Positions 1-47,044 of a stretch of DNA of 47,044 nucleotides are shown here, in pieces (position 1 is the stretch's first letter; each line of letters begins with the position of its first letter). The position numbers and the translations under genes were made by a program. The notes under the pieces are model-generated. The model was not told the origin of the DNA. It saw only the letters and a list, made by a program, of their open reading frames with translations, and did no database searches. The stretch is taken from the NCBI GenBank assembly GCA_021802045.1, contig JAKABB010000010.1:1-47044 (forward strand), read 5' to 3'. This stretch comes from a bacterium. Lineage in GTDB: Bacteria > Chloroflexota > Dormibacteria > Aeolococcales > Bog-877.

Positions 1-796
1 GGGTGCGAGCGGGCGGACGCCGACGCCCCCGGGGCGCGCGGCCGGTGGGCGGACCGGCCCGCTCCCCAGCCGCACGACGGGTGTGGAGAGCCGGTCTCGC
101 CGACCAGGGCCCGGAGGGGGATCCAGAGGCCCAGGCCGCGGCGCCCGGCTCCGTGCCGGCCCCACCCAGGCGACCGCCGAGGGGATCCATTGGGCCCAGA
201 GCCCCCCAGCCGCCGTCGGTCGCTGCCGTCACCAGGCCAGAAGGCCGTGAAGGCGAGGAGCAAAGAGTGCAGGACGTCCAGGGACCGGGCCTGGATGGGC
301 GTCGGAGGGCCGCGAATTCAGCGCCGTTCTCGCGCAATCCACGTCGGAGTTCCAACCGTTCCTCGGTCTGGGGGTGGAAATCGTGTCACCGGCCGGTCGG
401 CGACTCTGCCCCGAGTTCCCCGGCACGGGGAACACCTGCGAGACCGCAACGGGATGACCCGATCGCCTCGTGCTCCTGCCCTGCACCATGAGGGGCCTCG
501 GGGCTCCTGGCGTTCGCGTCCGGCAACCTCAGACGGTGCGGAGGTGTCCCAACCCACCGGTCGAGGGGCGACACCCGATCGCCCCCGCAGGCCCAGGGGC
601 CGGCGGACGGCTTGGGCTCGCCGAGCCACCTCTCGAGGTCGGCACCGTCGATGGAGAGCTCTCTCATCTCCTCCCCCACACCGGCTTACCGCGGCGCGTC
701 CGCAAACTCGGTGGATGGTGGGGAGCTCGTCGGACTCGATCACCATCCTGCGCACCGGGCCGGGGGCGCTGATCGTCTCCGGCCCACCGCCCTTCC
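1..796. other. Gene-poor stretch at the left edge
   Basis: No recognisable gene. Open frames exist on both strands but none resembles a known family. The best candidate is a minus-strand frame from about 667 down to 386. It opens with residues MRELSIDGADLERWLGEPKP and has normal codon use for about 40 residues, then turns into low-complexity Arg/Gly/Pro text. It has a GGAGGAG directly against the ATG, which is too close for a normal ribosome site. It could be a gene remnant. The GC content is visibly lower than in the housekeeping blocks further right, as in the rest of 1-5100. Confidence 0.3.
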
Positions 797-828
797 GCAC
801 CATGCCCGGCCGCGGGCGGGCATGGTGC
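797..828 (-). terminator. Hairpin downstream of the Lon-like gene
   Basis: A perfect 12-bp inverted repeat (gcaccatgcccg at 797-808 and cgggcatggtgc at 817-828) has an 8-nt loop. It lies 43 nt past the stop codon of the minus-strand Lon-like gene. No T-tract follows, as is common for hairpin terminators in high-GC bacteria. Position and strength make a terminator the simplest reading. Confidence 0.5.
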
Positions 829-870
829 ACTTGCGTTGGGGCGGCGGCCGCGGTGCTCGAACCGGGTGGC

Positions 871-3331
871 TCACTCCGACGGGGGATCCGTCGCGCCCTC
901 CTTGGAGGCGGCAAACGCACGCAGGGCCTCGGCGTATCCGCGGAGCCGATCCTCGACCGCCCGATGGATGGTCCCCTCCGGGAATTTCCCTTGCACCCGT
1001 TGACCGCTGGGCACCCCGGTGAGCAGCTGGATGCCTTCGTCCACGGTGCTGACCGCCCAGATGTGGAAGACACCCTTGGCCACAGCGTCCACGACCTCGG
1101 AGGCAAGCATCAGGTTGCCGCGGTTGGCGGCCGGGATCCCCACCCCCTGATCGCCGGTCAAGCCCTGAGCTCGACACACCTCGAAGAATCCTTCGATCTT
1201 CTCGTTGACCCCTCCAACAGCCTGCACGTCACCGAACTGATTGATCGAGCCGGTGACCGCGATGCCCTGGCGAATGGGAATGCCAGAGAGCGCTGAGAGC
1301 AGGGCGTAGAGCTCGGTGGAGGAGGCCGAGTCCCCTTCCACCTCGTCGTAGGCCTGCTCGAAGGTGATGCTTGCTCGCAGCGCCAGCGGCCAAGTCTGAG
1401 CGTACTTCTCCGCCAGGTAACCGGAGAGGATGAGGAACCCCTTGGAATGGATCGGCCCGGAGAGATGGATCTCCCGCTCGACACTCTGGAGGATCCCCGG
1501 GCCCGCCGACACCCGCGCCGAAACCCGGCTCGGCTGGCCGAAGCGATGGTCACCCAGCTCGATGACGCTGAGGCCGTTCACACACCCCACGCGCTCCTGA
1601 GCGGTCTCGACCACCAGGACCCGATCCCGGATGAGCTCCCGGGTCATCTCCTCGATCAGGTTGGACCGATACCGCTTCTTGGCGACCGCCTGATCGACAT
1701 CGTCCGCACCGACTCTGCCGCGGCCACGGACCGAGGCCCAGTAGCTGGCCTCGTCGACTAGGTCGGAAATGTCCAGCAGCCGGGTGGAGAGCTTGCCCCG
1801 GTGGGCCCGGAGGCGCGCGCCCCATTCGACCACCCGGGCCACAGCGCCGCGGTCGAAGTGGATCAGGCCCGCCTCACGGACCCGGCGACTGATGAAGGCG
1901 GCATAGTCGAGGACGTGCTGCGGATCCCAGTCCATTTCCGGGGCGAAGTCCGCCTTGACCTTGAAGAGCTCACGGACATCCTCGTCGGCCACTTGGAGCA
2001 GCCGGTACAGGGCGGATGGCCCGATCAGCACCACCTTGACGTCCAACGGGATCGGCTCAGGGCGCAGGGTGGGGGTCGGCACCAACACCAACTGTTCAGT
2101 GAGGTTCTCCACCGCGACCTCGGCAGACCGCAAGGTGCGCTTGAGGGCCTCCCAGGAGAAGGGGTTGCGCAGGACATCCACCGCCTCCAGGACCAGGACG
2201 CCGCCGTTGGCCCGATGCAACGACCCCGCCCGTACATGGCTGAAGTCGGTGACCAGAGAGCCAAACCGGGACTCGTACTCGACCCGTCCGAAGAGGTTGT
2301 AAGGTCGGATTGCGCTCGACCACCACCGGCGCTGCCCGCAGGGAGCGGTTGTCGACCAGGACGTTGACGCGGTAGCGGGCCCCGTCATCGCTGGGTCGGC
2401 GCTGCTGCACCGCCTCCGCCGAGCCGTCATCGTCCCGACGCTCCCGCCGCCGCAGGCTACCGAGGTGATCGGGGACATCCGCCTCGACTGCGCCGAGGTG
2501 GTCTAGGACTGCCGGCTGGTCTTGGTATTTCAGGCGCAGGCCCGCCACCGCTGGCGCGACTGCGGCCAGCACCACGGTGCGATCGAGCTCAGCCAGCTTC
2601 TCGGCGGCCTCCTTCTCCAACTGGCGCACCTGGTGGGCATGGGCTTCAAGCCGCTCTTGGATCTCACGGCTGGCTCGTTCCAGAGCTGCACGCTCGTCGT
2701 CGGGCATGCTGTTGACTTCCTTGGCGCTCAGAGGCTGACCATCTCTCACCGGAACCACCGCGATGCCAAAGGGGGTAGCCTGGAGGGCGAAGCCGCGCGC
2801 GGTGGCGACGGCGTCCAGCTCGTGGCTCAACTCCTGGCGGCGCCCCTCAATCTCGGCGGTCCGATCGCGCCGGTGCTGCTGGTACGCATCGCCCTCGAAG
2901 GCCCGATCGAGGTCCCGGCGCACGGCTCCTATGAAGGCGTCCATGTCGGCGGCGAGCTCGACGCCGCGCCCCGGCGGAAGTGAGATCGCCACCGGCTGGC
3001 TGGGGCGCAGGAAGTTGTTCACATACACCCAGTCACCGGGAGTGGGACGCTCCGCTGACCAGCGCCGCAGGTGGTCCAGGACCGCAGTGGCGCGGCCAGA
3101 CCCAGGCGCGCCGGTCACGAACAGGTTGTAGCCCACGGTGTGGATTCCGAGCCCGAACTCCAAGGCGTCGACAGCCCGAGGCTGGCCCACGGTGCCCTTG
3201 AGGCTGTCGACCTCGGCGGTGCTGTCGAAGGGCAGCGAGGCCGGATCCAGGAGGCGTCGCAGTTGCCCCGGCTCCAGCTCGACGGCAGTGCTGGCCATGT
3301 CAGCCTGAGAAGCGCCGGCGTCCCGGTCCAT
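871..3331 (-). pseudogene. Lon-like ATP-dependent protease (LonB/COG1067 type), split by a one-base frameshift
   Basis: Two adjacent frames together give one protein of about 819 residues, near the usual length of this family. The upstream frame (start 3331) carries an AAA-type core with a P-loop-like GAPGSGR near residues 74-80; the usual Lys is Arg. It ends in VVVERNPT. The downstream frame resumes with YNLFGRVEYESRFGSLVTDF, a family hallmark. One extra base in the AA at 2301-2302 separates them. After repair, the proteolytic Ser-Lys dyad is intact: Ser668 in GDSAS and Lys711 in GVNEKIEG. Their 43-residue spacing equals that of E. coli Lon Ser679/Lys722. The start is supported by AAGGAG five bases before the ATG. 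The frameshift may be real inactivation or an assembly error. If repaired, it would be a cytoplasmic protein-quality-control protease. Confidence 0.85.
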
Positions 3332-3773
3332 GGTGGCTCCTTGACGGGCTGAATGCGGTGGGGACTCTGGTTCCTGTCACTCCACCGAGACGGAGGCACC
3401 CGGGGGTGGCGTGACAGCCGGAGGCAGGGGGACCCCAGATGACGGCACAGTACCGCGAAATCGGCCGGCAGGGCAGGTGCTCGGTGGGGGTCCGCCGCGT
3501 ACCGACAGCCGGGCGCTGGGGGGAGGGATCGGACCGAGCGCCAACCCGCGCCCGGGCATCTGGGTCCGGGGGCCGTCGCGGTCGTCGACTTCGACGTCGC
3601 ACACCTCCGACGTGCTGATCTCCTCGGGAGCCGTACTTCTCGAATGCCGACTGATAGTCGTAGCTGGGCAGACGGGATTGTCGGCCCCCACAGGTCGCCG
3701 GGCTCGTCACCACATCGGGTTCACGACCCGATGTGGTGACGAGCGATTCACCTGCCCGCGAAATGAGGCCACC
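3332..3773. other. Non-coding or remnant DNA between the Lon-like gene and the VapBC region
   Basis: No family-level match was found in any frame. Short frames on the minus strand are not convincing. The only clear structure is the long hairpin at 3702-3744, listed separately. Confidence 0.4.
3702..3744 (-). terminator. 19-bp perfect hairpin closing the VapBC operon
   Basis: The arms gctcgtcaccacatcgggt (3702-3720) and acccgatgtggtgacgagc (3726-3744) are perfectly complementary with a 5-nt loop. The hairpin lies 29 nt beyond the small frame that follows vapC on the minus strand. There is no T-run on either side. A terminator is likely, but a stem this long and perfect, in an otherwise degenerate stretch, could also be the mark of a mobile element or a protein-binding site. 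Confidence 0.5.
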
Positions 3774-3908
3774 CTATGCGCTGCGACGGTACTCGCGCAT
3801 GGTCCGGTGGACCACCTCGGAGACCGTGATCCACTCGGCACCCCAACCCTCCGCGGCCGTGGCCCGAGGAACGGGCGCCAGGCGAAGGGTGGCTGCGCTC
3901 TGGTTCAC
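3774..3908 (-). CDS. Possible 44-residue protein following vapC
   Basis: A GTG-initiated frame begins 8 nt after the vapC stop and ends in the residues ITVSEVVHRTMREYRRSA. This resembles the C-terminal helix of ribbon-helix-helix antitoxins (SEVVRxALREY pattern). It is too short to be a full antitoxin. It may be a remnant of a second antitoxin or a genuine small third gene of the operon. The evidence is only the sequence pattern and close spacing. No strong ribosome-binding site was seen. Confidence 0.3.
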   Translation of the reverse strand: MNQSAATLRLAPVPRATAAEGWGAEWITVSEVVHRTMREYRRSA

Positions 3909-3916
3909 GGATGCCG

Positions 3917-4300
3917 TCAGCAGGTTACGACCAAGACGGCGCGCCCGGATGCTTCTACTAGAGCCCGGATGTCGTCGGGGTCGCTGGTGATGATCCTATC
4001 CCCCGTGTTGGCGACAGCAACCACCGTCGCGTCGACGGCGTCGCCCCTGCCAGCACGCCCTAGGAGCAGCCCGGCCTCCTGGCCCAGAGACCGGTCGACC
4101 GCCTTGACGTCGACCGAACGAAGAAGTCGGGAGAGAACGGCTTGGCGACCTGCTGGGTCTCTGCACACTTGGGCGACGACCGCGCCGTTGCTCCGCAGCT
4201 CGAGCCCGCTGCCGTGCGCCACCCGCAGGCGGGCCGCGATGGCACGATCGCCCCGACCCAAGGCAACGAACGCACCTGCATCAAGGATGACTGCGCTCAC
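3917..4300 (-). CDS. vapC: PIN-domain ribonuclease toxin (VapC type)
   Basis: The protein has 127 residues, the usual length for VapC. It starts MSAVILDAGAFVAL, where the Asp of LDA is the first metal-binding acid of the PIN fold. A mid-protein acidic residue and the C-terminal DAVDATVVAVA and IITSDPDD segments supply the other expected acids. PIN toxins cleave tRNA or rRNA using magnesium. Here the toxin would be held inactive by the antitoxin encoded just upstream. The GTG start overlaps the antitoxin stop by 4 nt (GTGA), so translation is probably coupled. The function is inferred from fold and pairing; the RNA target cannot be read from sequence. Confidence 0.85.
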   Translation of the reverse strand: MSAVILDAGAFVALGRGDRAIAARLRVAHGSGLELRSNGAVVAQVCRDPAGRQAVLSRLLRSVDVKAVDRSLGQEAGLLLGRAGRGDAVDATVVAVANTGDRIITSDPDDIRALVEASGRAVLVVTC

Positions 4301-4551
4301 GCGGCTGGCTTCGTTCCCGAGGGCGAGGGCAGACCAAGCTCGGCGGTCGCTCGCCCAAGCTCGTCGGCGGTTAGCGACCCATGCTCCATTTCCCAGCTAT
4401 CGAGGAACTCGGCCAGCGCCTCCGCCCGCAGGCGGGCAGCGGCGGCGTCGGCCAGCCACCCCGACAGCCCGCGGCCGCTGCGCTGAGCCGCCGCGCGTAC
4501 TGCGTCACCGAGACCAGGATCGAACGAAACACTCAGCTTGTCTACCTTCAT
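4297..4551 (-). CDS. vapB: Antitoxin of the PIN toxin (VapB-like)
   Basis: The protein has 84 residues. The N-terminal KVDKLSVSFDPGLGDAVRAAAQ pattern is a short beta strand followed by a helix, as in ribbon-helix-helix DNA-binding antitoxins. The C-terminal part (EFLDSWEMEHGSLTADELGRA) would wrap the toxin. The frame stays open upstream, but ATG 4551 is chosen because the protein fold starts there and a -10 box lies 6 nt before it. No Shine-Dalgarno is present, suggesting leaderless translation. The gene overlaps vapC by 4 nt. It probably represses its own promoter through the palindrome just upstream. Confidence 0.8.
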   Translation of the reverse strand: MKVDKLSVSFDPGLGDAVRAAAQRSGRGLSGWLADAAAARLRAEALAEFLDSWEMEHGSLTADELGRATAELGLPSPSGTKPAA

Positions 4552-4557
4552 ACGCCC

Positions 4558-4589
4558 ATCATACCACGGTGGGCCATACCGTGGTATGA
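4558..4589 (-). promoter_or_regulatory. vapBC promoter and palindromic operator
   Basis: A 12-bp inverted repeat with a 7-bp spacer spans 4559-4589; its core arms are ataccacggt and accgtggtat. The start-proximal arm overlaps a TATGAT -10 box (minus strand, 4563-4558) that ends 6 nt before the vapB ATG. Binding of a dimeric antitoxin here would cover the promoter, the normal autoregulation of such operons. The palindrome is seen directly; its role is inferred. Confidence 0.7.
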
Positions 4590-5114
4590 CGAGAGGTGGA
4601 CCCAGTGCTGCTCCGTGTCCCTCACCTCTGAAGCGTCCAGGGGCCACGTCACTCTGTTTGGCCAGGCTCGATGCGCTCGACCCGGCCTGGTCGGGTGCTC
4701 TGGATCGCTTGCGACCTCGACCAAGTCCCCTCATATCGCCTCGTGCACCTGCGCTGCATCGAGATCGCGACCAGACCCGATGCCTTCGAGCAGACTGCGG
4801 CCCCGCAGATACCGAAAGCCGAGCCCAGGACCAGCGGGTGGGCTGTCTCGTGGTGGCCGGACCCCCTTGAACTGATCCACATCAACTGGCTCACTCTTCG
4901 GGAGTCGTGACCCCGACCCCCATCTCGGAGGGAAACGTTCAGCGCGCCCTCTTGACGTTCGTCCGGACCATGAGCCGGCTGTCGCCATCCCCGTGAGCGA
5001 GCACGCCCCCCCCGGGGGGACTCCTCCGAGCCAATTCAACCCGGTTGCGGCGGCTTCCAGAGGCCCTGAAAACCACCCTCTGGGGCAATCTTGCAACTCT
5101 CTGGGCAACAACCC
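4590..5114. other. Gene-free stretch between vapBC and tRNA-Ala
   Basis: No frame on either strand resembles a known protein, and codon composition is mixed. A short minus-strand stem (ccagagg with cctctgg around 5065-5095) follows the tRNA-Ala gene and could end its transcript. I searched by eye for a second copy of the tRNA 3' end that would mark an integration site and found none here. Confidence 0.35.
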
Positions 5115-5189
5115 TGGTGGAGCCGGCGGGAATCGAACCCGCGACCTCTTCCATGCCAAGGAAGCGCGCTCCCGCTGCGCCACGGCCCC
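5115..5189 (-). tRNA. tRNA-Ala (anticodon GGC)
   Basis: This is a complete 75-nt cloverleaf including an encoded CCA end. The acceptor stem is GGGGCCG paired with CGGCTCC and contains the G3:U70 wobble that specifies alanine. The anticodon stem CTTCC/GGAAG encloses loop TTGGCAT with anticodon GGC. The T-loop is TTCGATT. It reads GCC and GCU codons. The less GC-rich region 1-5100 abuts its 3' end, a classic site for integrated elements. Confidence 0.97.
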
Positions 5190-5298
5190 ACGACCGACCG
5201 ACGGACGGACAGCCCGCCACTCCCGGTGAACGACCGTCCAAGGGTAGCAGAGATCAGCCGCCGAGCCCCCGCTCGCCGGCGGCGACCCCTCGTCACCC

Positions 5299-5796
5299 TC
5301 AGCGGGCCGCGGTGAAGGCGGTGGCCAGCTTGGCCCGGGTTTCGGTCAGGTGCTCCGGAAGGACCTTGACGTCGGCCAGGACCGGCATGAAGTTGGTGTC
5401 CCCGGCCCAGCGCGGGACCAGGTGGACGTGGATATGCTCCTCGAAGCCGGCCCCGGCGATCCGCCCCTGGTTCCAGCCCCCGTTGAAACCGTCGCAGCCC
5501 AGGGCTCCCTGCAGCACGCGGACCGCCAGCTGCATCTCGGCGGTGATGGCCTGCAGGTCCGCCGCCGCCATCGCGCCCACATCCCCCCCATGCCGGTAGC
5601 TGGCGACCATGACGTGGCCGGGGTTGTAGGGGAAGCGGTTGAGCATGGTGAAGGCCCGGCGACTGCGATGCACCACCAGGCGATCGGCATCCTCCCCGGC
5701 TTGGGCCGGCGGCAGGCAGAAGATGCACGGCTGGGGCCGGCCGGCTCCCATCGAGTCGATGTAGACCATCCGCCACGGGGCCCAGAGATGCTCCAT
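5299..5796 (-). CDS. HIT-family nucleotide hydrolase/phosphorylase (Ap4A phosphorylase-like)
   Basis: The protein has 165 residues. It shows the histidine triad HIHVHLV at 121-127 (His121, His123, His125), the Pro-Gly-His of the HIT core near 59-61, and a zinc-type pair Cys24-x-x-Cys27. The N-terminal MEHLWAPWRMVYI is typical of the actinobacterial diadenosine tetraphosphate phosphorylase branch. The enzyme would act on dinucleoside polyphosphates in the cytoplasm. The start at 5796 is supported by GGAGG six bases upstream; the frame extends 29 codons further but that part lacks family similarity. It is divergent from the bS22 gene and probably shares the promoter interval 5797-5938. Confidence 0.85.
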   Translation of the reverse strand: MEHLWAPWRMVYIDSMGAGRPQPCIFCLPPAQAGEDADRLVVHRSRRAFTMLNRFPYNPGHVMVASYRHGGDVGAMAAADLQAITAEMQLAVRVLQGALGCDGFNGGWNQGRIAGAGFEEHIHVHLVPRWAGDTNFMPVLADVKVLPEHLTETRAKLATAFTAAR

Positions 5797-5938
5797 CCTC
5801 GCCTCCAACCAGGGATCGCTTGGCGCTGCGAATTCCCGACCCTGTAGACTACGCGGGACTCGGCGGGGTCGGATGGCGGTCACCGTGGCTGCCGGACGGC
5901 CAGCCCCTCAGCCAATCAGGCGGGACACAGCACTCTCC

Positions 5939-6031
5939 ATGGGCTCGGTGATCAAGAAGCGGCGCAAGAAGATGCGCAAGCACAAGCACAAGAAGATGCT
6001 GAAGAAGACCCGTTGGCAGAGGCGCGGCTAA
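5939..6031 (+). CDS. Small ribosomal subunit protein bS22-type (AURKAIP1/COX24 domain)
   Basis: This 30-residue, extremely basic peptide begins MGSVIKKRRKKMRKHKHKK and ends TRWQRRG. It closely matches the mycobacterial bS22 peptide (MGSVIKKRRKRM...), known from ribosome structures and annotated as an AURKAIP1/COX24-domain protein. It would bind rRNA in the small subunit. A TAGACT box at 5845-5850 could drive it with a leader of about 80 nt; no strong Shine-Dalgarno is seen. A strong terminator follows at 6060-6097. It lacks the last few residues of the mycobacterial version. Confidence 0.9.
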   Translation: MGSVIKKRRKKMRKHKHKKMLKKTRWQRRG

Positions 6032-6059
6032 CCGCTCACCCGGTCTGAGCGGACCGCTC

Positions 6060-6097
6060 CCCGGCGCAGACCGCCCCGCGGGGCGGTCTGCGCCGGG
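6060..6097 (+). terminator. Intrinsic-type terminator after bS22
   Basis: An 18-bp stem with no mismatches spans 6060-6077 and 6080-6097. The innermost pair must open to form the CGCG loop. It contains the repeat gcagaccgcccc and its complement. It lies 28 nt past the bS22 stop codon and before the promoter of tRNA-Ala(CGC). No T-tract follows; a C-tract does. Confidence 0.8.
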
Positions 6098-6150
6098 CCC
6101 CCCTGGCACTCTCCCGGCGGCCGGACGCGGCGCCGGCCCGGCCGCGCTCC

Positions 6151-6156
6151 TATACT
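6151..6156 (+). promoter_or_regulatory. -10 box of tRNA-Ala(CGC)
   Basis: TATACT lies 12 nt before the mature tRNA 5' end. The same arrangement is seen at tRNA-Arg (TAGACT, 11 nt before), which supports both. No clear -35 element is visible. Confidence 0.6.
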
Positions 6157-6168
6157 CAGGTTCCGCTC

Positions 6169-6241
6169 GGGGCGATAGCTCAGCTGGGAGAGCGCTGCCC
6201 TCGCACGGCAGAGGTCAGGGGTTCGAGTCCCCTTCGCTCCA
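6169..6241 (+). tRNA. tRNA-Ala (anticodon CGC)
   Basis: This is a 73-nt cloverleaf. Acceptor GGGGCGA pairs with TCGCTCC, again with the alanine-specific G3:U70 pair. The anticodon arm CTGCC/GGCAG encloses CTCGCAC, anticodon CGC, reading GCG codons. The T-loop is TTCGAGT. CCA is not encoded; the bases after the discriminator A are CAC. A dedicated tRNA for GCG fits the high GC content at third codon positions. Confidence 0.96.
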
Positions 6242-6360
6242 CACCACGTGGGCCCGGAGGGATCGGTCGGGATCGTGGCCGCCGCCGGGGCCGGCGGGAG
6301 GGCCGAGCTCGCGGCCCCGGGATCCCGGGGCCGGCCTGAGCCTGGACGGAGAGCCCGGGA

Positions 6361-7707
6361 TCAGGTGGGATCGTCGAGGTCGGCGAAGTACGCGTCCACC
6401 GCGTGGTCCAGCAGCTCGGTGGTGAGCCGGGCCTCCACCCCGAAGTAGGTGGCGGCGTGGACCAGCTGGTCCACCAGGTCGCGGGGCTGGCAGCCGTGCA
6501 GGGTCCGCCCCGCCTTGGCGAAGTGCACCTCGATCAGGTGGTCGACCGCGGCCTCGTCGTAGGGAACGCCCCGGGTGGCGCACACCCGCCGGAAGATCTC
6601 CCGGAACTGCTCCTCGGAGGGATTGGGGACCTTGACCTTGTAGCGCACCCGGCGCAGGAAGGCCTCGTCGACCAACTCCTTGGGCTGGAGGTTGGTGGAG
6701 AGGATCAAGAGCTCGCTGAAGGGCACCGCCACCGTGGTCCCGGCCCGGGCGATGTTGAGGAAGTCGTAGCCGGCCTCGAGGGGCACGATCAGGCGGTTGA
6801 GAAGCTCGCGGGGGGCGATCTGCTGGCGGCCGAAGTCGTCGATGAGGAAGAGGCCCCCGTTGGCCTTCAGCTGCAGGGGCGCCTCGTAGAAGCGCATCCG
6901 GCTGTCGAAGCCGAGGTCCAGTTCGCGCCCGGTGAGCTCGCCACCGGCCTTCACCACCGGGCGGTGGCAGAGCACCCAGCGGCGGTCGTGGGCGGGCAGG
7001 GCCCACTCCACCGGGCGGTGGTGGACCGGGTCGAAGAGCCGGATCACCTCCCCGTGGACGTAGAGGGCGTGGGGGACAAAGATCGGGTCCCCCAGCAGGT
7101 CCGCGCACGCGTCGGCGATGGAGCTCTTGCCGTTCCCCGGGGGGCCGTACAGGAAGATGGCCTGGCGGGCGCTCAGCCCCGGGCCCAAGCGGTTGAGGAC
7201 GGCGGGCGGCAGCACCAGGTGCCGCAGCGCCTCCCGCAGCTGGGGACGGGTCACGGCCGGGGCGTACTGGCCCTGGTGGCGGACCACGGCGATGTAGACG
7301 TCCAGGGGAATGGGGGCCGGGCCCGCGTACTGGCTCAGGTCCAGCACCTCGCGGGCCCGCTCGCGGCCGGCGGCGCTGATCAGGTACTGCAGGCCCTCGG
7401 CGAAGCCCTCGTTGGCGGCCAGGGGGCCGCGGACCCCGGTGGTGCCGCAGTGGCCCTCGTTGGAGAGGAACTTCAGCACCTCGCCCGCGACGCTCCAGGG
7501 CAGGCAGGCGTGGGCCGCCAGGTCCCGGCCGAGCATGCTGCCGTTGAAGTACAGGATCTTGAGCAGCAGGTCGCAGAGGAAGGAGAAGGGCAGGCCGGTG
7601 TCCTGGGCCGCGTGGGCCACCGGCGGGTAGCCGATCTGGGAGTCGAGGTGACGCTCGGCGACGGGGGCGACGGACATGCCCGGGCGGCTCTCGTGGAGGG
7701 GGCTCAC
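6361..7707 (-). CDS. AAA+ ATPase of unknown role with N-terminal helical/winged region
   Basis: The protein has 448 residues. Its N-terminal half (to about 180) is helical with a likely winged-helix segment (LCDLLLKILYFNG and EVLKFLSNEGHCGTTG). The ATPase core follows: Walker A GPPGNGKS, Walker B GGLFLIDDFG, sensor-1 ILSTNLQP, and an arginine-rich FLRRVRYKVKVP segment. The C-terminal lid is helical. No membrane segment, protease or nuclease domain is present. A similar stand-alone ATPase occurs in many actinobacterial and Chloroflexota genomes without assigned function. GTG 7707 is the longest start; ATG 7677 (MSVAPVAERH) is also possible. It is divergent from the penicillin-binding protein gene, whose promoter region it shares. 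Confidence 0.75.
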   Translation of the reverse strand: MSPLHESRPGMSVAPVAERHLDSQIGYPPVAHAAQDTGLPFSFLCDLLLKILYFNGSMLGRDLAAHACLPWSVAGEVLKFLSNEGHCGTTGVRGPLAANEGFAEGLQYLISAAGRERAREVLDLSQYAGPAPIPLDVYIAVVRHQGQYAPAVTRPQLREALRHLVLPPAVLNRLGPGLSARQAIFLYGPPGNGKSSIADACADLLGDPIFVPHALYVHGEVIRLFDPVHHRPVEWALPAHDRRWVLCHRPVVKAGGELTGRELDLGFDSRMRFYEAPLQLKANGGLFLIDDFGRQQIAPRELLNRLIVPLEAGYDFLNIARAGTTVAVPFSELLILSTNLQPKELVDEAFLRRVRYKVKVPNPSEEQFREIFRRVCATRGVPYDEAAVDHLIEVHFAKAGRTLHGCQPRDLVDQLVHAATYFGVEARLTTELLDHAVDAYFADLDDPT

Positions 7708-7915
7708 GGGCCCCGGCGGTTTCCTTGGCTCCGAGTGTGCCAGTCCGAGCCCCTAGTTGAGCTGCTTGGAACCGGGAGGTTGCCGGATCGTTGGTCGTGA
7801 CACAGCCGCGTCACGGCCGGAGCCCCCGCTCCCGACGGGCCCCGCCTCCGGCCGCCTGCCATAATGCCGCGAGGCCGCGCGGGCCGGGACCGCCTCCGCC
7901 GCCTTCCCCCTTCCC
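7708..7915. promoter_or_regulatory. Divergent promoter interval between the AAA ATPase and PBP genes
   Basis: CATAAT at 7860-7865 is a good -10 for the rightward penicillin-binding protein gene, leaving a leader of about 44 nt. No equally clear box was found for the leftward ATPase gene. No gene fits this interval. Confidence 0.4.
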
Positions 7916-10054
7916 ATGCAGGACCTCCCCAGCCGCTCCCCCGCCTTCGAGCGCCGGCCCGGCAGCACGCGCCGCCGGCGGGCCGGTCGGCCCCGGTCGG
8001 GTCCGGCCGGGCGCCGCGGCCACCGCGTCCTGCGCTTCCTCGGGTGGCTGGCTGCCGCCGGGGTCCTGGCGGGCGGGGTCGGGATCGGGGGAGCCCTCAT
8101 CGCCCTGGCCGCCTACAGCTACAGCCTCCCCAGCGTCAGCGGCCTGCTGAGCATGGGGCCCCCACGGGACAGCTACCTGCTGGCCGCCAACGGGACCCTC
8201 CTCGCCACCCTGAACGAGCCCGGGACCCATCACATCCACATCGCCTACAAGAACATCAGCCCCTGGGTGATCCGGGCCACGGTCGCCGTGGAGGATCGCC
8301 AGTTCTTCAGCAGCACCAGCGGGATCAACGTCCCCCGGATCATCGCCGCCGGGCTCCACGACGTCCTCCACCCGCACTCGCTCCAGGGGGCGTCCACCAT
8401 CCCTGAGCAGCTGGCCAAGATCTCCTTCCTCACCCCCGACCGCACCCTCAGCCGCAAGATCCGGGAGGTCCTGCTGGGCGCGGCCATCACCAGCCACTTC
8501 AGCAAAGACCAGATCCTGCAGATGTACCTCAATCGCATCGACTACGGCAACCAGGCCACCGGGATCGGCTCCGCGGCCGAGCTCTACTTCCACATCCCCG
8601 CCAGCAGGCTGAATCTGGCCCAGGCCAGCATGCTGGCGGGCATCCCCGACGCCCCCAGCGCCTACGACCCCCTGCTCTACGTCGGCGCCAAGGGGCCCAA
8701 CTACGCCAAGGAGCGTCAGGGCGTGGTCCTGGAGGCGATGGTGGCCAATCACGCCATCACCCAGGCCCAGGCCAGCGCCGCCTACCACCAGCCCCTCACC
8801 TACTACCCCTGGCAGGACAGCCAGCCGATCATCGCCCCCGACTTCGTCAACTTCGCGGTGGGACAGCTGCAGCAGCAGTTCGGCGAGGCCTACCTCAACC
8901 CCGGGGGCTGGACCATCCGCACCTCGCTCAACCTGCCCTATCAGCGTCTGGGCGAGCGCCTGCTCCAGAACAAGGCCAACAACGCCCGCCTCGCCCGGGA
9001 CTACAACATCCACGACCTGGCGATGGTCTCCGTCGACCCCCGCAACGGGGAGATCCTGGCCATGATCGGCACCAGCAACTACCGGGGGCCGTGGGGTCAG
9101 ATCAACATGACCGATGTCGTGCGCCGGCCCGGCTCCACCTTCAAGCTCTTCACCTACACCGCGGCCATCGCCTCTGGGAAGTTCACCATGACCACCCCGG
9201 TCCTGGACGAGCCCATCAACATCAACGGGTACCAGCCGCACAACTACGACTACCTCTTCCATGGACTCTGCCCGCTGAAGATCTGCCTGGGCAACTCCTT
9301 CAACATCCCGGCGGTGAAGGTGGAGATGATGACCGGTCTGGGCAACGTGGTCACCATGGCCCAGCGCATGGGCGCCAAGAACATGCTGAACCCGGCCAAC
9401 ACCTACGGGGTGGCCCTCACCCTGGGCGGGCTCTCCCAGGGGCTGACCGAACTCGACCTGGCCACCGGAGGCTCGGTGCTGGCGGCGGGCGGGGTCCTGC
9501 ACCAGCCCACGACCATCCTCCAGGTCCAGCAGAACGGCCACACCATCTACCGCTACGACCTAGCCCAGAACTCCGTCCAGGTGGTCAGCCCCGGGGTGGC
9601 GTACATCATGAACGCCATGCTCTCCAACAACAACAACCGGGTGGCGGAGTTCGGCTACGCCAGCCACCTGACCCTGCCCGGACGGCCGGTCTCGGCCAAG
9701 ACCGGGACCACGGACAAGCAGCTGGCGAACGGCGCCTACAGCCCCTTCATCGAGGACAACTGGACGGTCGGCTGGACCCCCCAGCTCCTGACCGCGATGT
9801 GGGTCGGCAACCCCAGCGGCGCCCCCCTGTCCGGCGTCACCTCCGGGATCAGCGGGGCCGCCCCCCTCTGGCAGGACTTCATGACGTCCGCGCTGGTCCA
9901 CCAGCCCGTGCTCTGGTACCCCAAGCCGGCCAGCCTCCTCGCGGTCGGCAGCGGCAGCAACACCAACTACTACCTGCCGGGCACCGTGACCAGGGCCAAC
10001 ACCCCCTACCCCTGCCTCCCCGCCTACAAGGTCAACTGGCACGGGAACTGCTAA
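7916..10054 (+). CDS. Class A penicillin-binding protein (glycosyltransferase plus transpeptidase)
   Basis: The protein has 712 residues. A basic cytoplasmic tail (1-38) precedes one membrane segment (about 39-68). The glycosyltransferase-51 domain has catalytic Glu126 in VEDRQFF, then GASTIPEQLAK and RKIREVLLGAAITSHFSKDQILQMYLN. The usual His of the first motif (FxxHxG) is absent (FFSSTSG), and the ILExYLN Glu is Gln. The transpeptidase domain keeps all three motifs: Ser407-Thr-Phe-Lys410, Ser461-Phe-Asn and Lys595-Thr-Gly. It would polymerise and crosslink peptidoglycan outside the membrane. No PASTA or other C-terminal module is present. The stop codon overlaps the convergent LLM gene stop. 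Confidence 0.92.
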   Translation: MQDLPSRSPAFERRPGSTRRRRAGRPRSGPAGRRGHRVLRFLGWLAAAGVLAGGVGIGGALIALAAYSYSLPSVSGLLSMGPPRDSYLLAANGTLLATLNEPGTHHIHIAYKNISPWVIRATVAVEDRQFFSSTSGINVPRIIAAGLHDVLHPHSLQGASTIPEQLAKISFLTPDRTLSRKIREVLLGAAITSHFSKDQILQMYLNRIDYGNQATGIGSAAELYFHIPASRLNLAQASMLAGIPDAPSAYDPLLYVGAKGPNYAKERQGVVLEAMVANHAITQAQASAAYHQPLTYYPWQDSQPIIAPDFVNFAVGQLQQQFGEAYLNPGGWTIRTSLNLPYQRLGERLLQNKANNARLARDYNIHDLAMVSVDPRNGEILAMIGTSNYRGPWGQINMTDVVRRPGSTFKLFTYTAAIASGKFTMTTPVLDEPININGYQPHNYDYLFHGLCPLKICLGNSFNIPAVKVEMMTGLGNVVTMAQRMGAKNMLNPANTYGVALTLGGLSQGLTELDLATGGSVLAAGGVLHQPTTILQVQQNGHTIYRYDLAQNSVQVVSPGVAYIMNAMLSNNNNRVAEFGYASHLTLPGRPVSAKTGTTDKQLANGAYSPFIEDNWTVGWTPQLLTAMWVGNPSGAPLSGVTSGISGAAPLWQDFMTSALVHQPVLWYPKPASLLAVGSGSNTNYYLPGTVTRANTPYPCLPAYKVNWHGNC

Positions 10055-11076
10055 GGGTCCCCCGCCGGGGAACCGGGCCGCTCCCGTGCCAGACGCGGGC
10101 GGGCGGCGGCGGCGAACCGCTCCAGGGCATCGCCCTCCACCGCGTGGGGAAAGTAGCAGCAGACCTCCTCCACCCCGGCGTCGAGGTACGCCTCCAGCTG
10201 CTGCGCGCAGGCCGCCGGCGTCCCCACCAGGCGGCGGGCGCGGTAGGCGGCGGGGTCCTCGTGCCAGCGGTTGAACCGCTCCGCCAGCAGATCGGCGGCG
10301 GCCTCCGTGTCCGCGGCCAGGACGTCCACTACCACCGACACCCGCACGCTGGCCGGGGCCCGGCCGGCGCTGCGGCAGTGCTCGGCCAGGACCTCGACCT
10401 TGTGGCGCACGCGCTCGGGCGGGCCGAACAGGCTGCACCCGTCGGCGGCCCGCGCCACCTCCCACAGCGTCCGGCGCTCGCCCGCCCCGGCGATCCAGAT
10501 CGGCGGCCGCGGCCGCTGCCACGGCGGGGGCGTCCCGGTCGCCCCCTGCAGCTGGTGGAAGCGGCCGTCGAAGCCGATCGCGGTCTCGGCGGCCCAGCAG
10601 GCGTCGAGCAGCCGCGCCGCCTCGCCGCAGCGGGCGATCCGCTCGGGGGTGGCGGGAAAGGGCACGTCCCAGGCCCGAGCCTCGGCCTCGTCCCATCCGG
10701 CCCCCAGCCCGACCTCCAGCCGCCCGCCGGCGGCGAGGTCGAGGCAGGCCAGCGTCCGGGCCAGGAGGGCCGGATGGCGGAAGGGTACGCAGAGCGCCAT
10801 GGTGCCCAGCCGGACCTCGGTGGTGCGGGCCGCGAGCGCGCCCAGCAGCACCAGGGGGTCGAAGACCGGGCGGGGCAGCACCTCGGGGACGGTGTGGAGG
10901 TGGTCGTAGGTCCACAGCGCCCCGTAGCCCGCGCGCACCGCCCGGTCGGCCACCTCCAGGCTGAGCGCCCACTGCCGTGGGGCCGGCAGCCCGGCGGGGA
11001 GGTCGAGGCGCCACCCCTGGGGCACGTACACCCCGAGCCGGGCCCCGCTGGCGGGGTGGCCGGCCGGGAGCGTCAC
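10051..11076 (-). CDS. LLM-class (luciferase-like, F420/flavin-dependent) oxidoreductase
   Basis: The protein has 341 residues with a TIM-barrel pattern of the bacterial luciferase superfamily: ALWTYDHLH near the N terminus, TEVRLGTMALCVPFRHPALLARTLACLD, and GRLEVGLGAGWDEAEARAW. The GxGAGW motif and preceding histidines are those seen in F420-dependent members. Substrate cannot be told. The GTG start overlaps the rsfS stop by 4 nt, so it is the last gene of the rplU operon. Its stop overlaps the convergent PBP stop, leaving no room for a separate terminator. Confidence 0.85.
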   Translation of the reverse strand: MTLPAGHPASGARLGVYVPQGWRLDLPAGLPAPRQWALSLEVADRAVRAGYGALWTYDHLHTVPEVLPRPVFDPLVLLGALAARTTEVRLGTMALCVPFRHPALLARTLACLDLAAGGRLEVGLGAGWDEAEARAWDVPFPATPERIARCGEAARLLDACWAAETAIGFDGRFHQLQGATGTPPPWQRPRPPIWIAGAGERRTLWEVARAADGCSLFGPPERVRHKVEVLAEHCRSAGRAPASVRVSVVVDVLAADTEAAADLLAERFNRWHEDPAAYRARRLVGTPAACAQQLEAYLDAGVEEVCCYFPHAVEGDALERFAAAARPRLARERPGSPAGDP

Positions 11077-11438
11077 CGGGGGCGGGCGGCGGGGCTCCGG
11101 CGGGGCCGCAGCGCCCGGGCCGGGCCCCAGAGCCCTTCCAGGTCGTAGTAGGCCCGCTCCCCCGGAAGGAGCACGTGGGCGATGACCGAGTCGTAGTCCA
11201 GGCAGGCCCAGGAGGCCTCCTCCAGCCCGGCGGTGGCCAGCGGATGGATGCCCACCGCCCGCCCCTGCTCCTGGATGGCGTCGGCGATGGCCCGGACCTG
11301 GCGGTCCGTGTCCCCCTCGCAGATCACGAAGTAGTCGGCGATGGTGGTCCGCGGCCGCACGTCGATCCGGACCACGCCGCGGGCCTTGCGGTCGAGGGCC
11401 GCATCCCCAATCAGACGGCTGAGCTGGAGCGACGTCAT
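11073..11438 (-). CDS. rsfS: Ribosomal silencing factor RsfS
   Basis: The protein has 121 residues with the RsfS/DUF143 signature: KARGVVRIDVRPRTTIADYFVICEGDTDRQVRAIADAI and a following region matching the WVLLDYGDVVVHVF block (here WACLDYDSVIAHVLLPGERAYYDLEGLW). The family binds uL14 and keeps the large subunit from joining the small one when nutrients are scarce. The start ATG overlaps the nadD stop (ATGA). The frame stays open far upstream, but only this start gives the family N terminus. The C-terminal 14 residues are Arg/Pro/Ala-rich. Confidence 0.93.
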   Translation of the reverse strand: MTSLQLSRLIGDAALDRKARGVVRIDVRPRTTIADYFVICEGDTDRQVRAIADAIQEQGRAVGIHPLATAGLEEASWACLDYDSVIAHVLLPGERAYYDLEGLWGPARALRPRRSPAARPR

Positions 11439-12097
11439 CCGAGCCCGATTATGGCAGCGCCCGGAGGCGGCACCGCGCCGCCGGGCGCCCCGGAACGGTA
11501 CAGCCCTCGCGCCTGGATGTAGGCCGCCACCGCCGGCGGCAGCGCGTCGACGCAGGGGTCCCCCGCCCGCAGGCGGCGGCGGATGGTGGTGGCGGCCAGG
11601 GCCGGAGCCTCGATGGCGCCGACGTGGTGCCAGGCCCCACCTCCCTGGAGGAGACCGGGGCCGGGGCCGGCCCCCATCGGCGGGACCCCCGGCCGGTCGT
11701 ACACCACCAGCTCCGCCAGGGCCAGCAGCCTCTCCGGCTCGCGCCAGCGCCCCAGGGCCCGGGCGGCGTCGGCCCCCAGGGCCAGGAGCAGCCGCGTGCC
11801 CGGGTGGGCCGCCCGCAGGGCGGCCACGGTGTCCACGGTGTAGGAGCGGCCCCCGCGCTCCACCTCCAGGGGGCAGGCGCTCAGCCCCGGCCGCTGGGCC
11901 ACCGCCAGCTCCACCATCCGCAGGCGGTCCGGGGCCGAGGCCACCGGTGGGCGGCGGTGCGGCGGCCGGGCGCTGGGGACCAGCCAGGCAGCGCCCGCGC
12001 CGGTGCGGGCCCGCAGCTGGTCGGCGGCGGCGAGGTGGCCCAGGTGGACCGGATCGAAGGTGCCACCGAAGAGGAGCACCGCCGCCGGTGGAGCCAT
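11435..12097 (-). CDS. nadD: Nicotinate-nucleotide adenylyltransferase
   Basis: The protein has 220 residues. The nucleotidyl-transferase motif GGTFDPVHLGH is at 11-21, and the C-terminal ATTIRRRLRAG corresponds to the family ISSTxIR motif. The enzyme adenylates nicotinate mononucleotide in NAD synthesis. The start ATG shares one base with the obg stop (TGATG) and the gene ends in a 4-nt overlap with rsfS, so it is tightly coupled. Obg-nadD-rsfS order is standard in Gram-positive genomes. A short Gly/Pro-rich tail (SGAPGGAVPPPGAAIIGLG) extends beyond the usual end. Confidence 0.94.
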   Translation of the reverse strand: MAPPAAVLLFGGTFDPVHLGHLAAADQLRARTGAGAAWLVPSARPPHRRPPVASAPDRLRMVELAVAQRPGLSACPLEVERGGRSYTVDTVAALRAAHPGTRLLLALGADAARALGRWREPERLLALAELVVYDRPGVPPMGAGPGPGLLQGGGAWHHVGAIEAPALAATTIRRRLRAGDPCVDALPPAVAAYIQARGLYRSGAPGGAVPPPGAAIIGLG

Positions 12098-13389
12098 CAC
12101 CGGTCCGGCTCGAAGGTGAAGGTGTGCTCGCCGATCTGGACCGCGGCCCCGGCCGCGGCCCCCGCCGCCGCAAGCGCCCGCTCCACCCCCAGCCGGCGCA
12201 GCCGGCGCTGGAGGTGCTGGAGGGCCTCCGCGTTGTCGAGGTCGGTCATCGCCACCATCCGAGCCAGGTCCGGGGCGTCGACCACGAAGACCGCTCCCGC
12301 CTGGCGCACCGGCACCTCTCGGCCCCGCTGGGCGGCCGGGCCCCGGTAGACGCGCACCGGCGGCCCCGCCGGTCCCGGGGTTGACACGGCATCCCGCAGC
12401 CGGCCGGCGGCCGCGTGCAGGAGCTCGGCGCACCCGGTCCCGTCCAGGGCGGCGATGGGATGGACCCCGGCGACGCCACCGGCGCGGCGGCCCAGCCGCC
12501 GGCGCAGGGCGGCCCCGGCCGCCGGCGTCAGACGGTCCACCTTGTTGAGGGCCAGCAGGCGGGGCTTGGCTGCCAGCTCGGGGCTGTGCGCCCGCAGCTC
12601 GGCCTCCACCGCGTCGACGGCCGCCAGCACCGCCTCCGGCCCCCCCTGGGCGCCGTCGACGACGTGGACCAAGACCCGGGTGCGGCTGAGGTGGCGCAGG
12701 AAGGCGATTCCCAGGCCGGCCCCCGCGTGCGCCCCGGCGATCAGCCCGGGCACGTCAGCCACGATGAGCCGCCCCGCCGCCTCATCGGCGGCGATCCCAA
12801 GGTTGGGGCTCAGCGTCGTGAAGGGGTAGTCGGCGATCTTGGGATGCGCACCGGTCCAGGTCGCCAGCAGGGTGGACTTGCCGGCGTTGGGCTGCCCCAC
12901 CAGCCCGATGTCGGCGATCAGCCGCAGCTCGAGGTGGACCCGGCGGGCCTCCCCGGGCGCGCCCAGCTCGTGCAGCCGGGGCGCCCGTCGGACGGCGGTG
13001 GCATAGCGGGCGTTGCCGCGGCCGCCGCGCCCGCCGGCGGCCACCACCACCCGCTCCCCGGGACGGGCCAGGTCGGCCAGCACCGCCCCCGTCGCGGCAT
13101 CGGTGACGACGGTCCCCGCCGGCACGGGGAGCTCCAGCGGGGCGCCGTCCGCGCCGTGCCGGTGGGCCCCCTGACCGGGGCGGCCGTCGCCGGCCGCGTG
13201 GAGGCGAGGGACGGCGTAGGGCTGCAGCGATCCCAGCTGCACGCCGGCCACCAGCACCACGTCCCCGCCCCGGCCTCCGTCGCCCCCGTCGGGGCCACCG
13301 AGCGGGATGTACTTCTCCCGACGGAAGGCGACGGCCCCGGCGCCCCCGCGCCCGCCCGCCACCTCCAGGGTCACCTCGTCGAGGAACAC
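12097..13389 (-). CDS. obg: Obg/CgtA-family GTPase
   Basis: The protein has 430 residues in the three-domain Obg layout. The glycine-rich N-terminal Obg fold (about 1-157) contains GGRGGAGAVAFRREKY and GGDGGRGGDV. The G domain has GQPNAGKS, switch/G3 DVPG and G4 NKVD. The C-terminal OCT domain (about 350-430) ends QIGEHTFTF. It assists large-subunit assembly and links growth to GTP levels. The GTG start is preceded by AGGAG at a short spacing. The gene lies 34 nt after rpmA, the common rplU-rpmA-obg order. Confidence 0.96.
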   Translation of the reverse strand: MFLDEVTLEVAGGRGGAGAVAFRREKYIPLGGPDGGDGGRGGDVVLVAGVQLGSLQPYAVPRLHAAGDGRPGQGAHRHGADGAPLELPVPAGTVVTDAATGAVLADLARPGERVVVAAGGRGGRGNARYATAVRRAPRLHELGAPGEARRVHLELRLIADIGLVGQPNAGKSTLLATWTGAHPKIADYPFTTLSPNLGIAADEAAGRLIVADVPGLIAGAHAGAGLGIAFLRHLSRTRVLVHVVDGAQGGPEAVLAAVDAVEAELRAHSPELAAKPRLLALNKVDRLTPAAGAALRRRLGRRAGGVAGVHPIAALDGTGCAELLHAAAGRLRDAVSTPGPAGPPVRVYRGPAAQRGREVPVRQAGAVFVVDAPDLARMVAMTDLDNAEALQHLQRRLRRLGVERALAAAGAAAGAAVQIGEHTFTFEPDR

Positions 13390-13423
13390 CGCTCCTGGCG
13401 CCCGCGGGCGCCGCGCCCTCCCG

Positions 13424-13693
13424 TCAGCCGGCTACGGCCACGGCGGGGACGACCTGGACCCGGGTGCGGTCGGCCCCGTGCCGGTCGTACACGACCTCGC
13501 CCGTGGCCAGGGCGAAGAGGGTGTGGTCCCGCCCCACCCCAACGTTGGGACCGGCGAGGATGCGGGTCCCGCGCTGCCGCACCAGGACCGACCCGGCGGG
13601 GACCGTTCGGCCCCCATAGACCTTCACCCCCAGACGCTGGGCCTGGCTGTCGCGGCCGTTGCGGCTGCTGCCGCCACCCTTCTTATGTGCCAT
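13424..13693 (-). CDS. rpmA: Large subunit ribosomal protein bL27
   Basis: The protein has 89 residues and begins [16 protein letters not shown]. The following [23 protein letters not shown] and [13 protein letters not shown] blocks match bL27 throughout. The N-terminal tail reaches the peptidyl transferase centre. No cleavable N-terminal extension of the Firmicute kind is present. AAGGTGG three bases before the ATG is the ribosome site. The start lies inside the end of rplU, an 11-nt overlap. Confidence 0.97.
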
Positions 13694-14150
13694 CGTCCAC
13701 CTTCTTGGGCGCGGCCCGGCGCGAGGCCCGAGGCTGGGGCGCGTCGCCGGGGTCGGTGGGGCTGGGGCTGGTGGTGGATGCCGGGGTCGCCACCACCTCG
13801 GCGGGACGCGCCGCAGGGGGCCCCTCGGCGGCGGGGGCGCCCACCGACTCGATGCGCAGCTCGGTGAGCTCGGCCCGGAAGCCCTGGCGCCGGCGGTAGC
13901 GCTTCTTGGGCTTGTACTTGAAGATCAGCAGCTTCGGCCCACGGTGGTGCCCCACCACCGTGGCCTCGACCACCACCCCGGGGACCGACGGCGCGCCCAC
14001 CACCGGGGCGGAGTCCTCACCACCCGCGACCATGCGCACGTCCGCCAGGGTCACCGTCGACCCGGGGGGGTCCGGCAGCCGGTCCACCACCACGGTGTCA
14101 CCGGGCGTGACCCGGTACTGGCGTCCGCCCTGCTGGACGATGGCGTACAT
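13683..14150 (-). CDS. rplU: Large subunit ribosomal protein bL21 with long C-terminal extension
   Basis: Residues 1-103 match bL21: [20 protein letters not shown] at the start and [24 protein letters not shown] near the end of the core. About 50 further residues are Ala/Pro/Ser/Thr-rich, with a basic end (RRAAPKK). They are absent from the roughly 103-residue standard protein and overlap the rpmA start by 11 nt. The tail is probably disordered and surface-exposed. Because the extension contains the rpmA ribosome-binding site, it may serve translational coupling. A TACACT promoter and leader hairpin lie upstream. Confidence 0.96.
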
Positions 14151-14192
14151 GGACTGACTGCTCCCGAAGCCGCCGCACCCGGACGGCAGCGT

Positions 14193-14242
14193 GGTCCGGC
14201 ACCATGGTGCGGACCCGTGAACGAATGGCGGTCCGCAGTGTA
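14193..14242 (-). promoter_or_regulatory. rplU operon promoter and leader hairpin
   Basis: TACACT on the minus strand (14242-14237) is a TANNNT -10 about 87 nt before the rplU ATG. Within the leader, a stem with one bulge (gtccggcacc with ggtgcggac, 14195-14215) could be a regulatory or terminator-like hairpin. It sits just after the lipoprotein gene, so it may also end that transcript. Confidence 0.5.
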
Positions 14243-14268
14243 CCAGAGCCCGACGGCGAGCCCGGGGG

Positions 14269-15222
14269 CTAGGGGACCGTGACCGGGGCCAGGGCGGCGC
14301 TGTTGGTGATCGTGATCGGGTTGGCGCCGGTGCCGCTGATCACGGCGGCGGTGGAGCTGTAGACCCCGGGAGGGACGAAGGACATCACCCGCGCCTCGAA
14401 GGCCACGGTCAGCACCCCCGGCCGGTTGCCCGAGGCCCCGGGGATGCTGAACCCCGACCAGTTGGGCACCGTGGTGCCCTGGTTGGGCATGACCGCGCCC
14501 GAGCTGCTGGCGTTGCCGCCGGTCGAGAGCGTGCGCAGGAAGATGAAGTTCTCGGGCAGGGTCACGGAGAGGGTCGTGGTCCCGGACGGGCCCGCCCCGG
14601 TATTGGTCACCACCGCCTGGTAGAGCACGGTCTTCCCGGCCGGGACGGTTGGCGGCGTCGCCCGCAGGGACAGTTGCAGAGCCGCCGCCGGGCTGACCGA
14701 GATGGCCAGCGTGGGGCCCACCAGAACGCTGCTGGTGCCGGCGGCGAAGACCCTGGGGGCCAGGCTGTAGTGGCCGGGGGCGCCGGTCGCCCTCAGGACG
14801 ATGGTCAGCACCACCTGGGAGGGCACCCCGGGGACGCTGGGTCCGAGCTCCCAGGCGCCCCACACCGGGACCGCGGCCCGGGTGGCGGGGTCGACGTCGG
14901 CGGTCCGGACCACGTCCCCGTTCTCGGCGGCGCTGGTGGTGTCCACGTAGGTGAACTGGTTGGGCAGGGCGATGCGCACCGCGACCCCGCTCACCGAGCG
15001 GTCGGTCTGGTTGGTCACCGTCACCTGCAGGGTGGCGCTCTGCCCCTCGGGCACCGCGGACGTGCTGACCTGCCCTCCCGGGCCCAGGAGGACGCTGGAC
15101 ACCTTGAGGCCGGTCACGCCGCCGCCCCCCCCGCAGCTGGCGAGCAGGCCCGCCAGTCCGGTCGCGACCACCGCCCCGCCCAGGAGCAGGGAGCCCGGCC
15201 TGGCCCGACGCCCCACGATCAC
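14269..15222 (-). CDS. Surface lipoprotein with repeated immunoglobulin-like (DUF11/CARDB-type) domains
   Basis: The protein has 317 residues. A basic start and hydrophobic stretch lead into lipobox LASC with Cys30 as the acylation site, so it should be exported and lipid-anchored. Two repeats share the pattern ATLQVTVTNQTDRSVSGVAVRIALP and VLYQAVVTNTGAGPSGTTTLSVTLP, followed by FTYVDTTS or FIFLRTLSTGG. This is the conserved-repeat (DUF11-like) beta-sandwich found in cell-surface proteins. Ligand is unknown. The GTG at 15222 is chosen for GGAG eight bases upstream and because it begins the signal peptide. It lies 40 nt after maf. Confidence 0.8.
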   Translation of the reverse strand: MIVGRRARPGSLLLGGAVVATGLAGLLASCGGGGGVTGLKVSSVLLGPGGQVSTSAVPEGQSATLQVTVTNQTDRSVSGVAVRIALPNQFTYVDTTSAAENGDVVRTADVDPATRAAVPVWGAWELGPSVPGVPSQVVLTIVLRATGAPGHYSLAPRVFAAGTSSVLVGPTLAISVSPAAALQLSLRATPPTVPAGKTVLYQAVVTNTGAGPSGTTTLSVTLPENFIFLRTLSTGGNASSSGAVMPNQGTTVPNWSGFSIPGASGNRPGVLTVAFEARVMSFVPPGVYSSTAAVISGTGANPITITNSAALAPVTVP

Positions 15223-15262
15223 GGCTCGGCTCCGGGCCTCGGCCGGGGGCAGCGCTGGAGGG

Positions 15263-15940
15263 TCAGCGCGGACCGAGCGCCATGCGGCTGGGGCCGGCCA
15301 GGGGCCGGCGCACGACCGCCGTCTTCCCCAGGGCCAGGTGCCAGTCGGGCGCGGTGGGCAGGGGGTTGGGGTAGCCGACCTCGCCGAGGAGGCGGAGGGC
15401 CAGGCCACAGTCGAGCCCGATGACGGTGTCCATGCGCCCGGCCACCGCCTCCACCAGGGCGCCACCCGACCCCTGGACGGCGTAGCCCCCAGCCTTGTCG
15501 AGCGGTTCGCGCCCGGCCACGTAGTTCTCCAGCTCGGTGTCGTCGAAGCTGCGCATCCGGACCGCTGACCGCGAGACGCCCATGGACTCCTGCCCGGTCC
15601 GGGTGCTGAGGGCGCACACCCCGGTCAGGACCAGGTGGCGCTGCCCGCGCAGCACCCGCAGCATCTCCCGAGCCCGATCGGGGGTGCCGGGCTTGCCCAG
15701 CGGGCCCCCGGGGCCGACGACGATGGTGTCGGCGGCGACGACGTAGGCGTCCTGCGCCTCGAAGCGGGCCGCCACCTGGTGGACCTTGGCCCGCGCCACC
15801 AGCTGGATGGCGAGGTCGGCGCAGAGGCCGGGTCGCATCGGCTCCTCGCTGGTGGGCAGGCTCACCAGGAACCGCAGTCCGAGGCGCTGCAGCAACTCCC
15901 GCCGCCGGTCCGAACTTGAGGCCAGGACGAGCTCAGCCAT
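15263..15940 (-). CDS. maf: Maf-family nucleoside triphosphate pyrophosphatase
   Basis: The protein has 225 residues. It shows the N-terminal LVLASSSDRRRELLQRLGL signature, the central VVAADTIVVGPGGPLGKPGTPDRAREMLRVLRGQRHLVLTGV block, and the end DKAGGYAVQGSGGALVEAVAGRMDTVIGL. Maf enzymes hydrolyse dTTP, UTP or modified nucleotides and limit their incorporation. The C terminus is about 25 residues longer than usual. The ATG at 15940 gives the family N terminus; an ATG 20 codons upstream (16000) is less likely. It follows the membrane cassette after 53 nt. Confidence 0.92.
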   Translation of the reverse strand: MAELVLASSSDRRRELLQRLGLRFLVSLPTSEEPMRPGLCADLAIQLVARAKVHQVAARFEAQDAYVVAADTIVVGPGGPLGKPGTPDRAREMLRVLRGQRHLVLTGVCALSTRTGQESMGVSRSAVRMRSFDDTELENYVAGREPLDKAGGYAVQGSGGALVEAVAGRMDTVIGLDCGLALRLLGEVGYPNPLPTAPDWHLALGKTAVVRRPLAGPSRMALGPR

Positions 15941-15993
15941 GCAACTGGACCCGCAGGGCGCGACGATGGGGCTGATGCACGGTGGTGTCCAGT

Positions 15994-16770
15994 CTAGCAT
16001 CGCCCCACCGCCGGCCCGTGGACGGCGTTCGCGGCCCGGAGCGCCCAGACCCCCCGCCAGCCCAGCGCCAGCCCCACCGAGACCCCGGCCCACAGCCCCA
16101 GCGCGGCGGGCACGGGCCAGGCGTGCAGGCCCGGGACCCACAGGAAGGTGCAGATGGCGGCGTGGCCGGCCCAGCGGATGGCGGCCGGCCACGGGACCGG
16201 CCCCCCGGCCGCTCCCGCCCCGCTGAGGGTGGGCAGGAGCACGGCGGCCAGAGCCCCCACCACGATGCGGGCGGCCAGCGCGCCGGGTCCCGCCGGCCCC
16301 AGGAGGGCACCCCAGCTCGCCCCGTGGAACCACAGGCCGAGCCCCAGCAGCGGTGTGATCCACAGCAGGTGGGCGACCGCGTCCCAGTCGGCGGCGCGCC
16401 GCCACCCGGCGGCCGGGACCTGAGGGGCCCGCCCCCGGGGCCGGGCCCACAGATCCGCGGCCCAGAGGGCAGCGACCGCCAGCGCCGGTCCCCCCAGGAC
16501 CAGCGGCGGGCCCGCAACCGGAAACTGGCCCACGGGGCTGTCGGGCCAGGGCAGGGTGCAGACCCCGATCCCGGCCAGGAGCAGGATCGGCAGTGCCGCC
16601 AGGGGCGGGCCCATCCGGGGTGCGCCCCACCGGGCCCGCGGGTGGCGCGGCCCGGGACCGGGCAGCGCGGCCGACCCGGCGGTCACCGCCGCCACCAGGA
16701 GGCCGGCGACGCCGGCGGGGTAGATCCCGATGGCGGCGCAGAGCGCCAGGGCGGAGACGAAGGTGTTCAC
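15994..16770 (-). CDS. Membrane protein, last gene of the antiporter-like cassette
   Basis: The 258-residue hydrophobic protein has about 7 or 8 predicted membrane segments and no lysine. It has no confident family match. The loop RHPRARWGAPRMGPPLAALPIL followed by hydrophobic helices is faintly like NuoH/HyfC, the quinone-side subunit of complex I-type enzymes, but the NuoH signature motifs are not clear. The GTG start overlaps the preceding gene by 4 nt (GTGA), so it belongs to the same translational unit. If the cassette is an energy-coupling complex, this would be its smallest channel or anchor subunit. That role is inferred only from position. Confidence 0.6.
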   Translation of the reverse strand: MNTFVSALALCAAIGIYPAGVAGLLVAAVTAGSAALPGPGPRHPRARWGAPRMGPPLAALPILLLAGIGVCTLPWPDSPVGQFPVAGPPLVLGGPALAVAALWAADLWARPRGRAPQVPAAGWRRAADWDAVAHLLWITPLLGLGLWFHGASWGALLGPAGPGALAARIVVGALAAVLLPTLSGAGAAGGPVPWPAAIRWAGHAAICTFLWVPGLHAWPVPAALGLWAGVSVGLALGWRGVWALRAANAVHGPAVGRC

Positions 16771-18035
16771 CAGTGGACCCCGAAGATCACCGCCAGCACC
16801 GGAGCAGGCCCCAGCCCCAGCGCCACCGCGCCCACCGCCGGGGCCCAGGCCAGGGCCGCCGCTCCCAGTCGTGGCCGACGGCCCTGGCCCGCCCTCGGCC
16901 CGCGGACCTCCACCGCGCCGCGGAGCGCCGCCGCCAGCTGCAGCAGGAGGACCGGCACCACCAGGGCGACCGGCACCGGCCCCAGGTACGTCGCCGCCAC
17001 CAGGACCAGGAGGCGGGCGGCGAAGCCCCCCCCCGGAGGCAGCCCCGACACCCCCAGCCAGCCGGTGACCGCCGCCCGGGTCGAGGGCGAGGGGCCGTCG
17101 AGGGTGATGGCGGCGATCCAGTGGAGGACCAGCAGGAGGAGGGCCGCGGCCAGACCGGGCAGCGTCCCGGTGGCCACCGCGGCCGCCGCCAGCGCAATGT
17201 CCGCCATCCGCAGGCGGGGGTAGCGGGTCGCGGGCGGTCCCACCAGCGCCAGGCCCCCGGCCACGACGGCGGAGGCCAGGCCGAGTCCGAGCACCAGCGC
17301 CTGGAGCGCGCCGGCTACCGCCACCGGCAGGCCGACCAACACCCCGGCCAGGCACAGGAGCGCCGCCGGGGCGGCGAGGGACGCCCAGAGCGCACGGTCG
17401 ACCGCCGGCACCTCCTCGGCCATGAGGCCCCAGCCCTGGAACGGCAGGAGCCCCAGCGGCACCGCCAGCCCCGCGGCGAGGGCCAGGGCCGGCAGGGCGG
17501 CGGGCGCGCCGCCGCCCCGCACCGAGGGCAGCAGGGCAGCGGTCGCCAGCAGGCTGCAGCCGACGATCCCCACCAGGCGGAGTCCGATCGGGCTCCGGGC
17601 CGCCTCGCTGGCCACCGCCCAGCGGTGGGCGCAGACGCCGAGGATGGCGGCCAGGGCGAAGGCGAGCGGCGCCAGGCCCGAGACGCTGAGGGCCAGCGTG
17701 GCCAGGCCGGCCAGGGCGATCCCCGCGGCCACCGATCCCGGGGCCAGCGGCCGCCCACCCGGGACCAGGGCCCGCAGGGTCAGGGCCGCCACGCCCCCCG
17801 CCACCACCCCGGCACCGGCCCGGGTGAGAGCCAGGCGACCCAACCCGATGGTCCCGACCGCCAGCGCCGCCGGCCGGGGGGGGGCCAGATGGATGAGCAG
17901 GGCCAGCGGCCAGGCGCCGGCGAGGAGCAGGAGCGGGAGCAACCACCACCCCGGGGCCCGGCCGGGGTACAGGCCGCCGGCCAGGGCCGCCGCCACGAGG
18001 GTGACGGCCACGCCCCCCAGCAGGGCGGCGCTCAC
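16767..18035 (-). CDS. Proton-antiporter-like membrane protein (NuoN/NuoM/HyfF superfamily, divergent)
   Basis: The protein has 422 residues and about 12 membrane segments. Homology to the complex I antiporter-like subunits is visible in LRMADIALAAAAVATGTLPGLAAA (the SSI-x-G helix region) and above all in GLPPGGGFAARLLVL, the GxPPxxGFxxK motif with Lys replaced by Arg. The TM7-8 equivalent is LPFQGWGLMAEEVPAVDRALW, where the family usually has PFHxWxPxA plus channel lysines. No lysine exists in the protein. The usual length is 450-530. GTG start and GTGA overlaps lie on both sides. Function as a pump is unproven because the proton-path lysines are missing. Confidence 0.7.
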   Translation of the reverse strand: MSAALLGGVAVTLVAAALAGGLYPGRAPGWWLLPLLLLAGAWPLALLIHLAPPRPAALAVGTIGLGRLALTRAGAGVVAGGVAALTLRALVPGGRPLAPGSVAAGIALAGLATLALSVSGLAPLAFALAAILGVCAHRWAVASEAARSPIGLRLVGIVGCSLLATAALLPSVRGGGAPAALPALALAAGLAVPLGLLPFQGWGLMAEEVPAVDRALWASLAAPAALLCLAGVLVGLPVAVAGALQALVLGLGLASAVVAGGLALVGPPATRYPRLRMADIALAAAAVATGTLPGLAAALLLLVLHWIAAITLDGPSPSTRAAVTGWLGVSGLPPGGGFAARLLVLVAATYLGPVPVALVVPVLLLQLAAALRGAVEVRGPRAGQGRRPRLGAAALAWAPAVGAVALGLGPAPVLAVIFGVHW

Positions 18036-18619
18036 GGGACGGGGCTCGGGCCGCGCCACGGGAGGGCGCCGACGATGCAGACGACCGCCGGCAGCCCGGC
18101 GGCCAGGGCCGCCACCGGCAGCACCAGGCTGCCCCCGGTGATGAGGAGATAGACCGCCACCGCCAGCCCGCTGGCCAGCAGGCCCCAGGTGAGCTCCGCC
18201 GTGCTCCGGGCCAGGCCCACCCGGACCAGGCCCACCTCCCAGAGCACGGTGCAGCTGAAGACCGGCGCCGCGGTGACCACGGTGCCGGCCACGGCGTGGC
18301 TGGCGACCCATCGAGCCACCAGCAGCGCCCCCACGCCCAGGACCACGCGCCCCGCACGTCCGAGGAAGACCGCGCTGGGGTCCACCGCAGCCTCCGATCG
18401 GGGGGACCAGCGGGCGCTGAGGACGAACGCGGCGGCCACCAGGGTGCCGAGGGCGCCCAGGAGCAGCAGGACCGGCAGTCCCGCCTCCAGCCCGCCGAGC
18501 CCGCCGGTGGCCCAACCCAGGCACAGTGAGGCCGCCGCCCGGCCGCGCGGCCCGTCCACCAGCAGCGCCATGGCCGCCGCCAGGGTGCAGGCCAGGGCCA
18601 CCAGGTCGGTGCCGCTCAC
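18032..18619 (-). CDS. Small multi-pass membrane protein (HyfE/NuoK-like by position)
   Basis: The protein has 195 residues, about 6 membrane segments and no lysine. Size, hydrophobicity and position between two antiporter-like genes match HyfE of hydrogenase-4, or a NuoJ/NuoK-type subunit. No motif is strong enough to decide. Acidic residues within hydrophobic stretches (LWEVGLVRVGL, TAELTWGLL) could serve proton transfer. It overlaps both neighbours by 4 nt, so it should be made in fixed ratio with them. Confidence 0.55.
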   Translation of the reverse strand: MSGTDLVALACTLAAAMALLVDGPRGRAAASLCLGWATGGLGGLEAGLPVLLLLGALGTLVAAAFVLSARWSPRSEAAVDPSAVFLGRAGRVVLGVGALLVARWVASHAVAGTVVTAAPVFSCTVLWEVGLVRVGLARSTAELTWGLLASGLAVAVYLLITGGSLVLPVAALAAGLPAVVCIVGALPWRGPSPVP

Positions 18620-20379
18620 CGCCCCACCAGCAGCCAGGCCAGGGCGCACCCCACCGCCAGCGCCAGCCACCCGGGGTAGGCGACCAGCGCCCGCACCAAC
18701 ACCTCCGCGACCCGGGGGACGTGCCGGTGCCCCTGGGTCGCCCACCCGTCCAGGATGCGCCCGGCCCCCGCCAGGGGCCAGGGGGCCAAGCCCTCCCCGG
18801 CCGGTGGGGTCGCCGCCGCGCCAGTGGGCGGGCGCGCGGGGGCGAGGGCGGGGGCGGGCGGGCCCAGCGCCACCCGGGCGGCCACCCAGAGCCCGAGGAC
18901 CAGGGCCACGATCCCGCACAGGTAGCCGCCGGGCCAGGCCACTCCGTCCACGGCAGCGGTGAGCCAGCCGGGGGTGACCAGGGAGCTGGCCGTCGCCGTG
19001 GGCGAGCCGACCAGCGGTACCACCACGTAGCGGAGCACGGCGCCGGGCAGCACCGCCGCCACCGCCAGCAGCACCCCCCCGACGATCGCCTCCAGCGGAG
19101 GCCAGGGGCGGGCCAGGCCCCGCCCCGGACGCCCGTGACCGGGCGCGGCGCCGCGGACGGTGCCCAGCACCGCGGGGATCCCGGCCAGGCCGGCGAGGAC
19201 CGCGAACATGGTGGCGAGCCCGTCCGGGAAGCCGGTGGCCATGGTCGCCCCGAGCAGGAGCACCACCCCGCCGGCGGTGAAGGAGGGGGGCACGGCGCCG
19301 GCCAGGAGGAGCGCGGCGGGAACCAGGCGGCCGACCCGGGGATCGGCGCGCGGCCGGCTGGCCCAGGTGTAGAGGGGCCAGGCCGTGGCCGCCGCCAGGA
19401 GCAGCCCGATCCCCAGGAGCCCGCCGACCACGGTGGCGGTGGGCCTGCCGAGGGCGAAGGCGGCGAGGACGAACGCCGCCAGGCTCACCTGGACCGCCTG
19501 GACGGCCCCGCCGACCGTGCCGCGGGTCCGCCATGCGGTGAAGCTGGCCCCGACCCCGAGGGCCGCGCCGCAGAGGGCGAGGACCAGGCCCACCCAGGGG
19601 GCGGGCCAGTGGCCCCCGACCAGTTGCAGCACCCGCAGCAGGCAGGCGAGGGCGACGGGCACGCCCGCGACCGCCACCCACCACCCGGTCGGGTGGGGAG
19701 TGTCCCCGGCCGAACGGGCCGAGGTCGTCTCCAGCGCCCAGCCGGCGCTGAGGCGCATCCCCGCAGGCGCCAGGAGGGCCAGGGCCAGCCCGGGAGCGAC
19801 CGCCGCCGGAGGGATGGCGACCAGCTGGGCGGAGCCGGTCGCGCTCCAGAGCAGCACCGCGCCGATGAGCCAGGGCAGCGCCGTCGCCTGGTTCAGCGCC
19901 ACCGTCACCAGGATCCGGCGCCCGAGCGGGAGGGACGCACCCAGCACCAGGCCGAGGTCGGAGAGGACCAACCCGGCGTAGACGGTGAGCAGGTCGCCCC
20001 CCAGAGCGACCAGGAGAGCGCCGAAGGCCGCCGTGAGGACGGGCGTCAGGGTGCGCCGGGCACCGGTCGGCCCCAGGGTCACGGCGGCCGCCAGGGCCGA
20101 GACCAGGATCGCCAGCACCACCCCGGTGGAGTCCGCGCGCAGGCCCAAGGACAGGCCCGGAGCGACGGCCCAGAGTCTCACGGTGACGTGGCCGGCGGGC
20201 AGGACCACGGGCAGGCACCAGCCGGCCGCGGCCAATGAGAGCACGGGGGTGGCTCGCGCCGCCCAGCGCAGGGCCTCGACCGCCCGGGACGCCGGGACGG
20301 TGGAGGGCAGCAGGAGCGCCAGGGTGGCCCCCGCCCCGAGGCTGGCCACCGCCGTGATCACGAGCCACGGGGGAGGCAT
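18616..20379 (-). CDS. Proton-antiporter-like membrane protein (NuoL/HyfB superfamily, divergent)
   Basis: The protein has 587 residues and about 14-16 membrane segments. The N-terminal half follows the NuoL/M/HyfB plan: LRADSTGVVLAILVSALAAA (the DxLS-type helix), GALLVALGGDLLTVYAGLVLSDLGLVLG (where the family has its TM5 Glu; here Ser-Asp), and LLWSATGSAQL (the LYxxTG block). The TM7-8 equivalent (MRLSAGWALETTSARSAGDTP) keeps a Trp but not the HxWLPxA motif. There are no lysines in the whole protein. A hydrophilic loop and a final helix form the C-terminal end. It is the first gene of the cassette, 50 nt after valS; GGCGG precedes the ATG. Confidence 0.7.
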   Translation of the reverse strand: MPPPWLVITAVASLGAGATLALLLPSTVPASRAVEALRWAARATPVLSLAAAGWCLPVVLPAGHVTVRLWAVAPGLSLGLRADSTGVVLAILVSALAAAVTLGPTGARRTLTPVLTAAFGALLVALGGDLLTVYAGLVLSDLGLVLGASLPLGRRILVTVALNQATALPWLIGAVLLWSATGSAQLVAIPPAAVAPGLALALLAPAGMRLSAGWALETTSARSAGDTPHPTGWWVAVAGVPVALACLLRVLQLVGGHWPAPWVGLVLALCGAALGVGASFTAWRTRGTVGGAVQAVQVSLAAFVLAAFALGRPTATVVGGLLGIGLLLAAATAWPLYTWASRPRADPRVGRLVPAALLLAGAVPPSFTAGGVVLLLGATMATGFPDGLATMFAVLAGLAGIPAVLGTVRGAAPGHGRPGRGLARPWPPLEAIVGGVLLAVAAVLPGAVLRYVVVPLVGSPTATASSLVTPGWLTAAVDGVAWPGGYLCGIVALVLGLWVAARVALGPPAPALAPARPPTGAAATPPAGEGLAPWPLAGAGRILDGWATQGHRHVPRVAEVLVRALVAYPGWLALAVGCALAWLLVGR

Positions 20380-20429
20380 CGGCGCCGCCTATCGCACCGG
20401 CGCCAGGAGCGGAGGCTGCGTCCCCAGCA

Positions 20430-23054
20430 TCACTCCCCCAGCATCTCCCGCAGCGCGCGCGCGCGCCGCCGCGCCTCGTCCAGCTTGGTCCGCGTGCGGT
20501 CGACCACATCGGCCGGGGCCCGGGCGGCGAAGGGGCTGGCCAGCTTGGCCTCCAGGTCGGCGACGTACGTCGCCACCCGGGTCAGCTCGCGGCCCAGCGC
20601 CACCGGGTCGGGTCCCCTCTCCGCGTCCGGGAGCCAGAGGGCCAGCTCCGTGTGGCCCACCACGATGCGCAGCGCGCCCTCGGGGTGGGCGCCGTCGCCC
20701 GTGGCCCGGTCGACCCACTCCACGCCCGCCATCTCCGCGACGTACTGGCGCCCGGGGGCCTCGCGGATCGCGGCCGGGCCGGCCACCAGGCGCAGCCGGG
20801 GCCGGGGGCCGCCGGCGCGATGCCGCCATCCCGCCTCCCGTTCGGTGCCGCGCACGGCGCGCGTGACCTCCAGGCAGTGCGCCATCGTCTCGCGAGCGGC
20901 CTCGTCCCGCATGGTGGCGTCGACCACCGGCCAGGGGGCCAGGTCCAGCGTCTCCGGGACCCCGGCGAAGCGGCTGGCACAGGCGTCGGTGACAAAGGGC
21001 ATGACCGGGTGGAGCATCGTCAGGGTGCTGAGCAGCGCGTGGCGGGCGGTGGCCAGGGCCGCCGGATCGCCGGCGGCCAGCCGCCCCTTGATCAACTCCC
21101 AGTACCAATCGGCCAGCTGGTGCCAGGCGAAGTCGTACAGGGTGTCCACCGCCAGGGTGAGGTCGAAGGCCAGCAGCGCCGCGGTGACCGTGTCCACGGT
21201 GGCGGCGAGGCGGTCGAGGATCCACCGGTCGGCCAGCTCCTGGGCCGGCGGCGTGGGCGCGGGCAGCTCCGCGATCCGGCCGCCGTCGTCGTGGGGCAGC
21301 CGCGTCGCCAGCAGCCGGGTCATGTTCCAGAGCTTGTTGGCGAAGCGCCGGAAGGCCTCGATGCGCCGCTCGTCGAAGCGTGAGTCCTGGCCGCTCATGG
21401 CGATCGAGGCCGCCCAGGCCCGCGTGGCGTCGGCCCCGTAGCGGTCGATCATCTGCAGGGGGTCCACCACCACCCCCCGGGACTTCGACATCCGCTGCCC
21501 GTCCGGGCGCAGGACGGTGGTGTGGACCAGCACCGCCCGGAAGGGGACATCCCCGGCGAAGCGCAGCCCCATCATCACCATGCGCGCCACCCAGAGGCGG
21601 AGGATCTCGCGGGCGGTGCTGACGACGTCGGTCGGGTAGAAGCGCCGCAGGTCGGCGGCGTCCTCGGGCCAGCCGAGGATGGCGAAGGGCCACAGGGCGC
21701 TGGAGAACCACGTGTCGAGGACGTCGGGGTCGCTGGTGAGCTCCGAGCTCCCGCAGCTGGGGCAGCGCGACGGCTCCTCGATCCAGGCGAAGACGTGCTG
21801 GTTGGCGCAGGTCGACACCGGGATCCGGTGGCCCAGCCAGATCTGGCGGCTGATGCACCAGTCCTGGAGCTGGTCGAGCCAGCCAAGGTACTCGTCCCCG
21901 TAGCGGCTGGGGTGGAAGGTGATCGCCCCCCGGCGCACCGCAGCCGCCGCCGGCGCGGCCAGTTCGGCGGTCCGGACCCACCACTGGGGGGTGACCAGCG
22001 GCTCGATCACCGTCCCCGAGCGGTCGCAGTGGCTGACCTGGTGGACCACCGGCTCGGTCCGCACCAGGGCCCCGGCCTCCTGCAGCAGGGTCGCCGCCAC
22101 CGCACGCGCGGCCGGGACCGCGAGCCCGTGCAGCCGCGGCAGATCCGGGGTCGCCATGGTGCCGTCGAGGGCCACCACCGTCAGCACCGGAAGCCCGTGG
22201 CGGGCCCCGATGGTGTAGTCGTCGGTGGCGTGCCCGGGAGTGATCTTGAGGGCGCCGGTGCCGACGGCAGGGTCGACCAGGGGGTCGGCGATGACCGGGA
22301 TGACCCGCCCGGTGAGCGGCTCGATCACCTGCCGCCCGACCGCGTCCCGGAAGCGGGGATCGTCGGGCGGGACCCCGACGGCGACATCGGCCGGGATCGT
22401 CTCGGGGCGAGCGGTGGCCACCTCCAGGCTGCCCCCGCCGTCCGCGAAGCGATAGCGGACGTAGTAGAAGGCGTCCTCCCGCTCGCGGTACTCGACCTCC
22501 TCGTCGGAGATGGCACTGTGGCAGACCGGGCACCAGTTGACGATCCGGGGCCCACGGTAGATGAGCCCCTGGTCGAAGAGGTCGCGGAAGACGCGCCGGA
22601 TCACCCGCACGTAGGCTTCGTCGAGGGTGAAGCGCTCCCGGGGCCAGTCGCAGGTGACGCCCAGGCGGCGGAGCTGGTCGAAGATGACCCCCTGGTACTC
22701 GGCGTACCACCGCGCCACCCGGGCGTCGAAGGCCTCCCGGCCGATGGCCTCCTTGGAGGTGCCCTCCTGGGCCAGCTGGCGCTCGATGATCGCGTTGGTG
22801 GCGATCGCCGCATGGTCGGTCCCGGGGACCCAGCAGACCTCGGCGCCCCGCATCCGGTGGAAGCGGGCCAGGGTGTCCTGGAGGGTGCCATTGAGGGCGT
22901 GGCCCAGGTGGAGGGCCCCCGTGATGTTGGGGGGCGGCAGGGCCATGCTGAACGCGGGCCGGTCGCTGCCGGCATCGGCGTGGCCGAGCTGCAGCCCGGC
23001 CCAGACCGCGAGCCACTGCGGCTCCACCGCCGCCGGGTCGTACTGGCTGTCCAT
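20430..23054 (-). CDS. valS: Valyl-tRNA synthetase
   Basis: The protein has 874 residues, the normal size. Class I signatures are HLGH in ITGALHLGHAL (about residues 49-52) and RMSKS in DGQRMSKSRGVVVDP. The editing domain contains GTDHAAIATNAIIERQLAQEG and the PRPETI-type block. CPSCGSSELTSDPDVLDTWF is the zinc-type insert followed by the conserved DTWFSS. The C-terminal arm (last 60 residues) is the coiled coil that grips tRNA. It charges tRNA-Val. The start at 23054 lies 20 nt after the metE stop. The frame is open further upstream but that part overlaps metE. Confidence 0.96.
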   Translation of the reverse strand: MDSQYDPAAVEPQWLAVWAGLQLGHADAGSDRPAFSMALPPPNITGALHLGHALNGTLQDTLARFHRMRGAEVCWVPGTDHAAIATNAIIERQLAQEGTSKEAIGREAFDARVARWYAEYQGVIFDQLRRLGVTCDWPRERFTLDEAYVRVIRRVFRDLFDQGLIYRGPRIVNWCPVCHSAISDEEVEYREREDAFYYVRYRFADGGGSLEVATARPETIPADVAVGVPPDDPRFRDAVGRQVIEPLTGRVIPVIADPLVDPAVGTGALKITPGHATDDYTIGARHGLPVLTVVALDGTMATPDLPRLHGLAVPAARAVAATLLQEAGALVRTEPVVHQVSHCDRSGTVIEPLVTPQWWVRTAELAAPAAAAVRRGAITFHPSRYGDEYLGWLDQLQDWCISRQIWLGHRIPVSTCANQHVFAWIEEPSRCPSCGSSELTSDPDVLDTWFSSALWPFAILGWPEDAADLRRFYPTDVVSTAREILRLWVARMVMMGLRFAGDVPFRAVLVHTTVLRPDGQRMSKSRGVVVDPLQMIDRYGADATRAWAASIAMSGQDSRFDERRIEAFRRFANKLWNMTRLLATRLPHDDGGRIAELPAPTPPAQELADRWILDRLAATVDTVTAALLAFDLTLAVDTLYDFAWHQLADWYWELIKGRLAAGDPAALATARHALLSTLTMLHPVMPFVTDACASRFAGVPETLDLAPWPVVDATMRDEAARETMAHCLEVTRAVRGTEREAGWRHRAGGPRPRLRLVAGPAAIREAPGRQYVAEMAGVEWVDRATGDGAHPEGALRIVVGHTELALWLPDAERGPDPVALGRELTRVATYVADLEAKLASPFAARAPADVVDRTRTKLDEARRRARALREMLGE

Positions 23055-23074
23055 CACCGGCGCCGCCGCGCCCG

Positions 23075-25381
23075 TCAGACCGGGAGGGTCGCCCGGCGCC
23101 GGGCCACCTCCCGGGCCGCGGCCACCATGTTGCGCAGAGCGGGCTCCACCTCGGCCCAGGCCCTGGTCTTGAGGCCGCAGTCGGGGTTGACCCAGACCTG
23201 CTCCGGGCGCAGCACCTGGCAAGCCCGCTCGAGCAGGTCAGTCATCTCCTCGGTGCTGGGAACCCGGGGCGAGTGGATGTCCCAGATCCCGGGGCCGACG
23301 GCGTTGGGGTATCCGTCGCGGCGGAAGACCCCCAGCAACTCCATCTGGGAGCGGGAGGACTCGATGGCCAGCACGTCAGCGTCCATCTCGCGGATGGCCC
23401 CCAGGATGTCGTTGAACTCCGAGTAGCACATGTGGGTGTGGACCTGGGTGCCGTCGGCCACCCCGGCGGTCACCAGCCGGAAGGCGTCAACGGCCCAGCG
23501 CAGGTACGGAGGCTGGTCCGCCCGCCGCAACGGCAGCCCCTCGCGCAGAGCGGGCTCGTCCACCTGGATGATCCGGATGCCGGCGCGCTCCAGGTCTGCA
23601 ACCTCGTCGCGCAGCGCCAGCGCGATCTGCCCGGCGGTGGTGGCCCGGGGCTGGTCGTCCCGGACGAAGGCCCACTGCAGGATCGTGACCGGCCCCGTCA
23701 GCATGCCCTTGACCGGCCGGCGGGTCCGCGACTGCGCGTACTCGGCCCAGCGCACCGTCATCGGCCGGGGTCGACTGACATCGCCGTAGATGATCGGGGG
23801 CCGCACGCAGCGCGAGCCGTAGGACTGGACCCAGCCGCCGGCGGTGAGGGCGAACCCCTGCAGCTGGGCGGCGAAGAACTCCACCATGTCGGTGCGCTCG
23901 GGCTCGCCGTGGACCAGGACGTCGAGGCCCACCGTCTCCTGGAACTGGATCACCGCCGCGATCGCCTCCGCCACCAGCGTGTCGTAGGCCTCGGGGGTGA
24001 GCTCGCCCCGGCGCAGCCGGACCCGGGCCTGGCGCAGCTCGGCCGTCTGCGGGAACGACCCGATGGTGGTGGTCGGGAGCTGGGGGAGCCCCAGGGCCGC
24101 CGCCTGGACCGGACCGCGCTCCGCGTGCGAGCGGCCGCGACTCAGGTCGGCCGGGCTCACCGCCGCCAACCGGGCCGCGACCTGCGGGTCGTGGACGGCG
24201 GTCGAGTCCCTGCGCTGCGCCGCGGCGGCGGCCGCCGCCGCCAGCCGGTCCTCGACCGCGGCGCGGTCCCGGGTCGCCTGGGCCAGGCAGGCCACCTCCT
24301 CCAGCTTCTCGCCAGCGAAGGCCAGCCACGAGCGCACGGCCGGGTCGAGCGCCGTCTCGGCGGCCAGGGAGAGGGGCACGTGGAGCAGGGAACAGGAGGG
24401 CGCCACCTGGACCCGGTCGGCGCCGAGGTGGGCCTCGGCGGCCTCCAGCGTCGCCAGCGCCGCCGGGAGGTCGGTGCGCCAGACGTTGCGCCCATCGACC
24501 AGCCCCAGCGAGAGGACCGCGTGGTCCTGCAGGGCCTCCAGGACCCGGGGGACCTCGCCGGGCGCCCGGACCGCGTCGACGTGCAACCCCGCCACCGGCA
24601 GCTCGCAGACCGTCCCCAAGTTCGCCCCCAGGCCGCCGAAGTAGGTCGCCAGCAGGAGACGCAGCTCGGGCACGGCCGCGGTGAGCTCCTGGTAGGCGCG
24701 GGTCAAGGCCTCCAGGGCCGCAACCGGCAGGTCCAGCGCCAGGCAGGGCTCATCGATCTGGATCCAGGCCGCGCCGGCGGCGCGCAGCTCGCCCAGGATC
24801 GCCGCGTAGACCGGCAGCAGCGTGGGCAGGAGCTCCAGCGGCTGCGCGGCCCCGGCCCGGACCTTGCTGAGGAGGAGGAAGGTCACCGGGCCCAGCAGCA
24901 CCGGGCGCCCCTCGACGCCGAGCGCCCGAGCCTCCAGGTACTGATCGAGCAGACGGTTGTGGGTCAGCTGGAAGGCCTGCCCGGCCACGAGCTCGGGGAC
25001 CAGGTAGTGGTAGTTGGTGTCAAACCACTTGGTCATCTCCAGGGCCGCCACCGGCTCGGCCCCGGGCGCGGGGGCCCCGCCGCGAGCCATGGCGAAGTAG
25101 GCCTCCAGCGGCAGACGGCCACCGGCCCAGCCGAAGCGGGCGGGGATGGCGCCGACCATGACCGCCGTGTCCAGAACCTGGTCGTAGTAGGAGAAGTCGC
25201 CGACCGGGATGTGCTGGATGCCCGCGTCCCGCTGCTGGGTCCAGTGCCGCTGGCGCAGGGTGCGCCCCACCGCCTCCAGCTCCGCGGCCGTGGCCGTCCC
25301 CGCCCAGTGGCGCTCCAGCGCCCACTTCAGCTCCCGCCCCGCCCCGATCCGGGGGAACCCCAGATTGCCTGCCGTCGCCAT
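23075..25381 (-). CDS. metE: Cobalamin-independent methionine synthase
   Basis: The protein has 768 residues with the two-barrel MetE plan. The N-terminal barrel begins NLGFPRIGAGRELKWALE and carries ALEMTKWFDTNYHYLVPE. The C-terminal barrel has TTTIGSFPQT, the zinc ligands of HTHMCYSEF and NPDCGLKTR, and IQVDEPALREGLPLR. It transfers a methyl group from 5-methyltetrahydropteroyl-triglutamate to homocysteine. ATG 25381 is chosen over the TTG four codons upstream; GAGGTGCAGG lies directly before it. A structured leader of about 165 nt precedes it. Confidence 0.97.
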   Translation of the reverse strand: MATAGNLGFPRIGAGRELKWALERHWAGTATAAELEAVGRTLRQRHWTQQRDAGIQHIPVGDFSYYDQVLDTAVMVGAIPARFGWAGGRLPLEAYFAMARGGAPAPGAEPVAALEMTKWFDTNYHYLVPELVAGQAFQLTHNRLLDQYLEARALGVEGRPVLLGPVTFLLLSKVRAGAAQPLELLPTLLPVYAAILGELRAAGAAWIQIDEPCLALDLPVAALEALTRAYQELTAAVPELRLLLATYFGGLGANLGTVCELPVAGLHVDAVRAPGEVPRVLEALQDHAVLSLGLVDGRNVWRTDLPAALATLEAAEAHLGADRVQVAPSCSLLHVPLSLAAETALDPAVRSWLAFAGEKLEEVACLAQATRDRAAVEDRLAAAAAAAAQRRDSTAVHDPQVAARLAAVSPADLSRGRSHAERGPVQAAALGLPQLPTTTIGSFPQTAELRQARVRLRRGELTPEAYDTLVAEAIAAVIQFQETVGLDVLVHGEPERTDMVEFFAAQLQGFALTAGGWVQSYGSRCVRPPIIYGDVSRPRPMTVRWAEYAQSRTRRPVKGMLTGPVTILQWAFVRDDQPRATTAGQIALALRDEVADLERAGIRIIQVDEPALREGLPLRRADQPPYLRWAVDAFRLVTAGVADGTQVHTHMCYSEFNDILGAIREMDADVLAIESSRSQMELLGVFRRDGYPNAVGPGIWDIHSPRVPSTEEMTDLLERACQVLRPEQVWVNPDCGLKTRAWAEVEPALRNMVAAAREVARRRATLPV

Positions 25382-25548
25382 CCTGCACCTCAATCAGCCC
25401 GTCGGGGTGACGCCCCGGGCCCATGGATCGGCCCCGTCGCCCGGGGCCCGACGCTCGCGCGGGCCACCCGCTCCCCGGAGGACGGCCCGGTCCCGCCGGG
25501 TGGCTCCCAGTCTACGGGAGGGCCCCCCGGCCCGGCCCCACCGGCAGC
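25382..25548 (-). promoter_or_regulatory. Structured leader of metE with candidate promoter
   Basis: A TAGACT box on the minus strand (about 25514-25509) could start transcription near 25503. The leader then holds three stems: gccacccg with cgggtggc (25463-25470/25497-25504, 26-nt loop), tcggcccc with ggggcccga (25428-25451, one bulge), and a cgggg/ccccg stem close to the start. It does not match the SAM, SAH or cobalamin riboswitch cores I know. High GC makes stems common by chance, so a regulatory role is only a possibility. Confidence 0.35.
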
Positions 25549-26804
<1,256 letters not shown>

Positions 26805-26808
<4 letters not shown>

Positions 26809-27029
26809 GCCGCCGGCCTCGGATGGATGGGCGACCCCGCGCCGGCCATCGCCGCCACGCTGTGGACGCAGTCAGGGCAGATGTAGGCCTCGCGGGGGCC
26901 GGCGCCGGCGACCAGGGCCACCGCGGCGGCGCTGGTGCCGCAGAAGTTGCAGCGGGGCGCGTCGCTGCGCGTGACCGCTCGCACCAAGCCGAAGAGACCG
27001 TGCCGACGGCGGCGGGTGGCGTCCGTCAT
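26805..27029 (-). CDS. Free-standing ClpX-type C4 zinc-finger protein
   Basis: The protein has 74 residues. Cys27-x2-Cys30 and Cys51-x2-Cys54 sit in [19 protein letters not shown] and [11 protein letters not shown]. These align directly with the ClpX zinc-binding domain made by the next gene ([26 protein letters not shown]). A basic stretch (residues 6-26) precedes it and a Pro/Ala tail follows; there is no ATPase domain. In ClpX this domain dimerises and binds adaptors and substrates. A detached copy could form mixed dimers or act as an adaptor decoy. It starts 7 nt after a TAGGCT -10 box without a Shine-Dalgarno, and is coupled to clpX by a GTGA overlap. Confidence 0.75.
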
Positions 27030-27036
27030 GGGGTAC

Positions 27037-27042
27037 AGCCTA
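27037..27042 (-). promoter_or_regulatory. -10 box for the zinc-finger gene and clpX
   Basis: TAGGCT lies on the minus strand in the short gap after clpP, with 7 nt to the ATG. A transcript from it would begin at or next to the start codon. This would give clpX a promoter separate from clpP. Confidence 0.5.
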
Positions 27043-27065
27043 CTGCGGGTTGGACCCGGTGCGGC

Positions 27066-27764
27066 CTATTCCCTTCCCCGCCCGGCCGGTCCGCCGTCCG
27101 CCGACGGGCTGATCTCGCCGGCATCGCCCCCAGCGGGACCCGGACTGGGGCTGGAGGCAGTCCGCCCGGCGCCGTCGGGCTGGCGGTGGGAGGTGATGAT
27201 GTGGTCGATGATCCCGTACGCCTTGGCCTCCTCGGGGGACATGAAGAAGTCGCGGTCGGTGTCCCGGGTGATCTGCTCCACCGGCTTGCCGGTGTGCTTG
27301 GCCAGGATCTGATCGAGGGTCGCGCGCAGCCGCAGGATCTCCTGGGCGTGGATCTGGATGTCGGTGGCCTGCCCCGAGAAGCCGCCGCTGGGCTGGTGCA
27401 TCAGGATGCGGGTGTTGGGCAGGCTGAAGCGCATCCCCGGGTCGCCCCCGGCCAGGAGCAGGCAGCCCATGGAGGCGGCCAGGCCCATGCAGGTGGTGCT
27501 GACCCGGGACTTGACGTACTGCATGGTGTCGTAGATCGCCAGGCCGGCGGACACCATCCCGCCCGGGCTGTTGATGTAGATGGCGATGTCCCGGTCCGGC
27601 TCCTCGCTGTCCAGGAAGAGGAGCTGGGCCATGACCACGTTGGCCACCTGGTCGTCGATGGGAGTGCCGATGAAGATGATCCGGTCCTTGAGGAGCCGGG
27701 AGTAGATGTCGAAGGCGCGCTCCCCGCGGTTGGTGGTTTCGATGACCATCGGGATCAGGGCCAT
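27066..27764 (-). CDS. clpP: ATP-dependent Clp protease proteolytic subunit
   Basis: The protein has 232 residues. The serine protease triad is Ser98 (GLAASMG), His123 ([10 protein letters not shown]) and Asp172 (TDRDFFMS). [18 protein letters not shown] is the oxyanion and dimer region. It forms the tetradecameric chamber fed by ClpX. About 35 extra residues ([22 protein letters not shown]...) extend beyond the usual end and look disordered. AAGGAG six bases before the ATG is a strong ribosome site. It lies 137 nt after tig, with a terminator and promoter between. Confidence 0.97.
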
Positions 27765-27857
27765 GAGGGGCTCCTTGTGGCAGGTTCGCAGGGGGGTGCG
27801 GCCCGCGCGGGCGCGGTCCGCCGGGGGGGCCGCGGCGCCCGGGGCCCAACTCGGTCA

Positions 27858-27863
27858 AGTATA
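27858..27863 (-). promoter_or_regulatory. -10 box for clpP
   Basis: TATACT on the minus strand directly follows the tig terminator hairpin and lies about 93 nt before the clpP ATG. No clear -35 is visible. Confidence 0.5.
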
Positions 27864-27889
27864 GACGGGGGTCCGGACGGGCCCCCGTC
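27864..27889 (-). terminator. Terminator of tig
   Basis: A 12-bp stem has one G:T-type mismatch. Its arms are gacgggggtccg (27864-27875) and cgggcccccgtc (27878-27889); the innermost pairs open to form the loop. It lies 12 nt past the tig stop. The following minus-strand bases are TATACTTGA, moderately T-rich. Confidence 0.65.
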
Positions 27890-27901
27890 GCCGCGGTGGC
27901 C

Positions 27902-29209
27902 TCAGGCGGGGTCGGCGGCCTCGCCGCGGGCGATCTGGAGGAGGCGCTCGGTCGCCGCCCGGCGCAGCATCTCCCGGCGCAAAGGCTCCCGGGCCCGCCG
28001 CCGGGCGTCCCGCTCCCCCGCTCGGAAGATGCGGGCCAGCGCCTGGTCCAACTCGGGGTCGGGGACGGTGAGCCCCTCAGCCCGGGCCACGGCCTCCAGC
28101 ACCAGCTCCAGGGTGACCCGCTCGGTGGCCGGCTGACGCCGCTCCCCCCGCAGCTGCTCCACCGTCTGCTGGGTGGCCTGCAGGTACTGCTCGACCGAGA
28201 GCCCGGCCGCCTGGAGGCGCATCTCCAGGTCCCGCAGCTGCCGCTCGATCTCGGCCTGGACCATCGCCTCGGGCACCTCGACGGTGGCCAGGGCCAGGGC
28301 CCGGTCCAGGACGGTCGTCTCGAACTGGGTGGCGGCGCCGGCCGCCGCCCGCTGCTCCAGGTCGGCCCGGACCGCGGCGCGCAGCTCGTCCAGGGTCTCG
28401 CCGCGGCCGGCGATGCTGGCCAGGTTGTCGTCGAGAGCCGGCAGCACCTTCTCGTGCACCTCGCGGAGCTGGGCGGTGACACGGACCTCCGCCCCCTGCA
28501 GCTCCTCGCGGGGGTAGTCGGCCGGCAGGGTCAGCGGGAACTCGAACTGCTCGCCGGCCCGGTGCCCGGCGATGGCCGCGGCCAGCCCCGGCAGCGCGTC
28601 CGGCCGGTCGAGGTCCAGGGTGTAGGTCTGGCCCGGGGTCCCGACAGGCTCCTGGCCCCGGTGCATGGTGAGCTCGGCCACCACCCGGTCGGCGGGGGTG
28701 GCCGGCCGGTCGTTGACGGTGGTCAGCTGCGCGTGCTGCTGGCGCAGCTCCTGGAGCCCGGCCTCGACATCGGCCTCGGGGACGGCGGCCGGCTCGGCCT
28801 CGACCCGCAGGGCCCGGTAGTCCCCCAGCTCGACCTCGGGCCGTACCGTGAAAACCGCGGTGAAGCGGAACGGCTCGCCGGGCGCGAACTGGGGAGGCTC
28901 GACCTGGGGCGGGGTCACCGGATCCAGCCCCAGGTCCTCCAGCGCCCGCTGGTAGGTGAGCGGGAGCAGCCAGTCCAGCGCCTCCTGCCGGATGGCGTCC
29001 CACCCCACCGCCCGCTCCACCACCGGGCGGGGGGCCTTGCCGGGCCTGAAGCCCGGGATGCGGACCCGGGGCGAGAGCTGGCGAATGGCCACCTCGACCG
29101 CCCGCTCCACCTCCTCGGGCGGGGCGGTCACCGTCAGGCTGACCTCGGAGTTCGGGCGCCGCTCCAGGTCCAGCTCCAGGGGCGCGGGCGGGGCCGAGGC
29201 ACCGCTCAT
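27902..29209 (-). CDS. tig: Trigger factor (ribosome-associated chaperone)
   Basis: The protein has 435 residues. The N-terminal ribosome-binding domain carries the signature IPGFRPGKAPRPVVERAVG (GFRxGKxP). The middle FKBP-like domain runs over RPATPADRVVAELTMHRGQ to FEFPLTLPADYP. The C-terminal helical chaperone arms fill the rest and include ETVLDRALALATVEVPEAMVQAEIERQLRD. It shields nascent chains at the exit tunnel. The ATG at 29209 has GTGGAA seven bases upstream and gives the family N terminus. Gene order tig-clpP-clpX is standard. Confidence 0.96.
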   Translation of the reverse strand: MSGASAPPAPLELDLERRPNSEVSLTVTAPPEEVERAVEVAIRQLSPRVRIPGFRPGKAPRPVVERAVGWDAIRQEALDWLLPLTYQRALEDLGLDPVTPPQVEPPQFAPGEPFRFTAVFTVRPEVELGDYRALRVEAEPAAVPEADVEAGLQELRQQHAQLTTVNDRPATPADRVVAELTMHRGQEPVGTPGQTYTLDLDRPDALPGLAAAIAGHRAGEQFEFPLTLPADYPREELQGAEVRVTAQLREVHEKVLPALDDNLASIAGRGETLDELRAAVRADLEQRAAAGAATQFETTVLDRALALATVEVPEAMVQAEIERQLRDLEMRLQAAGLSVEQYLQATQQTVEQLRGERRQPATERVTLELVLEAVARAEGLTVPDPELDQALARIFRAGERDARRRAREPLRREMLRRAATERLLQIARGEAADPA

Positions 29210-29281
29210 CGTGGTTCCACCGACACAGCTTCTCTCCGGAACTCCCTGACCATGGTGCCGCGGCTGGCGGCCCTCGGCCCC

Positions 29282-29363
29282 TGCGCGGACCGAGACTCGA
29301 ACTCGGACGGGTTGCCCCACGGGGTCCTAAGCCCCGCGCGTCTACCGGTTCCGCCACCCGCGC
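29282..29363 (-). tRNA. tRNA-Leu (anticodon TAG)
   Basis: This is an 82-nt class II tRNA. Acceptor GCGCGGG pairs with TCCGCGC, discriminator A. The anticodon arm CGGGG/CCCCG encloses CTTAGGA with anticodon TAG, reading CUA and possibly other CUN codons. A long variable arm (GTGGGGCAACCC region) and T-loop TTCGAGT are present. CCA is not encoded. A TATACT box lies about 35 nt upstream on the minus strand. Confidence 0.95.
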
Positions 29364-29450
29364 CCGCGCAGTCCGCACGGCGAGGCTTCGTCCGCCGAGT
29401 ATACGCACCGGCTGTCTCCCCCCTGAGGGCGGCCCGAGCGGGCGAGGTCG

Positions 29451-29456
29451 TATGAT
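29451..29456 (+). promoter_or_regulatory. -10 box of the AT-hook gene (leaderless type)
   Basis: TATGAT is followed by exactly 6 nt and then the GTG start codon. This is the same sequence and spacing as at vapB. Transcription would begin at the start codon. Confidence 0.6.
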
Positions 29457-29462
29457 CGTCGT

Positions 29463-29792
29463 GTGAGTCTGGAGTTGGAAGCGAGCGCGCCCCCGCCGGC
29501 CGAAGCCGAGGCGGCCCCGCCCCGACGGCGGCCGGGACGGCCCCGCAAGAACCCCGAGGCCGGCGGCGACCTCCCCGGCGTGCGACGCCGCGGACGCCGC
29601 CCCCAGGCGGCCGCCGGGCCGGCACAGGAGCAGGTCACGGACATCGTGCGCCGGGTGGAGGCGCTGGTCGCCGACAATGAGCGACTGCGCCGCGAGAACG
29701 CCGAGCTCCAGGGCCTCCTGGGGCAGCTGACCCAGGCGCTGGCCGGGGTGGCTCCACGCCGCCGGGGCCGGCCCCGGCGCCTGCCCCAGTAG
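29463..29792 (+). CDS. Small AT-hook/coiled-coil protein
   Basis: The protein has 109 residues. Three basic GRP-type motifs resemble AT-hooks: PGRPRK at 24-29, RGRRP at 43-47 and RGRPRR at 101-106. Between them, residues 57-94 (DIVRRVEALVADNERLRRENAELQ) form a heptad coiled coil, so it should dimerise. An acidic, Pro/Ala-rich N terminus precedes. It could be a nucleoid-associated or DNA-bridging protein; no direct homolog is recognised. The same hook-plus-coil module ends the protein at 37385-37984. No Shine-Dalgarno is present; a -10 box lies 6 nt upstream of the GTG. Confidence 0.7.
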   Translation: MSLELEASAPPPAEAEAAPPRRRPGRPRKNPEAGGDLPGVRRRGRRPQAAAGPAQEQVTDIVRRVEALVADNERLRRENAELQGLLGQLTQALAGVAPRRRGRPRRLPQ

Positions 29793-29840
29793 ACCAGGGC
29801 GGCCCCCCACCTCATTCTCGACATCCCGGGCCCGCGCGCC

Positions 29841-29846
29841 TAGGAT
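29841..29846 (+). promoter_or_regulatory. -10 box of the 77-residue protein gene
   Basis: TAGGAT lies 72 nt before the ATG at 29919, a conventional leader length. No clear -35. Confidence 0.4.
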
Positions 29847-29918
29847 GGACCGCAGCCGCGGGGCCGGACAGAGCGCCGCCGGGGCGGCGACCGTGACCCC
29901 GGACGTGGAGGGCACGAG

Positions 29919-30152
29919 ATGGAAGGGACGGGTGTCTCAGCCAGCGAGGTCGCTGACCCACGGGAAGTGGTGGCCAAGATCGAGCAGAAGGCCCTGCGCC
30001 TCTCGGCGCTGCTGCGGGAGCTGGACAACCACCCGATCCCCCTCGATCCACCCCTCCAGTCCGAACTCGACGACGTCCTCGACCAGTTGGGCTGCCGTAT
30101 CGCGGCCACCCGGGCCCTCCAGCGCCAGGAGGCCTCGGTCGGGAGCCGCTGA
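29919..30152 (+). CDS. Unknown small helical protein
   Basis: The 77-residue protein is mostly alpha-helical by composition: PREVVAKIEQKALRLSALLRELDNHPIPLDPPLQSELDDVLDQLGCRIAATRALQ. A mid-protein HPIPLDPPL turn separates two helices, which suggests a helical hairpin. GGAGG eight bases before the ATG and consistent codon use support a real gene. No family is recognised. It stands alone between the AT-hook gene and tRNA-Arg. Confidence 0.6.
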   Translation: MEGTGVSASEVADPREVVAKIEQKALRLSALLRELDNHPIPLDPPLQSELDDVLDQLGCRIAATRALQRQEASVGSR

Positions 30153-30173
30153 CCGCCCGGGTCTCGCACCCCC

Positions 30174-30179
30174 TAGACT
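30174..30179 (+). promoter_or_regulatory. -10 box of tRNA-Arg
   Basis: TAGACT ends 11 nt before the tRNA 5' end. CTGACC about 19 nt upstream may be the -35. Spacing to the tRNA matches that of tRNA-Ala(CGC). Confidence 0.55.
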
Positions 30180-30190
30180 GAAGGGCGCGG

Positions 30191-30267
30191 GCGCCCATAG
30201 CTCAGCCCGGATAGAGCACCAGACTACGGATCTGGGTGCGGGGGTTCAAATCCCTCTGGGCGCGCCA
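30191..30267 (+). tRNA. tRNA-Arg (anticodon ACG)
   Basis: This is a 77-nt cloverleaf with encoded CCA. Acceptor GCGCCCA pairs with TGGGCGC, discriminator G. The anticodon arm CCAGA/TCTGG encloses CTACGGA with anticodon ACG, whose A is normally edited to inosine to read CGU, CGC and CGA. The T-loop is TTCAAAT. A less GC-rich block with TetR, ClC and toxin-antitoxin genes begins directly at its 3' end. Confidence 0.96.
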
Positions 30268-30593
30268 CGCTGGCCCTCCAGCCATCGAGGGTGTCACCGC
30301 CAGGGGTGACGGGCTGGCCACGTTTGGGAGGCCTCCCCTCCCGCGGGCGCCAGACCAGCGTCATCCTCCCCCCGCGCGGCCCGCCGCCCGCGGCGCCTGG
30401 CCCCGGCGGCCGCGGGCATGGCCCCATCGGAGGCCGCGGCCTCCTCACACCAGCCCCCCAGGGGCCCGATGCCCTTGGCCCCCTCCCCGCGCACCGCCAA
30501 TGGGACAGCCCTCAGGCTGGCCCACCCCCGGACGGCCAGCGACAAGGACATCGGACGCCTCGGGACCGCCAGCGGTGTCCACCGTCGACTTCG
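30268..30593. other. Gene-free stretch between tRNA-Arg and the TetR operator
   Basis: No frame resembles a protein. I see no second copy of the tRNA-Arg 3' end here. GC content falls along this stretch toward the TetR gene. Confidence 0.4.
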
Positions 30594-30628
30594 CAAAACG
30601 ACTAGCCGGTCTCTTTGCAAGGTAGGAT
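30594..30628 (+). promoter_or_regulatory. TetR operator and -10 box
   Basis: A 26-bp imperfect palindrome centred between 30606 and 30607 has 9 of 13 pairs matched: GCAAA at 30594-30598 with TTTGC at 30615-30619, GAC at 30601 with GTC at 30610, and the central GC. It occupies the -35 region. TAGGAT at 30623-30628 is the -10, with 6 nt to the GTG start, so the mRNA is probably leaderless. Position and symmetry fit TetR autorepression. Confidence 0.6.
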
Positions 30629-30634
30629 GGCTTC

Positions 30635-31231
30635 GTGCCCAAGTTGGCCGCGCGCACCCGGGCCCGGCGGCGCCAGGCTCTCATTGCCGCGGGATGGCAC
30701 TGTCTCGACCGCACCGGCTACCGAGACATGACCGTCGACGACATCTGCCGCGAGGCGAAGGTGAGCAAGGGCGCCTTCTACGGGTACTTCCCCCACAAGC
30801 AGACCCTGCTGCTGGCACTGCTCCACGACGACTCCGAGCGCATCGAGCAGGTGATGCTCCAGCTGCAGACCGCTTCCATGAGTGCCGGGGCGCGCCTGCA
30901 GGCGTTCGCGGTCGCCATGCTGGAACGGGCTCAGCAGCCGGGCCGCATCCAGATCTCGACCGACATCTGGTCAGGGATGCTGACGGATCCCGCGATGCGG
31001 GAGACCCTGGTCACTGCGACCGCCCAGAGGCGGCGCCGGCTGCGCGCCTGGGTGGAGGCCGGCGTGACCCGCGGCGAGCTGGTCGCCGCTCCCGCCAATG
31101 CCCTGGCCTCCCTCCTGCTGGCCCTCGGCGACGGGCTGACGCTCCATGCGGGGCTGGACCCTGAGGCGTTCCGCTGGGACAACATCCGACTGACCCTCGA
31201 CCTCCTCCTCGCGGCGCTCCAACCGGGATGA
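30635..31231 (+). CDS. TetR/AcrR-family transcriptional regulator
   Basis: The protein has 198 residues. The N-terminal helix-turn-helix domain (about 8-55) has TGYRDMTVDDICREAKVSKGAFYGYFPHKQTLLLAL, a textbook TetR signature. The C-terminal helical domain would bind an unknown ligand. The gene overlaps the ClC channel gene by 4 nt (ATGA), so it most likely controls that transporter and itself through the palindrome in its promoter. Codon use is less extreme than in the housekeeping block, consistent with horizontal origin. Confidence 0.93.
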   Translation: MPKLAARTRARRRQALIAAGWHCLDRTGYRDMTVDDICREAKVSKGAFYGYFPHKQTLLLALLHDDSERIEQVMLQLQTASMSAGARLQAFAVAMLERAQQPGRIQISTDIWSGMLTDPAMRETLVTATAQRRRRLRAWVEAGVTRGELVAAPANALASLLLALGDGLTLHAGLDPEAFRWDNIRLTLDLLLAALQPG

Positions 31232-33582
31232 GGGGCCGGCCGGGCTTGCGGCTGCGGGCCCTGACTCTCCGGCTTCGGCAAGGGGTCGCAGCCGTGCTCC
31301 TGGGAGCCATCTCCGGCCGGCGGGGCACCCGCATCTGGGGTGACACGACCCGCAGAGCGCGGGGGCTGGCCCGATGGCCCCGTCGCCACCCGATCACTGG
31401 GGCGCCGCCTCAGCCGGCGCCGGCCGTTTCCCCAGCCAGAGCGGACGAGCGACGCGGGCTCGATCGCGCCTCTCTGACCGGGAGGCGGCCGATCTGGGCT
31501 GACGGATGGCAGGGCTGGCGCACCCTGGGCAGCGAGCTCGGCGCCCGCCTCAGCGCCGCTCCGTACGTGGAGAAGTGGCTCGTGCTGGGGCTCACCATCG
31601 GCGTGGTGGCGGGACTGGGCGCGGTCGTCCTCTACTCTGGCCTGCAGTTGGGGACGCACCTCTTCCTGGCCGACCTCGGCGGCTATCACATCCCCACCCC
31701 GGGCGGCGAGGGCAACGCCGCCGGGTCGGCGAGCTTCACGCGACCCTGGGCGATCCCGCTGGTGGTGGGCCTCGGGGGCCTGCTCTCGGGCCTGGTGGTG
31801 TTCACCTGGGCTCCGGAGGCTGAGGGACACGGCACTGATGCGGCCATCGAGGCCTTCCACCGCAACCCCAGGGGCATCCGCTTGCGCGCGGTGGCGGTGA
31901 AGATCCTCGCCTCTGTCCTGACCATCGGCTCGGGCGGGTCCGGTGGCCGGGAGGGCCCCACCGCCCAGATCAGCGCGGGCTTCGGATCCCTGCTGGCCCG
32001 GATCCTCGATCTCTCCTCGGAGGACAGCCGCCTGGCCGTGGCGGTCGGGATTGGCTCGGGGATCGGGGCCATCTTCAGCGCCCCGCTGGGAGGCGCCGTG
32101 CTGGCCGCCGACATTCTCTACCGGGACGACTTTGAGTTCGCCGCTCTGCTCCCAGGGCTGGTGGCGTCGATCGTCGCCTTCCTGATCTTCGGCGGCATCG
32201 AAGGGTACCAGCCGCTATTCACGCTGACGGGCGCCTATCACTTCGACGACCCCCTGCAGCTGGTCTGGTTCGCCGTCATCGGGCTGGCCGCGGGCGCGAT
32301 CGGACTGCTCTATGCCCGGAGCTTCTATCGAATCGTCGCGCTCAACGCCCGACTCCCCATCAGCTCCAAGCTCCGTCCCGCGCTGGGAGGCCTCGCGGTG
32401 GGGGTGATGGCCCTGGGCCTGCCCCAGGTGCTGGGAACCGGATACGGCTGGATCCAGAAGGGGCTGGGGCCGCAGCTCCTTCAGATCCCGCTCTACGCCG
32501 TGCTGCTGCTGCCGCTCGGTCGCATCCTGGCGACCTCGCTCTCCATCGGCACCGGTGGCTCCGGAGGGGTCTTCGGACCCGGGATGGTCATCGGTGCCTT
32601 CACCGGAGCCGCGGTCTGGCGGGTGCTGGAGCCGATCGCCCCCGGCATCCCCCACGATCCGGCCGCCTTCGTCATCGTCGGCATGATGGCCTGCTTCGGC
32701 AGCATCGCCCGGGCTCCCCTGGCGGTGATGCTGATGGTGGCGGAGATGACCGGGAGCGTCTCGCTGCTGGCCCCGGCGATGGTGGCGGTCGCCCTGGCAA
32801 CCTTGGTGGTCCGTCACTTCGACGACACCATCTACCACAGCCAGCTGCGCACACGGGCCGACTCGCCAGCGGCCCGCTTCCAGTTCAGCCTGCCCCTGTT
32901 GAGCACGGTGGCGGTCAGCGCGGTCGCCAGGAAGCCCAGGCTGGTGCTGAAGGAGGCGACGCCGGTCACGGCGGCCCTGGCCGCCCTCCGCGACGTCCAG
33001 GTTCCGGGCGCGCCCGTGGTGGATGCTCACGGAATCTACCTCGGCACGGTGTCGACCGCGCAGCTGGCGACGCGCGCTGACCAGGCACCCGAGACGCCCC
33101 TGGGGCAGTTGGCGGACCCCACCGCCCCAGCGGTGGCGTCCAGCGCCAGGCTGGACGTGGCCCTGGAGTCGATCACCCAGGCCGGTGGGCACTGGGTGAC
33201 CGTGACCGATGGCGCCCGTCACGTCCTGGGGGTGCTCACCTTCGGAGACCTCATGAGCGGATATCACGCCACCCTCAACCGTCACCTCGGCACCATGGCC
33301 GAGGTGCGTGGTCACACCATGGCCCTGGAGGAGCGCATGGGCGGCGGCTCGCCCCTGATCGGCCGACCCCTGCGCCAACTCGACCTGCCTCCGGGCTGCA
33401 TCCTGGTCACCGTTCTCCGCGGCGACGATCTCGCCTTCGCCACCGGGGCCACCGTCCTGGAGGTGGGTGACGTGGTGAGCGCCCTGGCCGAACCCAGCCA
33501 GAGCGACCGGTTGCGCCACTTGATGCGCGGCCAGGAGGGCTTGATCGACCCCGTGGTGGAGCGCGGCAGTCAGCTCATGTAG
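31228..33582 (+). CDS. ClC-family chloride channel/antiporter with CBS and TrkA-C-type regulatory domains
   Basis: The protein has 784 residues. A poorly conserved basic N-terminal stretch (about 1-100) comes first. The ClC core runs from about 110 to 540 with GSGGSGGREGPTAQ, whose Glu in GREGP is the gating glutamate, and GTGGSGGVFGPGMVIGA (GxFxP motif). CBS-like repeats follow (about 570-690), then a TrkA-C-like segment (PLRQLDLPPGCILVTVLRGDD, ATVLEVGDVVSAL). The protein would move chloride, or exchange it for protons, under cytoplasmic nucleotide or ligand control. The start is set by the 4-nt overlap with the TetR gene. A shorter start is possible because residues 1-100 are atypical. Confidence 0.9.
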   Translation: MRGRPGLRLRALTLRLRQGVAAVLLGAISGRRGTRIWGDTTRRARGLARWPRRHPITGAPPQPAPAVSPARADERRGLDRASLTGRRPIWADGWQGWRTLGSELGARLSAAPYVEKWLVLGLTIGVVAGLGAVVLYSGLQLGTHLFLADLGGYHIPTPGGEGNAAGSASFTRPWAIPLVVGLGGLLSGLVVFTWAPEAEGHGTDAAIEAFHRNPRGIRLRAVAVKILASVLTIGSGGSGGREGPTAQISAGFGSLLARILDLSSEDSRLAVAVGIGSGIGAIFSAPLGGAVLAADILYRDDFEFAALLPGLVASIVAFLIFGGIEGYQPLFTLTGAYHFDDPLQLVWFAVIGLAAGAIGLLYARSFYRIVALNARLPISSKLRPALGGLAVGVMALGLPQVLGTGYGWIQKGLGPQLLQIPLYAVLLLPLGRILATSLSIGTGGSGGVFGPGMVIGAFTGAAVWRVLEPIAPGIPHDPAAFVIVGMMACFGSIARAPLAVMLMVAEMTGSVSLLAPAMVAVALATLVVRHFDDTIYHSQLRTRADSPAARFQFSLPLLSTVAVSAVARKPRLVLKEATPVTAALAALRDVQVPGAPVVDAHGIYLGTVSTAQLATRADQAPETPLGQLADPTAPAVASSARLDVALESITQAGGHWVTVTDGARHVLGVLTFGDLMSGYHATLNRHLGTMAEVRGHTMALEERMGGGSPLIGRPLRQLDLPPGCILVTVLRGDDLAFATGATVLEVGDVVSALAEPSQSDRLRHLMRGQEGLIDPVVERGSQLM

Positions 33583-34265
33583 CGGGTGCCGGTCCGTGCC
33601 ACCCACCGTCGGCAGGTCCGTCGATCCGAGCCCGCGAGCGCTGTCAGCCGGCCCCCGTGACGTCCCGTTCGCGATCGCCGCCGGGAGGGGCCCCTCGGGG
33701 CATCGGGAACCGATGGGGGGCGGTGGCGACAGTCCGCCGAGCGAGGGAGGGGCGAGCGCCGCCACCAGCGCCGCTCGATGAAGGAGGAGCACGCTTCCGT
33801 CGATGCCCCCGGCGAGGAACCGGTGCACCGGCGGTCCGGGCTCGGCCCGGCGGGACGCCGCTGCCTCACCCTCCTCACCGAGCGACGCCCGGTATGCCCC
33901 CAGCCACCGCCGGCGGCTCTCCACCGGAGAGCGGAAGGCCACGGGGGCGGCAGGGTGGCCCTCGGCGGCCCGAGGATGTCGTCGGCGGCGAGATGCCTGG
34001 TGCAGCAGAGGCGGTGGGCCCCGGCCGGCCTCCGCAGCCGGGGCGATCGCCGCGAGTCGCCCGCCGCGCGGCGCCGACAGGTCAGCCCCCCTGCCGGTGA
34101 CCACGGTGCGAGGCGCTCGCGGGGGCCAGCCGACGCGCCCTCCCGCGCCCGGTGCCTCGGCTCGGTGCGGGCAGCCGGTCCGGTTTCGGCCGGAGCGCCG
34201 CCAGACGGTCGTCACCCGCTCTCTGACCGGCGAGGGAGAGCGTCGCGGCGACTGGGATTCCCGGG
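33583..34265. other. Gene-free gap between the ClC and PIN genes
   Basis: About 680 bp with no recognisable protein, RNA or repeat. Frames on both strands are Arg/Pro/Gly-rich shadows. It may be a decayed segment inside the less GC-rich block. Confidence 0.4.
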
Positions 34266-34658
34266 TCAGCCGCGGGCAGGACGGATGAGCTGGACGGCGA
34301 TGCCGACCGACAGCCCCGTCCAGAGGTGGTCCGCGGTCACCGCCGGCGCGTCCAGGCGCCGCGCCAAAGCCAGGCAGGCGCGATCCCCCAGGGAGAGGCC
34401 CTGGCCAGACACGTGTGGGTAGAGGGCGGCAACGGCCAGTGCATCGGTGTCGGTGAACGGCTCCACGTCGACCTGGGCCCGCACCGCTTCCAGGACCCGC
34501 TCGGCATCACGGTGGTTGCGGGTCAGCACGGTCGCCACCTCGGCGAGATTGACCGTACTCACAGCGGCCCCGCCGGCGACCACCTCCGCCACCGCCTGCG
34601 CGCCTGGCTCGTCGAACAGGAGAGCGAGCAGCGCCGAGGCATCCACCACTGCGGTCAC
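34266..34658 (-). CDS. vapC: PIN-domain ribonuclease toxin
   Basis: The protein has 130 residues. MTAVVDASALLALLFDEPG has the first metal-binding Asp. NLAEVATVL supplies the conserved Glu, and SLGDRACLALARRLDAPAVTAD the third and fourth acids. All four PIN acids are present, so the nuclease should be active. The GTG start overlaps the AbrB-type antitoxin stop by 4 nt. It is unrelated in sequence detail to the PIN toxin at 3917-4300 and is paired with a different antitoxin class. Confidence 0.9.
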   Translation of the reverse strand: MTAVVDASALLALLFDEPGAQAVAEVVAGGAAVSTVNLAEVATVLTRNHRDAERVLEAVRAQVDVEPFTDTDALAVAALYPHVSGQGLSLGDRACLALARRLDAPAVTADHLWTGLSVGIAVQLIRPARG

Positions 34659-34927
34659 CGGAGCGACCGGCCAGCGTCGGTGTCCTCATCGGCGGCCTCG
34701 CTCTGCCGCTGGGCGCGCAACTCCTCGACGGTCGAGTGATCGGCCCGACCGGCCAGGCCGATCAACGCCCGGGCGGCCGCTCGTCGGCTCACCACTCGCA
34801 GGACTCCGTCCGCCTCCTCGCTCACCACCAGATCCTCACCTGGCCGCAGGTCGAGCCGGCGGCGCAGCGCGGCTGGCAGCACCAGCCGCCCTCGCTCGTC
34901 AAGCCGGGCCGTCCCCCTCATCAGCAT
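34655..34927 (-). CDS. AbrB/SpoVT-type antitoxin
   Basis: The protein has 90 residues. The N-terminal swapped-hairpin DNA-binding motif is clear: TARLDERGRLVLPAALRRRLDLRPGEDLVVSEE. The C-terminal half (ADHSTVEELRAQRQSEAADED) is helical and acidic and should neutralise the PIN toxin. ATG 34927 follows a TATCAT box by 10 nt with no Shine-Dalgarno; a second ATG two codons on (MRGTARLDE) is also possible. It probably represses its own promoter. Confidence 0.88.
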   Translation of the reverse strand: MLMRGTARLDERGRLVLPAALRRRLDLRPGEDLVVSEEADGVLRVVSRRAAARALIGLAGRADHSTVEELRAQRQSEAADEDTDAGRSLR

Positions 34928-34937
34928 TTTGTGGGCA

Positions 34938-34943
34938 ATGATA
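34938..34943 (-). promoter_or_regulatory. -10 box of the AbrB/PIN operon
   Basis: TATCAT on the minus strand is followed by 10 nt and the ATG. This implies a leader of only a few bases. The surrounding AT-rich stretch (34925-34950) is the most AT-rich spot nearby. Confidence 0.5.
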
Positions 34944-34951
34944 GCATATGA

Positions 34952-35545
34952 CCCATCAGGCGCGAAGTGTGGGCGATAGTCTCCGACTTGGGCGGTTGCC
35001 GCTTCCCGGGCTCGGTACCCGGCTCAGACACGCCGGGCGCCGGAGCCAGCCCGCCGCGCGCCGTGGGGGCCCCCTCCGGCCGGCCGCACGGAGGGTCCTC
35101 GTGGAGGGAAGGCCGAGGCCGCAGCCCTGCTCGCCCGCTGCCGCGCCGCCGCGGTCCGTCACCTCGGCGACCCCGGCCCTCGGGAGCCCGCCCACCGGCT
35201 GCCCGCCATCAGCCCGGAGCTGCGCGCCCGGTGGTCGCGGCACCAGATCGCCGCCCTGGGCCAGAGCCCGCCGCACCAGGTGGGGGACGCTCCCGACCAG
35301 CAGCCGGTCACGGGTGCCGCCGGCGCTGGCGACCCGGCCCGCATCGCCACGCTCCCCGCGGGGGCCCCCCACGGGGCACAGTCGAGACGGCGATGGCCCG
35401 AGTCCTCCCCGGCGGGCTCGGTGTCAGGCTCCGGGCTCCGGAGTCCGGGCCGGGGCCGCACGCGCTCCGATCGGGGCCCCGGCCGCTCCGGCTCCCACCG
35501 ACGCTGCGCCGCCGCCGCACCGTTGTCCCCCCGGCCCCGCGCCGC
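34952..35545. other. Intergenic stretch with a coding-like but unassigned segment
   Basis: No family match. From about 35100 to 35400 one plus-strand frame (KAEAAALLARCRAAAVRHLG, then LPAISPELRARWSRHQIAAL) has normal codon composition and protein-like text, but there is no start codon in frame nearby and it later runs through the Eis-like gene. It could be the remnant of a lost gene or chance in GC-rich DNA. Confidence 0.3.
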
Positions 35546-36814
35546 TCAGAAGACGTCCGGGCACCAGGGAGCGCGGGGCCAGCCGAGAAGCCGGTCGGCC
35601 GCCGCCGCCGCGCCCGGTTGGAGCTCCGCCACCCAGCCGGCCCGCACCAGGGTGTGCAGCCGGGTCTGCCCCAAGTAGGCGGTGGCCAGGGCCGCGACCG
35701 GGACCCGCAGGACCGGACGGCGCCGGGTGGGCCGGCAGCTGGCCCCGTCGGGGCCGCCCTCCAGCTCGAAGACGCCGTCGTTCCAGGGGCAGAGGGGATC
35801 CTCGACCCGCAGCACCAGGCGGCCGGCGGTGGCGTAGCGGCGGGCGGCCAGGGCTGCGGGGAGGTCCACCAGCCGCAGCCAGAGCCCATCCCGGGTCTCG
35901 ACCCGCAGGCGACGGGGCTCGCGCAGCCGGTCCCGGAGCGGGTCGTCGAGGGGGCGATGGCGTGCCTCCACCTCGGCCACCAGGTCCAGGTCGAGGCACA
36001 GGCGCCAGAGCGCCGCCTCGACCTCGGGATCGGCGGCCACCAGCTCCTCCACCCGCAGGATCGCCGCCGCCCCCGGCCCATGCCACTCGTGCTGCACCCG
36101 GTAGCAGACGTAGCCGTCCACGGTCCCGGCCGGGTCCTCGTGCACGCCGACCACCAGGTCGCCGACCGCCTCCCCAGGGTGCGGGACCGGCGCCAGCCGG
36201 TCGGCCCACCGGGCCGCCGTCCGCGGCACCATGCCCGGCACCAGCGCCCGGACCGCGTCGAACGCGGGCTGGAGCCGGACCGCGAGGCCAGCATCGGCGG
36301 CCAGGACCCGCAGCCGCCCCGGGGGGGTGGGGGCGGCGCGGAAGGCGCTGTGCCGGGTGGCGATCCGGCAGGCGGCGCTGGGGGCCGCGACGCCGTAGCC
36401 GAAGCGCTCGTAGATGCCGCTCTCGCTGGCCCAGAGCGCCGCCGCCACCTCCCCGCGCCAGCGCACGTCGGCCAGCTGCCGTCGCATCAGCGCGGTCAGC
36501 ACCCCGCGCCGGCGATGGGTGGGGAGCACCCCCACCGCGGTCACCCCGGCCACCGGCGCCGTTCCCCCGGGGACGGTCATGGCGTAGGTGATGGCCGCCG
36601 CGGTGCCCACGATCTCGTTCCCGACGGTGGCCCCAAGGCAGCGGTCCCACTCCAGCAGCCGGCGGTCCCGCTCCAGCAGCTCGGTGGTCGGGACCTCGCT
36701 GAAGGCCAGCCCCGTGGCTCGCAGCCAGGCCTCCCGCTCCGCCGGCGCCACCCGGCGCACCCGGACCCCGGGGTTGCCGCCCGCCGGGCCCCGCCCGGCG
36801 CTGGGCTCAGTCAC
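35546..36814 (-). CDS. Eis-like GNAT acetyltransferase
   Basis: The protein has 422 residues, as in the Eis family. The first GNAT domain holds the acetyl-CoA loop VTAVGVLPTHRRRGVLTALMRRQL (V-x-V-x-P-x-x-R-R-x-G). A second GNAT-like domain and a C-terminal sterol-carrier-like domain (LRLVDLPAALAARRY... GRLVLRVEDPLCPWNDGVFEL) follow. It ends ...PWCPDVF; in Eis the terminal Phe carboxylate is catalytic, and the same end is seen here. Known members acetylate aminoglycosides or protein lysines. GTG start, 8-nt overlap with the preceding GNAT gene. Specific substrate unknown. Confidence 0.88.
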   Translation of the reverse strand: MTEPSAGRGPAGGNPGVRVRRVAPAEREAWLRATGLAFSEVPTTELLERDRRLLEWDRCLGATVGNEIVGTAAAITYAMTVPGGTAPVAGVTAVGVLPTHRRRGVLTALMRRQLADVRWRGEVAAALWASESGIYERFGYGVAAPSAACRIATRHSAFRAAPTPPGRLRVLAADAGLAVRLQPAFDAVRALVPGMVPRTAARWADRLAPVPHPGEAVGDLVVGVHEDPAGTVDGYVCYRVQHEWHGPGAAAILRVEELVAADPEVEAALWRLCLDLDLVAEVEARHRPLDDPLRDRLREPRRLRVETRDGLWLRLVDLPAALAARRYATAGRLVLRVEDPLCPWNDGVFELEGGPDGASCRPTRRRPVLRVPVAALATAYLGQTRLHTLVRAGWVAELQPGAAAAADRLLGWPRAPWCPDVF

Positions 36815-37388
36815 GGAACAGCCGGCGCACGATCGGGCGCGGGCCGCGGCGGGCGACCTCCTGGAACCCGGCCGAACGGAACAGGCTCAGGGTGCCGGTG
36901 TAGGCCGCGCCGTTGCTGATCCGCCGGCCGTCACCATCGTCCAACGGGTAGCCCTCGAGCCCCGGCGCCCCGGCGGCGCGGGCGTGCGCCACCGCCGCCA
37001 GGAGCAGGGCCCGCGCCACCCCCTGGCGGCGGTGCCGCCGGTGGATGTAGAAGCAGGACACCGCCCAGACCGGGACGCCGTCGACCGGGCCCAGACGGGG
37101 GGAGCGCTGCAGGCGCTGCAGCTCGGACCGGGGCGCGACCGCGCACCAGCCCACCGGCGCCCCGTCGCGGTAGGCCAGCAACCCCGGGGGCGGCCCCGCC
37201 TCGACCCGCTCCCGCAGCAGCGCCCGCGTGCCCTCGCCGCACCGGGCCTGCCACTCCGCCCCGGGCAGGCGCCAGTACCAGCACCAGCAGCCGCCCACGG
37301 CGCCCCGGGGGCCGAAGAGCTCCTCCAGGTCGTCCCAGCGTTCTGGGGTCAGCGGCGCCGTCCGCGGCTCGTCGGCGCCGGCGGTCAT
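36807..37388 (-). CDS. GNAT-family N-acetyltransferase
   Basis: The protein has 193 residues. The N-terminal GCWCWYWR motif is typical of one actinobacterial GNAT subgroup. The acetyl-CoA-binding block is CFYIHRRHRRQGVARALLLAAVAHARAAGAPGLEGYPLD. The C-terminal GTLSLFRSAGFQEVARRGPRPIVRR completes the fold. Substrate unknown. It overlaps the resolvase-like gene before it by 4 nt (ATGA) and the Eis-like gene after it by 8 nt. Confidence 0.88.
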   Translation of the reverse strand: MTAGADEPRTAPLTPERWDDLEELFGPRGAVGGCWCWYWRLPGAEWQARCGEGTRALLRERVEAGPPPGLLAYRDGAPVGWCAVAPRSELQRLQRSPRLGPVDGVPVWAVSCFYIHRRHRRQGVARALLLAAVAHARAAGAPGLEGYPLDDGDGRRISNGAAYTGTLSLFRSAGFQEVARRGPRPIVRRLFRD

Positions 37389-37984
37389 CGGGGAGGGGGT
37401 GGGCCGTCCGGGCCGTAGGGGACCGCCGGCGGTCCCAGGGCGGCCCGGCGCTCGATCGCGGCCAGCTCCGCGCGCAGGCGGGCCTGCTCCCGGCGGAGCG
37501 CGGCGTTCTCGGCGACCGCGGCCTGCACCCGCGCCACCAGGGACCGCATCTCCGCCACCACCGAGCGCGGTCGCCCGCCCCGGCCCCGCGGCGCCGGGAC
37601 CGGCGCCGCGGCGGGGTCGAACTCCTCGGGGACCAGGGCCAGCTCGACCCCGAGCCCCGCCAGCTCCTGGCGGATGCTGAGGCAGAGCAGGGGGTCGTCG
37701 CTCAGCGCCCGCGACTCGGCCGTCACCCGCCGCCACTCGCCCCGCGGGGCCGCGGCCAGCAGCTCCTGCATGGCCGGACGCCAGCGCGGGGCGGCCGAGC
37801 TCCCGAGGTCGGCGAAGTGGGCGTGGTGGCGCGCCCGCCAGCCCTCGGCGCGCAGGTACGCCCGCACCCGGCGACGTTGGGCCTGGAGCTCGGCCCGCCC
37901 CGCAGCCCCCGTCAGCGGGGTGGCGACGTAGACCGCGCTGGCCGCCCCGCGCGCGCCAGCGCCAGCCGCGGGCGATCGAGTCAT
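37385..37984 (-). CDS. Resolvase-like protein lacking catalytic residues, with AT-hook and coiled coil
   Basis: The protein has 199 residues. Residues 17-123 follow the serine-recombinase N-terminal pattern: SAVYVATPLTG, AELQAQRRRVRAYLRAEGW, FADLGSS, RWRPAMQELLAAAPRGEW, ESRALSDDPLLCLSIRQELAGLGVELALVPEEFD. Where active enzymes have YxRVS, it has YVATP, so both the catalytic Ser and its Arg are missing. A basic AT-hook-like GRGGRPR (134-140) and a coiled coil (about 143-180) replace the usual DNA-binding end. It cannot recombine DNA but may oligomerise on it. AAGGGA about eight bases before the ATG. First gene of a three-gene operon with two acetyltransferases. Confidence 0.55.
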   Translation of the reverse strand: MTRSPAAGAGARGAASAVYVATPLTGAAGRAELQAQRRRVRAYLRAEGWRARHHAHFADLGSSAAPRWRPAMQELLAAAPRGEWRRVTAESRALSDDPLLCLSIRQELAGLGVELALVPEEFDPAAAPVPAPRGRGGRPRSVVAEMRSLVARVQAAVAENAALRREQARLRAELAAIERRAALGPPAVPYGPDGPPPPR

Positions 37985-38118
37985 GCGCTGTGTCCCTTCC
38001 CGACCCGGTGGCGCCCCCCCGTCCGGCGCCGGGGCCGCCGAACCTGCCCGCCATTGTGCCGCAGCGACGGGGGCCGGGACCGGGCCGCCGCCCGCACAGG
38101 CCGGCCGCGAGGACCCGA

Positions 38119-38124
38119 TAGGCT
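38119..38124 (+). promoter_or_regulatory. -10 box of the SCO1664-family gene
   Basis: TAGGCT is followed by 10 nt and the ATG at 38135. The predicted transcript would have at most a few leader bases. No Shine-Dalgarno is seen. Confidence 0.45.
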
Positions 38125-38134
38125 GTGATCGGCG

Positions 38135-38899
38135 ATGCCCTGGCCCGCGCCCGACCCCGCTCCCAGCGACCCCGCCCCCGGCGGGGTGGCAGCCGGCGAC
38201 CTCGAGTCGTGGCTGGCGACGGCGCCCATCTCGGAGATCGGACGGGTCCCCTGGGGGAGCAACGCCGTCTTCCAGGTCCTGCTCGAGACCCCGTCGGGGC
38301 CCCGGCTCGCCATCTACAAGCCGGCCCGGGGGGAGCGGCCGCTGTGGGACTTCCCCGGCCGCACCCTGCACCGGCGGGAGGTGGCCACCGCCCGGGTGGA
38401 CGGCGCGCTGGGGTGGGAGCTGACCCCCCGGACCGCGCTGCGCCCCTCAGGTCCCCTCGGGGTGGGATCGATGCAGGAGTTCATCGAGCAGCCGGGGAAC
38501 CCGGAGCTGGTCCCCCGGGGCCCGGCCCTGGAGCACGCCCTGGCCGGGATGGCCGCCCTGGACGTTCTGATCAACAACGCCGACCGCAAGCGGGCCCACC
38601 TCCTGGTGGACCCCGCCGGGCGGCTGCGGGGGATCGATCACGGGGTCACGTTCCACCAGGAGTTCAAGCTGCGGACCGTCCTCCTCGACCTCGGCGGGGA
38701 GCCGGTGCCGGCCCCCTGGCTGGCGGACCTGCGCCGCCTGGCGGCCGACGGCGCGCGGCGGGCCCGGCTCCGCCAGGCCCTGGGCGCCCTGCTGGCGCCG
38801 GCGGAGGTGCGGGCCTTCGAGGACCGGCTGCGGCGGCTGGCCCAGACCGGGGTCTATCCCCGGCTCGACCGGTGGTACGGCCGACCCTTCGAGTGGTGA
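38135..38899 (+). CDS. SCO1664-family protein (phosphoinositide-kinase-like/HipA-like fold)
   Basis: The protein has 254 residues, matching the SCO1664 family (TIGR03843). Kinase-type residues are visible: Lys62 in IYKPARGERPLWDFP, then DVLINNADRKRAHLLVD (Asp143, Asn148, Asp150) and GIDHGVTFH (Asp168) in the places of the catalytic loop and metal-binding Asp. The family is common in actinobacteria, usually beside DUF3090 and phosphomutase genes; those neighbours are absent here. Biochemical role is not established. It is convergent with the MFS gene; the stops are 13 nt apart. Confidence 0.85.
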   Translation: MPWPAPDPAPSDPAPGGVAAGDLESWLATAPISEIGRVPWGSNAVFQVLLETPSGPRLAIYKPARGERPLWDFPGRTLHRREVATARVDGALGWELTPRTALRPSGPLGVGSMQEFIEQPGNPELVPRGPALEHALAGMAALDVLINNADRKRAHLLVDPAGRLRGIDHGVTFHQEFKLRTVLLDLGGEPVPAPWLADLRRLAADGARRARLRQALGALLAPAEVRAFEDRLRRLAQTGVYPRLDRWYGRPFEW

Positions 38900-38912
38900 G
38901 GGCCGGCGCCCG

Positions 38913-40388
38913 TCAGGCGGCCGGCCCCACGGCGCGCGCCGTGGGGCGGCCCCGGCTGAGCGAGAAGACGGCGGCGATCCCCACCAGCACCAGCGAGGCG
39001 TAGAAGGCCGCGTGGAGGCCGGCGGCGAAGGCCGCCGAGGGAGCGGCGCTCAGGGAGGTGGTGCCGACGAAGATGGCGAAGGCGAGCCGGGCGGGGATCG
39101 CCCGCGAGGCCACCAGGAGGGCCAGGGAGAAGGAGAAGATCATGCCGATGTTGGAGAACATCCGCAGCAGGCCGGAGGCGACCCCCAGGGCCCGGGGCGG
39201 CGCCACCCGCATCACCGCGGCGTTGTTGGCGGGGTAGAAGGCGGCGGCCCCCAGGCCGCTCACCAGGCTCGCCACCACCACCAGCCAGAGGACGCTGTGC
39301 ACCCCGAGCCGGGCGTAGAGGAGCAGGGACAGCGCCTGCAGGCCGAGCCCGAGCGTCGCCGGGACCACCGCGCCCACCCGGTCGGCCAGGCGCCCCCCCA
39401 GGGGCGCGCAGACCCCGCCCAGGATGAAGCCCGGGACCAGCAGGAGCGAGGCCCCCAGAGGGCTGAGGTGACGCACCCCCTGCAGGTACATGATCACCAG
39501 GAAGAGGACGGCGAAGTTCCCCAGCGCCTGGAAGAGGGCCGCCAGCAGCGAGGGGGTCAGGGTCGGCACCGCGAAGAGCCGCAGGTCCAGCATCGGCGCC
39601 GGGTGGCGGCGCTCCCACCACAAGAAGACGGCCAGCAGCGCCGCGCCACCGACCAGGGCGATGCCCAGGCGCCAGTCCAGGGCCCGGGTGGCCAGCTGGA
39701 TGATGGCCCACAGGATGCCGAGGAGTCCCGCCCCCAGCAGGGCCATCCCGACCCAGTCGATGCGCTGGGGCCGGTGCGGGCCGCGGTCGCGCAGGACCCG
39801 CAGGGCGACCCCCAGGGCCAGCCCGCCGATGGGCAGGTTGATGAGGAAGACCCAGCGCCAGGAGGCATAGGTGACGATCAGGCCGCCCAGCACGATCCCC
39901 ACGATCGCCCCCACGTTCCAGCCGATGGCGTTGAACCCGTAGGCCCGGCCCCGGCGCTCCGGGGGCACCATCTCGGCGATGACGGCGCCGCTGTTGGCGG
40001 CGATCAGGGCCCCGCCGACCCCCTGGAGCACCCGGAACCCGATGATGGCGAGGGCGTTCCAGGCCAGGCCGCAGCAGAGGGAGCCCACGATGAAGATGCC
40101 GAAGCCGGCCTCGTACATGCGGGCCCGGCCGTACATGTCGCCCAGGCGCCCCAGCTGGGTGGCGAGCAGGGTCAGCACCAGCAGGTAGGCCACGATGACC
40201 CAGACCACGGAGGCCAGGGGGACCCGGAGGGCGCTCTCGATCTCGGGCAGGGCCAGGATGACGATGGTGGTGTCGACGGCGGTGATCATCACCCCGATCA
40301 CGACCACCAGCAGCGCCAGGCCGGTGCGCTCGGGGGCCGGGCGCGCCGCCGCCGCGACGGTGCCCGGGGCCCGATGCGGAACGCTCAC
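38913..40388 (-). CDS. MFS transporter, DHA2 (14-helix drug:proton antiporter) family
   Basis: The protein has 491 residues and about 14 membrane segments. The DHA2 signatures are VDTTIVILALPEIESAL in the first helix, the loop GRLGDMYGRARMY (motif A), and GWNVGAIVGIVLGGLIV (motif C). Such proteins export drugs or metabolites using the proton gradient. GTG 40388 is chosen because it sits just before the first helix and 37 nt after thpR; a TTG 12 codons upstream is less likely. Substrate unknown. Confidence 0.88.
   Translation of the reverse strand: MSVPHRAPGTVAAAARPAPERTGLALLVVVIGVMITAVDTTIVILALPEIESALRVPLASVVWVIVAYLLVLTLLATQLGRLGDMYGRARMYEAGFGIFIVGSLCCGLAWNALAIIGFRVLQGVGGALIAANSGAVIAEMVPPERRGRAYGFNAIGWNVGAIVGIVLGGLIVTYASWRWVFLINLPIGGLALGVALRVLRDRGPHRPQRIDWVGMALLGAGLLGILWAIIQLATRALDWRLGIALVGGAALLAVFLWWERRHPAPMLDLRLFAVPTLTPSLLAALFQALGNFAVLFLVIMYLQGVRHLSPLGASLLLVPGFILGGVCAPLGGRLADRVGAVVPATLGLGLQALSLLLYARLGVHSVLWLVVVASLVSGLGAAAFYPANNAAVMRVAPPRALGVASGLLRMFSNIGMIFSFSLALLVASRAIPARLAFAIFVGTTSLSAAPSAAFAAGLHAAFYASLVLVGIAAVFSLSRGRPTARAVGPAA
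38924..38947 (+). terminator. Hairpin after the SCO1664-family gene
   Basis: A perfect 10-bp stem (gccccacggc/gccgtggggc) with GCGC loop lies 24 nt past the SCO1664-family stop. It is inside the 3' end of the convergent MFS gene. It probably terminates the plus-strand transcript. No T-tract. Confidence 0.5.
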
Positions 40389-40425
40389 CGGGCCACCGTA
40401 GCGAGCCCGGGGCGACGCGGGCAAC

Positions 40426-41028
40426 TCAGCGCAGCGGCAGCCGCCGCAGCCGGCGGTAGCGCGCCGGGCCGGTCGCCTGGGCCACCGACTGGAGCAGGGT
40501 CAGCTGGCCCACCGCCACCGGCAGGGGGTCCGGGGCGGGCCAGCCCGGTGGCGGTCGCTGCAACCAGCGGCGGGCCGCCGGCGTCAGCGGGCCCCGCACC
40601 CGGGCCAGGGTGGCGTGGGGTCGGTAGGGGACCGCAGGAGCTGGGAAGCCGGCGGCCACCAGGACGCCGGTGACGGCCGCGGCCAGGTCGCGGAGCGGCT
40701 CCGCCCCGCGGGCGCAGCCGAGCCACAGCACCCGCGGGCCCCGCCACCCCGGGAAGGCCCCCAGCCCGCCCAGGCCCAGGCAGAACGCCGGCCAGGCGGC
40801 CGCCACCGGCGCCACCGCGTCCACCACCCGCCCGGCCTGGGCCGGCGACAGGGAGCCGAGGAAGTGGACGGTGACGTGCACCCCGGCCGGCCGCACCACC
40901 GCCAGGGCGGGGTCCAGGTGGCGCAGGCTCCGCAGGGACGCCGCCAGCCGGGCCCGTGCCCCGGCCCCCAGTTCAACCGCCAGAAAGAGCGCCCCCGGGG
41001 AGCGGTCAACCACCGGGGCCGGAGGCAT
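40426..41028 (-). CDS. thpR: RNA 2',3'-cyclic phosphodiesterase (2'-5' RNA ligase family)
   Basis: The protein has 200 residues. The two HxTx motifs of the 2H phosphoesterase fold are HVTV at 51-54 and HATL at 138-141. ALFLAVELG near the N terminus and VAVGQLTLLQS near the C terminus match ThpR/LigT. The enzyme opens 2',3'-cyclic phosphates. The gene overlaps the alpha/beta hydrolase gene by 23 nt. Its link to the catabolic operon is probably only positional. Confidence 0.9.
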   Translation of the reverse strand: MPPAPVVDRSPGALFLAVELGAGARARLAASLRSLRHLDPALAVVRPAGVHVTVHFLGSLSPAQAGRVVDAVAPVAAAWPAFCLGLGGLGAFPGWRGPRVLWLGCARGAEPLRDLAAAVTGVLVAAGFPAPAVPYRPHATLARVRGPLTPAARRWLQRPPPGWPAPDPLPVAVGQLTLLQSVAQATGPARYRRLRRLPLR

Positions 41029-41884
41029 CGGCGTCCAGGAAGGCGGTCAGCGCCGCCACCTGGGCGGTGATGAACTCGGGGCTCCAGCCGTGGCCGGCGC
41101 TGGCGATGACCCGGAACTCGGTCTGCGGCCGCCGGGCGGTCAGGCGGACCAGCGCCGGGACGTCCACGATGCGATCGTCGGCGGCGACCAGGAGCAGGAC
41201 CCGGTGCGGGAAGCGGGCCAGGTCCCCGCGGAAGTCATGGGCCAGGCCGTCGCGCAGCCACTCCCGCGCCGCCCGCGGGCTGGCCCGCCGCTGGTTGTCG
41301 AAGTTCACCTGGGCGCTGCGGGCGTCCACCGGGCCCGAGCCCTCCACCACCCAACGCTTGTAGAGGTCGCTGACCAGCCGGCTGCGCGCGACGCGAGCGA
41401 TGGCGGCGAAGACCCCGGGGGCGGTGAAGACCGCCACCTGGCGGTGGAAGCGCCTCCGCACCACCGAGGGGTGCAGCAGCGGCGTGTGCAGGATCAGGCT
41501 GCGCGCCGCGGGCGGGTCCAGGCGGTGCAGGGCCAGGGCCACCGAGGCCCCGAGGCAGAGCCCGCCCAGGTCGTAGGTGGCGGCCCCCTCGGCGTCGGCC
41601 ACCGCCGCCACCTCCCGCGCCAGCTGGGCGGCGGTGTGCCGGCCCGGCAGTGGCGCCGAGGCCCCGAACCCCGGCAGGTCGGGGATCAGCAGCCGCCGCC
41701 GCGCTGCCAGGGCCGGCAGCCAGGTCTCGAAGTTCTCGGCCGAGCCCAGGAAGCCGTGACAGAGGACCAGCGCCGGCCCCGACCCCACCACCAGGTAGCG
41801 CAGCCCGCCCTGGGGCCGCTGCAGGACCCGCTCCGTGGCGCCCAGCCCGGTGAGCCCGGGCGCCAGGGGCGGAGCTGGGCTCAC
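41006..41884 (-). CDS. Alpha/beta hydrolase with cysteine in the nucleophile position
   Basis: The protein has 292 residues. The oxyanion HGF motif is at 43-45 and PDLPGFGAS follows. The nucleophile elbow reads GLCLG (Cys110) where most family members have GxSxG. Acid Asp236 or Asp237 (VAADDRIVD) and His265 (ASAGHGWSPE) complete the triad. Dienelactone hydrolase is a known Cys-using relative with a similar GxCxG elbow, but overall this looks like the MhpC/haloperoxidase branch. GTG start overlaps the acyl-CoA dehydrogenase stop by 4 nt, so it probably acts in the same pathway, perhaps on a thioester or ester. Confidence 0.85.
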   Translation of the reverse strand: MSPAPPLAPGLTGLGATERVLQRPQGGLRYLVVGSGPALVLCHGFLGSAENFETWLPALAARRRLLIPDLPGFGASAPLPGRHTAAQLAREVAAVADAEGAATYDLGGLCLGASVALALHRLDPPAARSLILHTPLLHPSVVRRRFHRQVAVFTAPGVFAAIARVARSRLVSDLYKRWVVEGSGPVDARSAQVNFDNQRRASPRAAREWLRDGLAHDFRGDLARFPHRVLLLVAADDRIVDVPALVRLTARRPQTEFRVIASAGHGWSPEFITAQVAALTAFLDADASGPGG

Positions 41885-43125
41885 CCGCTGGCCGCGACGG
41901 CCACATCCCCGGCCGCGACCGCCGGCTCCTCGTCGGGCCAGGGCGGCAGCGCGCGGCGCACCGGCCGGTCACTGCGGTAGCCGAGGGCGTACTCCGCGGC
42001 CAGCACCGTCTGCAGCTCGCGGGTGCCCTCGTAGATGAGCGTGGCCCGGCTGTTGCGCAGGTAGCGCGCGGCGGGGCACTCCTCGCTGAAACCGGTGGCG
42101 CCGTGCACCTGGAGCGCGTCGTCGGCGGCCCGGCGGGCGGCCTCGGTGTTCACCCACTTGGCCAGGGCGCTCTCCCGAGAGCTGCGCTGCCCGCTGTTCT
42201 TCAGCCAGCCCGCCCGCAACCAGAGCAGCCGCGCGATGTCGTAGTCCCGGCTCATGCCGGCGATCATCTGCTGCACCAGCTGCAGGCGGCCGATCTCCTG
42301 GCCCTGGACGTGGCGCTGGCGGGCGTAGGCCACGCTCATGTCGAGGCAGGCGCGCACCGTCCCGGCGGCGCCGGAGGCGACGCAGAAGCGCCCGCTGTCC
42401 AGGCAGCTCATCGCCACCTTGAAGCCCTCGCCCTCCTCGCCGATGCGGTTGGCGGCCGGGACCAGGGCGTCGTCCAGGTAGACCACCGCGGTGTCACTGG
42501 CTCGCAGCCCGTACTTGCCCTTCATGGGCTCGGTGCGCAGTCCCGGGCCGGCCAGGGCCCGCTCAACCAGGAAGGCGCTCATCCCGTGCCCCCCGCGGGC
42601 GGGGTCGGTGGTGGCGAAGACCAGCAGGTAGTCGGCGAAGTCCCCCATGGAGATCCAAACCTTCTGCCCCCGCAGCCGGTAGGCATCGCCCTCGCGCACG
42701 GCCTGGGTCCGGAGCGCCTGGACGTCGCTGCCGGCGTCGGGCTCGGTCAGCCCGAAGCACCCCTGGCGTCGGCCCTCGGCCAGCGGACGCAGCAGCCGCT
42801 GCCGCTGCTCCTCGGTGCCCCACTGGTAGATGCCGGTGGCGCAGAGCCCGGCGTGGACGGAGAGCGCGGTACGGCAGGAGGCGTCGACGTACTCCAGCTC
42901 CTCGCAGGCGAGGCCGAGGGCGATCCAGTCCAGCCCGGCTCCCCCGTAGCGCTGCGGGTAGCAGATCCCGGGCAGGCCCAGGCTGGCGAGCTTGGCGAAC
43001 AGCTCGGGGTCGGGGGTGGCGCTGCGATCGGCCTCGGGCACTCCGGGGGCCAGCTCCCGGGCGGCGAAGTCCCGGATCGTGGCCGCCAGCTGGCGGTGCT
43101 CGTCGGAGAGGGCGAGGTCGATCAT
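41881..43125 (-). CDS. Acyl-CoA dehydrogenase
   Basis: The protein has 414 residues. The family layout is complete: LSDEHRQLAATIRDFAARELAP, GLTEPDAGSDV (FAD and substrate loop), KVWISMGDFADYLLVFATTD, QMIAGMSRDYDIARLLWLRAGW, and LIYEGTRELQTVLAAEYALGYR with the catalytic Glu in YEGT. It oxidises an acyl-CoA and passes electrons to ETF. Chain specificity cannot be told from sequence. The start ATG 43125 begins the family N terminus and is 37 nt after the aldehyde dehydrogenase stop. With the upstream aminotransferase and aldehyde dehydrogenase it suggests amino-acid or omega-amino-acid catabolism. Confidence 0.93.
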   Translation of the reverse strand: MIDLALSDEHRQLAATIRDFAARELAPGVPEADRSATPDPELFAKLASLGLPGICYPQRYGGAGLDWIALGLACEELEYVDASCRTALSVHAGLCATGIYQWGTEEQRQRLLRPLAEGRRQGCFGLTEPDAGSDVQALRTQAVREGDAYRLRGQKVWISMGDFADYLLVFATTDPARGGHGMSAFLVERALAGPGLRTEPMKGKYGLRASDTAVVYLDDALVPAANRIGEEGEGFKVAMSCLDSGRFCVASGAAGTVRACLDMSVAYARQRHVQGQEIGRLQLVQQMIAGMSRDYDIARLLWLRAGWLKNSGQRSSRESALAKWVNTEAARRAADDALQVHGATGFSEECPAARYLRNSRATLIYEGTRELQTVLAAEYALGYRSDRPVRRALPPWPDEEPAVAAGDVAVAASG

Positions 43126-43162
43126 CGGGGGCCCCCGGGACGCGTCCCGGAGCCGGGCCCGG

Positions 43163-44680
43163 TCATGCCGGACCCGCCGTGTCGATCTGGGCCCGCTGCA
43201 GCCGCCCCGAGTAGTCGATGTAGACGGTCTTCCACTCGGAGAACTCGTCGAAGGCCGTGGCCCCCGCCTCGCGGTGCCCGTTGCCGGTGGCCTTGGTGCC
43301 GCCGAAGGGCAGCTGGATCTCAGCCCCGATGGTGGGCGCATTGACGTACACGATCCCCGCCTCCAGTCGATCGACGGCCTCCATGGCCCGCCGCAGGTCA
43401 CGAGTGTAGACGGCCAGGGAGAGGCCGTACCGGGTCCCGTTGGCGATCGCCAGGGCGGCGTCGAAGTCGTCGGCCGGGATGATGGCCGCCGTGGGCCCGA
43501 AGATCTCCTCCTGGGCGATGCGCATGCCCGGTGCGACCTCGCCGAAGAGGGTGGGGGTGTAGAAGAAGCCCCGCTCCAGGGCGCCCGCGGTGGCGATGGC
43601 CCCGCCGTGGAGCAGCCGCGCCGACTCCTCCTTACCGATCTCGGAGTAGCGGTGGATGCGGTGCAGCTGGCGCTCGTTGATCACCGGGCCGACATCGGTC
43701 GCCGGGTCCAGCCCGTCCCCCAGCCGCAGCTGCCGCACCCGCGCCAGCAGGGCCTCGGTGAAGGGCCCCACCGCCGCCCGCTCCACCACCATCCGCGAGG
43801 TGGCGGTGCAGCGCTGGCCACTGGTGCCGAACGCCCCCCAGAGGGCGCCGTCGACGGCCAGCTCGATGTCCCCGTCGGCCAGGACCACCATGGCGTTCTT
43901 GCCGCCCAGCTCCAGGCCCACCCGCTTCCCGGCCCCGGCGCAGGCCACCGCCACCTGCCGGCCGACCTCCACCGAGCCGGTGAAGGAGATGGCCGTGACC
44001 TCGGGGTGCTGGACCAGGGCGTGGCCGGCCTCCTCGCCGGTGCCGGTCACCAGGTTGAGCACCCCGGCCGGCAGTCCGGCCTCGATCAGGATCTCGACCA
44101 GCCGGATCGCCACCAGGGGGGTGTCCTCGGCCGGCTTGAAGACAACGGCGTTCCCGGCCAGCAGGGCCGGCATCAGCTTCCAGGTCGGGATGGCCATGGG
44201 GAAGTTCCAGGGGGTGATGCAGCCGACCACCCCCAGCGGCACCCGCTCGGTGAAGCAACGCTTCTGGCGCAGCTCGCTGGGGACCGTCTCCCCCACCGCG
44301 CCCCGGCTCCGGCCCGCCATGTACTTGGCCATGTCGATGCCCTCCTGGACATCGCCACGGGCCTCGGTCAGCACCTTGCCCATCTCCTGGGTCATGAGCC
44401 GGGCCAGCTCCTCCTTGCGCTCCTCCAGCAGCCGGGCGGCGCGGCCGATGACGTCGCCGCGCACCGGCATCGGGGTCCGCGACCACCCGGGGAAGGCGGC
44501 CCGGGCCGCGGTCACCGCATCCTGGACGTCGACCTCGTTGCCCCGGGCCACCCGGGCCAGGACCTCGTCCCGGCGGGCGGGGTTGAGGGTCTCGAAGGTG
44601 TCCCCGCCACGGGCCTCGCGCCACTCGCCGCCGATGTAGTGGCCGTAGGTGGGCACCTCGACCACCGCGGTCTCCGTCAT
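43163..44680 (-). CDS. NAD(P)-dependent aldehyde dehydrogenase (semialdehyde type)
   Basis: The protein has 505 residues. Catalytic Cys291 in GTSGQRC, general base Glu257 in LELGGKN, and Asn159 in TPWNFP are all present. SFTGSVEVGR is the cofactor loop. PFGGTKATGNGHREAG near the end is typical of semialdehyde dehydrogenases (ALDH7/AASADH-like or GabD-like). Starting 4 nt inside the aminotransferase stop, it very likely oxidises the semialdehyde made by that enzyme. Aminobutyrate, aminovalerate or lysine-derived aminoadipate are candidate routes. Confidence 0.93.
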   Translation of the reverse strand: MTETAVVEVPTYGHYIGGEWREARGGDTFETLNPARRDEVLARVARGNEVDVQDAVTAARAAFPGWSRTPMPVRGDVIGRAARLLEERKEELARLMTQEMGKVLTEARGDVQEGIDMAKYMAGRSRGAVGETVPSELRQKRCFTERVPLGVVGCITPWNFPMAIPTWKLMPALLAGNAVVFKPAEDTPLVAIRLVEILIEAGLPAGVLNLVTGTGEEAGHALVQHPEVTAISFTGSVEVGRQVAVACAGAGKRVGLELGGKNAMVVLADGDIELAVDGALWGAFGTSGQRCTATSRMVVERAAVGPFTEALLARVRQLRLGDGLDPATDVGPVINERQLHRIHRYSEIGKEESARLLHGGAIATAGALERGFFYTPTLFGEVAPGMRIAQEEIFGPTAAIIPADDFDAALAIANGTRYGLSLAVYTRDLRRAMEAVDRLEAGIVYVNAPTIGAEIQLPFGGTKATGNGHREAGATAFDEFSEWKTVYIDYSGRLQRAQIDTAGPA

Positions 44681-46014
44681 CCGTCCACCTCCCGCACCGC
44701 GGCCTCCAGCACCCCCAGTCCCTGCTCCAGCTCCTGGTCCGAGATGGTGAGCGGCGGGATCAGGCGGATGACGTTGTCGTCGAGCCCGCAGGAGAGGATG
44801 ACCAGCCCCTGCTGCTCGCAGCGCGCCCGCAGCCGCGCCACCCGGTCGGTCTGCGGCCGTCCGCCGGCGTCGAGGAACTCCAGGCCCACCATGGCCCCGC
44901 GGCCGCGGACGTCGGCGGGGCCGTACCCCTGCGCCCGCCAGCTGGCGGCGCGCTCCTGGACGCTTTCGCCGATGGTGCGGGCCCGGGCCAGCAGCCCCTC
45001 CCGTTCGATGGTGTCGATGACCGCCACCGCGGCGGCGCAGGCCACGGGGTTGCCGCCGAAGGTGCTGCCGTGGCTGCCCGGGTCCCAGGCGCCCATGACC
45101 CGGGCCGAGGAGACGATGGCCCCGATCGGCAGGCCGTTGCCCAGGGCCTTGGCCAGGATGAGGATGTCGGGGGTGACCCCCTCGTGGTCGACCGCGCACC
45201 AGCGCCCGGTCCGCCCCATCCCGCTCTGGACCTCGTCGGCGACCAGCAGGATGCCGTGGGCGTCGCAGAGCCGGCGCAGGGTGGCCAGGAAGCCGGCCGG
45301 GGGCACGATGTACCCGCCCTCGCCCTGGATGGGCTCGACCACGATGCCGGCCACCTGCCCCGGCGGCACCACCTGCTGGAAGAGCCGCTCCAGCATCTCC
45401 CCGGCCGCGATCGGGCAGGGCTCGCCGGGGGCGTGGCTGCACTGGCGCAGGCAGTACGGGTAGGGGGTGGCGTACACCTCGGGCAGGAAGGGGGCGTACC
45501 CCTCCTTGTAGTGGGCCTTGCTGGTGGTCAGGGTCAGGGCCCCCATGGTGCGGCCGTGGAAGCCGCCGGTGAAGCCGATGATCGCGGGCCGGCCGGTGGC
45601 CCGGCGGGCCAGCTTGAGGGCCCCCTCGACCACCTCGGCGCCGGAGTTGGCGAAGAAGACCTGGTCCAGCCCGGCGGGGGCGATGCCGGCGATGCGCTCG
45701 GCGGCCGTGGTCTGCATCACGTGCTGGGTGACGACGCTGGTGTGCCAGAGGGCATCCACCTGGCGGTGGACCGCCTCCACCACCGCCGGGTGGCGATGGC
45801 CCAGGCTGGTGACGGCGATGCCACAGGCGAAGTCCAGGTAGCGCCGGCCGTCGACGTCGATGAGGTAGCTGCCCTCGCCGCGCTCGATGACCAGGTCGGT
45901 GTAGCGCGAGTAGGCGGGGGCCACGGCGGCGCGGTCGCGCTCGCGCCAGGCGCCGGAGCGGCCGGCCCCGGGGTCGGTGGCGGTCTCCGGGGTGGACGAG
46001 ATGGTGGAACTCAC
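44677..46014 (-). CDS. gabT: Class III omega-aminotransferase (4-aminobutyrate type)
   Basis: The protein has 445 residues. PLP Lys289 in LILAKALGNGLPIGA, Asp260 in VADEVQSGMGRTG and the cofactor loop NSGAEVVEGALKLAR are present. GFHGRTMGALTLTTSK and HGSTFGGNPVACAAA are class III hallmarks. A Cys-containing PYCLRQCSHAPGEPC insert is seen in some GabT homologs. It transfers the terminal amino group of an omega-amino acid to 2-oxoglutarate. GTG start with GAGGAG seven bases before. First gene of a four-gene coupled run. Substrate could be GABA, 5-aminovalerate or ornithine. Confidence 0.9.
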   Translation of the reverse strand: MSSTISSTPETATDPGAGRSGAWRERDRAAVAPAYSRYTDLVIERGEGSYLIDVDGRRYLDFACGIAVTSLGHRHPAVVEAVHRQVDALWHTSVVTQHVMQTTAAERIAGIAPAGLDQVFFANSGAEVVEGALKLARRATGRPAIIGFTGGFHGRTMGALTLTTSKAHYKEGYAPFLPEVYATPYPYCLRQCSHAPGEPCPIAAGEMLERLFQQVVPPGQVAGIVVEPIQGEGGYIVPPAGFLATLRRLCDAHGILLVADEVQSGMGRTGRWCAVDHEGVTPDILILAKALGNGLPIGAIVSSARVMGAWDPGSHGSTFGGNPVACAAAVAVIDTIEREGLLARARTIGESVQERAASWRAQGYGPADVRGRGAMVGLEFLDAGGRPQTDRVARLRARCEQQGLVILSCGLDDNVIRLIPPLTISDQELEQGLGVLEAAVREVDG

Positions 46015-46375
46015 GGCAGTCTCCTCGGCCGCATGGGCCGGAACCGGAAGCGATGGCCTGGGGCGGTCCCGGAGCGGTCGGCGCCGGGTGGGCGGGACCG
46101 GGAGGCCGCGGCAGGATGACAGGGACGCGGCGGTCTCGCCCCGCGCGGGGGCGGGCCGCCAGAGCTGGACGGCTCAGGCGGGCGGCGGGTGCCCGTCGGC
46201 GCCCCACCAGGTGCTGTGGCTCCCACTGTGCATCGCCCCCACGGTAGCGCGTTTGCGCTCCGCCGCACGCGACCGCGGCCCACCCCGGGCCGCTTGTGTC
46301 GCCGGCCCGGCCTCGTCAAGATCGGACCGCGGCCCGCCACCGCCCCGCCCGGTCCCACGGAGGTCCAGCCGGCCC
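46015..46375. promoter_or_regulatory. Divergent control region between the aminotransferase operon and the DUF1003 gene
   Basis: About 360 bp. On the minus strand TACCGT (46246-46241) lies 7 nt before a 19-codon frame (46233-46174, separate entry), followed by a GC-rich stem (cgcccc/ggggcg near 46138-46155). No clear promoter box was found for the rightward DUF1003 gene. Confidence 0.35.
46174..46233 (-). CDS. Possible leader peptide upstream of gabT
   Basis: The 19-residue frame reads MHSGSHSTWWGADGHPPPA. It has two adjacent Trp and a PPP run before the stop; PPP is known to slow ribosomes. A TANNNT box lies 7 nt before the ATG, the leaderless spacing seen elsewhere in this window. A stable stem follows the stop, 160 nt before gabT. 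It could act as an attenuator peptide. Evidence is circumstantial. Confidence 0.25.
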   Translation of the reverse strand: MHSGSHSTWWGADGHPPPA

Positions 46376-46798
46376 ATGCCCCACCGCCACCCGGTCAACC
46401 GCGCCCTGATCGACCACGCCAGCCCCGGGGTGCGGTTGGCGGATGGCACCGTGCGCGCGCTCGGCAGCTGGCGCTTCCTCATCATCCAGACCATCGTCGT
46501 CGCCGCCTGGGTCGGCGCCAACCTGGTCGGCTTCGTGGCCCACTGGGACCCCTATCCCTTCATCCTGCTCAACCTGCTCTTCTCCACCCAGGCGGCCTAC
46601 GCGGCCCCGCTGATCCTGCTCAGCGGCAACCGTCAGGCCGAGAAGGACCGGCTGATGGCCGAGCACGACGCCACCGTCAACGAGCGCGCCGAGGCGCTGA
46701 TCGAGGAGCTGAGCCGCGGCCTGGCCGAGAACACCGCCCTGACCCGGGCCCTGCACCAGCGCCTCTGCGGCCCCTCGGAGCTCCCCGCCCCACCCTGA
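46376..46798 (+). CDS. DUF1003 membrane protein
   Basis: The protein has 140 residues. Two membrane helices (about 32-50 and 57-78) are joined by the family signature HWDPYPFILLNLLFSTQAAYAAPLILLSGNRQAEKDR. A cytoplasmic helical tail (ERAEALIEELSRGLAENTAL) follows. DUF1003 is widespread with no assigned role. GGAGG lies 12 bases before the ATG, a long spacing. The frame is open far upstream but only this start gives the family N terminus. It is convergent with the truncated gene at the right edge. Confidence 0.88.
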   Translation: MPHRHPVNRALIDHASPGVRLADGTVRALGSWRFLIIQTIVVAAWVGANLVGFVAHWDPYPFILLNLLFSTQAAYAAPLILLSGNRQAEKDRLMAEHDATVNERAEALIEELSRGLAENTALTRALHQRLCGPSELPAPP

Positions 46799-46811
46799 GC
46801 CCGACGCTCAG
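46795..46811. terminator. Small hairpin between convergent genes
   Basis: ctgagc (46795-46800) and gctcag (46806-46811) form a 6-bp stem with a 5-nt loop. It overlaps the stop codons of both the DUF1003 gene and the convergent membrane gene. It could serve both transcripts, though it is short. Confidence 0.35.
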
Positions 46812-47044
46812 CGGGCGGCGGCCAGCGCCGTCACCACCGCGGCCAGGACCACGAAGAGCCCGTAGCCGCCCCGCAGGAGCGGCCCGGCCCGGCGCCCGGC
46901 GGGCGCCCCCACCGGGCTGCCGGCCAGGACCCCGGCCAGCCCGTACCACCCAAGGAGGAGGGCGGCGGCGGCGGCTGGCCCGGCACCCGCGGCCCGGACC
47001 AGGGGCGCGACGACCGCGGCGGCGACCAGGCCCAGCAGGCTGGC
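46808..47044 (-). CDS. Partial membrane protein at the right edge
   Basis: The C-terminal 78 residues are seen; the start lies beyond the window. Three hydrophobic stretches (ASLLGLVAAAVVAPLV, AAAAALLLGWYGLAGVLAG, YGLFVVLAAVVTALAAA) are separated by a short Arg/Gly/Pro loop. No family can be named. Codon use is typical of the region. It ends 9 nt from the convergent DUF1003 stop. Confidence 0.6.
   Translation of the reverse strand, partial: ASLLGLVAAAVVAPLVRAAGAGPAAAAALLLGWYGLAGVLAGSPVGAPAGRRAGPLLRGGYGLFVVLAAVVTALAAAR

Follow-up and report, generated by a model that had tools for sequence, protein, structure and literature searches.

Ion movement or coupling to protons is the role for which the antiporter-like fold is best known. 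Mrp antiporters are built from six or seven hydrophobic proteins, and a HycD/NuoH-like protein is absent from the set. The Mrp Na+/H+ antiporters are encoded by a multi-gene operon for membrane proteins only, including NuoL/NuoN-like subunits (PMC5703873), as is also the case in the locus considered here. The canonical proton relay is itself not invariant: the antiporter-like HycC of Escherichia coli misses part of it, carrying Leu208 at the TM7 position, and the statement in an earlier note on this DNA that channel lysines are essential in known members was therefore too broad (PMC9474812). The locus described below, a four-gene cassette of a Candidatus Dormiibacterota genome (GC content 77%), was not described in any paper found in a search of freely accessible journal articles.

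Gene organization, lysine content and conservation

The window, that is, the whole stretch of 47,044 nucleotides analyzed, carries the cassette on its minus strand at positions 15994-20379. In reading order it consists of gene A (18616..20379, an open reading frame translated into 587 amino acids), gene B (18032..18619, 195 amino acids), gene C (16767..18035, 422 amino acids), and gene D (15994..16770, 258 amino acids), each joined to the next by a four-base GTGA overlap (A/B 18616..18619; B/C 18032..18035; C/D 16767..16770), a coupling which suggests that A-D may be co-expressed. The four GTGA-joined genes free of lysine that the earlier note had reported were recovered in full, with 0 lysines in 1462 residues. 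Other hydrophobic proteins of the same genome contain 105 lysines in 13573 amino acids, from which about 11 would be expected in A-D; base composition accounts for part of the absence, since single membrane proteins without lysine exist elsewhere in the genome (an MFS protein of 491 amino acids and a NuoM2 of 525 amino acids). At the level of sequence, lysine depletion is a trait of the family: 82 cassette homologues hold 16 lysines in 29054 amino acids, and lysines are still few in the cassettes of relatives at 56-59% GC, whose ValS carries 15-25 of them.

The fixed upstream neighbor of the cassette is valS (20430..23054, minus strand), and within this order the fixed downstream neighbor is maf (15263..15940, minus strand); across the loci inspected, one flank is valS and the other maf, mreB-type genes, or rplU. 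The hydrophilic large and small subunits of group 4 hydrogenases, Ehr, and complex I are absent from the operon at the loci inspected, so that the neighboring genes bear out both the valS and maf flanks and the missing hydrophilic partner noted earlier, and a DabA-like gene is likewise absent at the locus. Next to maf, both in this order and in a single sister lineage, lies a gene (14269..15222, minus strand) for a DUF11 protein that is secreted and begins with a lipobox-like N-terminus (LLASCGG); this protein is a possible candidate for an extracytoplasmic partner of the cassette.

Of the 110 genomes from Dormibacteria, a class of soil bacteria, 105 carry gene A, including all 37 of good quality, and the gene turned up nowhere else among 400 genomes sampled across the phylum. 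A search of the phylum with the C profile matched only this order, apart from weak matches in ordinary antiporters, and the sister-lineage cassettes were recognized through their rsfS neighbor rather than through that profile. The earlier note had proposed searching the same lineage for the four-gene order, and the block follows valS in every locus inspected, both order-wide and in ∼24 sister-lineage loci; lysine-intact homologues in ordinary nuo or hyf operons were also sought, and the class loci inspected were all valS-linked cassettes. The cassette genes are highly divergent (∼30% identity within the order), and their dN/dS values range from 0.05 to 0.26, compared with 0.10 for valS and 0.13 for obg, with B the most constrained of the four (0.05). 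Judged from these sequence comparisons, the cassette is a vertically inherited core locus of Dormibacteria under purifying selection, and its presence throughout the class, fixed site, and dN/dS values indicate neither an accident of composition nor a decaying relic. Of the previous suggestion of a structural relic kept under selection, the selection thus stands, and the decaying relic does not, the locus being near-universal in the class.

Homology of the four proteins and the relay positions

All four proteins fell below the cut-offs in Pfam and NCBIfam scans, the best single-sequence Pfam score being that of C from one locus (L091; E 4.5e-4), which was also short of the cut-off. In profile-profile comparison (hhalign), A matched NuoL at 97.5% and NuoM at 97.4% (range for NuoL/M/N, 97.2-97.5%), and C matched NuoN at 98.3% over residues 3-412, NuoM at 97.9%, and HyfF at 97.7%; overall, the A and C profiles gave 94-98% against NuoL/M/N, HyfB, and HyfF, whereas unrelated membrane proteins gave <1%. 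Alignments of both proteins to the NuoL, NuoM, and NuoN profiles are almost full length. The C profile retrieves canonical Nuo subunits encoded in the same genomes with E-values down to 5e-11, and the A profile reaches ordinary NuoN (E 2e-15) and HyfB (E 4e-15) outside the class, where the best matches are ordinary NuoN/HyfB/NuoL-type subunits with far lower scores. Searches of PDB sequences yielded weak NdhD matches only for C, and no useful match for the A, B, and D profiles. By homology, A (NuoL/M/N/HyfB-like) and C (NuoN/HyfF-like) are divergent subunits of the antiporter-like superfamily PF00361, as the earlier note had recognized for two of the proteins; its count of complex I-related folds needs amending, since D is probably a third. 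Descent of A and C from a second NuoKLMN-like set encoded in these genomes was considered and not supported, as they do not resemble that set more closely than they resemble canonical NuoM/NuoN.

The AlphaFold model of D (pLDDT 79, pTM 0.80) had six PDB matches with a Foldseek probability of at least 0.5, all six of them to HycD, NuoH, ND1, or NdhA, with TM-scores of 0.39-0.48 (query length) and E-values >0.1. The sequence of D compared with NuoH/HycD (hhalign) gave <1% for the profile of the order and the merged profile and 0.9-1.5% for the sister-lineage profile, no better than the controls, and it is on the model that D probably has a HycD/NuoH/ND1-like fold. The window's D contains neither glutamate nor lysine, and only M1, Y17, and P18 are invariant across two lineages. 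B is modeled with six helices (pLDDT 86.7) and lies at the place expected of HyfE, beside the HyfF-like C; comparison with HyfE/NuoK gave no profile match and no consistent PDB fold match, leaving its identification as HyfE/NuoK unsupported. B and C were also considered, on account of their lengths, as the two halves of the 520-amino-acid second protein of a third lineage, of which only the C-terminal part of C finds a match (79%) and B does not.

All canonical relay residues that could be mapped in A and C are replaced. In A, the TM5 glutamate position is V138, the TM7 lysine position is R209 or A212 depending on the alignment, the TM8 lysine position is P241 when aligned to NuoM or V240 when aligned to NuoN, and the TM12 lysine/glutamate position is V372. 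The relay of C was mapped at TM7, TM8, and TM12, leaving out TM5, because its N-terminal third aligns only in the deepest profile; these positions are P193, P223, and R341, the latter two invariant across two lineages. The position of NuoM H322 is a conserved D279, and those of NuoL H338 and K342 are H305 and A309, respectively. The residue map and the class-wide alignment agree with the previous reading of the GFxxK lysine as arginine (R341 of C), whereas the TM5 glutamate, previously placed at a Ser-Asp pair, aligns instead with V138 of A; conservation is also lacking at D141. Elsewhere in this genome, the canonical Nuo and Hyf proteins retain most of the TM7, TM8, and TM12 residues despite having only 4-8 lysines each. 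Loss of the known relay leaves room for another proton path, for which the incomplete relay of E. coli HycC may be compared (PMC9474812), and the orphan module with a different path suggested in the earlier note is still conceivable.

Possible roles of the cassette

We consider it rather probable that A-D constitute a headless membrane arm, descended from a module of the Hyf/FHL/complex I type and without catalytic arm and canonical relay, which was kept for a structural role or for transport driven in a different way. The four proteins would be subunits of one membrane complex, with A and C as antiporter-like subunits, D contributing a HycD/NuoH-like fold, and B in the place of HyfE. The complex would have arisen from the membrane arm of such an enzyme after loss of the hydrophilic, catalytic arm, would assemble without a redox arm, and would not pump protons via a Lys-Lys-Lys/Glu relay. 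The invariant arginine (R341) and conserved aspartate (D279) of C, together with proline, may stand in for relay residues, and the fold could serve structurally in a membrane complex or conduct something other than relayed protons. That the four assemble into one complex, that they do not pump, and what kind of function they have are all inferred. More tentative, and plausible rather than probable, is the fuller proposal that a class-wide complex gave up both redox arm and relay for a new function, in the transport of another solute or in an envelope or assembly role. A conserved block that retains the fold and has lost every mapped relay residue would give models of proton pumping in complex I a natural negative control, and would be evidence of a membrane arm serving another purpose. 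The locus is also near-universal in an uncultured class and goes unrecognized by Pfam and NCBIfam.

Ion movement by a different path, energized by an unlinked partner such as the hydrophilic arm of a Hyf/Ehr cluster or of complex I encoded elsewhere, is unlikely. The genome does encode nuo and, in each of two clusters, HyfC-HyfE-HyfF-49 kDa-20 kDa-HyfB, a Complex1_49kDa protein occurs in 47 of 50 genomes of the order, and HycD/NuoH-like proteins usually anchor such an arm; however, the coupling loop and E-channel of HycD/NuoH are rich in glutamate (PMC9474812), of which the window's D has none, with three invariant residues across two lineages, and one genome that carries the cassette (G021, 91% complete) gave no Complex1_49kDa match, which incompleteness could explain. 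It is more doubtful still that the cassette and the second lysine-poor NuoKLMN-like set of the same genomes are halves of one large non-pumping complex. The set of family f1 shows similar substitutions (TM7 lysine to arginine, TM8 lysine mostly to proline), the second-set NuoL and NuoN copies of this genome have arginine for the TM12 lysine, and second-set matches occur in other families and in G021, which is without nuo; against this, the two lie apart in the genome, neither A nor C is closer to the second set than to canonical NuoM/NuoN, and f2 members of the second set retain some titratable residues, whereas the cassette retains none.

A DAB-like inorganic carbon transporter unit without its soluble half was raised previously, and in its favor DabB is an antiporter-like protein that functions with a single partner and independently of complex I (PMC13144422). 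It is nevertheless very improbable, since DabB matches neither A nor C (probability ≤0.4%, no better than unrelated proteins) and a DabB-sized antiporter adjoins a DabA-sized protein on another contig, probably the actual pair, with no DabA near the cassette. Equally remote, and largely refuted, is a neutral, slowly decaying relic of an old hyf or nuo operon, or a pattern produced by base composition: the low identity within the order and the rarity of lysine at 77% GC would fit, but the dN/dS values, the retention of A in every good-quality class genome, the depletion at 56-59% GC, and the invariant proline and arginine at two relay positions of C all speak against it.

Comparison with known systems

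With DabA/DabB (DAB2), the cassette has in common an antiporter-like protein outside a redox complex; the similarity of A and C to DabB is at background, and the cassette is without DabA. The four-gene set and the probable, model-based HycD-like fold argue against an Mrp system. A and C align nearly end to end with NuoL, NuoM, and NuoN of complex I, and the D model resembles NuoH/ND1, whereas the locus is without hydrophilic Nuo subunits and the TM5 glutamate (in A), the TM7 and TM8 lysines, and the TM12 lysine/glutamate are replaced. In E. coli FHL (HycC-HycD) and hydrogenase-4 (HyfB/C/E/F), unlike in the cassette, the catalytic arm is encoded in the same operon; HycC retains TM5 Glu135, TM8 Lys239, Lys336, and TM12 Glu391, where the cassette keeps none of those mapped, and HycD retains a glutamate-rich channel that has no counterpart in the glutamate-free D of the window. 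The probable parts are nevertheless the same as in these two systems, with a HyfB-like A, a HyfF-like C, a HycD-like fold in D, and B at the place of HyfE.

Composition and identity of the four-gene cassette

The cassette lies on the minus strand of the window at 15994-20379 and consists of the genes A (587 aa, 18616-20379), B (195 aa, 18032-18619), C (422 aa, 16767-18035), and D (258 aa, 15994-16770), with a GTGA overlap at every junction (A/B, B/C, and C/D). All four reading frames are backed by codon statistics, and dN/dS across five congeneric genomes is 0.17 for A, 0.05 for B, 0.11 for C, and 0.26 for D, compared with 0.10 for valS, 0.13 for obg, and 0.05 for maf in the same genomes; A-D are therefore genuine genes under purifying selection.

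None of the four proteins matches a family in Pfam or NCBIfam. In profile-profile alignments, using profiles deepened with Dormibacterial and E. coli sequences, A matches NuoL (97.5%), NuoM (97.4%), NuoN (97.2%), and HyfB (95.3%), and C matches NuoN across nearly its full length (98.3%), NuoM (97.9%), and HyfF (97.7%); A and C are mutually related (89%), and nine unrelated polytopic control proteins score <1% against both. No match was found by profile for B and D. For D, the AlphaFold model (pLDDT 79, pTM 0.80) has its top PDB match in E. coli HycD (probability 0.89), with NuoH, ND1, and NdhA lower in the list, and all six matches with a probability of at least 0.5 belong to the HycD/NuoH/ND1/NdhA family, with weak E-values. 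The model of B is good (pLDDT 87) and shows no consistent likeness to PDB folds. Gene B lies directly upstream of the HyfF-like C, just as hyfE precedes hyfF in the window's genome and in E. coli, and from this position alone B may be guessed to be HyfE. The parts list (HyfB-like, B, HyfF-like, and HycD-like) and the position of B point to a Hyf/FHL-type membrane arm.

Elsewhere in the same genome, two Hyf/Ehr-type clusters occur (L051 on contig C127 and L052 on contig C102), with the order HyfC-HyfE-HyfF-49 kDa-small protein-20 kDa-HyfB and a similar arrangement on C127. On contig C77 (L053, 8290-12437), a 534 aa antiporter-like gene is followed directly by a gene for a large hydrophilic protein of 848 aa, likely a DabB/DabA pair.

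Lysine depletion and the proton path

A-D contain no Lys in 1462 residues, where about 11 would be expected from the rate in other hydrophobic proteins of this genome (105 in 13573 residues, 32 proteins). Single Lys-free proteins also occur elsewhere in this high-GC genome, so the absence alone is not decisive. The 82 cassette homologues hold 16 Lys in 29054 residues, and in three relatives at 56-59% GC the cassette is still Lys-poor with 15-25 Lys in their ValS; Lys depletion is a trait of the cassette protein family. Most channel lysines are retained in this genome's canonical Nuo and Hyf subunits, even though each holds just 4-8 Lys, and this retention, together with the family-wide depletion, makes the absence informative. 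Base composition removes dispensable lysines and needed channel lysines persist; the cassette has lost them.

In C, the TM7 Lys (NuoL K229, NuoM K234, NuoN K217) is replaced by P193, the TM8 Lys (NuoM K265, NuoN K247) by P223, and the TM12 Lys/Glu (NuoL K399, NuoM E407, NuoN K395) by R341, the counterpart of NuoL K342 is A309, and H305 and D279 occupy histidine positions; across 19 sequences from two lineages, P223 and R341 never vary. In A, V138 takes the place of the TM5 Glu and V372 stands at the TM12 position, the TM8 residue is P241 (V240 when aligned with NuoN), and the TM7 residue is R209 when aligned with NuoM and A212 when aligned with NuoL or NuoN. The replaced positions are held to be the pump's ion pair, central Lys, and distal Lys/Glu (PMC9271201, PMC11496545). 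The earlier note took channel lysines to be essential in known members, which has to be qualified, as the natural TM7 residue of E. coli HycC is Leu208, and H2 production did not drop significantly when several of its other conserved residues were mutated (PMC9474812).

Distribution and locus layouts

Named relatives and taxonomy place the window's organism in Candidatus Dormiibacterota. Gene C is present, mostly in one copy, in 46/50 genomes of the window's order, and a class-wide profile detects gene A in 105/110 genomes of the class, including 37/37 of good quality, and in 36/37 genera. Among 400 genomes across the phylum, this profile gave no match >60 bits outside the class, where its best matches belong to nuo-/hyf-like clusters and are regular subunits of the NuoN, HyfB, and NuoL types. 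In the loci inspected, valS precedes the block and three layouts are known: A-B-C-D followed by maf in the window's order, with an extra one-helix-protein gene upstream of A in family f2; A-B-C-D followed by mreB-type genes or rplU in a sister lineage (e.g., L157, L175, and L189); and, in a third lineage (e.g., L148), genes for a one-helix protein with a double zinc ribbon, for A, and for a protein of 520 aa, followed by maf. The valS-rplU interval of a fourth lineage (L140, L150, and L151) contains no cassette genes.

The one-helix membrane proteins between valS and A in the third lineage (L148, 944-1411, ending in a C-terminal double zinc ribbon, DZR) and f2 (L092, 12420-12890) are homologous, are absent from the window and its family, and are a candidate assembly or regulatory partner. 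In sister-lineage locus L175 (1046-7349), the cassette sits directly upstream of mreB, mreC, mreD, PBP2, and rodA-like genes, labeled only from gene size, gene order, and the way each sequence begins, and then rplU. In addition, a secreted DUF11 protein with a lipobox-like sequence (window 14269-15222) adjoins maf in the window's order and the third lineage. Further along the window (34266-34927), a small AbrB-type protein followed by a PIN-domain-like protein, both recognized by eye only, is a probable VapBC-like pair.

Possible roles and known systems

No catalytic arm was found at the cassette locus in any genome inspected and every mapped relay residue is gone, and complex I-style proton pumping is therefore very unlikely. 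The cassette is conserved, usually single-copy, and constrained, and so has some function. It is best read as a headless membrane arm, which would have a structural or assembly role or may pass something else along the remodeled interior of A and C.

Rival readings are that a partner arm is supplied from elsewhere in the genome, or that the cassette acts jointly with a second Lys-poor NuoKLMN-like set (contig C187), which carries the same kind of substitutions in this genome (E144, K234, K265, and E407 positions of its NuoM copy changed to L, R, P, and L; NuoL K399 and NuoN K395 positions changed to R), but A and C are no closer to it than to canonical Nuo proteins. Such second sets (L054 on C187, 8393-13752; L217, 4455-10027; L246-L265) have no dehydrogenase genes nearby, and matches occur across the class. 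In family f1 their relay residues are replaced, the NuoM copy having Arg for the TM7 Lys and Pro or Leu for the TM8 Lys, and f2 members have partly degenerate versions. One genome of the window's order, G021 (91% complete; L088 and L220), carries the cassette and a NuoLMN-like set with no Complex1_49kDa match, and its congener G028 has nuo genes.

For the headless membrane arm, the fold families are already known, and the open literature searched holds no report of its combined features. These features are the absence of a redox arm and of the relay together with a class-wide core locus; compared with E. coli HycC, in which the TM7 Lys is missing, the cassette additionally lacks the TM8 and TM12 relay residues.
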